DNA of 64,000 bases. Source: Caenorhabditis elegans (Eukaryota; Nematoda; Chromadorea; Rhabditida; Rhabditidae). The notes below the pieces were generated by a model. That model saw only the letters and a program-made list of their open reading frames with translations, was not told the DNA's origin and ran no database searches. Location: the NCBI RefSeq assembly GCF_000002985.6, contig NC_003283.11:13020001-13084000 (forward strand). The letters run 5' to 3'. Both the position numbers and the translations under genes were made by a program. Positions 1 to 64,000 of the stretch are shown here, in pieces. Within the stretch, counting starts at the first letter, position 1, and each line of letters starts with the position of its first letter.

Positions 1-3000
1 AATGGTTGCTCCACAAGATTCTCGATCTCAAAACTTGTTCACCTTGGATACTGTAAGTTTTTCCGAGATTCCCATCTAAAAACTTACTTCTTAATTCTAT
101 TTATATATCAAACTATACTTTTATACTACTAACAAACTCAGAAAAAGTGCCTCTAAGGAACTTGAACACACAAACGCAATTATCTATGAATGCTTTCTAG
201 TGAGAAAAAGCGGACGGCTGCTCGCTCTGGAAAAATAATGCAATTTTTGCAGATGAGTGGAGAGATTCGTTTGGCCAAAAGTATGGACCGAGAAGTTCTT
301 GATAAACATATACTGAAGGTGGGTAATTTGTTGTGATGTGGAGCACTAGAGCTGCAAAATTATCGAGGAAAAATATTTTGTTGTTAGAAAAAACTTTGGA
401 ATATTTATTACCGAATTTAAACTTTTTTTAAAAATGTGCACACACAGATAATTTAGAAAATCTCATTGTTTAACAATTCCCTTTCATTATATATTTTTTC
501 CAGGTCACAGCTTACGAGAGGGTTGATCCAACAATATCGGCTAGTACGACTGTAGTTGTTCACGTTCTAGATGTTCAGGACAATAGCCCGATTTTCGAAA
601 AAGATTCTTATTTTGGAGAAATCCGCGAAGATGCTCCGGTGAGTCTTCTATTCAATTCATTCTTACACCCATTCCATTTTCATTCATTCATTTACACTCT
701 GCGTATCTTGTAACTCTTATAATATTATTCTATCTCTATTCTCCTCCTATTTTCCTAATTCGAACGACGAGCTCTTCGGGTCGGTGGACGCTTCTCCGGG
801 ACGAAACAACAGCTTGTAATTAGCGAGTGCTTTTGCATAGATAGTGTTACATTTGAAGAGACGTAAATAATATGCGCGAGAGGATTCACCTGTCAATGTG
901 TGTGTGGATACAATACAGTTTGAAAGTGTCACTATATATTGGATTAGCCAAAGGGAAAGTGGAGAATAACGGTTGAATAAAGAAATAATAAATAGGTAGG
1001 ATAAAATGAATAATACGATTTTACAAAGGAAAATATGAAGACGAACAAATAGGCGTAAGAAATTTCAATTAAATCTAGCGGGATCAAATAAATGCCACTA
1101 ATGTCAACTTGTTAAGTTCTATAGTCCAGAATAGGTTCGGTTCATGCTCTTTTATGGCTGAAATACGATGCAAAAGTTTAGTTTTTGTACTGAAAGCTTC
1201 AAATTTATCGAAAAACGAAAATCATTTGAGCTGAACGTTGAAGTTGGAAATCTTCAGCTGTAACACTTTTACGGCTCATTCGGAAACACTGGAACGTATT
1301 CGTTTTCTTTATTCAAAAATTCTTCGATCTCCTCAATCTCCTTTGTTGGCATATTCTGATATTTTTGACATTTTCCAATTTAGTTCTTGCGGGCTTACCG
1401 ATTTCCATATTAATTCATTTTTTCCACGCCAAGTGCCAGTCCGAATTACTTGGTTTTTGGTATAAATTTCCATTCCATTTTCCCTGGCTCCCTCCTTCCG
1501 TCGCCTCTAATTTCCCCCGAGACACATACTCGTAGTACTCCTATTTTTGAGAGCGAGTGACCACCAGTATTCAGAAAAAAGGTTCTCAAAAAAGGTGAAG
1601 GGTGTAGCTCATAAATCAAACACACCTACTACATACTTCATCGTCTTTTGCCACTTTTCCATCTTCCAAAAGCCCCTCTTTTCGAAGCACGCAACATTGT
1701 TCCAGTCGGAAAAGATGTCTAAATCTCTCAAAATTGAATGCTACCTCATCCAAATGACCATCTGTCATCAGACGACGGCTTCACAGAGCACCCTCGAGCA
1801 GGAAAATTAGAGCCCGAAAATGAATGTTTGCCGTCCGTCAGGAAGAAGGACACCAACACCGTGTATGCATGGGTACGGGAAGAGTGTATATCAGAGTTAG
1901 AGACGCAGGTAAACACGGGAGTCAGAGACGGATGAGCCAGTAAAATTGTGAAAGCTGAAGATGAATCAAAAGAGGGTTTGAGGTTGCACAAAAGGTGGAG
2001 GATTATATTATTTATGTGTAACTACTGAGATTAATGGAATGCTAGAACTGATTACCTCTGCTAACTATAAAAAGGTTGCAGAACTTCTAGGATCTTCGGC
2101 ACAAAACGTTCTTCACGTTTTTTCTTCAATGAAAACTATGAAAAAGCAATCAGCAACTATCAAATCTGAAACTTGATAAAAGATTCTCGCGATCTAAATA
2201 CAATTGAAAAGCTCTGTAGTTTTTTCCTAAACCGCCTTCAAAATTTCAAGAACCTAATTTCTTCCCGACGAAAAACATAAAAATATAAAGTACCAATATT
2301 GTCTTCGTGAAAAACCAAGATCTAAATGGATATATCTTTTCATTTCCTACAACCCAAAATTTCATCATCATAGCCATTTCGTTGCCTTCTCACACCCAAT
2401 AATGAGATGAGTCGTGTCGTTTCTTCGAATCGTAAAGCGACCGCCGTCGCCACCATTCTCGCCGTCACCACCGCCCCTAGTTGCACTAGCTTCGAATATA
2501 TAATTAAAGGATGGGAGAAAAAGGGGGTAGAGTGAGCATGTGTAGTACATGAAGACAAGGGCATAGAAATCCAAAGTGATATTGGAGTAAGTAACTAACT
2601 CGAACCACTTGAAATTTGGAATGAAACGGAAATATGCTGGCAATGACATCCATCTTGAGAATCTAATGAAAATATATTATCTTTCAGATTGGCACCACTG
2701 TTCTATCGGTTTTTGCGAGAGATTTGGATTCTGGAGAAAATGGAGAAATTGAGTATTCATTGGGTGAAGGAAATGGAAAGAATCTTTTGGCAATTAATGC
2801 AAAAAGTGGAGTCATTCAGACAGCCGCACCTTTGGATCGTGAAACACTTTCTCTCATTCGCCTAGATGTGATTGCTAGTGATAAAGGAACTCCAAAAAGA
2901 GAATCAACTGCTATGGTTGAGATTACTGTAGTTGATGTGAATGATAATGCTCCAGTTTTTGCATCGGATTCATATAATGTTACTATCTTGGAGAATATAA

Positions 3001-6000
3001 CAATTCCTGCGGTGATTGCTACAGTAAAAGCAACTGATGAAGATTTTGGAACAAATGGGAAAGTACACTACTCGATGGCTTCATCCTCAGGAATTGGAGG
3101 TCTAACAATTGATTATTCAACTGGAGAAGTAACTCTTAGAGAACGAATCGATGCCAAAAACTCTCCGATAACTGCAGTAATCCGTGCAAAAGATGGAGCA
3201 CAGCCAGCCCTTTCCAGCACAGTTCCACTCACAATTAATGTTATTGACATTAATGATCATGCTCCAACTCTTATCGCTGCGCAGAAAATGATAACTCTTG
3301 AAGAGAATGTAGCAATTGGAGAAGAGGTTGGAAGAGTTTATGCTATTGATGAAGACAGTGGACCTAATGGAATTATAAAGTGAGAAAGGAAATAAGTTTG
3401 GAAGGTTCAAGGGTAGTTTTCAGATATTCTATGGAAGGATCGGAAGACTTTATTATTGATGAAGATAGTGGATTGATAAAGACAACAAAACTTCTAGATC
3501 GTGAGACAACTGCACGATATTCTTTAAAAGTAAGTATATTTTAATTTCGATAATTTAATTTCGGCAAACCGAGTTTTAAATTCAATTCTACTCCCAGGTC
3601 ACAGCAAGAGATATGGGAACTCCTTCACTGAATACTTCAACGACGATCGCAGTGGTATTGAAAGATATCAACGATAATGCACCGACTTTCGATAAAAAAG
3701 AATATAATGTGACGATATCTGAAGAAATGCCACGTGGAAGTCAGATCATCACACTGAAAGCAGTTGACAACGATGAAGATCAGAAAATCACGTATCGAAT
3801 CGAAGAGGCCGATAGAGAAGTGTTCAGTATTTTGGATATTGGAGATCAGGGTGCAATTTTGAGTGTTTCTGGAGAATTGAAACGTCAAGATCATAAAGTT
3901 AGAGTCGAAATCTCTGCAACAGATCAAGGTGGATTACAAGGAAGATGTGTAGTGAATGTGTTCATTGATGATGTCAATTCGGCACCGTATTTCAATGATC
4001 ATCCATTTTCTGTGAAAATTCCAGAGCATTCACCTATTGGATATCCGGTTATTACTTTGAAAGTAAGTTTTTTTTCATACTTCGGTTTTTATGGATTGAA
4101 GCATTTTTATGTTTCTTCAAACCTTCGAAAAAAGCGAATCCCAAATTCTGCCAATTGGCATGTAAAACAGCGACCTAATTATGAGCTTCATAGAAATTTT
4201 GACGCTACTCCGCCTTTAAACATATTTATTCTAACTTTTCAGGCAGAAGACCATGATCGTGGTGATAATGCTCGTATTGTCTATTCCATTGATTCCTCTC
4301 AATTTTTCCGAATTGACCCATCTTCTGGAGACATTTCTGTATCTTCCGACCTGGATCGTGAAGATCGTGCCACGTTCTCCGTCATCGTGACAGCTTCAGA
4401 TCATGCAAGTCCACCGCTTAACACGTCAACACAAATTGAAGTGATTCTGGATGACAGTGAGTTGTTTCGCTTCCATTTTATTAATATCTCTGACGGCGGA
4501 TCTCATCCACATTTTGACATATTCAAATATGGGCAAGTGTTTCTTTTGACTGCATACGCGCATTTTGTTCTGCCATAACAGAACAACGACAACTGACAAA
4601 TGGCCAGATGTGTTAGAGCATTGCCAGACAAGATAGTGTTGAGGGTAATGCAAATCTGAGAGAGACGCAGTAAGTGTCAGAGAAAACACGATTATTTACG
4701 GAAATTAGGGTTCGGTCGGTATTGTGTGAGAAGACAGAAGGAGCAGGAAATGTCGGGAGGAACGAGAAACAAGCAAAACTAATAATGTGCAAATTAGGGA
4801 AATTGCGTTAAAAATGCAAAACGTTTTTCGAATCTTTTCATAAATTAAATTGAAATTTCAGTAAATGACAACTCACCACAGTTTACATCTTCAAGCTATG
4901 CTGCCACAATTTCAGAAGATATTCCGGTTGGGACTTCATTTCTACAGGTAAATTGTTCATCCGTGTCAAAAAAAAGTATTTTATTTTTTAAGTGGAGTAG
5001 CGCGGTTCTGTTAAAATTTACAGTTTTCGCAAATTGTCAAGTTTAGAGAAATATAGATCAAGTTCTAAGTTCTACAAAAATATATAACTTTTTGAGACAA
5101 TTTGAACATTTTATGCGCTATTCCATTTTTTATATGGTATTTCTAAACAAAAACTTTATCCTGCAAGTTCAGAAATCAGAAAAAAATTAAACTTCATTTT
5201 AATCGTAAAACCGCTGAGCACAATAAAACTTTGTTTAGGTATCTGCAATTGACGCTGACATCGGTCCAAATGGAATTGTCGACTACTTCCTAAACGAATC
5301 TTCCTCATCTCCTTCCATTCAACTTTTTCGACTGGACCGCACATCGGGAACTCTTCGTGTCAGCTCAAAGCTTGATCGTGAGCAGTTTGCAGTGTAAGTG
5401 TGTTACATTTGTTAGGGTCAACCAATCCGGGATTAAGAGCATGTCCATAAGTGAGAAGGGGGCTAACACCTGCGCGGATTGCTCAATGAGCCCTCATTTG
5501 ACCGGGTGTCACTGTTTTCAATGGGATGGATGAATGAATGGAACATGGTTTTTCTCAAGTGCCAACAGATTGCGCGACGGCGAATAAAAAAATGAGACTT
5601 GCATTATAATTTATGGGAGCACAAATTAGATTAGAAAATAATGTTTTCAAATAAGAAGAGAGTTTAAATTTCAGAATTGTTCTACCGATATTCGCAAGAG
5701 ACCGAGGAACACCCTCGCTGTCTGCTGCATCTGAAATCACACTGACTCTCTCCGATGTCAATGATAATGCTCCAACATTTGAGCAACTCTCTTATGACCT
5801 GTATATTGCTGAAAACTCTCCAGTTGGTTCAACAGTTGGAACAATTGTTGCAAGAGATGCAGATGAGGGAGATAATGCTGATATTTCATTCAGAATTTTT
5901 GGAGGTGCTGATGCCAAACTTTTTGATATTGAAGGTAGGATCTTTCCATTTTTTTTCGGATCAAACATTTTTAATTTCAGAAGATGCTGAACAAAATGGA

Positions 6001-9000
6001 GTTGTACGAATTCTGACGAGAGCTGAATTCGATTACGAAGCCAAGGCAAACAAATTCTTCTTCGAATTACAAGCAAGTAGTGGACAATTGTCTTCAACTG
6101 TTCCAGTTAGAATCCACGTGTCAGATGTGAATGACAATAAGCCTGCACTGAAGGATTTTGTGATTCTAATGAACAGATTTGATAATGTGCAAATGGCTCG
6201 ACAAATTGGATTTATTCCGGCATTTGACCCTGATCAGAATGCAACACTTGAGTACTTTTTGGAGGAAAATGATTTGATTGAGGCTGAAAAATACACAGGA
6301 AAGATTTTAGTAAAACAAGAATGGAAAAGAAATATGGATGTTTCATTCAAGACATGTGTTTCGGATGGAGCAAATACAGAATGTTCTACGTGTCGATTTA
6401 TTCATGTATTGGTTGAACCTGAATGGCTCTCGGAGAGCTTTACATTGAGTTTGGCTAGAATGACTGTTGATGATTTCTGGGATCCATTGGTTTTTCAAAG
6501 ATTTAGGTTTGTTTAACTTATATGTATTAAATTTGAAGATTATTTGTTTCAGAGATGCCATGTCCACTTTGAGCAACTGGAAACCTTCTGACATTCACGT
6601 CATTGGTGTCAAGCAGCATCTTGATGACGTCATCTACATAAATATCGCAATCACAGACCATGGAAGAGTCGTACGGTGAGAATTGTGGGAGAGAGAACAG
6701 AAACACACAATAACACTCAAATCAATCATAAAAAGAGAGGCCGCCATTGCTCAAGGGGGACGCCTCGTTACTACTGGTAGTCAAGTGTTGTGTTACGGGA
6801 AATGAGTTTGGGGATTTAGATTTGGATGTGCAATTAGATGCGCTTCACAATAATTCGATTTGTTTTGACAAACAATGAAATGCATGCGCCGGCTCCCCCT
6901 CGCGTGTTTCCACCCTCTTGAAACGACATATTTTCAAGAAGTAGTGTAATTGAATATGAATAATGGAGCAAGAAAGCGTTGCTAATGTTAAGGAAAGTAT
7001 AACAAAGTGAGAAAATGCAAAAAATCTAGCCACCTAGGGGACTCGAACCCCTGACCTTAAGATTAAAAGTCTCACGCTCTACCAACTGAGCTAAGGAGGC
7101 CCTGAAAAGGACAAAATTCCGTCTCTACCGTTTTGAAATGGTATATACCAAGTATAGAGACGCAGAGAATCAGGAAACTGTTATGCATGTAAATGAACAC
7201 AACATTTTACAGAGGCTGGAGAGCGATTGAATTGGTGAAAGAATCAATCAAAAAGTTGGAAAAGATGACATTATTGCAAGTTGAAGTTATAAGAGATGAA
7301 TCATGTGCAAATGAGCCATGTTCCCATATGGCGAAGTGCAGACAAACTCAAAAGTTTGTTGGAGAAATGAAGGCTCACGAGACTGATAATTTCATTGCTC
7401 GTACCTTGAACACAGTGAATACATTTGTTTGTGAATGTCCATCTGGATTTACAAGTGAGTTTAATGCATAATTATTCTAACAACCAATTGCCTTTTTTCC
7501 AGGTTCAGGTGCCCATGGTGACTGTGATACGCGTATCGATGAGTGTTATCGTGGCAGGTGCTCTAATAATTCGACTTGCGTTGCGTTCGAGAACACGTAT
7601 CAATGCGAATGCAAACCCGGCTGGATAGGTACGTAATTCAGCTAATTGACTAAATGGGATTGAGAGTGAAAAGGGAGAGAAGGAACACTCGTAAAATTGA
7701 ATGTTGGCAAGACCTCTTTCGCCTCAATAAAATGGTCCTTATGAGGTTGAAATTTGCATTAGCAAATTGGCTCAGAAAATAAGTGGCTATTGGACAACGA
7801 AAAATAGTAAAACCAGACAATTGAGGGAAAAGGTATTTTTAAAGATAATTGCTCAGAAAATTTTATTTGTTATTTTTATTATAGCTATTTAAATTTGTAT
7901 GTTTTCACAACCTGAAGAGGTTTTTTCTCAAATAAAATAGTTTAGTTGAGTGAGTACTCATATTCAAATTTCCAACTTAAAAGTATTGTCACGTAATGTT
8001 TCAATAACTAAAAATTGTTACCCTGGTCCACTTTGCAAGAGCAATTTGCGTGTCACTTCAGTTTCCCCGGTGCCGGTCGTTTGTTTCAACTTGGGCCCGG
8101 AAGTACCCCATCTAAGTCTGTGACCCCTTTTCCGTCCCACTTCCATGTCGATGTGCTTCGTGTGAAAGAGTAACATATATCGAAATTTCAAGAAATGGGG
8201 ATCTTTTGAATATTTAGTTTTATAAATTGCAGGTCGTCACTGTGAAATTTCGGTTCATGCTCTCACGTGTGTTCCTGGTTACTGTATGTCAGATTCTCTG
8301 TGTGAACTCGACGGGAATCAAATGAAATGTAGACATTGTAAATATCACGGAGAAGATACAGATGAACGATGCCGCCTCAGAAGTGTATCTTTTGATGGAG
8401 AAGGTCTTCTTAATGTGAATCTAGACTTACCACGTACCCAATGGACCATGAAATTCAGGTAAGCTTAAAGAAAAGAAGATCCCAAAAAAAACTTTTTTTT
8501 TTTTTGAAGAGTCTCTACAATTGCACATAACGGTGTTTTGGTATTCACCGGTGACAAAAGAAGCGACTTTGTGGAAGTTTCTGTTGTGGATCGAGTACTA
8601 AAGGTTTGCCAAAAAATGTCTAGGAAAGGGATTTTCATTTTCTAGTTTTCAGGTTCAATTCTCATTAGGCGGAGAGAAAATTGATGCGAAAATGGAAAAT
8701 GATGTGGAAAATAGAATAAATGATGGTGAATGGCATACTGTTGCTTTGGAGTACTCGAATAAAGTAAGGAGTTATGGAAATTAAGATTAAAATTTAGAAT
8801 TTATTGTTAATTTTAAATGTTCAGAAAAAATCTTTAATTTTCAGCAAATCACAATGTCTCTGGATGATTGTGAAACTAATCCATCCCTTCTTCTGAATAC
8901 TTCTCCAAATTGTGCTATTCGTGCGAAGCTGAACCTCGAGAAAAAGTATGTTTCTCTTCTCTATTGGTAATAATTCATAATTACGAGGGAGACCTCCCCT

Positions 9001-12000
9001 TGTGTGCAACATGAAATTCTTGTAATAATATAAAATATAATTCAATTTTCGAACAGAAATGGAAATTATGGAGAAAGCGGGTATAGAAGAGCATGTATAG
9101 AGGGAACCGATTGAATTATTCATTTGATTAGTGAAATTACATGTTAACTGAGGAAGTTGTGAACGGAATTTTTTGACTTAATATTTGAGGGAACTTTTTG
9201 ATAATTAGGCTACCTGGAAACCAAAAATACTTTTTTTCAGATGCGAAGATCCAACAGTTCCATGCTATCGTTATCTGGATATTTCAAATGGATTATTCCT
9301 TGGAGGCCGTCCTGGAACTTCGAAGCAAATCGAGAAGGCCTTCTCTGGATGTATTTCTGATTTGTCAGTGGATAAAGAAGATGTCGATTTTTCAACGATC
9401 AAAGAAATGCACAAAGTTGGACAAGTTCATGAAGGATGCAAGCATCGTAAAGATTTTTGCTCAACTTCGGATGGACAATGCTCGGCTACCTCGAAGTGTG
9501 TCAATCGTTGGGGAGGCAGAATTTGTAGCTGTCCGCAATCGGTTCATTCGACTGGTGAATGTGTTGGAGCACTTGGAACTCAAGATTTACGTGGGCATTC
9601 TCTATTTGAAGAGGAATCATTTGTTTTGTACCAGCCAAGCCAAGTATCTGTACCGTTTGAAGTTTCATTTGAATTCCGGACATCTCGAGCTGATATGCAA
9701 GTGTTTGCACTCGAATTTACACAAAGAAGTGTTCATTACAACTTGGAAGTTGATGATGGAACTTTGAAATATAACATTGGAGATTCTGAAGTTGAGTTGC
9801 CAGCTCCTGAAGTAACATCAAAGCATTGGATGAATGTTGTCATCAAGTTTGAAGCAGATTCAGTTGCAACTAGTATAAATGGAATCTACAGTGCAGAAGC
9901 TAAAGCTTCCATTTCTGATATGAATCTAGAGAGCTTATACTTTGGAATTGCACCTGGAACTGGACATCCATCACGTTTTGAAGGATGCATTCGGAATGTT
10001 TTGGTTGATGGAAGATCGATTTCAGTGAAAAAGAAAGGAAAGACTCGAGCTGGATGTGTTGTTCCAAATCGATGTTCCGTTGATTCCATCTGCCCTGCTG
10101 AAAGTACTTGTCACAGAGCATGGAACAAACACAAATGCAAATGCCACAAAAGTTTTGTAGGCGACACGTGTCTTCCTGTGTGCTCTGTCGCCAACGTGTG
10201 CTCTTCCGGGACTTGTGTATCATCCAACACAACTGCAGGTTATGAATGCATTTGTCCTGCGGGAAAAACTGGAAAGAACTGTCAACTTGAAGCACCAAAA
10301 CAGATGTGTCCTTCTGGATGGTGGGGAACTTTTCCAAGATGTAGAAGATGTTCTTGTGCCCAAACTAAGGATTATGAGGCACAATGTGATAAGAAGACTG
10401 GAGCATGTCAGTGCAAGAAAAGCCATTTCTCAACTATCAATGGATGTGTAAAATGCGAATGTGGATTTGGAGCTGACAGTACAGAATGCTCAGCTGATGG
10501 GCATTGTAAATGTAATGGAGATGCAGTTGGGAGAAGATGTGATAGATGCTCTAGATTTGATCATGTAAGTTACTTCTTGTAGGCGAGAATATTAAATCCT
10601 AATTATTTCAGCAACTCGACTCAAAGACTCTAAAATGTAGACCAGTTTCTGGAAAGTGCCCATCTGAAATTGAGTACAGTATCCAATGGCCTGCAAGTCA
10701 AAAAGGATCAATCGTACGACAGTCCTGTCCAGTTGGAGAAAGTGGTCTCGCAACTCGGAAATGCTTAGAAACTGGAAGATGGTCGGATGTGAATGCTTGG
10801 AATTGCACCCGCCCGGAATATTCTATAATGGTCAACAAGTTTGAAATTCTGGAGCCATCGAAGCTGCTCACAATGGTCGCAAATGCTACAAATACGGAAT
10901 CTTCAATTCGAGGACGGAATCAACAAATTGCAGCGGAAGCATTGAGTAGGCTTGTAGATTATGAACAGAGTATGCCAATGAAGGGAAGAGCTCATATCAA
11001 GGATATGAAGTTTACGGAAAAATTGATTGAATCATTGGGAAGAGTTATGAGTGAGCAACCTGCAGATGAGTATTCAACTTTGATTTCAAAGCTATGGAAT
11101 TATGCTGAAACTGTTGCTGAAATCCATGAAAATGTGAACTTCTTATCACCATTCTTTGTTGCTAATGATCACATCGGTAAGATTTTGATGTTGATTTTCT
11201 ATTTAAAAAATTACATTTTACAGTATTTGCATCGGATAAACTGGATTTCGGAAACATTCTTCCAAAGTTCAACAACTTTGTGGATCTTCGTCCAACAGGT
11301 TTCCCAAGAGTTCGAGCAATTGTCACAGGAACAACCCAAGTTGTTTATTCAATTGTACCATATCCACGCTGCAATCGGTGTGAGAACCCAATGATTGCCA
11401 TAGTCGCCAACACTTCTGATCCAGTCATTGTTGAATTTGAAATAGAAGAAGACGATGGTTGGAAGTATCCAGAATGTGTTCGTTTTGATGAGAAATCAGG
11501 AACATGGACGGCCCGAGGAGCAGCTTTGATTGGTCTTAATTTGACTCATGCTGCATGTGAATACAATCGAATTGGAGTTTTTACAATGTTTGTGAACGAT
11601 CAGTCAAGTTCAATAGTAAGCTTTATAGATATAATTTAGAAATGAAAAATAAACCAAACGAATTTAGGTCCGAGTAGCACAGATGGATAATATGACGTCA
11701 CCTGCTATCGCTGGAGTTGCTCTTTTCCTTTGCTTCCTTTCTATTCTTCTGACACTCTCCAGACGAAGCCTGAAGACTCATTCAGTTCGAATTGGATTCA
11801 TATTGTTCTTTGCAATCAATATTTTGAATCTCTTCTTCGTTCATAAAACTGCAATCAATCAAGCATATTGTCCAGTGAGAAACGCAATGCTCTCATTCAC
11901 ATCGTCAGCTCCGTTCGCATGGCTCTTCTTGTATGGTCTCTACATCTACAGAATGCTTGCAGATGGTTCTTCGTCTCCAAGGTACGTAGTTTTATAGTTT

Positions 12001-13149
12001 CGGATAGAAACTTTTTTGGGCGGTTAAAGTTGTCTTCTGCCTACAACTACTACTGACCAATTTTTCCTCCAAAAAAGGTATACTTAATTGGAAAGTTGGC
12101 GATTTTCTGAGCATCCAGTTAGCTAGATGAACGCTTGATCCTATTTTTGCTAATATTATGCCAAAATTTAAAACGGCTCATAAAAAGGTTCGCCCAAAGT
12201 TCGTCAACTTCTCAATCAGGTATATATTTCTGGGCGATAGTTTGAATGTCATCAAATGCCGAGAAAACTTATGCAATGTTTCAGTTTAACAACATCTCTG
12301 CTCGTTGGAATTGTATTCCCTTGCCTTATCTCATTCACAACATTTTTTGTCACCGATCAGTGCTCATTATCTCCACATCTTTGGCTCTTCTGGTGCATCA
12401 TTCTTCCAATTGGATTATTCCTTCTTCTATCATTTTATGCAGCTGCAACGTCAGTTCTTGTCAGCTTACACAAGAAATATGATGTTTTTGTTGCAAAGTA
12501 TAATGTGAAGAGAGCAGTGTTCCAGCACTTTATTTTGGTGATTTTTTTTATTCTATTGCGTCAAACATAATGTATTCGATTTCAGACGATATTCACATTG
12601 GGAATGACACTTACCGGGTTATTTGCCAATCAACTACCTCTTCCAATGGAAATAATGGAGATCTCTCAGTCGATCATTTATTTGATAGCTGCATTGGTTA
12701 TTTTCTTGTGGTGCGTCTGTGATATCACCACAAAAGCTTCGGACTCTAATCCGAGTATGTGGTTGGACAATCAGAAGTCGGTAATGGCAGAATCCACGAT
12801 GGCGGATCCACAGTGTGCATCACCATTATTATCTCCAAGACATCAACATCACGAGGTTCCAATGGATTCTGAATGGGTTCCAGATGTAAATCCATCAAAC
12901 CATTATCATACTTCAATCAATGAACCAGACACTCCACGTCGTCTTCTTCTACCTCAGAATCGAGACGTCATCAACATTCTTTCATCACCTGATCAAATTC
13001 TAAATGAAGGAGTTGGACACGTTTATCGTAACAATATGGGATCACTTCCACGTCTTCGAAGTGCTCAAGATGAAGCTGATGATGCGTATTACACATATAC
13101 GGCATCTAGAAAATACAAAAATACCACATCTACATTCAACAGGGAATAG
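1..13149 (+). CDS. fmi-1: Flamingo/CELSR-type seven-pass cadherin receptor (5' end outside window)
   Basis: Atypical cadherin of the Flamingo/CELSR family, an adhesion GPCR acting at the plasma membrane in axon guidance and planar polarity. Twenty-four exons read in phase: 1-52, 253-318, 504-638, 2688-3379, 3424-3529, 3598-4062, 4243-4456, 4862-4947, 5239-5393, 5675-5934, 5981-6506, 6553-6675, 7213-7454, 7503-7628, 8233-8458, 8510-8603, 8653-8763, 8845-8945, 9241-10564, 10612-11176, 11224-11615, 11668-11981, 12285-12537, 12586-13149. They encode about 2396 residues, so roughly 200 are missing upstream if the total resembles known FMI-1. Domain order: cadherin repeats with DxNDNxP motifs (exons 3-11), EGF repeats, laminin G, EGF, second laminin G, EGF and laminin-type EGF (exons 13-19), hormone-receptor domain (exon 20), GAIN/GPS (exon 21), seven TM segments (exons 22-24) and a cytoplasmic tail of about 140 residues. 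The GPS is degenerate (see findings). Confidence 0.95.
639..2687. other. Long intron of the flamingo gene, no internal gene seen
   Basis: This 2.05-kb intron runs from the GTGAGT donor at 639 to the CTTTCAG acceptor ending at 2687. It interrupts the cadherin-repeat region. Several short open frames occur on both strands, but none has coding-like composition or splice context. I see no RNA gene and no clear repeat in it. Confidence 0.6.
7028..7100 (-). tRNA. tRNA-Lys (anticodon TTT)-like gene inside a receptor intron
   Basis: On the minus strand a 73-nt cloverleaf can be folded. It has D-arm GCTC/GAGC, anticodon stem TGAGA/TCTTA with loop CTTTTAA (anticodon TTT, Lys), and T-arm AGGGG-TTCGAGT-CCCCT. 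The A box (TAGCTCAGTTGG) and B box (GGTTCGAGTCC) are intact and a T-run follows within about 12 nt. The acceptor stem GCCTCCT/AGGTGGC has a T-T mismatch at its fourth pair and the discriminator base is T. It may therefore be a diverged or pseudo-tRNA. It lies antisense in the intron between the 6553-6675 and 7213-7454 exons of the flamingo gene. Confidence 0.85.
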
Positions 13150-13478
13150 AATATTATTCATTGATTTTTAATTATTTTTAAGTTATGTGTACAAATGATC
13201 TCTCTTTTCAGTTGTTTTGTATCTCTTAAATTTTCTTTCATTTTCCCATTTTATTCATATCTGTGACTCTAGTTTCTTTCTATTATTTTTCTTTTCTAGC
13301 TTTACAAAATCTTGCCTTACTTGTTCATTGTTCCGATGATTTTCTTTTATAAATATGTTTTTAAAAAAAAATTAAAATTAAAATTTATAAATTTATAAAT
13401 TCAAAATCAACATGATTTGATAGAATATTATCATATCAACTATGTAAATTTGCTTCGTCAAATTGAAATTGAAAAAGG

Positions 13479-13485
13479 TATATAA
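13479..13485 (+). promoter_or_regulatory. TATA box of the His/Gly-rich gene
   Basis: TATATAA lies 44 nt upstream of the ATG at 13529, about the spacing expected for a short 5' leader. This argues that the small gene has its own promoter rather than being a downstream operon member of the flamingo gene, which ends 380 nt earlier. Confidence 0.6.
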
Positions 13486-13528
13486 GGAAGATATGAATCA
13501 ATTGATAGATTAATTTCGGAATTAAACT

Positions 13529-14164
13529 ATGAATATTCTTATCATCCTGTTGGCTATTTTTGCATTGGCATGTAAGTCTGTTGAAAAATAATGAAACGCA
13601 ACTTTAGGGTTTGCAAAAACATAGTCTTCCTATCCCTGTATGAAATTTTCAATAAAAAAACTATTGTGGTTTTTATATATTTCAGTTCTTCAGTAGAATT
13701 TTGGAAACATTTATCAAGAATATTCTCGAAATCAGCATCTTTGACGAATTAATGCCAATATTTCAATATTTTTATTCTATATTTCTAAGTATTTGCCTAT
13801 GGGTATCTGGGTATTTGGAAGCTAAGAATGTCTGATTTTGTTAATTTAAATTTATACTAAAATTGAAATATAATCTCCAGATCAAGTATCCTCTCACTCG
13901 AGTTCTTCTTCTTCCGAATCAAATGAACATCATCACCGTCGTCATCGCAGACCGAAGTTTGACCACCAATTTCATGGATATCACGGAGGACATGATGTTT
14001 ATCACGGAGATCATCACGGATATAACAATGGATATCATGGAGGATATCAAGAAGGATTTCACAGTGGTTATAATGTGAATCACGGAGAAATTAGCGGACA
14101 GCAAAGTGGATTCAACTATCAGCAAAATCACTGGGGAAACAATGGAGGATGGAATCGAGTTTAG
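13529..14164 (+). CDS. Small secreted His/Gly/Tyr-rich protein
   Basis: Two exons, 13529-13571 and 13881-14164, joined in phase, give 108 residues. The N-terminus MNILIILLAIFALA is a strong signal peptide and the cleavage region lies near the splice junction. A Ser-run and a short basic His/Arg patch follow. The rest is low-complexity repeats of the type GYHGG, YHGDHHGY and GYQEGFHSGY, then a Gln/Asn/Gly C-terminus. There are no cysteines. Such composition recalls nematode secreted Gly/Tyr-rich peptides (epidermal or antimicrobial-like) or histidine-rich metal-binding proteins, but no domain is recognised and the function is unknown. A TATA box lies upstream and AATAAA lies about 50 nt after the stop. 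Confidence 0.85.
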
Positions 14165-14266
14165 ATGACATCGGCTAATTATTATTATTGCAAAACTAAT
14201 ACAATTTTCAAATAAATTATTTTATTACATTGAATTGTTATAACTTCCAACATTATCAAGAAAAAC

Positions 14267-14704
14267 TCAAAAAGCCATTCCATTTTCATTGATTGTCGGC
14301 CAGAGCATTGGTCCCATGTTTCTCACATTCATACAGAAGTTATCAGAATGAGTCTGAAAACATTAACTTAGTTTTAAAGTTGAAGATAGTTCAGTTGATA
14401 GTACCTTACAAACACCTTCATTTGCGAGAACACTAACACAACGACAATATTCATTATTACATGCTTCCATTGTTGCCTTTTTATATACATAACACCAACC
14501 ATGGGCGAGGCAACAAGTTCGATGTTGTTCTGAAAATATTGCTCACTTACAAGGGTTCACTCTTGCTGATCACTTACCTAAAATGGCGGGACAGTCCAAT
14601 TTGATCGAAATCTCCATCCAATTTGTTAGAATTGGATCAATTCCACACATTAATCGACATTTTGCAATTCCAAAAAGTGATACCAAAAGTAGAACGAATT
14701 TCAT
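14267..14704 (-). CDS. Small secreted phospholipase A2-like protein, probably catalytically dead
   Basis: Three minus-strand exons (14578-14704, 14405-14529, 14267-14353) join in phase to give 112 residues. The N-terminus MKFVLLLVSLFGIAKC is a signal peptide. The second exon carries the sPLA2 core pattern, a CC-x-x-H-x-x-C-Y block followed by a spaced C...C-x-C cluster, as in the calcium-binding/active-site helix region of secreted PLA2s. The catalytic dyad position is HG instead of HD, and no Gly-rich calcium loop is evident before it, so hydrolysis is unlikely. TATA-like ATATAAAAAGG at 14731-14741 sits about 30 nt upstream of the ATG. It is tail-to-tail with the His/Gly-rich gene, only 102 nt from its stop. 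A ligand or decoy role would be inference. Confidence 0.8.
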
Positions 14705-14894
14705 TTTTATGAATACTTTCTAGCTGTTTTCCTTTTTATATTACAAGTTAGTAGAAATTAGGTCAATTTAGTCTACTCTAATGGTCATAACAACTGTCAA
14801 GCTTCATATTGTAAACGATTCATTGAAGTGGAAAATGCGGTGAAGTTCTGGGATTTGTAAAGCTAAACTTTCGGATAGAAAAAACTTTTCAAAA

Positions 14895-16524
14895 CTATCT
14901 GACACTTTCAACAATCGTTAAATTATCACAAGAAAACTTTAGTGGTGTCCAATTCGGCATAAAATAATCATATGGGCTCAGCTCTCCAATTCTCTGAAAT
15001 TTTACATGTTATAGTTTCATGTACGGCTATTTACTGACAAAACTGAAATCATTGGTTTCTCTTATATCCATATAGAAAACCTCATTTCCTTTAGAGAAAT
15101 ATCCCATCCACCAGCCAAATGTTGAGTGAGGAGCTGAATCATATGTATACAATTTCAATTTGATATTTAATTCATACCACTTATTAAAACCGTATCACAG
15201 TGATCTCTTGAATAAATCAAATCATCGGATGGAGAGTTATGAGATATGAAGTGTCTTGTGTTTGAACCTTGGAGAATCGAATATTTGAAAATGGATTTCA
15301 TAAACTTGAAATCATCTCCAAATAAGACAATGCGAGATTTTAAATTTTCTAGGGCTTCTAAAAAATGTTTCAGTTGTTTTTTAAATGATTTTTTTCAAAA
15401 ATTATATACTTTTCTTTTCAATAAACTCAACCGCCCGTCTGACAAAAGTCGGATCCGATGCAGCAAAATCACCCCATACAAAGTCTCCTCTTCGTGTGTG
15501 TGCACAAATTCTAATAAGTGTTTAATCTACGATAAAAAGTTGAGCGGAAACTAACATGTAGGAGTTATTTTTTGATCTTGGCAACTTTCCGAATTCACTT
15601 TTTACATTTGGCTTCAAATATTTGATTAGTTCATGTTGCATTGAAGGGAAATACTTCCAAGACTAAATTTTAGATTTATAATAGCAATAATGTCATTAGA
15701 ACCTGATAATAGTATCCAGCTAAATGTAAATACTGATCTTCATTATTTTCAAGAATCGTTGGTTCCACGTAGACACAACATCGTGAATTGAAGTTGATGA
15801 ATTGTGTTGGTGGTGGAACCTTAACAATTTTCAAATTCAACTATATATTATTTTTAAACAAACCGTTCCATAAACAATTTCAAATTGATCTATCAATCCA
15901 GGAATAGCTTCTTTCACTTTGTTCAACATATTCAAATAAGTTTTATCTTCCACAAAGAACAAGGATTTACGATGTAGCTGCCTTGACATTCCCAATAAAG
16001 CAGCCATTTCAAAAATGTGATTTCCTGAAACTTATTTCTTTAAATTTTATGATTTTTTTCAAATACCTAATCTCATTCCTGCTGCGAGCCTGCTTGAAAG
16101 ATATTTCTTGTTTTTATTAGAATTGGTGAAATACTCTGAAGTTCTGAAACATTTGAAAATGTCTACAGTTTTATAGAATAAGGCCAAATTTCTGGGTTAA
16201 ATAGACAAACACCTATTCGGTAGTACGCTTCCGCCTCATGCCTACTTCAAACCTTCCCACTTTATCTACGCACCAAGCGCTTCCCTGCCCCTCTACATAC
16301 CTCTTATCTGTCTATGTGCCTACCTCAAGCCTACCTATATTTATGTCTTTTTTTATTGTGTCTTGAAATAATTATCGGTGTTTGGACTTACATTGGTAAC
16401 GTAGTTCTATTGCAAACATTTGTAGATAGAATTATTACTGTAATTGGAAGTTTGAACTTTTGAATGTTCCTATTACCCTACCAGTTAATATCAGAAAAAT
16501 TACAAATAACCGAGTTTTGAACAT
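14895..16524 (-). CDS. GT11-family alpha-1,2-fucosyltransferase-like type II membrane protein
   Basis: Ten minus-strand exons join in phase: 16482-16524, 16392-16437, 16067-16143, 15864-16024, 15703-15819, 15556-15662, 15410-15510, 15181-15357, 15039-15133, 14895-14993. The product has 340 residues. The N-terminus is a signal anchor (MFKTRLFVIFLILT...), as expected for a Golgi type II enzyme. A GMRLGNHIFEMAA block corresponds to the family's N-terminal G-x-G-N-x-x-F motif. HTRRGDF (15480-15500) corresponds to the GDP-fucose-binding HxRRGDY motif. A C-terminal STFGWWMGYF block corresponds to the S-x-F-x-W-W motif. By family it would transfer fucose from GDP-fucose to glycans in the secretory pathway. 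The last donor (GTCAGT at 15033-15038) is weaker than the rest. Intron 2 holds a CCTACCT-type repeat cluster. Confidence 0.85.
16200..16345. repeat. CCTACCT/GCCTAC-type degenerate repeat in an intron
   Basis: The stretch contains several spaced copies of GCCTAC, TACCTC and CCTACCT units (for example TGCCTACCTCAAGCCTACC). A second patch of the same units occurs at 16742-16812, upstream of the same gene. The pair looks like a dispersed degenerate minisatellite family and not coding sequence. Confidence 0.6.
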
Positions 16525-16741
16525 TTTCGTAAGAAGTGAGGGTGTTGGTGGTTGAATTTCGGTCATTTAGTAAAGCTGAAAGAAGAAGAGATGAAACAGG
16601 AGTAGTTACAAAATGCATGTTTCGATGTTTCGTAATTGATGTGATCCCTTTCCAATACATCGAATCACAGCATGAGTCCAACATGTATGGGCTGCACATT
16701 TTTGTCCCAAAAGAACATCAAGTGTAATTTTGTTTTCAAAC

Positions 16742-16812
16742 ATACCTCAAGTCTGCCTACGTACCTTCCCATATTTGCCTACGAGCCTATCTCATGCCTA
16801 CCTACTTGCCTA
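16742..16812. repeat. Second CCTACCT-type degenerate repeat patch
   Basis: Units such as CTGCCTACGTACC, GCCTACGAGCC and GCCTACCTACTTGCC repeat here. They resemble those at 16200-16345. No gene is seen in 16525-17058. Confidence 0.55.
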
Positions 16813-17303
16813 AACTTTTGTTAGTGTCAAAAATTACCTTTTGCACCACAGCAACACAGCATGGGTCCGACGATTCAATAGTAAAACCAAGTGTACATTT
16901 TTTAAAGTTTTATTTTAACCATCATAATTTTTTTGAAAAGAAAGAACATGAAATGCGAGCAATTTTTGTTTGGAAGCGAAGGAAATGAGAAAAAGAAAGA
17001 AAAACATGAATAGAATACGTTAATGGATAGAATCACAGGAAATTGTTTGATGTACTTACAAGGGAAGTCTTTGAGGGGGTCCGTAGATTTGGGGTTCTCA
17101 TGCTAAAATTCCTACAGAAGAGTGTTAGTTATGATCTCTCCAAAAAATTTAGCTGCCCCGGTCAAGTTTCAGCAAAGTTATGACGTTTTGAAAATTCAGT
17201 TAAAAACACCATTGAAATCCACTGTCTTACCATGCAGTCCACGCAAATCTCAGCTTGCGTGACCACCGAAAATGTGACACCCACAACATTGAGTTGAAAA
17301 ATG

Positions 17304-17374
17304 TCCTCGGTGGCCGAGTTGGGAGTGCGCGCGTCTGATAAGATTTAAGCTTTGGTTCGATTCCTTCTATTTTT
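17304..17374 (+). promoter_or_regulatory. tRNA-like Pol III A/B boxes in the left Tc4-like arm
   Basis: A box TGGCCGAGTTG (17311-17321, 10 of 11 to TRGYNNAGYGG) and B box GGTTCGATTCC (17354-17364, perfect to GGTTCGANTCC) are 43 nt apart, the spacing of a tRNA gene. A T5 run at 17370-17374 could terminate Pol III. No matching 3' acceptor stem follows, so this is tRNA-derived and not a tRNA. It reads toward the element centre. Confidence 0.65.
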
Positions 17375-18338
17375 GTAAGTTGAATAAAGTTGTAAAACAA
17401 CTCATTCAAACATTTTTGCGCATTTTTAAAGTGATTTTATTCTTATTCGGGAACCTAGAATCATTGTCCGCACTTTTTGGAAATTTTTATTTTTTTCATT
17501 TTTGCTCAAAATTTCTTGATCAACTCCAAGCAAAAAAATCAAAAAATTTCATTTTTCTAAACAATTATGAAATTGCTATGTTGTTGTTCAGAAATGTATG
17601 AAACGTACATTACACAAGTTTTAACTCTCTATTCGCAAGTAAACCGTCGAAATGATCTACATCTCACGAACTTTGTGCAAAATATTTAACCAACTTTGAA
17701 GTTGCATAACTTCATTGAGATAAATTATTGTGAAAAATGATCAACTAACAAAATGTTTGTTGAATAACAGTGAACAAAGTTTTAGTTATAAACTTTTTGA
17801 TACCTCCAGCTACAAAGAAGAAAACAAGGTTGGCATTTGGCTAGTTTTTCTATTAACATTGTGTTTTGGAAAACGGTCACAACTTTTTGGTGGCTGAAGG
17901 TATCAAAAAGTTTATAACTAAAACTTTGTTCACTGTTATTCAACAAACATTTTGTTAGTTGATCATTTTTCACAATAATTTATCTCAACGAAGTTATGCA
18001 ACTTCAAAGTTGGTTAAATATTTTGCACAAAGTTCGTGAGATGTAGATCATTTCGACGGTTTACTTGCGAATAGAGAGTTAAAACTTGTGTAATGTACGT
18101 TTCATACATTTCTGAACAACAACATAGCAATTTCATAATTGTTTAGAAAAATGAAATTTTTTGATTTTTTTGCTTGGAGTTGATCAAGAAATTTTGAGCA
18201 AAAATGAAAAAAATAAAAATTTCCAAAAAGTGCGGACAATGATTCTAGGTTCCCGAATAAGAATAAAATCACTTTAAAAAGGCGCAAAAATGTTTGAATA
18301 GGTTGTTTAAAACTTTATTCAACTTACAAAAATATTTC

Positions 18339-18409
18339 AAAAATAGAAGGAATCGAACCAAAGCCTAAATCTTATCAGACGCGCGCACTCCCAACTCGGC
18401 CACCGAGGA
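18339..18409 (-). promoter_or_regulatory. Mirror copy of the tRNA-like boxes in the right Tc4-like arm
   Basis: The reverse complements of the same A box (18392-18402) and B box (18349-18359) are intact at exactly mirrored positions. This copy also reads toward the centre, so the two are convergent. Confidence 0.65.
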
Positions 18410-18755
18410 CATTTTTCAACTCAATGTGGTGGGTGTCACATTTTCGGTGGTCACGCAAGCTGAGATTTGCGTGGATTGCATGGTAAGACAGTGGATTTCA
18501 ATGGTGTTTTTAACTGAAATTTCAAAACGTCATAACTTTGCTGAAACTTGACCGGGGCAGCTAAATTTTTTGGAGAGATCATAACTAACACTCTTCTGTA
18601 GGAATTTTAGCATGAGAACCCCAAATCTACGGACCTCCTCAAAGACTTCCCTTGTTAGGATTTGATACAAATGGGGTCGAATAAAACAGTTTTAATTACA
18701 AAAATGTGAAATACAAGTAGGGTGATCTCTACTACAAAACGAAGCGAGTTTCTTG

Positions 18756-21721
18756 TTACCAGTCAGCAAAATCGTCCATTTTCTTTTCTACAGATGCCAA
18801 TTTCATTGCTCCGGCAGATTTTTTGCGATCCATTTGTTCTTTGCGACGAGCTTCATTTCTAGCCTGCATCTCGGCTCGACGAGCATCTGGAAAATGAAAA
18901 ATGCAAGCGGATTGTTATTCTCCAACAACGGTGACCGTACCTTTATCATCCTTCATTTTCGTTGGTTGGAGTACTGCAGTTGGCTGAAGCACATTGCTTG
19001 ACATACTGTTATCACCCCATCCATCATCGTCCCATCCTTTGTTAGCTGATGAATTATTAGTTGTTGGTAAAGGATCATCGAATCCCCATCCTGAAAATAT
19101 ACATGTTTTCAGATAACATTAAAAAAAGATCAAACAAGTTTCATAACTAAATTCTACGTGAGAAAATAAAACATATGCTAAGGAAATAATATTTACCAGT
19201 ATTTGTAGAAGAGGAAGAATTGTTCATGAGAGCATTCAGCGAATTCGGCTTGACTGAAGATCCCGCAGCTGGAGGTGCTGATATTCCGAGAAGTGCATCA
19301 ATATTGTCATCAATAGCTTTTTTGGTTTGTTTCTGAGCAGATGATCCTGCCAGATTCGATCCTAAGTTTAATCGTCCAATTGTTGGCTTCTTCGCGGCTG
19401 CAGACGAACTAGATGATGACTTTTTGACTCCAGGAATGGGAGATGATGTGGCAGTTGCTATCTGAAATAAGACAATATGGTTTAAGTAAATAAAACCTTA
19501 ATTCTTACTGGAGTATCCCAACCAACTCCCCAGTCATCAGCATCATTAGACTTCGTGTTGATATCAGCCCAATCATCAATAGCAGAATCATTTGAATCCT
19601 TCACTGCGAACATATCTCCTCCATCTGTTAAATCTCCCCAACCATCATTTGTTGCAGGTTTAGCAGGGGTTGGTTTGAGAACTGTGCTTGATTTTTCTGA
19701 AAATAAAAATATTAACAACTTATTGAAAAAATTGCAGAACAAACCTTTCTCCGCCGTTGGGTTAGGTGTTACTGGTCTTGAGGAAGTATCAGCAGTAGCT
19801 GGCGCTCCTGGTTTGACTTCTGCTGGAGGTGGTCCCTTATAAAACTTTCCAGATAATGACTTGAGAGCCCAACTTGCCCATTGTGGAACTTTCTCGTGGT
19901 CCAGAATAGAACTTGCTCCGGCTTTAACTCCAGCTTCGAGTTCAGGAATGCAAGCTGGATTTTCAGATGCTTTTTCAAGTTTTTCAAGGAATCCACGAAT
20001 AGCCTTGAATGCTTGATCTCTAACTTGTTTTTCAGGATCACAAGTCAACGGAATGAGACTCGGAACAATTCGGTTGGAAATTTCAACGAGTGGATAGAAC
20101 TGTTGAGTTGCAGAAAGCGCTAGAACTGAAGCCATTCTTGATGGTGCAAACGGATCCTTCAGAGCTCTAGTAAATGCGCTTATTAATATTCCTTGTCGTT
20201 TAGCAGGTGCAATCAGGTGTCCGATCTTCCCGAGGCAAATGGTAGTGTTGGTTCGAATACCTCCATGCTCATCTCCTCCTTGTAAACGGGCAAGATACTT
20301 CATCAATTCGACATTTAAATTATTGTAGTTGAGTTTCTCTGCCAATGAAACCATTGCTTTGACTGTACTTTCGCGAACTGCTGGATTTGTGTCCAAGAAA
20401 CCAGATGTTAAATTTCTGAAATTAAACATTTAAATAAGAATTTCAGATTTCAGAGAAAAAATCTAACCCAAATATTTTGTCGTTCAAAATTTGTGGAGTC
20501 AAATGAGGTGCAAATTCATCGATTCTTTCTAACAACTTGACTCTTGTAGTTCTATCTGGACTGCCAAAAAGTTTGCACAAACATGGAACAATTGTTCTCT
20601 GATATTCTGCTTCATCAAGAAGACGTCCAAGTTTGAACAGAGGAATTAAAATATTCGGTCCTGCATCTCCATATTCATAGGTAAGAATAAGTTTTGGAAG
20701 AATTTTATATTTTGCTACGTCTTCTGGGAAGATATCAATATTTTCTCGAAGATGCATGAAGAACGATTGTTTTTCGCTAGCTTCCTTCAGTTCGAATTCT
20801 TCCAGGAAAAGTAGAGTATCCACGAATTTATTCTTCAAGTATCCCCCAGTGAGTCGATATTCTGAAATCTTTGAAACTGAATAAAAACAACAAAATTAAT
20901 TTTGGATTATCTTTAATAATATCACAAACTGCAAGTCGTGCAGCTGATTGTGCTCCAATTTTTTTGTATAATTCGTGTATCCGTTGTGGTATCTTCCCTG
21001 GAGCCTGTGGTCTTGTGATAGCGTCATTGAATCCATTGAAAACTTCCCATAAAACAATTGCTAATTGATTTAAATCTGTCTGTGGACTAGTGAATCCAGT
21101 GACCAAATGAAGTCCACCAATTTTCCAATCTCCTCCGGCTGTTACAAATACTCCTTTACGCAGATTTTCGTGACTTAGTTTAGCTTCGTGCATAAATTTT
21201 AGAGCGTTCTGAACAAAAATAGATTATTTGTAAGTTTACAACTATTAAAAAACATACTAATAACTGAAACATTCCCCAGGAAACAACAAATTCTTTTTGG
21301 CTTTCAGTGAGACCGGCTTCCTTTAAATACAGCTCCAGTGGTTTACATTTTTCCGTGACGAGGTAGAAAGTTCCTTCTAGCTGAAAAATCCGTTCGTGTG
21401 AAGTCATCAAATTGCGAAAACCCACTTCAATACTATCTAAATAAGTGATAATGTTAGGATGGCGCATGGTTTTCAGCTTTTGTGCTTGTTGTTTTAACGT
21501 TGAACTTCGGTTGTCCCAGAAGATTGTTGCGAGTTCACCGGGTTCAGCCTACAATATTTATTGAAAATATTCATTGAACAGCTAAAAATGCAAAAACTCA
21601 CTTTCTTAAAGCTATTTCCGATCGAAACTCGATCGAAAAAGTGTTCTTCTGCTCCAGGAATGTCATATGGGAATTGGGACTTCGGATCCCGTTGGAAGAA
21701 GGATGACAACACCGATGCCAT
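18756..21721 (-). CDS. scyl-1: SCYL1-like pseudokinase (COPI/Golgi trafficking)
   Basis: Nine minus-strand exons, all in phase: 21602-21721, 21258-21548, 20926-21208, 20468-20876, 19745-20415, 19509-19696, 19197-19461, 18941-19090, 18756-18886. They give 835 residues, close to human SCYL1 (about 808). The N-terminal pseudokinase lacks the catalytic HRD/DFG signature: the region around LSHENLRKGVF then GDWKIGG replaces them. HEAT repeats follow, including FLDTNPAVRESTVKAM and PEKQVRDQAFKAIRGFL. The C-terminus has W/D-rich acidic segments and a final coiled coil rich in R/K/E. SCYL1 binds COPI and acts in Golgi-ER transport and tRNA export. The 20926/20876 intron was placed because it restores alignment to SCYL1 (a V-F-S-K junction). 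The gene is divergent from lap-2. Confidence 0.93.
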
Positions 21722-22517
21722 CCCTAAAAGTGATCGAAATTTATAAAATAATCTCTCCGTAAAATTGAAACGCTGGAAAACCGGTCGGGTTACGTGGAAA
21801 TCGAATTTGAACACATTTAATAGAAAAAGGGGCAAGATTGTCACTACTGACGCATCGATTGCAGTTTCTCTGCGTCTCGTCTCTCTTTCACTCACTTTAA
21901 AAGATGAGAATAGACTCATTCTCGTTTATTTTGGCTTTGTTTTTCCTAGTTTCTCTGGTTTCTCAATGAATTTATATAAATCTTACCGAAAATAGTGAAA
22001 TGCGATAGAACTGAAACATAATAATGTTTTATCAAATTACTAGAGCTTCAGTTTACATTTAGTTTTTCAGAATGTCTAGAAATGATCTGGTATTTAATGA
22101 AAAACATTGAAAGAGACAAAGAAAAATATATTCGAAAATGATTCAAAAGAATTTTAAAAACCAGTGACTGTACTTCTCGTGCCGATGCCCATCACTTTGG
22201 TCGCATCTGCGCCTTTAAAATCTACAGTACCCTTGCTCAAAATTCTTCGATAATTTTTTTAGCTCTCACTATTTAGTCAGCACTTTTCCTTTTTTTCCAT
22301 ATCTTTTAATGATTTTTCTCCTCGTATATATTAAATTCCTTCTATTTTTGATCGTTTGATCACAATAATGCTTCTGGAATGTCAGTCACAAAATAGTACA
22401 CCTTCGAAAACGCGATAAAGGTGGGAAATTCCGTGATGACAACATTTTTTGGCTCGCAAATCAAGTTCTGCACAGCCCCGCGTGTAAGTGTGAATATTTG
22501 TGTGTATGTCTTACACC

Positions 22518-23453
22518 TGATAACACATTTCTCTGAAAACTGACGACCTAATCGCCTCCGGCCTGAACCAACATGCCCTATGGTGTCGAATGATGCAAAG
22601 CGCTCGAAAATTTATAGTTTCGAACTTTCATATTCCCATTTCTAATTCAAAAAATTTGCGGAATTTTTTCCCATACTCATTTTATAGAAAAAGACCAGAA
22701 CGTCAACCAGTCTTCCGCTAAAATGTGTATAAACGGGTCAGTGTTTATCAATAGACAGCCCGAAAACTCACTCGACCAATACTGCTTTTTTCGAGATTTC
22801 TAAGCGGAAAATGGAAATCGATTTGTTGTCATGTGATGTTTGCTGCGAAACGTTCGCGAAAATTAATTGTTTCCGTTTCTATCAAAAGAACAAAATTCAA
22901 TGTATCCGTTTCTATAATTACAAAAGAACGCATTGTTACAGAATAGGTTTTTTTGTCAATTTTGTATGCTTTGCAATCTTTTTGCGCTCAAATTTCTGAT
23001 CATTTTACTGTGAGACCATTCTCTGATTCTTCCGCAAAATAAAAATTTCGACATCGACCTCGACGTTTATTTAAATAAGTTCTAATATCATTATTTTCAT
23101 GACGTGTGCTCAGGTTTTCCTTGAAATCTAATTATAAGTCACATATTTCTCTAATTTCCTCTGGAAAAGTCTCGAAATTTGGCGCCATCAGGAAACCTAC
23201 GTCAATTTCATTTTCTCCGAATCTCCGCCCACTTTCTATCATTTATAGCGACTAGTCGCTCCAAAAGTTTCAGTGTCTGCCGGTGATTTCAGTGCTCTCC
23301 CATGCTTGTACAAACACGCAATAAATTATAAATCAAATTAGCAGACAGCCGACTTGACGGCGTTTATCAGCCTGTCAGTCAGCCAGCTGAGAGAGTAGAT
23401 GACATCGCAGATGTGTCCCTCCTTTTCCTTGTTTCAACATATGCTACTGATAA
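22518..23453. promoter_or_regulatory. TGATAA (GATA-factor) sites upstream of lap-2
   Basis: Four TGATAA/TTATCA hexamers lie in the 1.2 kb before the lap-2 ATG: 22518-22523, 22745-22750, 23364-23369 and 23448-23453. The last one reads ACTGATAAG, the extended site preferred by intestinal GATA factors ELT-2/ELT-7. Their density suggests gut expression of the aminopeptidase, which is inference. The same 2-kb spacer (21722-23728) must also hold the scyl-1 promoter. I see no gene in it. Confidence 0.5.
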
Positions 23454-23700
23454 GCGTTAATTAAAGACGCACATCGTTTTTCATTTAATGATTTTTATTC
23501 CAGAATTGCGTGCACATGACTGAATTGAACTCTTTTCGTTCAATGAGCGCAGTATTTTCTATTTATGGCTTTATCGAAAAGAACTAGCCTGCCATCTCTT
23601 TTGCTCCTACAAACTTCATAACCACTTCTCTTCAAACCTTGAAACTCAATTTCTTATATATCCTCCTTCTTCCCGCCTTCATATTTCTCATTTTATTTAT

Positions 23701-23711
23701 ATCGCTTTCAG
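23701..23711 (+). promoter_or_regulatory. Probable trans-splice acceptor of lap-2
   Basis: A CGCTTTCAG acceptor ends at 23711, only 17 nt before the lap-2 start codon, with no obvious upstream exon. This is the usual position for spliced-leader addition in Caenorhabditis. Confidence 0.5.
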
Positions 23712-23728
23712 GGTATATTTCCTTTTCA

Positions 23729-25896
23729 ATGTCACTTCAATCCCTCCTATCTACAAAAATAGTCCGCGCGACATCAATCGCCGACGCCGCTTTTGATGCT
23801 GTCGTGCTCGTCGGAAGTCAGGACAATGTTCAACAGTTCGGAGCGATCCAACAGGTCTCCGCAATCGCTCCAGCCGTTAACAATTTCTTAAAGGTTCGCC
23901 CTTTTCTCAATAATCTCTAATAATACCCTAATCTTCCTTTTCAGCTACACTCTGGTGCGTTCAACTCAACGTCTCTCGTTCAAGTCGACTCATCTGTCGT
24001 TCCATCTGGACGACTGATTCTATCAGGAACTGGAAATGTGTCACGTGACTATGATGATGTCCGTCGTTACCAGGCTGCTGCTCGGAAGGGAATTTCTATG
24101 TTAGTACTAATGTGCATCCAACATCATTTTGAAGCGTATTAATTAAATGACTACACCGTTTAAGCAAATAATAGAACAATTGGCTTAGATGATTTTAATT
24201 CTAAGAGCGCGCTAATTTATTAATTCTCGTAGTACTTGGAGAAAAAATGATAAGACTTTATGGAAGACAGTTATCAGAAAACGTGCGGAGGAAAGCATAG
24301 ATCAGCATAACTGATTGTGGGGGCGAACTGCGTCATTTCCGTGAATAACACCATAGGTGCGGTTTGAACGTTGGTCTAGAATAACTGTCATATCTAATGA
24401 TGTCAGTTTATAATTATTATCTATTTTCAGGGCTCTTTCTGCTGGTGTTAAATCTCCACTTCTCATCACACTTCCAAATTCTCGCTTCCCAAATGCCGAA
24501 CTTGTTGCCGCACTCGGAGCTCTTACCCCAGTATACACTCCACTCAATGTTCGTGAAGAGGAGAACAAGCAGAAGTTGAATCAATTGGGATTATTGGCTG
24601 TAAGTTTCGAAATTTTCAGTTTTGGTAGAACAAATTTCAATTAATATATTTTTTCAGATCGGAAACAGTGACACATCTGCCCGTTTGGAAAAGCTTGTTG
24701 AAGCTTACGATGCTTCGTTCACAGTGTGCCGTGATGTTGGAGAGGCTGGACCAGAACGCATGGCTCCACCACGTGTAGCTGAGTATATCCAAGGTGCATT
24801 TGCAAATGGAAACATTAAAGTAACAGTCGTCGACGATCAGAGTGTCATTTTGAAAGATTTCCCATTGATGGCTGCTGTCAATAGAGCCGCCAATTGTGTC
24901 AAGGAGCATCAGGCTCGTCTTATTCGATTGGAATATGTTGGTGAAGGAGAGACTCAGGATACATTCTTCGTTGTTGGAAAGGGAGTTACCATTGATACTG
25001 GAGGCTGTGACTTGAAGACTGGAGGACACATGTTCGGAATGTGCCGTGACAAGTACGGATCTGCAGTTGTCGGTGGATTCTTCAAGGCTATCGATGTTCT
25101 GAAACCAAAGAACATTAAGGCTGTCGGGTACATGTGCATGGTTCGCAACAGTATTGGATCTCATGCTTATACTTGTGATGAGGTTATCACTTCCAGAAGT
25201 GGAAAGAGAATTCACATTTATAACACTGATGCTGAAGGAAGACTTACAATGCTTGACCCCCTCACTCTTGCCAAGGAAGAAGCTTTGAATGCTAAAAATC
25301 CGCATTTGTTCACTGTTGCCACATTGACCGGACACGAAGTTCTTTCATACGGATATTACGCAGCTATTATGGATAATGGTCCAGCTAAAGCAAGTGGATG
25401 GGCTCGTCGTGTGCAGAATGTCGGAGATGAATTTGGACAACCAATTGAGATCAGCAGACTTCATCCAGAGGATTTCGCTTTCCATATGGCCGAATGTGAA
25501 CAGGCTGATCTTCGGCAGGGAAATACAAAGCCATCAGTTGCTACCCTCAGAGGTCATCAGACGCCAGCTGCATTCTTGCAAATGGTACGTTCTCAATTAT
25601 GAAATTTGTCGTTTAAGTAAAATTTAAAAATTACTCAGAAAGCCAAAAAATATGAAATATGAATTTTCGTCCTTAAATTATAAACTAACAATTTCATTGA
25701 TCAATTTTCTGTCTCTGGAATAAAATTTGAAACAATTTTTCAGGCTAGCCGCATTGACGAACATGGCACAAACAGTTCTCACCCATTGAAGTATTCTCAT
25801 ATCGACATGGGAGGATGTTCAGGAGATCATCCATCAGTTAGCTTCCCTAATCCACTTGTCACCCTTGTCGCCGGCCTTGTGCTTCCTCACGTTTAG
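23729..25896 (+). CDS. lap-2: M17 leucyl aminopeptidase
   Basis: Five exons (23729-23893, 23945-24099, 24431-24599, 24658-25584, 25744-25896) encode 522 residues. The product is a cytosolic-type dizinc M17 leucine aminopeptidase that removes N-terminal residues from peptides. The catalytic domain contains the KGVTIDTGG block with the conserved lysine and aspartate, and the M17 signature NTDAEGRL (25219-25251 region), which supplies metal ligands and the catalytic arginine. The N-terminal domain is of the usual alpha/beta type and there is no signal peptide. The start at 23729 was chosen because it follows a splice acceptor by 17 nt and opens a conserved exon. It is divergent from scyl-1. The symbol is given because C. 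elegans lap-2 neighbours an SCYL1 gene on chromosome V, from memory. Confidence 0.92.
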
Positions 25897-26038
25897 AAAT
25901 TTCCCGATTTTTCGTTAACCATTTTCTAATGCTCTCCCTACTCATTTTGGTGCTGTGCACCGATGTTTTCTGCCAGGCACACATATTTAGTTCAATACCG
26001 TATCTTTCAATTCCATACTGAAAAAGATATGATATCAT

Positions 26039-26056
26039 ATCTCTCTCTCTCTCTCT
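26039..26056. repeat. (CT)n microsatellite in the lap-2 3' region
   Basis: A short CT dinucleotide run lies about 145 nt after the lap-2 stop. The surrounding 25897-27093 stretch holds no gene that I can support. Confidence 0.7.
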
Positions 26057-27093
26057 TTTATTTTAATTGCATCCCAACTTTATTTAGCCCTTATACAGGG
26101 AACCAGAGCTTGTTTCTTATCATTCGCCCCCGGAATCCTTCCTCCATTCTCACATGTAAAATAAATACGTTTGTCCAGAAAATCACAAACAACATGCACA
26201 ACTGAATAGTTCCGGCTGAACAAAAGACTGGATTAGAAGTATAAATATCCAAATAGAGAAAAAAACTTATCAAACTTTTAGTTGTGTGTCCACTTCTTGT
26301 TTTATTATAGGCTCTTTGTCTTTTTTGTTTCTTATCTTTGTGCCGATAAAGAACTGAAACCAAAAGTGTCAATGGACTGTCAAAAACCACTTTTCAAGAC
26401 CTTGTTTAGTGGCTCCACTTTGAATAAATAGCTGAAATTCCGAGTTTGTATTTTTTTCAAGAATTCAAAATTTTGTTATATTTACAGCTTTAGGGTGTGT
26501 AAGTGTTGACATTTCAAAACTTGTGCGAGAATTCTCAAGAGAATTTTAATTTTTTTTGTAGTTATTGCATTATAGTTTCAACGATTTTGGCATACTTTCT
26601 TAAAGGCGCACAGAGTTATTCAGATAGGTCTCGATGAGCAAAAAAGTTTATGGTAGTTTCTTTTAAAATGTTTATTTTGAAAAATTATTTAAAACAGTTT
26701 TAACAAAAGTAAAGAAAGGCATAAAATTCACCTTAAAAAACTTTATGCTTCAGATCGAGCTGAACATTATAATATGATCAATTCCAAGCCATATAAAAAT
26801 GAAAATCCTAAGAGAAGAAATGAAAAAAACTTTAAAATTTACGACCAACCTTCGAACCTATCACCTCACCCATCAAAAAACAGGTTTATCTATCAATTTT
26901 CAATTTTAACACAGAGATCCCAAACCATTCACATGTTCTTCTTATTCAAGTCAGACCACCTCAATGGGTGTTACACTTTAGATTGTCCTTTTTATCTTTA
27001 TAACCTTGTTCTCTTTTTGTATTCTTTATATCATTCGGCAACGAACGAATATTTTGCTCTCTTTTATTAATTTTGCGTTTTTTTCGCTAAAAA

Positions 27094-27337
27094 TACGGTA
27101 CACGGTCTCGAAACGACACATTTTTGTTAAATAAAAATTGTGTGCACCTTTAAAGAGTACTGTAATTTCAAATTTTTTTTTCCACTTAATTTTCATCGAT
27201 TTTGCATAGTTTTTCAATAAAATTGTATTTATTCGATAAGAATAACGCAAAAAATGAGTTTGAAATTACAGTTCTCTTTAAAGGAGCACACCTTTTTGTT
27301 ATAATAAAATTGTGTCGTGTCAAGACCTTGGACCGTA
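27094..27337. mobile_element. 244-bp TA-flanked MITE
   Basis: The ends TACGGT...ACCGTA bracket two inverted arms of about 75 bp. The left arm carries CGAAACGACACA and CACCTTTAAAGAG. The right arm carries the complements CTCTTTAAAGG and TGTGTCGTGTC. The spacer is AT-rich. Termini beginning with TA suggest a Tc1/mariner-type TA duplication. There is no coding capacity. CTTTAAAGGCGCA-type fragments of the same family also occur near 22180-22245 and 26600. Confidence 0.7.
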
Positions 27338-27998
27338 GTTTTGTCCAAAAGTCGCATAATTTCGCGTCTGGGTAATATTTTTCTTCAGACAAAAATTCAA
27401 ATTTCAAAACTTGTTTTCATTAAATTCCATAACATTTTTGTTTCTTATCACTATACGATTCGCGAAGAAAAAAAAACAACAATGGGAGAAAACAAATTAT
27501 GCAAAAATAACACGAGTGGGGGTGGAGCCATGTGCTCTGCGTTTTCTTTCTCCTCATTTCTCATTCTTTCCCCTCTTATTTTATGCGCCCTGCTCAAAAT
27601 CGATTTCGGCTCTCCCACGTATGTTCCTGGGAGCTCATGAATACAAAGAGCATTTAGAATAATGGTAGATCTTTGTTTTTCATACGTGAATTTTGACACT
27701 TTTTCAGTTACTTTTTTGCCTACAAACCGCATACGTATTCGTTATCATAGGTAATATGACTGATATGACGATCAATTTTCCTCCTATTCTCTGCCAACAC
27801 AAAGGTGTAACAGATGCAACGTCGCGCCGCCCTATCGCCTTTTGCATTCATTGAAACTGGCGCCACCAAATACTAACCGCCTATTAACTTTAATCTTGTA
27901 CAGTTCTTTAACCATTCATCTTCCATTTTTATTCATCCGTGATTTTTTTTTTTAAAGTTAATTTTTATTTTCATTTCAGCGGAGTAAGCCATCTCACA

Positions 27999-29174
27999 AT
28001 GCCAGTTCCACAATCCGAGCAACTCGTAAAGCTTTTGGAAGTTCAGAGTGTAAAGCTGAATGAAGTGCAAAACAATTTGAGACTGAATCGATATAAAGCT
28101 CAACAAGATATTCGTCAAGCAATCGCTGCAATGATTGTATCACTTAGAGAACGCGAAAGACAACTTATTGGAGATCTAGATAGAGCATTCTATAAAAAAG
28201 AAGGAAAACTCGTGAACCAGATGGATATTGTTGCCGAAGAACTTGGTGAGTGACGAAATTTATTTGCTTTCAATTATTTTTCACATTTCTCTTCATTTCA
28301 GCCGCTTGTAATCTTGGGCTCCCTGCTGGCAATTCTATTCTGAATGTGGATGATGACGTACGTCTTGAGCTGGATCTTCCGATCTCAGACATCAGAGCTA
28401 TGCACGAACGTATTCTCAAGATGGGAGAAATTCGAATTTCACAAAATTGTCAACGACTTCCAATGAAGAAGGTCGGACGTACTTTGCCTCTTGATATGGA
28501 ATCATATGACGACGACAACATGTGGCTTTTGACCAAGAAGAGCAAAACTGACACATCTCCTGAAACTCCACACGAAGTTGATACTGTGAAGAGTTGGCTG
28601 AGCCGTCTACCAGATGGAAATGCTGCTCTCAACGTCGACTTATCGTCTTTTGTAAGCGGAGAATCGAAAAGTGAAAGCTCGGAGAGCAATGCAAGTTCAT
28701 TTGAACTTCTAAATGAAGTGGCAATGTGCTTGAAGTATACTGCCAACGCCGACAAGGCATTCCGTGATAGAATTGAAACTATTCACAACGAGCCAGCTAG
28801 TAAATGGTTACTTCATTCCGATGAAGAAAGCTCTTCAACACACCTACCACGCCCTCCAGTTCCAGCAAGATTCCGAGATGATGGTGAAGACAACGAGGAT
28901 GATTTTGAGAGAGAGGACATCAATACCGAATGGTGAGTATTTAATATTAGTTTTGTGGAAAGCCAACTAGAAATCTATATTGCCACTTTAAAAAATTTCA
29001 TTTATTTTCAGCTCATCTGACTCATTCAAATTCATCGATGTTATCAGCAAACTTCAAAATTCCGAAAATTCCAAATGGCTACAAGCACAACCAACAACTA
29101 TAGAAATGAATGAAGATGAAGATCAAAGCCCTGCCGCAAATCACAGAAGATTCGTTCAGAAGTATTGCCAATAA
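27999..29174 (+). CDS. NCOA4/ARA70-like protein with WL motifs
   Basis: Three exons (27999-28245, 28302-28932, 29012-29174) encode 346 residues in phase. The N-terminal ~90 residues form a predicted coiled-coil/helical segment (QDIRQAIAAMIVSLRERERQ). It resembles the ARA70 N-terminal domain of vertebrate NCOA4, which has a similar pattern of LR-rich helices ending near a C-N-L. The rest is disordered and acidic, with spaced W-L dipeptide motifs (MWLL, SWLS, KWLL, KWLQ). These are reminiscent of the repeated WL motifs in NCOA4, the ferritinophagy receptor. The ATG lies 20 nt after a TTTCAG acceptor at 27979, likely trans-spliced. Orthology is inference and ferritin binding is not shown by sequence alone. 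Confidence 0.75.
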
Positions 29175-29243
29175 TGGTGTTTTTTTTTAATTTCATTTTT
29201 GAGCCAGTTCATCAATAATAAACAAATTGTACAGTTTATCAAT

Positions 29244-29549
29244 TCATGAATTCAAATGTTCAAGTGCTCCAGGTTTATAGTCGACAGATTCCAAGATAAT
29301 GTTTCCGTCGACAGTTCGGACTGGAAGAGAACTTTGTTGATAAGAATTCGGAAAAGTACACTTACCTCGAAATTGCTGATTAATGTTTTGTGCCCGACTG
29401 GCTTCTAATATTTGTTGAAGCAAATCAACTACACTTTTTGCATCTCCACTCATTTCAATTACTTCTGACTCCCTTGGAGGGATTGTTTGAGAGAAAACTT
29501 CTGATATAATTAGAAGAAAAAGAATTGAAAAAAGTAGAAATCTATGCAT
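29244..29549 (-). CDS. Small secreted peptide
   Basis: Two minus-strand exons (29366-29549 and 29244-29320) give 86 residues. MHRFLLFSILFLLIISEVFSQ is a clear signal peptide with likely cleavage before QTIPP. The mature part has one acidic helix-like segment (VVDLLQQILEASRAQN) and no cysteines. The start at 29549 was preferred over an in-frame Met at 29597 because it places the signal peptide at the N-terminus. It is tail-to-tail with the NCOA4-like gene, 69 nt from its stop. I do not recognise a family. A processed neuropeptide or a secreted structural peptide are both possible. Confidence 0.7.
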   Translation of the reverse strand: MHRFLLFSILFLLIISEVFSQTIPPRESEVIEMSGDAKSVVDLLQQILEASRAQNINQQFRGKCTFPNSYQQSSLPVRTVDGNIILESVDYKPGALEHLNS

Positions 29550-29827
29550 TTGAATATTCAATAGTGAATAATAAATAATAAACAAGTATACCTCCAAAAA
29601 GTGAGGGATTTTTCAATTTTATGGGATGATCATAAAACTAGATTTCATAATTTCAAAGTGAAAGTGAAAATGTCCAAATTGTACCTAATATTATTGTACT
29701 GTACCGGAAATACATAACAGAAACACATGTTTTTTTTCGTTTTTATTTTGTCCATTCTTCATACCAAAATGGATATTTTTGGGTTTTCAGAAACACATTA
29801 AAATACAAATACAAAAGTGGAAAAGGT

Positions 29828-32800
29828 TCACAAGTTTGGATGAGATAATCTGTAGAGGATCATGGCTGCGGAAATATTTGGAACAAAGAAAATGATTCGA
29901 TTGAAACAATTCGAGTCGACATGGAAGGCATTTAGGAAAGCCATTTTTGAATTGCTATGAAGACAACGGTCTAGAGTTACACGATAGGTGTGATGCATCT
30001 GAAAATGTTTTTTGAATGATTAGATTTAGTTTGTGTGAGTTTTTTAACTTCAACAGAACTCGATTATCACTTGAAAACAAGAATTTCCAACAAAGAGTAC
30101 TGTAACAAAAATTGTTAAAGAGTGACAATTTTTCAGTTTTCATCTATCGTAAATTTAGAAGTCGACAAACCTTTTTTGTCTTAATATAATTTTCTGAATA
30201 TGTTTCAATCGAGTTTAAACATGCGAAACTGCTATCGATTTATTAAAAAGCTCAAATTATTTTCAAATTTGGCATTTTGCCAGTACTTTTTGCCGAAAAA
30301 ATTATCAATGAATACTTTGAAGTTTACAAATAATGGGTGATTAACAACATGGCTGGCTCAGTTTAATATTTTAGGGGAAATATATAAAGAAAGATCAGCA
30401 AAGTTGCAATGAACAATCACAATTTTTTGCAAAAACTGAAAAGAGTCAATTTATGGGTGGAGTCATCTTTGGCATTCTGAGCATTACACATTTTATGTGA
30501 CATATGTATGTTAAAGTTTTCAACACTCGAGAGAAAGCCAAATAATCAAAAACCACAAAACATCCCCCACAAGGGTTATGAAATACCTACCTGATCATCT
30601 CCACATGTTTGCAGTACATCGTCATGCATTAAAATTTCAGCGGTTTCCTGGATCTACAAATGTCTTATTTAGTTTTACATCTTTGAATAATTTGCAAGAA
30701 CTTACATTACTCTGAACTTTTGCTGGTGGCGATAATCCAGCAACAGTAATTCCCATACAAACAATAGTCCATCCATTGAGAAGAACATATATAGCTGGAT
30801 CCATAACAGATTTGAAACTTCCAACAATATATGCAGCATTTACAAATGAAATTAAAGTAAATAATGGTACAAGTGAACCGTATTTGCTCATTTGTTGGTT
30901 CACAAATCTGGTGAGTTGAATTAGATCCGAGTGCCGTTTACTGTAGTTATTTAACACTTGAGGCAGCTGAAATTTGGATTTACTACAATAAAATGATAAG
31001 AATCAATACCGTAAGTTGTTGAAATCTTGCACTATTTGTTAGTTCTTTATTGAAATGTTTGATTTCTCGATTCAAAGCTGTATTTACTGTGACATAAATA
31101 ACAACTGCAAGTGCAGAGGCAATACATCCGATAAAGTCAATGAATGGTGCTAGCTGATGGACCACGGAATCAGAATAGAATGTGCTGAAGTTGTATAGAG
31201 TTAGGAACAATATATTATAGGTGTGTATTTGATGGAATTTTGATAAAGAACGGCTTACAACCTGATGGACTTCCAAAATTATGATAGGTTAAAACTGAGT
31301 TTTCACCACTTTCAACACTGTAAAACAGTAGACTGTAAAACGAAATATTTTCGAAAATTTTCTTTAAAAGGTTTCTTATGATATGTGGTAATTTTCAGTA
31401 GTATCAAATAATTTTCCCGCTGACGATACTCCACTTTTAACCTAAAATAGCCTTTTCTCATTAGACCCCTTCCTCATTGAACAGGTCAATAAACAAATAT
31501 TTACATGCCCAGTCAGATGTTTTCCAATGTATACAAAAACCTAATACCATTTTTGAAATAAAACACATTCAAACTTACGTAGAATCATTCAACATGTACC
31601 GATTGGTAACAGAAGAATAAAATGAAGTGCTTAAAGATACGACAAATATTGGAATAATCATTATTGCAGCTTTTCTGTGATAAGTCGTATAGTCATCAAT
31701 GCTTTGACTTGTCGATAATCTCATTGTTCTTAATCGAGCAAGTGTGTCTTCAAACTGGGACACAAATCCTTCACGAGTCCAGCACATTACTGAAATTGCA
31801 CTGAAAAATGCTTGCACTGCCATGAAAGCATAGACTGTTGATTCTGCCCAACCAATTGAAAATGACTGAAAACAAATTATTCGCATGCTTTATATTCTGA
31901 ATGTTACTTACTTTATCTTCAATTTGCATTAATACAATAATTTTGATGATAGAGATAATAAGAATGATTACTGCTACACCTCCGGTTAGTATTCCTTTTA
32001 CTGATCGTATGCTTTCTTTTCGTAATTTATGACAATCTAGTCCAGAGAATCTAAAAACGTATTTAAATTATCCTCCCCGAAGAGACACAAATGTTACCTG
32101 ACAAGTGGTTCGAATGGTCCGAGAAGTTTGGGAGCTGGCGGAGATGGTAGTTGTGTCGGCTCGACACCCGGTTTAACATACAGACCGCCGAGGCCTATTG
32201 TGGTGCCCGCTTCAACCATCGGGGTTTCGAATTCTGAAAGTCACAGGAATCGAAAACTTGTACAAAAAGAGCTTACACAGAAATTTGCAGTATATGTTTC
32301 ATAACCACTAGAAGATCATTTTACAATGAATTTCTGAGGACTCTCCAGATATTTATATGTTTCCTGGCTCGTAAAAGTTGTGAAAAACAAATAAATATTC
32401 AGATCGTGGACGAATAATGTCTTCAATAATCTTCAACCCTTGTTTCCAAACACTAACTACAGGAGTCATCCATCTTAAAATAATCATTATAGTTTTCAAA
32501 AATACTGGAGAGTTAGGGAAGTTATGCGAAAAATGAGATTGAATTGTTGTCCTGCATTATTACATATCTAATTACTATTCAACGAAAATACATGTGCATA
32601 CATCGGAAAAATCACAGAGCTAATAATTAAAATCAAATCAATGGAAGAATGGGATCTATTCCAAAATAGTGATGAGATGACCGGTGGACGATTTGAGTGG
32701 TTTGGAGGAAAATACAAATACACAAAAGCCAAAGGAGACAAAACTCTTGAGCGGCGGCTCGACGAGCACTCAAGGAAGGTGACGAAAAAATGACCGAAGA

Positions 32801-33735
32801 GAGATTGGACAGTTGGCATGCTCTTCCATTTTCTCTGTTCCAATCTGACCTATTGTTTCGAGAGAAGGAAAGAAATCGAACAAAAAAGTGTCAAACTAGA
32901 TGAGAAAACAAGAGAAAAGACGACGAAGTTGGAGATTCCATTCCGCGCGGGACGCTCAGGGCTCGCGGAGCAGCTTCGGCTTATGGTGGAGGAGCGTGCG
33001 ACAAACAACAAGACAGTTGTCTCACCGTTTTTTGTGTTTCTCCTCGCCATATATCTCACTCGTGTCGAAAAGAGGCGCAAAAAATGACACGCAAACTGTC
33101 AAACCAAAAATGGGAGATAGAAAAGAAACGCGAGAGATGTGTTCGAGAAAATAAAAGAGATTTGCTAAAGACACAACGAAGAGCCAGACTTTTTATGGGA
33201 TACAAGAGAGAGGTGCTCTTTGAACTTAAACAAACGTTCTGCAGAAGAACATCTTTTTTAAATATGCATCGCTATAGAATATATGCGCGGATGTTTATTA
33301 CCTAGCACCTGACATTAAATAATAACGAGCAATGCCGAGTTTGTGTTTGGTTTTTTGTAGTAAAAGAGTACTGTATAAAATGATTAAAAGTTTTCATAAG
33401 AACTTTTGAAAATTCTGAAGATTAACAAAAATTATTATTCTCATATTTATGTTGTGTAAATTATTCAGGAAATTTTGTTTTCAAGCAGGCATAATTGATT
33501 TGTGAATTGTGCAGGTTTCCGTTTGCGATGTATAATACGCAAATAATACACATACATACATTCGCGATACGAGAACTGTACGTAAATGTGTGTTTTTGTA
33601 ATAAAAGTCTTGGGGTAGTAGGTTTCCAAATTCAATATAACTATTAGAGAACTGAAATACAACACGTTATCTGAATCGACCAAAAGATCCAGAAATCAGT
33701 GAACATATAAATGTGTTCCATAATGACTTACCCAT
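29828..33735 (-). CDS. Gustatory-receptor-family (GUR/LITE-1/EGL-47-like) seven-TM protein
   Basis: Eight minus-strand exons join in phase: 33732-33735 (ATGG only), 32098-32233, 31912-32050, 31579-31865, 31010-31184, 30706-30966, 30591-30653, 29828-29998. The product has 411 residues, a typical size for this family. After a cytosolic N-terminus ending in PFEPLVRFSGLD, seven hydrophobic helices follow (for example ILTGGVAVIILIISIIKIIV, then IIPIFVVSLS and IDFIGCIASALAVVIYV). The C-terminus is short, with the family's last-helix region. The insect-Gr-like FEPL...SG motif and inverted topology suggest a GUR such as LITE-1, GUR-3 or EGL-47. I cannot tell which from sequence alone. The start exon gives only ATGG before a 1.5-kb intron; other first exons (isoforms) are likely. 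Confidence 0.82.
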
Positions 33736-33900
33736 TTCAACGTTGACAGCAATTGAAAAAGAGCGCTGGCGCCGACAACAGAATTTACGAGCGAAAAGCT
33801 GATTAGACGGCCGTTTCCGAAAAGTCTACAATAACAGATCGTTTTTCCTTTTTCGAAAAGGAAAAAATGCAAGGATAATTGATCGTTACTAGAATACACA
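33736..33900 (-). other. Probable 5' UTR exon of the GUR-family gene
   Basis: Sequence upstream of the ATGG exon is continuous with it and contains stop codons in the ATGG frame. It is likely an untranslated leader. The upstream end is not determined, and no TATA box is obvious. Confidence 0.4.
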
Positions 33901-34359
33901 AAAATGAAATAGTTTGTATTCTCGAAAATCGTTTTATAATTGGACAGTTAACACCAAAAAACCAAAAAAGGTAGGGAAGCGATGAGGGCGGGTTAAAGGA
34001 TTTGAAGCCAATGTAAAAGATGAAAAGACAGATTGGAATTGTAGTGGACAAGTATGATTCATCAAAACATAAATGTAATAGTACTTGAATTGGCAGATGT
34101 GAGAGGCATTGGAGAAGTTCTGGATTCAGCAATATCTTTACAAAATGTTTAACAACGACATGGCAGAGAAGAAAAAAACAGAAATAAGTGTAGGTGTCAA
34201 AAAAATGTAAATTAAAAGAAAATAATTGTGACAACTTCCATTTTTATCAAATACTTCGAAAATGCTGTTTCACATTGAGAAACTGAAATTTTACTGTGAA
34301 TTTTTCCCATGACCTTCCAAATTTGAAGACTTAAAAACCGATCAACAGTGTATTCATCA
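33901..34359. other. Intergenic, nothing recognised
   Basis: This is AT-rich sequence between the GUR leader and a palindromic element. I see no coding exon, RNA gene or clear repeat. Confidence 0.5.
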
Positions 34360-35855
34360 TAAGCCTTCCATGAGGGTGAGTTTTAGTTTGTTCGGGTAAA
34401 GAGTAATAAAGGGTATCAACGTGCCCTACTCGGCATTTTGTCACAGAGTTCCCTCGCACTTCTACAGTCTCCCCTCGCACTTCCACAGAAAGATCTGAAC
34501 TCTGTATGAACTCTGTAGAAGTGCGACGATGTGCGACGAAGTGCGATGAAGTCAAAGCAAAAAAAGGAAAAAGAGGAGTCGCGTCCGCAGTATCTCAGCG
34601 CTGACTGTCGCACCTCGTCGCACTTCTTCGAACTTCTTCGCGCTTTATGAGGTTTTACTCTTGTCGCTCTAATTTTCCGCGCGCTTCTTCGCACATTCTC
34701 GCAGATTGTCGTAGATCTTCGCGCTTTGTCGTACTCTGTCATAAAACACCAAAATTTTAGTCATATTTCGGGCTGTTGCTGCTTCTGTAACTCACGTATA
34801 GTTGAAGGTGGAGTGCCGAAACCTGAGACTTTGCTTTTTCAGACTCATAATAACCCAAAACTAGTTTTCGTGGTTCACTTATCGAAACAAAAGGTCCATT
34901 TTCAGCTAAAATCCCAGATTTTGCCAACTTGTGAGTTGATGTGAGAGCATTCACCAAAAAAAACAACGGATACTAAATTCGGTGATCCCGCGAAAATTTG
35001 AAAAACATAGAAAACCAGGGATAACAATTTTTGCTGTAGTATTTCCAGTTACTCAAAAAAATTCGAGAATGATACCCTGTGTCTGACTAGAAGTGTTTAT
35101 TGAAACCTGAAGACTATCTAGTAGTTGGTTCAAAACGTCACTCGATATTACCAAACTTTCTAATTTCTAATTAGCTCTGCCGACTTTTCTAGAATATCGA
35201 TTCTGTCAGAAAAATTAGATTGCATGCCTAACTAATAGAGGAAATACGGTAATCTTATTATCTTGTCTGTTATATACCCTCTACTATGTGTGTATGTATG
35301 ACATATCTTTTGGAGAAGCTTTGCAACAACCTAGTACTCGATGAGTGTTTGATAAAATTTCATTATTTATTTGATCACCTCCTTATCTACAGAAAACAAC
35401 CATTCAAAACTGTAACTTTGAAATAGTTTTCAAGTTTGAGTAACACTACATCCACATTGAATGATCAAGATAGCACGGACCATGTTTCCTTTCAATACAT
35501 TTTGCATAAAAGCTCTCTCGCGCGCGAGCTCAACAGGTAGGATCCCAACTTCAGAACCAAAATTAGCAGTAAGTTCAACTCCCACAGAAAACACAACAGT
35601 ATGCGACGAGGTGCGAAGAAGTTCGAAGAAGTGCGACGAGGTGCGAAAGTCAGCGCTGAGATACTGCGGACGCGCCTCCTCTTTTTCCTTTTTTTGCTTT
35701 GACTTCACCGCACTTCGTCGCACATCGTCGCACTTCTACAGAGTTCATACAGAGTTCAGATCTTTCTGTGGAAGTGCGAGGGGAGACTGTAGAAGTGCGA
35801 AGGAACTCTGTGGCAAAATGCCGAGTACTTTATTTTTACCCTCACGGAAGGCTTA
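34360..35855. mobile_element. 1.5-kb palindromic DNA element with TA ends
   Basis: Inverted arms at 34360-34641 and 35613-35855 share TAAGCCTTCCRTGAGGGT ends, then GTGCGA/TCGCAC-rich sequence and the block ATCTGAACTCTGTATGAACTC with its complement. TA lies at each end, suggesting a Tc1/mariner-type target. The left arm carries about 35 bp absent from the right (34390-34430). The spacer 34642-35612 has no recognisable transposase. The right half also holds a stray ACTAATAGAGGAAATACGGTA, the end motif of the 56992 element. Confidence 0.75.
35230..35253. repeat. Solo terminus of the TACCGTAT...CTCTATTAGT family
   Basis: ACTAATAGAGGAAATACGGTA is nearly the inverted end of the MITE at 56992-57405. 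It lies inside the spacer of the 34360-35855 element, so it is probably a nested fragment. Confidence 0.55.
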
Positions 35856-36313
35856 ACTTATCAAACATCAAAGTATCATCCCACATAACTGGAATTCACG
35901 TGTATTTGGCATAAACTGAATAACAAAATATGATTCACGAAAGTTTTTTTTGAATGTGTTACTCAGAATCATCATCCGATTTGACTCGTTTTATCTGGTA
36001 CACATTGAAAATTATCAATCATGCATAGGGATTTCCTCACAAACTACGGTTTCGAAAGTGTTGTAGTATGTTGAAATTCCTAGCAGTAACTTCTTGAATC
36101 AAATGCACAAGTTTTTACACATCGTGTCACCTTCTTAATCAACTCTTGCATTTATTTAAAAGATTTTTCAAAAAAATTGCAACTACTTTGTAACTACTAT
36201 TATTTATTGCAACTACAATTTACAATACCCATTTTAAAAATTATCACGGAGGGCAGCTAATTGTAAGAGAAAACACCTAGAGTACATATGTAAACCTTTC
36301 ACATAATTAGGCA

Positions 36314-36520
36314 AATGCTCTTTTACTACCTCATCTTTTACAACGTTGCTCTTTTACTACGGTTTACTCTTTTACTACGGCCGTATTTTTTACTACGTTT
36401 TCCAATTTCGATCTTTTACTACAATTTGTATCTTTTACTACGGCCGTATTTTTTACTACGTTTTCCAATTTCGATCTTTTGCTACAATTTGTATCTTTTA
36501 CTACGATTAACGATTTTTTA
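36314..36520. repeat. TTTTACTACG subrepeat array, left arm
   Basis: About eleven units of the form YTTTTACTACN occur at 10-25-nt spacing, with variants TTTTACAACG and TTTTGCTACA. The mirrored array is at 39232-39438. Subterminal repeat clusters of this kind are common transposase-binding sites in MULE- and hAT-like elements; that role is inference. Confidence 0.8.
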
Positions 36521-36965
36521 CTACCTAATGAAAAAAAGAATATCAAAAGTTGGAATTTGAAAGTTACCTTGTAGCAGATTTTAGGTATAATTACAATTTC
36601 ATTCTGAAATCAACATGAAAGTTTCATAGTTGTGTTCTTTTTCCAACTTTTGAAATATACTGTCTGAGCGGTTTTTAACTGAATCCGACGATATCATAAC
36701 GGGAAAATGAAATTTATGAAAATTTTCCAAACAAAACTATTTTGAAACTTTCTTTAGCACTAATCAGTTATTGTAGAAAAATTCTAAACCTGTTGTTTTT
36801 GAAAACATTCATGTCAACTTTGTAATTTGGCATAATAATAAGAAACTCGGCAAGTAGGGCTCTATATACTCACATATCTTTTCGGGCAGAGGGAATGTGA
36901 AAAATTGATCAATCGCAAACTTGTAAGCTTAAGATAAGGAACACTTTTCCCGTGCAAACTATTTG

Positions 36966-37033
36966 AAAAAAAAATCTGAATGGATCCAGATTCGAACCAG
37001 CACTGACTCTACTGAAGAGCGCGCGCTTTACCA
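36966..37033 (-). promoter_or_regulatory. tRNA-like Pol III boxes in the left foldback arm
   Basis: On the minus strand lie the A box TGGTAAAGCGC (37023-37033) and the B box GGTTCGAATCT (36988-36998), followed by a T9 run (36966-36974). The unit reads outward, toward the left end. Confidence 0.6.
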
Positions 37034-38718
37034 CTTCTCCAAACAGGCGAGTGGCGGCCGCGGTTCCAAGGAATATGTGAAACCAACCGAGCTGTACGAA
37101 GTAGGAAGCTTCCATTACTTTTTCAGATATTTAGTTCTGAAAACTTTGTTAACTCTCCTTTTCATCAACTAAATGGCCCTTTTTGTAGTTATTTCTACTG
37201 GAAAAAAATGTGCCTGTAAATAATATCCTGTTTATAAACGTTGTTGTCCAGTGAAAACATTCCCTTGACCTGAAATTTATCGATAAAAGATAAATTTATC
37301 TTGAAAACTACTTTTTCGAGTGTATTTTTAAACATTCTACAAATTCCACTTAATAGCAGGTCGGGAACTTCTGCGATTCCTCGAATAAGCTATTTTCAAA
37401 AAAAAAATTAGGCCCAAAATTTGTTTCTGAAAAACGACCCCAATCTTGTATTTTCCAGTAATAAATACAATCTGAATTTTTTTCGAAGTTATTTTTCGCA
37501 TGGAATGTCCTGTTTTTGGGCTTAAAGCGCACTTTTTTGTCAATTTTGCTTTTAAAAAATATGAAGTGTCGTCCAATAAAATGCACGATACGCAAAAGTA
37601 CGCAAACACCAACGTGTACCGTACTCCGGAATTTTTTTCAATTTCGATTTTTCAATAACAAAAAGCGACGAAAAAGTTACGTTTAAAGCCGGGAAATGGG
37701 ATTTTGATACGAAAAATTATTTTTAAAAATATACTGATTATATACACTTTTGGAAAAATAAGAACTGTAATGATTTTTGAGAAAAACATTTTAGGCCCAA
37801 TTATTTTCATATGTTTCATTTCTGTATCTCGTATCAACGTTGAATATACAACAAAAATACACAACATATTTAGAATTGAGATGATTTCAGAAAATATTTT
37901 AGGCCATGGCCTAAAATATTCTGCAGAATGCATATTTTGCTCCAAAATACAAAAAAAAACAAGCAATTTGTGCTCAAAATTAGATGGTCATATTCTCGAC
38001 ATGAAAAACCGACAAAATATTCGGAGAACTTCAGTTTCGTAGAGAATTTCACAGTTTGATATGAGGAGATATACAGTTTTGGATTGGAATGCTTATCAAC
38101 TCTATGCAAACTCAGTTTCATTATGGTCTTCGAGAAGGCGCGACGACTTTAACATGGCTGGTGTAGTGGTAGTGAGTGCAGTTTGCATCCTACATGTCAT
38201 TTGCTCAAACCTTACCAGACAAATTGTTTTTTGTTCCGACAGAGTGTACTGAATTAATATATTTATCATATTTAAAAGTCATTAGAATCCTATTTCACCA
38301 TGTTTCACGCGAGTTTCCGGTTTTGGAACCAAAAAAATTTCCAAATGTTTTTTGTTGGAATTTCTTCAAAATATATTTAACCTCATCGAAAAAACACAAA
38401 TTTGGTAATTCTACAAGTTCCGACATTCACATCACATTTTCAGTCTTAAAATCACCTAATTAGAGTTGATTGAGCATAAAGACGTCCTACTTTCATAGAC
38501 TTAGAACTCTGTTGGCGTTTGATTGATATTATTTACAGGCACATTTTTTTCCAGTAGAAATAACTACAAAAAGGGCCATTTAGTTGATGAAAAGGAGAGT
38601 TAACAAAGTTTTCAGAACTAAATATCTGAAAAAGTAATGGAAGCTTCCTACTTCGTACAGCTCGGTTGGTTTCACATATTCCTTGGAACCGCGGCCGCCA
38701 CTCGCCTGTTTGGAGAAG

Positions 38719-38786
38719 TGGTAAAGCGCGCGCTCTTCAGTAGAGTCAGTGCTGGTTCGAATCTGGATCCATTCAGATTTTTTTTT
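38719..38786 (+). promoter_or_regulatory. tRNA-like Pol III boxes in the right foldback arm
   Basis: A box TGGTAAAGCGC (38719-38729, 10 of 11) and B box GGTTCGAATCT (38754-38764, 10 of 11) are 35 nt apart, shorter than in a tRNA gene. A T9 run (38778-38786) could terminate Pol III. It reads outward, divergent from the left-arm copy. Confidence 0.6.
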
Positions 38787-40229
38787 CAAATAGTTTGCAC
38801 GGGAAAAGTGTTCCTTATCTTAAGCTTACAAGTTTGCGATTGATCAATTTTTCACATTCCCTCTGCCCGAAAAGATATGTGAGTATATAGAGCCCTACTT
38901 GCCGAGTTTCTTATTATTATGCCAAATTACAAAGTTGACATGAATGTTTTCAAAAACAACAGGTTTAGAATTTTTCTACAATAACTGATTAGTGCTAAAG
39001 AAAGTTTCAAAATAGTTTTGTTTGGAAAATTTTCATAAATTTCATTTTCCCGTTATGATATCGTCGGATTCAGTTAAAAACCGCTCAGACAGTATATTTC
39101 AAAAGTTGGAAAAAGAACACAACTATGAAACTTTCATGTTGATTTCAGAATGAAATTGTAATTATACCTAAAATCTGCTACAAGGTAACTTTCAAATTCC
39201 AACTTTTGATATTCTTTTTTTCATTAGGTAGTAAAAAATCGTTAATCGTAGTAAAAGATACAAATTGTAGCAAAAGATCGAAATTGGAAAACGTAGTAAA
39301 AAATACGGCCGTAGTAAAAGATACAAATTGTTGCAAAAGATCGAAATTGGAAAACGTAGTAAAAAATACGGCCGTAGTAAAAGAGTAAACCGTAGTAAAA
39401 GAGCAACGTAGTAAAAGATGAGGTAGTAAAAGAGCATTTGCCACATAATTATAATAAGCATAATAATCATAAAGAGAATGGCACATACAGAATAATTGAT
39501 TGAAGTATACTTTTTTTTTACCAATATCCAATTGCCCCACACTAACATTTGAAAGATCTTTATGATCAATGAACTAGCAAACCATTCGGGCTACGGTGTC
39601 TTTATGATCGATAAATGAGCACTTTTTCATTGCGTTTTTTTCCGTGAATGTTTTCAATTAATCGGGAAAAATTAACGATAATTCGTCAAAGCCAAAAAAA
39701 AGAAAAACCCAAAGTTCACATTCATGTGAATCACTTTTCTCTTCCCCTTCTCCACGCCAAGTTGCCCTTGCTATCATTTATTTCTCATTACAATTCAAAG
39801 TGTCGGACGCTTCTCTCCACTACACAATAAGTGAGTTTTAAAAGGAACAACTACTCATTCAGAGTTGGAAGGGATGTGCGCTTATGCAACTGCTGATCCC
39901 TACATTTATTGTATTGTGATATTTACACGTGTAGATGAATGTTATAATAAACACGGCCCGACAGAGCACGAGCTTACGTGGGAGGGGTAGAGATCAGAAT
40001 TTAGATATTCGGCAATCAATACGGGAAAGGAATTGTGATGGTGATAGGAAAAAACTAGTTTCGAAAACTAGAAGTTATACTTCCAGCTTTATGATGACGT
40101 CGTCCTCAGTTTTACGAATTAAAGGCGCGACATAGTGAAAAATCCAACGAAAATCAGAAAACAAATGTAAGAATCATGATATGTTCAACACATGGTGCAG
40201 CGACTACAGTTATAAGTCAGCAAAACTTA

Positions 40230-40590
40230 TAATGTTCAGTGATGTATCTAAAAACAACGATGGATTAGTAGCATACATATGATTTGAATATAAAGACGGG
40301 CATGCGCAATCCAAATTAGTCATGGCAAAATCAAGAGTGAAAAAATCAAGTATACCATACCGAGGTTAGAGCTAATAGCGTTGGCAATAGCCACTAACTG
40401 CGCATTCTACATTCAGGAGGAGCTAGAATTGTGCATCAAGTTTGAATCGGTAGAACTGTTCTCAAACACACTTCCTTATGTGCCGACAGAACATAATCCG
40501 GCGCATATGACTACAAGAGGAACGAGTTCGAAAGTGCTATTTTCGTCAATATTATGGCATTAAGCATGGTCTCCCAGGATTAAAAAAACG
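40230..40590 (+). pseudogene. BEL/Pao retrotransposon relic (RNase H region of pol)
   Basis: Conceptual translation with stops shows pieces matching the BEL/Pao RNase H-like region. There is a MFSDASKNNDGLVAY segment, then LVMAKSRVK...LELIALAIATNCAFYI, then a YVPTEHNPAHMTTRG block ending near W-S-P. The order is that of the family, but stop codons and an internal deletion (the WSDS region is missing) break it. It is a dead fragment of a few hundred bases. No protease or reverse transcriptase was seen nearby. Confidence 0.8.
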
Positions 40591-40751
40591 TAAAATTTTT
40601 TCTTATGTCTCTGCGTCTCTTTTTTGCAACACTATCTCGTTTTCATTAAATAAAAAATTCGATTGAAGTAGAGAAACCACCTAAAAAAATGTTAGAAATT
40701 GGTATATCGATATTTGTGAACACACTGAACATGTTATTTAGTAATATTTTC

Positions 40752-40930
40752 GGTACTTGTGTATTATTTCCCCTCATTTTATTATTATCCATTTTAATAA
40801 AACGTGATGTCCATTTTCCATCTTTAGGCTTAGAAATGGTTATTTCCTAAGCCTAAAAATACAAAAACTCCACACGTTTTTATTTGAAATTTTATTGTTT
40901 TTAAATGAGGGGAAATAATACACAAGTACC
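40752..40930. mobile_element. Small inverted-repeat element (about 180 bp)
   Basis: GGTACTTGTGTATTATTTCC... at 40752 is matched by the inverse GGAAATAATACACAAGTACC ending at 40930, with arms of about 28 bp. An inner GCCTAAA-type palindrome lies in between. It looks like a MITE. No clear target duplication was found. Confidence 0.65.
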
Positions 40931-41179
40931 ATATTTTCTGCGGTTTTAAAGAAGAACTGTTGAAAAAGTTTGAAACCGGATATTTGGCATCAGGAATATT
41001 TGGATAAGGGGTGTTACACAACCATTGCATTTCTAACAACCTCATTTTTACTTGTTTATTGAAAAGTTAAATACCAAATCTTATCAGATACAATTTTTGG
41101 GGATTTTTCTAAGAAAAATGCAATAATTATAAGAAAAAATTTGTTAAATGAGTTCACAAGCATCTATCAAACAACTTCT

Positions 41180-41935
41180 AACACAAACTCAATTTTACTT
41201 CTATAATACTTTCCTTCGTTGTGTTCTTACTTCTAGTTTTATTAGATCTTTCGTCAGAGTCACCAAGTGTTCTGTTAGTTAATGTATTGACAAACCACTG
41301 CAAAACACACTCCACAGACACTTTAAAATGAAATCTGTGCTCGCAACAATTTTGCATGACCTCCGTCCAAACAACATTTCATAGATATTTTCAAAAAGGC
41401 GAACGAAACATGTGTTCTGATAACTTCAAAAATTATCAAAATTAATCGAATTTTTCGAAAGTGTCGCGAATAGCATGGAGCAGGATCTCCATTATTCACG
41501 ACTTAATAATTATTCTATAATTATTGCATAAGTATTACTGTAATTGAACTCTACTGGCGAAGATCACTACTACCAACAATCCACATCCACATTTCTCTGA
41601 GAACTACATCATGCAACCAAGAACAAGGACGTCAATCCATTAAACACGTGAACCACTACCGCATGCACAAAAGGATGACGGACGCGAGCAGCCACGTGGT
41701 GACCTTTCCACGTCTACACCGACGACCACAAGACACGTGTACAACACCGCCCAACAGGAGATGCTCATCGAATCAGTCTTAACTTTTACTTGCTTTATGT
41801 TCTCGCTTTAACTTCTTACTTGTTCTGTTAGTGTTACTAGATGGCCATAATAAACCGTTATAGAGTCACCAGATGTACTGTTAGTTGAGATACATATAAA
41901 TACCACTGAACCGCACTGCAAAACAGAAAGACTCT
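41180..41935. repeat. Two related LTR-like fragments
   Basis: A motif AGAGTCACCARRTGTNCTGTTAGTT occurs at about 41254 and again at about 41862. Each copy is preceded by CTTACTTNT-type sequence and followed by ACTGCAAAACA. The copies are about 610 bp apart. They may be remnants of LTR ends associated with the nearby BEL/Pao relic, which is inference. Confidence 0.45.
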
Positions 41936-42148
41936 AGATCTTTGTGGGGTTTTCTCAAATTTTCAGTTTTTTCCTCAGTTTTGAAAATTGAATTTTCCGC
42001 AAGAATATCTTGAAAATCCTACATTTTTCAATTTTTTGAAAATCCATAACATATTTTAAGAATTTCAAATATGATATAGACTGTTTTAGGCGTATCTAAG
42101 TCATCACTGCCGTTTCTCCATCTGTACATTAATGGTTTACTTTTGTAG

Positions 42149-43617
42149 ATGTCCATTCGAAAATGTTTGTCAGAAGATTCGTTTGCTGGAAAAAGGCAAA
42201 AACTATGTTCATCGGTATCATGCAATCTACTTTACAAAAGTCAATTGATTTGGATCAGTGAGGATGCATCAAAGCAACATATTGAATCCGTTATTCAATC
42301 AACTGGGGCGAGTGTTTCTCAACAAAAACAGGACGGTTTCGGTACAATAGTAACTTCTCACAACGTTAAACAAAAACAACTTCCAGATGACTTTGATACT
42401 CTTATTACTATCAAGGGAAACGAGAAAGATGTACAGAAAGTCCTATCAATTTTTCAATGCAAAATACAAGTCAATAATAACAGTTGCGTTTTTTTCGTTT
42501 TGTGGTAGTGCGAAGGGATTTGAAAATCGGCTCATCAACTTTTGCTCTGGCTCCGATATCTGTTACGATATTCAAACATGTGATTATGGGACTACCGTTG
42601 CATTTGGAATAAGGCTTGAGGTACGTATTAATACACACTAGATTTTCAAAACCAATGCAAATTGCAGAGATTTGACGAAAATTCCGAAACGATTATTCGA
42701 TTCATGAAGGATCTGCTGAATCAGCAAGATGAGCCAAGCATTGTGGAAATAGCTGATGACATGGCACACAGTGGAGAAAAATTCACGATGGACGAAATTT
42801 GGTGAGTTTACGATGCACATCTTAAATGAGATAATTAAATGAGATGAATATTCATGAATTGGGTTTTGCCAAAATTTTTCATATCGTCTAGGAGAATCGT
42901 CTCAAACTAGTTGCAGAAATACTTTTGACCACTGCAATGTTTCTCTTTGAAATTTGAAGTTTTAACATTTGAGCTTCTAATAAAAAAAAATCTCACAAGT
43001 TACACCCGACTTATATTTCAAATCTTTAATTTATTCACTGTTGGGAAGGCTCACTGATTAGTAAAAAATGATTGGTAAAGATATATCTTTTGTTTCAGGC
43101 AAGGCTTCGTTAACAACTTTCCCAAAAATGAACGAATCCAAGCAATTGGAAAACTGATTGGACACCTGGAAGGATCTGAATCGTTATTTCTTATGGCCTA
43201 CAATTTGCAGAATACAAAAGGAAACAAAATCGAGGTTTTAAAATTGGGAATGAAACGTCCATTCAAAAACAAACGAGAATTGGTGAAAAAGTTGAAGACT
43301 GCCTTCCGTTCGAGTGAACAGAAAGAGATTCTCGACACAGCAGCACAATATAATTGCGATAATGTGTAAGTTTTAAAACATGCTATTATTATCAATTGTG
43401 TTTCTTCAGTGATTTGTGTGTTGCCCGTGTACATCTCGACAAGAAACTGAAGTCAGATGGCAGAAAAATGATCATTCATGACTTTTGCTCCACCAACGCA
43501 TCGGAGAAACATTTGAAAAATCTGAAACTTGCCAAGCAACTGACAAAATCTAAATGCCTGGATGAAGCCCAAGTAATCCCAGAAAAGCTTCGAAAAGCAT
43601 CTTACACCAATGATTAG
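42149..43617 (+). CDS. Orphan protein with KH-like N-terminal segment
   Basis: Five exons join in phase: 42149-42469, 42516-42620, 42668-42801, 43099-43365, 43410-43617, giving 344 residues. The ATG follows a TTTTGTAG acceptor directly at 42148, so it may be trans-spliced or have an upstream exon. The segment around SQLIWISEDASKQHIESVIQ through FDTLITIKGNEKDVQKVLSI has the alternation of a KH fold, but without the GXXG loop (EDAS instead). The rest is Lys-rich and helical. No family is recognised. The donor and acceptor of intron 1 (GTCAAT...GTGCGAAG) are weak. Downstream coding-like sequence continues in another frame (see 43577-44119), so the gene model may be incomplete or broken. Confidence 0.6.
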
Positions 43618-44119
43618 CACCAATTATCCATTCTGGAAGTCATCTGTCGAAGATTTGAACAGTGATACGAAGCTCGAGGACTTGCAACTCCATATCTGTC
43701 AGCGTGGAATTGAAAATTTTTCCGGATCGACTTTTTTTGATTATTTTTCTATGAAAGCGTTGGTAATAATGCGTTCAAAGGGAATTCCGGATTTCATGTT
43801 GAATGTGTTGAATGGAATTGCAAACCATGCAAACAATATTTCCCAGAAAAATGTGAGTAATTTCCTACTTATGAATGTATATTATGGCTTTACAATTATG
43901 TTTCTAAAATTTCGCATCGAAAAGAAACGTTTTTCAATTAGAGAAAATATCAATTTTCAGATTCCGTCTTCTTCAAGCAATGCAAGAGCAGCAACCTCAA
44001 GTGGTGGTTTTATTTTCTCCCAGCATTATTTCTGTCCCAATTTGACTTTTTCACAATGTGTTGTATTTATGTCCCGATTTTTTTTTGAAATGTTCATTCA
44101 CAATGGTTCTTATTTTTGA
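43577..44119 (+). pseudogene. Coding-like continuation in a shifted frame
   Basis: From 43577 a frame offset by one from the preceding exon stays open to a GTGAGT donor at 43854. It contains coding-like blocks such as LEDLQLHICQRGIENFSG and IPDFMLNVLNGIANHANN. A phase-0 junction then leads to an acceptor ending 43960 and a tail with a stop at 44117-44119. It overlaps the orphan gene's final 40 bases. It could be the true C-terminus after a one-base indel, or a separate ORF starting at the ATG at 43610. An AATAAA lies at about 44175. Confidence 0.45.
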
Positions 44120-44548
44120 ATCATTATTTACTAGAATATACCTGAAATGTCTCTTGCTCTTTCTTTTTTTTACCAAATAAATGATATGAATTTCATAAAT
44201 AAACTATCGAATTAGCTTGGGTTAGGCCTGAACATGTGATATTTAGTCTGGAGAATATTCTCGAGAATAGTTTGTTGAGGCATACTGTATCCAACACATC
44301 TTTCAGATCGAGGATGACCATTATTGACTGATCGGTAGTGCTTGGATGTAGTGCGCGCGGAACTCAAAAGGTGTCGGCCGCTGCGAAAATAAACCTGTCG
44401 CCCTGTGTGCCCGAAGGAGAAAAAGGGACATCTAGGAGGCCACTTGCATTTCATTAATTTCTCACAGTTGTCACAGTTCGTCAGTTGAAAAATTCCAAAA
44501 CATTTTCCAAATGATACATCTTCGTTCTTACTTAATGTTTTCTTAATC
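44120..44548. other. Intergenic, nothing recognised
   Basis: This contains the probable 3' UTR and polyadenylation signals of the preceding gene (AATAAA at about 44175 and 44198). No RNA gene or repeat is visible up to the hAT-like MITE. Confidence 0.5.
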
Positions 44549-44556
44549 GTCTACAG

Positions 44557-44869
44557 TAGGGCTGGCCATCCGGACGTCCGGTTTTCCGGAGACGGAGATC
44601 CGGGAATCCTTTTCAAACATAGTCCACGCCCACATGGAGACCCCACGGGTGGCAAATGATACTGGAAATTTTCTTTTTTTTTTTCTCAGAAAATGTCGGG
44701 ATATATGTTCACATAAGTGCCTGACTGGAAACATTTCCAGCATCATTTGCCACCCATGTGGTCTACATATGGGCGTGGCCTATATTTGAAAAGGATTCCC
44801 AGATGTCCTTCTCCGGAAAACCGGAATCCTGACGTTCGGAAAAACCGGGCGTCCGGTTGGCCAGCCCTA
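44557..44869. mobile_element. 313-bp hAT-like MITE
   Basis: The termini are TAGGGCTGGCC and GGCCAGCCCTA. The arms pair over most of the element, including CCGGACG-type and GGAATCC/GGATTCC blocks. Flanks are GTCTACAG (44549-44556) and GTCTGCAG (44870-44877), an 8-bp duplication with one mismatch. The 8-bp duplication and TAGGG-type TIR are hAT characteristics. It has no coding capacity. Confidence 0.85.
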
Positions 44870-45497
44870 GTCTGCAGCATACTATAGAAATATATCTCAT
44901 TTACTCAATTAATCGAAAAATTTTAAAAACCGCTTTTTTTTTTCATTGGGAAGTTCAAATTTTAGTACTAGAAAGCATGTTTTTTGTGGATTCTAAGCTT
45001 ACACCGTTTATTTTGAGTGAGTTATGATGATCAATCTGAGCAATTAACGTTGTTTTGTCTTAGTCTCAATTTTTTAAGTATTCTCCAGACATTGCCCTAT
45101 CTGAATACTGGTCGTTTTCAGATATAACTCGTGTCCTCTGAGGGAGAGCCTTCAATACCCACGGAAGTGTTGAAATGGCACTCAAGCATTATTTCGACTT
45201 GCGCCTGGAAGGGTTCTATAAGTAGGGCACTCATAAGTTGCCCACGCGTTGGCAGTATAATGTTGATAATGATAATTTATCCTGTCGTTTCTCTTGCTTC
45301 GAGAAATAAACGATTGAAAAAGTTATAAAGACTTCCGGTTCAACCTAATACCAGCTGCTCGTGATGCTGCTCGGGATGTCCAGAGGAGGTTCTCTTGACC
45401 TGTGTGACGTCCTCTCCGTTGGCGTCGTGAGCTTCAGATCATTGGATGGATGCCCTGGAGTATTAATTTATGATTTGAGGAATTGCTGGTGTCGGAG

Positions 45498-45723
45498 CGA
45501 CATTGGAATGGTGACAGTTCCAGCAGGAGTGACTGCAGCAAGCATCAGTTGCATCAGCTGGAGCTGGTGCAAAATGAATGACAAGCTTATCATCTTTTGG
45601 AGCACCAGCAGTGCGGGTGATCACAACATCCTTTGATCCGGATGGATCGACAAATCCGAAAACTGGAGCAATGCGGTATTCGTTATTGTTGAATGACTTG
45701 AAGATGATCTTCTCAGCACATAC
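45498..45723 (-). pseudogene. Frameshifted SSP (sperm-specific class P, MSP-domain) copy
   Basis: The minus strand reads EKIIFKSFNNNEYRIAPVFG, then VDPSGSKDVVITRTAGAP, DDKLVIHFAPAPADATDA and, after a frame change near 45538, AVTPAGTVTIPMS. This is the core of the nematode SSP family, single MSP-fold sperm proteins. The N-terminal strand is replaced by unrelated sequence, and the frame breaks before the last strand. No intron is visible. It is a partial, disabled copy and not a working gene. Confidence 0.85.
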
Positions 45724-47114
45724 ATTCTCACAAGGGAAGCCTTTCAACTCGTCCTCGTACTTCCGAATGAACCCTTTTACAATTGAAAGAGGACCTTAAT
45801 AGAAGGTCACTCCAAAATTTTTAGTCTCGGAGGAGCACTTTGAAGTGGGTAAACGGCGATCTGAAAATATGCCTCTACACCCTTGCTCAAAAGCACTATG
45901 GGTAGCGCATGCGCTTAGGGCCTACTGCGCAGTGGTAACTGTTTATAAACAGTTCGCCCAACAGATGATAGGTTCGTTTTCCGTCATGGTTAATTTTTTT
46001 TCTAATTTTTGTTGCGCTCATGGAAGTCTGGAAGCAGTCTGAAAATGCACATTTTCCAACTTTTACGATTAATACAATCATTCCCGTGCATGTACAAGTC
46101 AAGCCGTTCGTTTTCAGAAATATAATTTTTTTTTTCAATTTTTTATGATTTTTGTGCTCATGCCTATTTTATTTACAAAATTGTTCAAAAAAATTTTTTT
46201 TCCGAAAACTTTCTAAAAAGTGACCAGATTTTAAATAACCAAAACTGGAGGTTTCTATAGTTAGAATGCTCAATAACAAGCTTAAGATCCAAAATTGAGG
46301 TATAGTAGTAGCCCTATGTTCGAAAAACGCGTCCAATTCGGATACCTGTATCTCCGTGAAAAAATTTTTATGACAAAGTGATCAACTATAAATAGAGTTG
46401 TTCATCTTGATCTAACGAACAACTCTGTAGTTGATTGTTTTTTATCAAAAAATTTGGTGATAGAGTTAAAGCTGTTTGAAATGTGACAACATTATACTTG
46501 TTCCCTTGTCAGACATGTATCTGCAAGGTTTAAAATCCCGTCTAGCGTCAAATATTTTTTCAAAGAGTTTCTGAAAATGAGAAACATTGTTTTTTTTCAA
46601 AGTTATCATGAAAGTTGAAAGAGAAATAAAATAAAATTTGTATTTAAATTTTCATTTATTGATTCGACATTTTGCAACATATAACATAGAGATCTAAAAA
46701 ATAAAAAGTGAGATTTACTCGTTGAGAAAGAAAGTGAAATGATCGGCTACCCGCTGGAAATAATTAGCATTAGAAATCAAATCGATAAATTATGATTATA
46801 ACAGATTCGGATCTGTTTGAAATAGAAAAGCATTCAGAAATTCAAAAGTGGCATGCTAGAGGTTCAAATTAAACTGGCGTTCCGGAGGATCTAAGATCTT
46901 CTTTTGATCGAAAAGTAGGGAGACTCAAAAACCGTCGAGATCCAGATTCAGGACCAACGAGTTTTGAAGAACAATAGTCTTTGTTAACGGCATGAATGTT
47001 TCTGAAAAACGGATTTTGAACTTGGACAGGACGTTTTTAAATATTTGTTTAGAGCAATCTAGTTTTAGTAGGTCAGGAACCATAAGTTGCCATGTCTAAA
47101 ATAATTTTTTTAAT
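45724..47114. other. Repeat-like intergenic spacer
   Basis: No coding exon found. A short inverted pair (CAACTATAAATAGAGTTGTTC / GAACAACTCTGTAGTTG) occurs around 46383-46437. It resembles pieces of foldback elements elsewhere in the genome. Confidence 0.45.
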
Positions 47115-50100
47115 TCACCTGTAGACAGTAGAAGTTTCTAGTTTGTCGAACGTAGCAATTTTGGCAACACCGAGTAGATCAAGCACTTGTTTTCTGAAAT
47201 TTAAAGTTTTCCGAACTGACCGCCTCGGAGCATATTTTTCTATATTATAGCTAACTTTTCTCAACATTCAACAATTGTAAGCAATTTTTACAACTCGATT
47301 GTGTTGTTATTAGTTTGTTACACCTTTTATATTTATTTTTTCCCATTTTTTTAGGTTGAAAAAACAATTCTTGCAAAGCCAAAATTACTGAATAGAGATT
47401 ACATGTTGCTATCGACACTATATCATGAAACATTTTTTGATTTGTTTTTCATATTTACCTCAATGTTTTCGAACAAATCAATAGCAGGAATGGGTTCAAA
47501 GCAGAGTTTGCAGCAAATAAAACCATGACAGTGTAGCCAGCCCATTTTCCTTCGCCAGTTCCAACTGTTATTAAAACTTGACCAATTATGAATGTGACAA
47601 CATTGATCAGACATGGCATCAGTAATCTGAAATATGCATTTTTTAATGTTACTAGTGTAGTGTAGTTTAGTGATTTTGTATAAATTTTTGCGTTCTAAGA
47701 TTTGGTGACCTAGTGTTTAACCAAAGATGCTTCCAAAAATTATCTACTTTTTGAAAAAAGGCAAACCGAGGGCAAATTAGTGTATTTAAAATACTGGAAA
47801 GAGTTGGAGCAAATTCAGAGCTCCTGCGGCTATGCCAACTTTCTAAACAGCTAGGCTTTGCTTTTGTGCCAAATTTCAGATCATTGTGTTGTGCTTAATT
47901 ATTTGAACATTTCAGCATAAAAATGTTTTGATTTGCACTAAAATTTCCTTTAATCAGCCTATTTTTCCATACCTTGTTTCAATGGTGTTCTGAACTGAAT
48001 GCTGGTGTACCAACAACATTGTAGCCCTCCTTCGATATAGAAGAGTGATCGACCATCTGAAAAAAGAAAGGTTTCGTAATTTGATACATTTTATTCGACT
48101 GGGAAAATAGTCCCCTTTTTGACTAATCTTCATTGAAGCCTTTGATTACGTCGAAAATTCTAAAAAAGAAACCATTGAGCAATTTTACTTTAACCATGTG
48201 ACTGAAGATTGATTTTGAAACTCTTTTTTTAATTGTAAAACATGAAATTTGTGACTTCTGTTTCGTAATTTAACCCTACTCAGTTATGAAAAAAAAATGA
48301 CAGTGAAACCGATGAAATGGCGTTTTCTTTAAAATGATATCATGTTTCAATACAACTATGTGAATGTGTATATTATTTCAAAACATTTTCAGAGATCATT
48401 TCTATTTTTTTTGCTTGATGGAAACATAAACACTCACCCATAGAAAACAATTGGAGGAAGTATGGCAGCAATATGTATTGCAAGAAACAGTGCAGATTGT
48501 CCTCCTGACAAGTACAGAGGAAAGTTCTCAGCCAGCATTCCATATGAAGATGGTTCGTAGTAAAATGTTACGTACCATGATTGAAAATGTGTGGAGAGAA
48601 CCTGAAAATAATCAGGTTGAACATTTTTCAGGAAAAATAGCATTGTTTCTGAATTCCAACAAAGAAACCTGGGAACTATAGAACTATCATGACTTGCGCA
48701 GTTAAAAAAACTTCAAATATCACTAACACGCTTTGGCGTCACACCTAGATTCAATGATCTCAGTCTCCATTACAGTTCTCCTTTTTATTCTCCGCATGTT
48801 TTGTGATATTCTGAGTGTTAATTAGTCTTCTGCTGATACCTCCCAGCATTTTCTTCTTTAAGCTCTTCGTTCCTTTTTTCTAACCTAAACAAAACAAGGA
48901 ACTAGAAAAAATATGTCTACAGTAATCGTCAACATGATCATTTTCCTCCATTTTCCCGCACTTATCTTCAAAAAATGCATCGTTGAAGCGTGGCGGAGCT
49001 CGTCGGACAAGGCTCCAATTACACATTGGTGCCGTGGCGCCGACCTCCTCCACCACCATGAAATATTCTGTTTACATTTCTCATTCAATTCCACATTTTC
49101 CTTTTCATTTTTCATATGCAATTAGTAGGAAAGAATTGAAAAAGAGATGGATCGGTCATGTGTACAGCACTTTCAATAAACATTTTTTATAGAAAGTCTG
49201 AACTTTAAGCATAAATATATTATGTTTTCCCCTGCATCTCAACATCATACTTTTTCTCTGGAATCATGCGGTTCCTTAGAATCTAAATATAGAATCTAAG
49301 AAAACAAAAGGATGGAGGTGTGAGATGGTTGTAAAGAAGAAGGTGAATATAGAATTGAGTGTGCCTAACTCAGAATTCTGTATTAGTTTCCCAGATTTTC
49401 TTTGTTTGCAAGTATGTCTTACCAGAATAAGTGCCACCAGATAACAGAGAGCACACAATGAGTAGGATGTCTTGCGCTTTTGATTTCGAAAGTTTAAAGG
49501 CTTTCGAATAGCCATCCATCGTGACCAGCTCACGACTGAATAGTGAGAAACCATCGAGAACCAAGCCCAATCGAGGTATAACTGCAACATGAAGGGAATT
49601 CAATATGCAAATAGTGCAGATCAACACATCTCAACTAATTTGATGTTCTTCAAGTGATTTTAGTGTTTTTTTTTCAAAGAATAAAGGGAGTTTTTTTTCA
49701 GGAGCTCTCCTGTAGACGTAATAATTTCAGGCCAAACTTCAAGGTTGTAGGTAGTCGTAGTCATACGCAGGCAAGACTGAACCAGCCACGTGAGTCTTAA
49801 GACGTACCTGGCCTTTCTTTTCCGATTTTGTACAGAAATAAGATTTACGGTTTACCAATAATTAATTCTCAAACTAATTTTCTTTAAGAAGCTGTCATCG
49901 GACCCAGTTTGCAGTACATGCCTACTTACTTAAAAAAAATGGCCTTCGTTTTTTTATTAAAGAAAATCTTTTAATAACAAAGTTTTCTCAAAAAAAAAAG
50001 TCTCACCTGCTGCCACGTCCTCCAGCTCTGTGGTATAATTTCAGATTTGAACAATATCGTTAAACCAGGCCATATGCCATAATTAAAAAGTAATAATAAA

Positions 50101-50282
50101 TCCGAACATCCTGCAGATATCAAAAATCGATATCCAACAATTTCCTTGTCTTGTCTCTTCATGATCTTCATCATAATTGCGTACAGTGAAATTGCAAATA
50201 CTGCTATCAAAATTAAACTGAGTCCAGCAAATAAATCTTCTGCAGACAGCGAGCTTGTCCTCCACTCGACTGCATTGTTCAT
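47115..50282 (-). CDS. Serpentine (7TM) receptor, rhodopsin-like nematode chemoreceptor
   Basis: Six minus-strand exons join in phase: 50007-50282, 49423-49581, 48438-48601, 47973-48056, 47459-47626, 47115-47193. They encode 309 residues. Seven hydrophobic segments are visible: LFAGLSLILIAVFAISLYAI (TM1), FLISAGCSDLLLLFNYGI (TM2), WFSMVSHYSVVSWSRWMAI (TM3, ending in a DRY-like SRWMAIRKP), then TM4, TM5 (LFLAIHIAAILPPIVFYG), TM6 (CLINVVTFIIGQVLITV) and TM7 (an NPFLLLI motif at the NPxxY position). Length and motifs fit a serpentine receptor of the SRW/SRX-like type; the subfamily is uncertain. An acceptor at 50285 precedes the ATG by 2 nt and could join an upstream exon ending at 51033. Confidence 0.82.
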
Positions 50283-51032
50283 AACTGAAAATTGAAATGA
50301 TTATTTTCAGTTTTTCTACGTGTCTAGTCGATTCGAAAGGTTAATTATCATAATGGAATATTTGAAAGAAGAACACATGACCTCATTCACTGTATCTCTT
50401 TTTTGCTCGTGCTCATCACAGATTTTTAATGTGTTTTACACACATTCAACCACGCATTAGCTGGATTGACTTCAATCCTACGTCAGGTGCATCTTTTTTG
50501 CATAACCCAGTTTCCGATTCGTCTTTTTTCTAATTCTTTGTTGGGAAATGGTCAAACAGGAAACAAGTTGGGTTGAGTTTTGAATATTTTGGGAAGTTTT
50601 GAGTGGTGAATGAGGAATTAGAAAGCTAGTCAAGTGTAAAAAACATTTGGAAAAATTGTGGAAAGTTTTGGAGAATTTTTGGAACTTCAACGTAATGCAT
50701 GGATTTTCGAGTGAATTTTCGCGCTGACCAAATTTGTTTCACAAAATCTATGCTCCAACAGTTGCAAGCATAAATTCAGAACAGTTTTTTTATTGGGACT
50801 GCTTAAATTTCCAAAAAAAAAGCCTTGAATTTAATTTATCATTCATTTTTGTTTTCCGAAACTGTTGCCACAATTTTTTGACGAAAATCCAGAAAATTCT
50901 GATAGAAAATACAACAAAGCAAAACAGTTTCAATAACAAAGAAAATATAAAAATTATCAAAAACTTTCTCTAGATGCGAGTATTTCAGATTATAGATGGA
51001 TTCACCTCATTTATGTCATCAATGACTTACCC

Positions 51033-51110
51033 TTGCGTGGAATCTGCCAAGCTCTCATTTTTGCAAACGAACACACTTTGTGAATAGTATATAAAATAGA
51101 AAAAGAGACA
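51033..51110 (-). other. Possible upstream exon of the serpentine receptor gene
   Basis: A strong donor (CAAG|GTAAGT, GT at 51031-51032) lies on the minus strand 750 nt upstream of the receptor's first coding exon. The frame would allow ADSTQ-V-MNNA, so the coding region could extend upstream, although a non-coding leader is more likely. The exon's 5' end is unknown. Confidence 0.35.
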
Positions 51111-51409
51111 GGAGCCGTCGGTCGGCACCCCAAGAATATTTTCGCCTTTTTTGCTTTTTCCTCTACGCTTTCGCCCGTTTCTTCCAGCGCAAAGCGCGAG
51201 AGCTACACACGGACAGACTCCGCCCATTTTGGAGGATTGAATAAAAAAGCAATTGGGTGTGAGATAATGAGGAGAAGGCAAAAGAGGGTGAAACTGAGAC
51301 GATTGAAATGAAGAATGATGCTCCGAAGATAAAAGGAAAAATCGGGGGAGGAGGAAGAGCAAAAGCTCATTGTGTTCTTTATGATCTACTAAATATTTTG
51401 TACTCATTT

Positions 51410-54400
51410 CTGTTCAATGTTTGAAAAAAAAATTCTGATTTGATTCATTCGTGTAGTTTGGTGCTTTATTGTATCTTCTTTCTTGGTATTTTCCCTTGAT
51501 TTCAAACCTCTTCAGAATTTAATTCTCTAGTTGAAATTGATTTCAAAGTAAAAATGTGGAATTGCAAAAAAAACCAAAAAACAAAAACCTTGATAAAAAA
51601 GTCCTAGAATATCAAGTTCCCAGTCACAATTCGACAATTGAATAAAATCACTGAAAACTTAAATTTTCAAAATTTTCGAAACTAGATTTAGAAATGCCTT
51701 ATTAATGTATGTATGTATGCCTGATAAACGAAGAACAATTACCGTCTCTTCTTTAAACTATGTTTCTACATAGGTTAAAAAGCTAATAATATAATTGTTT
51801 TTATTCGAAATAAGCAAAACTTGGCCGCCAAAATTGTGAAAAATTCTAAAAAAATTCACAAGATTTTGAGTTTTCCCAATTAATTTGCACTTCAAGAACA
51901 CAAAATCATGTTTCATAGTGTACTCTCTATAATGTTTTATCTTAAAATTTAATGTGTACTAACTTTAAACCTTTTTAATTGTACCAGGACAGAAATACCT
52001 TGAAAAATATCACAAATATTCACAATTACATTGATTTCACCTACTTTCTCATACACTTTCAAGCCTACAAACTCATAACTCAATATTCGTGATACCTAGA
52101 AATCACATTCCGAAAGTATGTTCGTCAAAAAGGATTTGGCGTGGGTAATCAAATTCATAGAACAATATTTGATTTCACTTAATCAAAAACTCGAAGATCT
52201 TCCAGTTTGAAAACAGATTCTTGAAAAAGACGGGGCAACAAGTCATTGAGTCAGATATTCAGACCCACCGGAAAACGAAGTCTTCCTCATAATGTATCCC
52301 ATCATTTTCCATCTCCTCACGCTTCTATAATATTTCAGTCCGTTCTACGTGCATTTCATCGGAATACTGAATCATTTCTTCATCTTCCATTTTCTAGAAG
52401 AAAGGCTAAAGCGAAATACTGAATTAAATTATACATTGCTCCAACTAGACATACCAATTAGATATAATAATTGTGTAGTTGTACTAGTAGGGGCCCTCCC
52501 GGGATCACAAGATCTTTCCAGATTGAGGTTGAACGTTCTTGAAATAAATTATAAAGTCCAAAAATCTTGGATGTTTGAATAATTATAAAGAAAAGAGAAA
52601 ATGTTGATCAAAGTTCTAAATGGAAATGTGAAAATAAAAATGGACACTTATTTATCTGAGGCCGTGTTAGGATTACTTGAAAATTGATTTCGAAAATAAG
52701 TTAACTGAAGGTAAAATTTTCGAAATTATGAAGGAAGAACTTAACAGGAGACTTCAAAAATTTTTACGTAAAAATATGTTCAAATATTCTACAGGAAATT
52801 ATTTCCAATGATAACAGAATACCATTTTTTACGTATTAGTCTTGCACCTTCTAGCTCGGTGATTGTTGAATTAATAAAACTTTCATTTATCAATAAATAA
52901 AAAACGTGTAAACCAATATTTTGTCAATTCAATAAATACGTTTTTTTTCTGAAACTATGTAATAAAAAGAAAAATAAAATGTGTGTAGAGAAAAATGAAT
53001 TTTGAAAAAAAGATTGTAGTTGATTTTAAAATAACCCCTATTTAGTCCTTAAAACAGTTGAAAAAGGGCAAAAAAAGGTAGCTAAAGTGTGGATATGATC
53101 TACTTTGTACTATAAAACCTTTAGCGAATAAGTATCTAACGCTTAAGTAAGAATTAAAAAACCCCTATTCATCTAAAAAAGAAATGACAACACCTCCCCC
53201 ACAACAACGCCTATTTGTATAATCTTAGTGTAGTTTTGACTTCTGACGTAAAATATTCGGAACAAAGAAGCACGTGGTATTTAGTAATACGAATTGAATT
53301 CAACGTTTCACAAAATTTACATCACTAGTGAGTCTAGAATCTTCTGCAAACAGGTTCTAGTTTAATGTATGCAAAGTTTCATAAACCACGTGGGTTGTCT
53401 TCAAAGATGATCTTTGTGTTAGAAATGGTCTTTTCGATGTATGAACTGTCATTTGATGGTAGACAGAAAGTTTTATTCATTTTTAATTACGGGATGGGAA
53501 AAATAGGAAAGCTCATAGCAGGGTCATCGGGAAGTATTTTCATTTGTGTGAACAGAAACTGAAACATTAGGAAAATCAAAAACAGATAGAAAATATAACA
53601 AAGTTAAGGTCCTAAATCATAAAATGAGTTGATGAAAAGATGAGCTAACTGGATTACTGATTTTGAAAAACTCAATAATTGACGACTTATAGACAAATTA
53701 AAAATTAAATGTCATTCAACATTTCTCAAGCAGCAAACCCTATAAAAACTATACAGGTAAGTTTTTTTAAAAATAAATTTGTGAAATTCAATTCGACCAA
53801 TAAACATGGGTCAAATAATCCTTGAATATAGGACACACTCACATTTTCGAATTTACTGAATAAATTTCAGAACCAGAATTTTTTTCAAAAGACAACCAAA
53901 GAGCGACAATGAGAACTTTACTACTTACATATTTCTCTTTAATTTTTCAAATGGTATAAGTTATTATCTGAAGTTTTGAGATTTTTAAAAAATTAAAAAC
54001 TTACCCGAAAACCAGAACATCACGATTTTGAGTTAATAATAGGCTAGCATCCAAGCTATTTCAGATTTATTTTAGGTCTACAAAATGCATCTTTTGATTT
54101 TCACTTCTCAACCAGTCGACCTAATATCCGATTTATTTCTAATTTCTCACAAAGTGATACCGGAAATATTAGATATCATTTTGATATGATTTCTCCCCAT
54201 CATTAAAAATGTAAAGGGGGTGCAGTTCAGGTGCTTCTAGTGACTCTAGGCTTTGTGTTTTAACTATTCATCAACCAAAAGGATCATGAGGTTCTGCTGT
54301 TTGCAGCTACAAATCACAGTTACCAGATTAGAAGCCAAATCTAATTTGGAACCTGCTAGTACTACTAATCTCACAAAATTAAGCGGTGGCGGAAAAGAGG

Positions 54401-56980
54401 CCAAAATGGATTATTGAGCAAAAAGTGAGGGAGCAAGAAGAAACAAGGAAAATATAAGGACAAATTGGATTTGAACGCTGATAATGCAACCAAGAATATT
54501 TATTACAGAAAAAAAATATAATAATGTCGAATAGTGCAAGCGAAGGGAATTATTGAACAAAATTGCAAAAAAAAGTTATAGCTCTTGCAGAATATCAAAA
54601 TTCTAGGACAGAAAGTACAACCTCAATTTTGTGTAGCTTCAAATTTGGGTAAAAGCTAAAGTAGAAACTTAACTGTAAGAAAAACATATTTTTGAAGAAA
54701 ATCGGTTAGTAAAGACTTACTACACTCACAATAAAAAACCATATGTTCCAACAAGCATGTCAAACAGTGTTGCAACATAAACAATTTATAGGAATTCATA
54801 GAACTATTCAAAATCAAACTATGGCAATTCAAAAATCATAGAAAGTTTCTCGAAAGGTAGAGTTTATCAGGTTAAAATTTTTACAAACGTAAAATGTTTC
54901 AGAAAAAATCAAAGTATTATTGCAATCGAAGCTGGAGAACCTTTTTAACTTTTATTGTATGTAATTTCTCAAAATTAATTGAATAAACTTGTAAACTTCT
55001 CGCTAACCAGATAAATAATTAGTTTGAAATATTGTGGTTTTTTTCAAAATATAATTTTAAAGTTGGCCATTTCAAGACTTTTTAAAACGAGAGTTATGAA
55101 AATTGCAGCTATATTGCGGCAATACAGTGCGCTGTGAAAATAGTAAAAAATCTTGAGTTAAATTTTTCTACGTTTCACATTTTCAGTTTTTGTTTTCAAA
55201 TCTGTTATCTAGTTGAAAATCTTGTTTTTATTTGAATGGACAATTGAGTTTTAAAGTTTTGAAAAAAGTCGAGGAAGAACATGACAAAAAATTTGTAGGT
55301 TCCAAACTTTGAATGCCCAAAGCAATTAGCTTTTTCCATTTTGAACTTTAATTGTTTAGTTCATTAACTATTTGACATAAAGAGTTTTGTCCAAGCTTCC
55401 CTTGTTTTTTAATTTCAAAAAATATCATCTACGCCATGGTTTCACAACAATCGTGACTCTAGTCATTATTTGTATATTTCTAGAGCAATCCAACTACAAC
55501 ATAGTTCCATGACTACTTGATATCATTGTGTTCCAAAAATATTCGTATCGTGTGCCATTAAAAAGGGATATAACCGCATGGCAGTTGTGGAGGCTCCAAA
55601 AATGACATCAGATGTAAGGTTATACAACCACGTGGGGCACTGTTATTTTTGTTATTAATTCAATAATAATATGGAAAAAAAAGACATAGAACAATACAAA
55701 ATGGGAAAATAAAAGAAAAGGACATGAGATGAGAAAGGATTACTTGCCATGTGAAATTCAATATTCCATTACCCAAATAGATCCGTTCGCACTACTATAT
55801 ACACTAATAGAATAAATCTAGAAGCAAAAAGGCAAATTAAAAGAACAAGAAAGTTGCAAAAAGATAATGAATTTGATAAGAAAGATAAGAAGAAACATAG
55901 TTTTACTGTGTTTGACCTCCTTTCGTTTTTTCCTCCTCTTCATGCTCATTGGTTCCGAAGAATGCAAATTTTGAGGAGGAGGTGCTGGTGACCAAAGTTA
56001 TGGAAGAACTTTGCAGAGGAAAAAACTTACTACAACATAAGAATAGATAGAGTTAGAAAAAAAGATGAATGAAGAAGAAAAAAGAGAAAATATGGAAGAA
56101 AATTATGAAACTTTGAAGATGACGATGGAGTCATAAAGGGTAATGAGGTAGAGTTTTTAAAAGTATGGATAGTGTAGTTTTTAGAAATATTGAAGATTGT
56201 TAAAGAGAGTTTGAAGCTGGTAAACTAGTTACGGTAACAAATTTTAAAATTTCAAGGCAATTTTTCACAAAAATGACTACCTAACCTTGTAAGCGTGTAA
56301 GTCTCATATAGCCCCTGTGTTTCCAACCACGAATTACTACAATATGATTACTACAATAAATAACTAAGACTCAGAAATATGCAAAAAAAGTACAAGGCTG
56401 TTTTTCAAAAATTGAAAATGGGTGTCCTTTGAAAGCATGACCGTCTTCTTATATACTTATATTTAATCGCCCACCTTTTTCGAAATTTTAAACATCTATT
56501 AAAGTCCAAAGAATCAAAACATGGTCACAAATTGTCTAAAATCTGCATGACCCGCTTCTTAATCACGTTTTTAAACTCCTAAATCCCAAGACATGTGATC
56601 TTCGTATAAAGTGAAGTTAGATTTGGCTTCGTATACTAAAAAGAAAAAGAAAAATCAGAATATAATTCGAAAATCAGGAAAATATAGATGACACCCTCAA
56701 AATGTTTGAACAGACGCTTTTGTGTGCAAACTAGTGAGTGGTGGGCAATGGGTCGCGGAGGAAAAACACAAAGAATATCAAATGGGCATTCTTTCAATGG
56801 ACTGTGTGTTAAAACCGTAATTTGTTAAATGGATGACCACACGGAAGTGTGAAATTTGAGAATTACCGATGGAATTTGACGATAAAAAAGGTTAATTGAA
56901 GAACTTTTCGATTTAGTTACTCCAATAAAAAGAACATGTAAGATTGTAGTTGGGGTCGCGCAAAACGTTTTATTTCGCAA
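51410..56980. other. Long gene-poor AT-rich region
   Basis: I find no exon with coding-like composition plus matching splice sites. CACGTG E-boxes occur at 53271-53276, 53387-53392 and 55629-55634. The region may be regulatory sequence for the plus-strand gene starting at 63.1 kb, or one of its upstream introns. Confidence 0.45.
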
Positions 56981-56991
56981 TTGTTCAATCT

Positions 56992-57405
56992 TACCGTATA
57001 TCCTCTATTAGTAAGGCGTGCAAAACTAGTTTTCGGACACCTAATTTGATGCAAAACTAATAGAGGGTGCAAAACTAATTTTCAAACAGGTTTTTTCTCA
57101 TGTTTCCCATTAAGTTATGGCAAATATCATGAATTTCAGTAACACCTTATGAAACAAAATGGAAGAATTTTAAGGCTGATACGCAAAAACTGTCCGAGTT
57201 GTACTCATATTTTGCCAATTTTGACTTGTTATACCAAGTCTGTAAGAACTTTCCTGATTTGTAAAACGATTTTATGATGCAAATTTTGAATTCCTAAACA
57301 TAGGGAACAAATGAAGGGGTGCAAAACTATTAGAGGTGCAAAACTAATTTTCGATGAGTGATTTTAGATGCAAAACTAATAGAGGCGCCTTACTAATAGA
57401 GAATA
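56992..57405. mobile_element. 414-bp TA-flanked MITE with internal tandem motif
   Basis: The left end TACCGTATATCCTCTATTAGTAAGGCG is matched by the inverse CGCCTTACTAATAGAGAATATACGGTA. Inside, the unit GCAAAACTAATAGAGG and the unit GTGCAAAACTAATTTTC are repeated in both halves, in direct orientation (57011, 57051, 57069, 57319, 57337, 57363). TA ends suggest a Tc1/mariner-like duplication. There is no coding sequence. Confidence 0.8.
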
Positions 57406-57959
57406 TACGGTATTTTGGTAAAACATGTACTTGCTAGAAGAAAACATAGTGTCAAAAAACGAAAATTTCAATACTGTAGCCTAAAAGCATTTCTTTTTGT
57501 ACAGCATTCATTTGAAAATAATATTTTTTGAAAAAAAAACCTTGCATCTGTTGTTGGTCAAAAAAAGTTTTACCGTTTCAGAAATGTCTAGGAACTAGTA
57601 TTCACGAAATAAACTGAAAATACATATTTGAAAAGAGTTCTAATAAAATAATAATTTTTTTCAAGGTGGCTGAAGTTTTCGCCAGAGAAAAAAAAACTGA
57701 AAGAAAGATATTTCATGAAATCCTTGAAAAAATGCACAAAGGGAAATATTTTTGCAAAAAAATCCGTCACTGATATAGGATTAGACGTTGCAGTCTTGTT
57801 TTACTGCGTTATTTTCTCGATGCTAGTAGGTTCCGAAGTTGCAGGTTTTTTATAGAACCGTTATAGTGGTACGAACTATGAATACAACTGAAATTTCAAA
57901 AAAATGCCGATTGTCATAAGCAACTCATCTGACTGCATGACCGAAACGAAATAATCTTC

Positions 57960-58170
57960 GGGAGAATGAAGAACGGATATCCGAAAATGACGCAAAACCG
58001 ATCCGTCATCGTCTTTTCGTCTTTATGTTCGGCACTTCAAAAGGTCGGCCAAAAGATTGCACAGACACCGTGTTTACACCCTAAGCGAGTGCTTTTTCGA
58101 AATCTTGCAAACTGTTCGAGCTTGCGCACCCAGACTCACATGGGAAATTGTCTGCGGGGGCGCCGTGTGT
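57960..58170. promoter_or_regulatory. GC-richer island in a gene-poor region
   Basis: This stretch contrasts with its AT-rich surroundings and contains TGTTTAC (58071-58077), a forkhead-type (DAF-16/PHA-4-like) site. A splice-donor-like CCACAG|GTAAAA occurs downstream at 58407. It may be a promoter or 5' exon of a plus-strand transcript. Evidence is thin. Confidence 0.25.
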
Positions 58171-58974
58171 GAAAATTGGAGATTATAAAGTGCAACGATA
58201 GTAGTGAAAATTTTTGGAAATGCGATTCTATGGAGAAGACATTTTTTGCAATATTTCGAACAACTTTTTTCCGTTTTTCTGACATTAGAAAATTGAAGGC
58301 TGTTGTTCACTATCCTGTGAATGACTATGAATATAGAAGTACCTATAAAATAAATGAATTAATTGTTAGTATACCTTATTTTTCTGACAAACGTATATTC
58401 CACAGGTAAAAATAAGGAAGCTCGGCGAGCTAAGGTTCCAGAAGAAAGACCACGAGTCTGAGTAAACAAGACCTCAAATTCAATCAACCAAGAAGGTGGG
58501 GAGGACCACAAAAAAGGAAGAAAAAATGATGATGGAATGAAAATCTTTTTATAGAGATAATAAACATTTTTTAACATTTTACAATTTTTATGTTGTCATT
58601 TTATTTTATCTCCTTTTACTAAATTTTATGACTTTGAGAACAACCAAAAAGGTTTTATTCATAGCTAAGCTTTAAAGAAGCTCTACATAATTTTGTACCC
58701 CAAAAATTCTTTAAAATTACTAATCAAAAATTGCTTGAAGAGAACCTTGTGATGTTAAAAGGATCTTTGTTGAATAATAATGTTCCATTATTTCAGCTGT
58801 CTGATCATGTTTTTTTTTCAGTTTAGTGAAAAAGCAAGATGGTGATGGAAATCTATTGAGTTTGCCTAGATTTCCTCAATATAAAATTGGAGCTGTTTGT
58901 TTTTTTGAAAGGAAAGTGAGTTGGTGTTTAGAGGGAGAGTGCCGACAAGAATAGTATTTCTACAAATCTCTGAA

Positions 58975-59280
58975 ATGTTCTAAAAATTTTGGAAACTTCT
59001 AAAAACTTCTAGAGAATCAATGCAAAATTCTGTAAAACCGAAAATTTTTTGAAAAAGTTCTGGAGATTTCTGAATGCAAATTTCTGTAAACGTCACACAA
59101 AAATCGAAAATTTTTTGGAATGTTCTAGGAAATTGTGGATTTTGAAAATTCTAGAAATTTTGAAAAATTTCTGAAAAACATCACAAACACGCAAAATATT
59201 TTCAAAGCTATCGGAAGTTTTGAAAACGTTGGAAAGTTCGGATTTTGAGCAAAATTAACAATTCTCTTCCGAAAACTTTT
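58975..59280. repeat. Cluster of heat-shock-element-like nGAAn/TTCTAGAA motifs
   Basis: Many inverted GAA/TTC pentamers lie close together, for example ACTTCTAGAGAATC, GGAATGTTCTAGGAA and AATTCTAGAAATTTTGAAAAATTTCTGAA. The region is AT-rich and degenerate. It resembles HSE-bearing repeats known from C. elegans Helitrons, which is inference. Confidence 0.45.
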
Positions 59281-62200
59281 ACAAAATAGGAGCACGCGCT
59301 TCGGCGTCTGTGAACGGCTGGATTGTCTATAATTGTATTTCTTTGAATTTTTTTTCAGCTATGAGAAGTGTCACAGAATTACATGATTTCTCGGAGGCTT
59401 TTCAAGCTGAAACACAATAAAAACTGAACAAATCACAAAATCTAGACCCACGTTTGAAAACAATCCCTTAATAGATAATCCCTTTTGACTCTAGAGTCTT
59501 TTGACTACAGTAGTCTCTAAATATTTAGATGAATCACAATAAAGGCAATTTTCTTTTGAATTTCAATCCTTAACCTCTAATCTCGTGATGCTTCGATTTT
59601 AATGATCATCCTTCGATGGTCACCAAAGAAATATTTTGTCACCGGATATCCTCCTAATCCTAATTTTCTTAATATTTGCAACTAAACTGAGCTATTTTCC
59701 AAAACAGAGAGGGAAACTTTAATTTTAAAGAGAAAAAGCAACTTCTGCAAGACTATGACACAAAAAGTGAGAAGTGACCCATTGGCAACTCAAAACTTTT
59801 TGAGAAATCGGCTCAAGTTTCAAGTATCGTTTTCACCAAAAAGACAATGAATAATTGACGACTGAAACTTGGTAAATGGTGGGAATTTGCAGAAATTTCA
59901 AAAACTGAAAATGACTCAAGAAGAGCTTTTTTCCAGGAAATTCTGAAGTGAAAGTCTGACGAAGGATTACCAGAAGTGGATTGGAAGTTTTTAGAAAAAA
60001 AGGAAGTACGTAATAATAATAATATTTTTTGTTACAATTACAACAAAAGAAAGATTAAAGGGTGCAAAAAGAGCTAATGACAATGATCACATGCTTCGTT
60101 AGTTATGATATAAAATAACTCAAGCATTAGACAATGAACTAGACAATTCTGACCGATACATTATATATTCTGACGGTTTATAAGTATTACAATTAGATTT
60201 GAATATCCGTATTGTGAACATGGAGGGCTCTAATAGAAAATATATGTTCAAAAAACAAACCCGATCAGAAAACTTGTCGTGTTCCACACGAAAACACGAG
60301 GTTTCCTTGAACGAGGCAAGTTTTTAGAAAATGCGTAATTTTCTCAAAAAATTACTCGGCTCTTTTAAATTTACAAATGATCATAGTACGACCGAATATG
60401 TGTTTTTGGAAATAATAGGGGTTTTTTTTCAGATTTTTGGATAGGTTAAGTGAGAATATCGCAGAAAATTTGAAAACATTTCAGTGTGAGAATTCGTTTT
60501 ACATTTGTCACAATTTTTACAGTTTTTCAAAAATATGAATTTTCAGTTTTTAGGCCGGAAGACGGTAGTTAAACTTACATTGATATAATTTTTTTTTTAA
60601 CTGAAAATTGTTAAATTAATTTCATGTGGTTAGAAAAGAATTGGAAACCAACCGTAATCTGAGTTTCTTGTGGATGTTTTCAGCTTACTTTTACGCGTTG
60701 TTTTTTTTTAAATTTTTTTATAAAAAGGGTTTTTCGGATATTCAAAATGAGAACGGGCCAATATGGTTAAAGTCAACCAGTTTCAGGTTAAAATAGCCAA
60801 ATGTGACAGAAGCAAAGGACCTTGCGGGAATTCCAAATGCTAAATTGTTTATTAAAATATATTAAAAAATTGAGCATTTTTGAGCATTGCATATCTTTTG
60901 AATTAAAAAAAGTTTCAGTTCCATTTGTTTCACTGCAAACCGAGTTTCCAAGGATTTTTAAAGCGATATATTAAATATTGGAATATGCATTACATTTGAT
61001 ACCAAAACGCACAATTTTCTGTAGTCTCTTGGAATTTTGCAAAATTATTTTTGCATTATACCGATTAAGTGGATATCGCCTAATAATCCTCGTAGCGGTC
61101 AGTATCGATGTATTTTGTATCACGTTGCAAAAATTCTAAAACCTTTACTGTCACCATCCATCATTTCTTTTTTCCTATTCAGAACAGCAAATATTTTTTT
61201 TTGCCAGGTGATGATAGAGTGTTCTTCGTTTTAAAAGATCACAATTCCAAAACCGGTTTATCGTTAATCAAGGTTAAATCTCCACGTGGCAACATTCCTC
61301 TCTCTATTTCCATTATCTTTTTCATCAACCTTATCACATTCTTTCACACTACTCAATCGTTCTTTAGAGTATCAAATGAATCGTTGTTGAAACAGGTTGA
61401 GTCAATCATTCAAAGATGAAACAGTTCTCTTACACGTTTGAAGGATTTTCACCTAAACAGCAAGGTCATCAATCTTCTGCAACAGGAAATGATGATGATA
61501 GTTCATAGGGCGACAGGTTCAAAACACGCCGAGATTTTAAATCAATTTAATTTCCGCGCGCCTCTTTCTTTTATCTTCAAAATAATACCATTAAGATCAA
61601 TGAGAGACAAAACAAGAAAATTGACAGAGTTATTTGTGTGAAGTGATGCGGTGTTTCTGCAGGTGACGAAACATTTTTTTTATGAAAAATGAAGATTGAT
61701 CACATTTTCAATGTCTATGTCGTTAGTTCACACCATAGATCATACACTACAATAAAGTTTCTGCGATTTGAATTTTTGTTTATCGTCACTATTATATTTT
61801 TGTTTTTAATAAAATTCGGCATTTTTAAATTTCTGGAATTTACTTTCTGGGTTAGATTTGAAATGCTCAGTTTTGAAATTATTTAATATTGACGTTTAAT
61901 GCAAATTTCCGAAGGGGTGCAGGAGTTTTCAAATTAACTATCAGAAGTAAACAACTTTTTTTTAACTGTTTTGTTGGAAAAATTTTAATGGTTCGAACCA
62001 CAAAAAATTTAATTGGAATCTGAAAATGGTTATAACATGTTTACATCATTTGAATGCATTTTTTAAAGAACAAACCATGCCATTTCTCAATTTGGCAGTG
62101 ACCGAACTACCAAACTTTAGCAGATCTTCAGCTTTTGTGCATGTTTCTGGAATGTTTATCAAGCTAAATGTAACAGTAATATTTTAGCAACCGTGGTTGA

Positions 62201-62720
62201 GAATGATCTTCAAAAAGAACACTAAATATTGGAAATCAACATTTTTATTTAGGAACAACAAATCTAGAAAGTCTTTTTTATTCAAGCTTCAATTTGAATT
62301 CCAAGTTCCTCAACCATCACAACCCCCATTATTATTAGCCCGGTGTGGATCTTCTTTGAAAATTGATCTCAATCATCGAATGATCTTTTGGTTTTGATTT
62401 CATCTTGTTTACGCTTATTTACACCATTTGTTTCGATGATCTCCTTGGAAAATACACTTTAGGTTGTAGTCCATTATCAAAGAACATTTTATTGTAATTT
62501 TGAAAATGCGTTTCTATATTCTCCGCCTCCTTTTAAGATGTTCAACTGATAAGGACACTGTCCTCCGTATTGATAGAATCCTCTCAAAATCCTCTCGATC
62601 GACCTCCGCGCTAAGCGTACTTTTGGAAGGATGCCTACGTGCAAACAGAGACCCAAACCGATGTTCTCTCTTCATTTCGTTTTTCTTTTCTTCTACTCTT
62701 TCTGCTCTTTTCGTTGGTTG

Positions 62721-62728
62721 TGACGTCA
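62721..62728 (+). promoter_or_regulatory. CRE (TGACGTCA)
   Basis: A perfect palindromic cAMP-response element lies about 440 nt upstream of the probable start at 63163. It is the kind of site bound by the CREB homologue CRH-1. The region 62500-63040 otherwise looks like promoter or leader sequence. Confidence 0.45.
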
Positions 62729-63162
62729 TCACAGGGGCTCGAATTTCCTTCTCTTCAAAAACTATTTGTAAAAGCACACCGGAGGAAGAGGTGGGATTCA
62801 GAGTGTGTGCAGCGGCAATCAGTCTGCGGCTCTCCAGAGTCAATTATCTTTCACTCGGCAACTCGGTCACTGATAGTTTCTTGTGTTTGTGTTTCCGAGG
62901 AGAAGGAGGAGGTGGCCGCATGGTTTCAAATGTTTCTTCCCGCAAGAAGAACTTTTGTTTCTGTGCGTAATAGCTTGTGTGGCGTAAAAGAGATGCAAAG
63001 AGCGTTCATATAGGGGCGGGCCTCTTGAATTGAAACTCTTTTTGCAGAAATCCCAAAGAAATTGAAAGTGATACGAGTGTGTAAGGTATCACCTCCCTTC
63101 TTTCACTAAGAAGGCGGAATTGACAGTTCGCCACGAGGAATACCTAAATAATTCTAGTGATC

Positions 63163-63175
63163 ATGACAGCAGCAG
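63163..63175 (+). CDS. Probable first coding exon (MTAA...) of a gene running off the window
   Basis: A strong acceptor (TCTTTTTGCAG) ends at 63047, followed by a 115-nt leader. Then comes ATGACAGCAGCAG with a consensus GTAAGT donor at 63176. This arrangement suggests a short first coding exon after a trans-splice or leader exon, with the rest of the gene beyond the window across a long first intron. The product cannot be told from four codons. Confidence 0.45.
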
Positions 63176-63817
63176 GTAAGTTATATTTAGTTTGATTAGC
63201 ATAGACTACTACATAGATATCTTGATTTATGATTAACTGGTATGAATAACAAGTGGAAGTTGAGGACAAATACCTTTTTTGTTTAAAATTTCAGAAAAAC
63301 AAATATTATATTTGTTTACCAACACCGTCTAGACAAATCTATATTGAAACCAAACGATATTTTAATCTCAAAATGGAGTCAAATATGCAAGAATGTTCAG
63401 AAAACAATTTATGATATCAACTGAAAATCTATTTTAGTTAGAGCTTTCCATGTGAGCCTACGCCCGCCTTGTGCTAATACGCGTGCCTACTGGGAAAGAA
63501 CACGAAACAATTTATTTTCAAGTTCTAGGTGTGCTGAAAATCACTGACAATTTTCTAGATTTGAGATGATTTGTAGTGTCAACCTGTAGTTTTTCTATCC
63601 ATTACACCATCACCGATTGTAGTTTCATAGTTCCACCACACTTTCAAAATATGAAAAAATATTAGTGCCACTTAGTAGCTGCTGCCACATCTGCAAAAAT
63701 AAAACTGGGTTTTATTCGTGAAAACCCGTCACTCTTTGATCTTTTCACTCTTTCCCTCTCCACCTGCTATCCCATAAATACTCTATTCACTGATCCTTCT
63801 CTCATTCGTCGAGTTCC

Positions 63818-63934
63818 ATGCCGTTCCATACTCCATTAATCTTCGTCTTCCAACTTCTGATATTTTTATCGCTTCGAGTTGTTGTTCAGTACAAACAACT
63901 GAGCCCAATCCGTGTTCCAGTGATATTTTTCTGA
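63818..63934 (+). other. Short signal-peptide-like ORF in the last intron region
   Basis: An ATG at 63818 opens a 38-residue frame, MPFHTPLIFVFQLLIFLSLR..., ending in TGA. It is preceded by a pyrimidine-rich, promoter-like tract (CTCTTTCCCTCTCCACC). It could be an alternative first exon of the same plus-strand gene, but there is no donor within the hydrophobic part. It is recorded because of its composition only. Confidence 0.25.
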
Positions 63935-64000
63935 TTGTCTGCCTGGTCCATCAGTTATCATAGAATGCAGTAAATATATTTTGGAGCCAACGAGGAAGGA

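Follow-up and report, generated by a model that had tools for sequence, protein, structure and literature searches.

Inward-facing tRNA-type box units in a Tc5-related foldback transposon of Caenorhabditis elegans and at the ends of its Tc4/Tc5-type relatives

Type-2 Pol III boxes within mobile DNA are already known, and the Pol III promoters of mobile elements usually belong to SINEs. We know of no group of cut-and-paste transposons in which such boxes are conserved at both ends. Two systems described in C. elegans come closest to the arrangement reported here. In the mir-1829 family, box A/B units with a T5 run near the end of the short RNA drive Pol III transcription, and scrambling of either box abolishes expression of mir-1829b (PMC12157501). 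These loci resemble the present unit in their boxes and T5, but they are intronic and their product is a miRNA. Extra-TFIIIC sites also bear both an A and a B box and lie in repeats of the same species (PMC6950938). The repeats under these sites are CeRep3 in 214 of 225 cases, described in that paper as putative tRNA pseudogenes, unlike the DNA-transposon ends considered here, and the Pol III-bound sites that overlap any repeat number 43 (PMC6950938). The main texts of PMC12157501 and PMC6950938 do not mention Tc4. The preponderance of CeRep3 indicates that Tc4/Tc5 ends are not prominent in the data of PMC6950938, but near-identical copies map poorly. In the open-access literature, outside which the original descriptions of Tc4, Tc4v and Tc5 lie, we found no work tying Tc4 or Tc5 to Pol III or TFIIIC.

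The locus described here is part of a 64,000-nucleotide stretch of the C. elegans genome (C5:13020001-13084000, hereafter the window), in which a foldback DNA transposon forms a palindrome of 1,596 bp at positions 17059-18654. Its inverted-repeat arm pairs are 98% (I1) and 96% (I2) complementary, and the inner arms found by the inverted-repeat search lie on either side of a 62-nt loop (17821-17882). The element is flanked by a TTA target-site duplication on the left (17056-17058) and a matching TTA on the right (18655-18657). We assign it to a non-autonomous, Tc5-related family, here called W, with tips CAAGGGAAGTC and a full length of ~1605 bp. The target-site duplication of Tc5-related transposons is TNA, usually within CTNAG, and among the 24 W copies in which both ends are present, 20 have a duplicated TNA. 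The window element and Tc5 have in common CAAGGGAAG tips, a subterminal block at 54-138 and terminal repeats that each contain an inward-facing unit of boxes. They differ in size and layout: the window element is 1.6 kb long and palindromic, and the Tc5 copy examined measures 3,195 bp, with transposase domains and terminal repeats of ~475 bp. Full-length W copies are made up of two arms of 772-798 nt, with no space for a transposase, and a longer relative of W (L088, 86% identity) contains no ORF above 98 aa in its segment 1200-3600.

The first-pass annotation of this DNA had called the element a Tc4-like palindrome. It is a palindrome, but its likeness to Tc4 does not extend beyond the superfamily level. 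The candidate identification as Tc4 itself is ruled out by the tips (CAAGGGAAGTC against CTAGGGAATGACC in Tc4v), by which the element is nearer to Tc5 than to Tc4. A Tc4 foldback (L096) shares with W the foldback layout of ~1.6 kb and a box unit at the matching place; the Tc4/Tc4v tips are unlike those of W, and the gapped BLAST match between the arms has 59% identity and starts at the unit. Tc6, a 1.6-kb palindromic C. elegans element present in 20-30 copies, fits W by length, palindrome and copy number, and the W family may be Tc6.

Each arm of the window element carries one box unit, recognized by pattern matches in the sequence. In the left arm, an A box (TGGCCGAGTTGG) at 17311-17322 (+) is followed by a B box (GGTTCGATTCC) at 17354-17364 (+) and a terminator-like T5 at 17370-17374 (+). 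In the right arm, the A box (TGGCCGAGTTGG) is at 18391-18402 (-), the B box (GGTTCGATTCC) at 18349-18359 (-) and the T5 at 18339-18343 (-), with a further T5 starting at 18332. The T5 starts at +6 nt past the end of the B box. The left arm has lost 11 bp just behind its B box relative to the right arm and to the other aligned W copies, and because of this deletion it has a single TATTTTTG, where the right arm and the other copies have two. Two sequence features of a type-2 Pol III promoter, namely A and B boxes at tRNA spacing and a T-run close behind the B box, are present. The annotation's description of a tRNA-spaced A box, a perfect B box and a T5 in each arm, both units facing the centre of the element, is borne out by these positions. 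The mirrored coordinates to which it drew attention are real, but they carry no independent weight, since they follow from the reverse complementarity of the two arms.

A relaxed A-to-B pattern, composed after inspection of the window sequence, matches twice in the 64-kb window, once in each arm, and nowhere in 200 Markov-1 windows. In the genome (100,286,401 bases, 7 contigs), the exact pattern TGGCCGAGNTGG-N25-45-GGTTCGATTCC has 44 matches, every one at a W-family locus, and its reversed control has none. A genome search with the B box only gives 539 matches, compared to 52 for the reversed control.

The window element is not a tRNA gene. ARAGORN finds no tRNA in it, and neither does Rfam at gathering scores or at E up to 10, so the tRNA-model scoring of the arms envisaged in the annotation yields nothing, and a tRNA gene is rejected because neither program detects a cloverleaf. 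No tRNA is reported in L088, Tc5, Tc4v or a W copy either. The Rfam matches that do appear in the element (MIR821, MIR6274 etc.) are inverted-repeat effects far under the gathering scores. The short RNAs predicted for W, L088, Tc5 and an 888-bp foldback described below fold no better than shuffles (z from +1.1 to +2.3), and the RNA predicted for the left end of Tc4v does slightly better than its shuffles, with a z of -1.65, against -1.49 for the real tRNA of the window. ARAGORN and Rfam detect a single tRNA in the window, a tRNA-Lys (TTT) at 7027-7101 (-).

The unit is also found in larger relatives of W that contain transposase domains. A genome search for the DNA-binding domain of the Tc5 transposase located Tc4v (L093, on C1) and Tc5 (L094, on C2), and in each both published qPCR primers match exactly (primers from PMC6829131). 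Both copies contain Tc5-type transposase domains, with two of the domain matches just below the Pfam cut-offs. Inward tRNA-type box units are present at both ends of Tc5 and at both ends of Tc4v. In Tc5, a single unit is found in identical form at the two ends. The ends of Tc4v have a tip of ~165 bp in common and then diverge, and their units are separate, with unlike letters between the boxes. The right-end Tc4v unit occurs twice in L095 (C3:7770261-7771148), an 888-bp near-perfect foldback of the Tc4v right end, and the left-end unit occurs twice in the Tc4 foldback L096. Together with W, the units of L095 and L096 indicate that at least three kinds of end gave rise to foldbacks, each with its own unit. 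Because foldbacks are palindromes of unit-bearing ends, the window element displays the unit twice and convergently. The unit of L095 forms two more convergent pairs, on C1 and C5.

The canonical unit is at the expected place in 10 of 10 full Tc5 ends and in 35 of 42 Tc4-left arms, both among the matches listed, and in 13 of 14 Tc4v-right arms. Of the 38 matches assigned to Tc4-left, 35 are supported by a match to the inner arm at the expected distance, and for one of the patterns the letters of 6 of 36 matches were read. The Tc4 representative L096 was picked through a pattern whose A box contains C, whereas T occupies this position in most Tc4-left units among the matches listed. In Tc5 and Tc4-left the B box has the sequence GGTTCGGTTCC, in which G replaces a near-invariant A of the B-box consensus, GGTTCRANTCC. 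Searches with three patterns gave 150 listed matches, of which 105 are in Tc4/Tc5/W-type transposons and 45 elsewhere, the latter all from a single pattern and, judging by their appearance, located in tRNA genes and tRNA-like repeats. Convergent neighbours less than 6 kb apart number 45 among these 150; all of them are transposon pairs, and none involves the 45 other matches.

Short Tc5-type elements form a separate class. At least 12 short inverted elements (268-681 bp), found through at least 34 partial matches to the Tc5 end and examined by pattern only, have no match of the three box patterns within 1.5 kb. In these non-autonomous pairs (e.g. C4:2353820-2354450), the match to Tc5 covers the outer end only, mostly ~134 bp. 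Inside two of these pairs, C1:198288-198921 and C2:634919-635558, the B-box-only pattern has no match among the matches listed.

The unit starts 253 nt from the tip in W, 259 nt in L088, 242 nt at both ends of Tc5, 241 nt in the Tc4 foldback, 244 and 200 nt at the left and right ends of Tc4v, and 192 nt in the 888-bp foldback. The starts thus range from 192 to 259 nt, and the span from A to B is 54 or 55 nt in the 8 arms measured. By chance, such A-B pairs are expected at ~5e-9 per 800-nt arm (Markov-1 model, with a pattern composed after seeing the sequences). The first run of T5 or longer is found 6-24 nt past the B box in 8 of these 8 partly non-independent arms, against a background in which a fraction of 0.14-0.43 of arm positions have such a run within 25 nt. 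The boxes of W and Tc5 are identical at 21 of 22 positions and the letters between them at 17 of 30; for Tc5 and the left end of Tc4v, the corresponding values are 21 of 22 and 18 of 30.

In composition-corrected ungapped scoring, the unit is the best segment in five of six comparisons between families and the second best in W versus Tc5, where the longer block at 54-138, which is also conserved, outscores it. When the scoring is repeated with 100 shuffles, and with L096 as well as the left end of Tc4v as Tc4 representative, the unit is best in four of six comparisons and second in the other two. With either representative, it scores above 97 or more of the 100 shuffles in W versus Tc5, W versus Tc4, Tc5 versus Tc4 and Tc5 versus Tc4v-right. 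It stays within the shuffle range in W versus Tc4v-right, where 34 of 100 shuffles reach its score, and in Tc4 versus Tc4v-right, where 45 (Tc4v-left) or 7 (L096) of 100 do so. Plain +1/-1 scoring, which is confounded by T-runs, gives the unit the lead in only one of six comparisons, with T-rich stretches and the subterminal block (here 58-138) ahead of it. A hypergeometric test of the boxes in gapped alignments gives P values of 0.22, 0.011, 0.010, 0.43, 0.002 and 0.028. The box excess is absent in W versus L088 (P 0.22) and in W versus Tc4v-left (P 0.43), and in two more gapped comparisons the boxes lie outside the aligned part.

Within the W family, the boxes do not stand out. Searches with the W arm returned at least 42 and 60 matches; 32 loci were read, and 52 arms covering the unit were aligned. 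Both ends are present in 24 copies, 12 of which measure 1,602-1,612 bp, and exact A and B boxes are at the expected place in 44 of the 52 arms. Variable sites make up 7 of 23 positions in the boxes and 191 of 616 in the rest of the arm (one-sided P 0.58), as compared to 17 of 31 in the stretch that separates the boxes (P 0.065). When the same shape is placed elsewhere along the arm, 156 of 652 placements are at least as conserved as the boxes. The annotation had held that the boxes are better conserved than a tRNA fossil would require and had suggested an alignment of copies as a check. The claim agrees with the comparisons between transposon families but not with those among W copies (P 0.58), whose alignment gives no support by itself (7/23 versus 191/616) because the copies are too alike.

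On the strength of these sequence comparisons, we consider it probable that Tc4/Tc5-type ends have kept the unit by selection, as a type-2 Pol III promoter or TFIIIC-binding site of tRNA origin. That the tRNA fold is mostly lost while the boxes and their 54-55-nt span are retained points to selection on putative TFIIIC binding rather than on RNA structure. It is unlikely, although worth serious consideration, that a tRNA gene or pseudogene was captured a single time by an ancestral end, with the boxes persisting by descent only. The canonical tRNA spacing of the boxes would suit such a fossil, as would the Tc4v-left RNA, which folds relative to shuffles about as well as a real tRNA, the lack of excess box conservation in W copies, and the comparisons of the Tc4v right end with W and Tc4 that stay within shuffles. 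However, between most families the boxes have outlasted the sequence that separates them as well as most of the arm, and the two ends of Tc4v, which diverge past ~165 bp, nevertheless both retain units with unlike spacers. The conserved position of the boxes in the terminal repeats is also what would be seen if they were subterminal transposase-binding sites that resemble A and B boxes. Internal sites for the transposase occur in many DNA transposons, which speaks for this explanation, and W and Tc5 possess another, longer conserved block (54-138). But both stretches fit the tRNA promoter consensus, at tRNA spacing and with T-runs behind them, and short Tc5-type elements exist without the canonical unit; we regard transposase binding as an improbable explanation.

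The annotation had linked the two units to RNAi, suggesting that leaky convergent Pol III transcription gives complementary RNAs or hairpins that feed this pathway. The units of the window element do converge, and Tc4 activity is seen in mutants of the mutator pathway but not in a piRNA-pathway mutant (PMC6829131, PMC7255803). However, since the arms are inverted copies, the short inward transcripts predicted from them have the same sequence bar single changes and are not complementary. Runs of T5 or longer that a transcript would have to traverse number 9 (left) and 10 (right) ahead of the loop, and 14 (left) and 13 (right) ahead of the mirror unit; from either side, one more such run is located past the mirror unit. 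Furthermore, Tc5 and Tc4v bear units although they are not whole palindromes. A Pol II transcript across a palindrome gives a hairpin without any Pol III, which also counts against a role of convergent Pol III transcription. A dsRNA mechanism based on the units of the window element thus appears unlikely, and we attach very little probability to convergent Pol III transcripts as the explanation of the unit.

If the unit is a selected Pol III promoter or TFIIIC site, TFIIIC would bind it at each transposon end, and Pol III would make an RNA of ~80-100 nt per end, with the two arms of a foldback giving identical RNAs. Alternatively, TFIIIC alone could reside on the units, as it does at extra-TFIIIC sites; since 504 of 1,029 TFIIIC sites lack Pol III (PMC6950938), binding that leads to no transcription is plausible too. 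The benefit to the element might be that its ends stay open and unsilenced, or that its interior is insulated. A broader and more tentative proposal is that Tc4, Tc4v, Tc5, W and their foldbacks exploit TFIIIC/Pol III at both ends, where inward promoters might keep the ends free of nucleosomes or hold them at the nuclear pore, shield the element from silencing and allow transposase access. Mobility seems not to need the unit, given the short Tc5-type elements without a pattern match, and the simplest form of a mobility benefit is doubtful. A conserved tRNA-type promoter in cut-and-paste ends would tie TFIIIC to the life cycle of DNA transposons, or to their escape from silencing, in a model animal.

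Three loci encountered in the searches have peculiarities of their own. L088 (C4:9057400-9062200), the 86% relative of W, measures 3,623 bp from tip to tip and sits within a bigger palindrome, which takes up positions 1-4747 of the locus with an inverted identity of 98% and whose flanks are mirrored as well. At C2:2950139-2952419, tRNA-like A/B units form a tandem array, many of them ~155 bp apart, which is perhaps a CeRep3-type cluster. In L070 (C6:5906800-5914000), a W copy at 1165-5551 of the locus is interrupted by bacterial transposon DNA. The insert contains two inverted 402-aa ORFs with identical translation, of which the one scanned is an IS4-family transposase, as well as a Tn10-type TetC repressor gene and a partial Tet(B) efflux gene, and most likely entered the worm assembly as an artefact of an E. 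coli clone.
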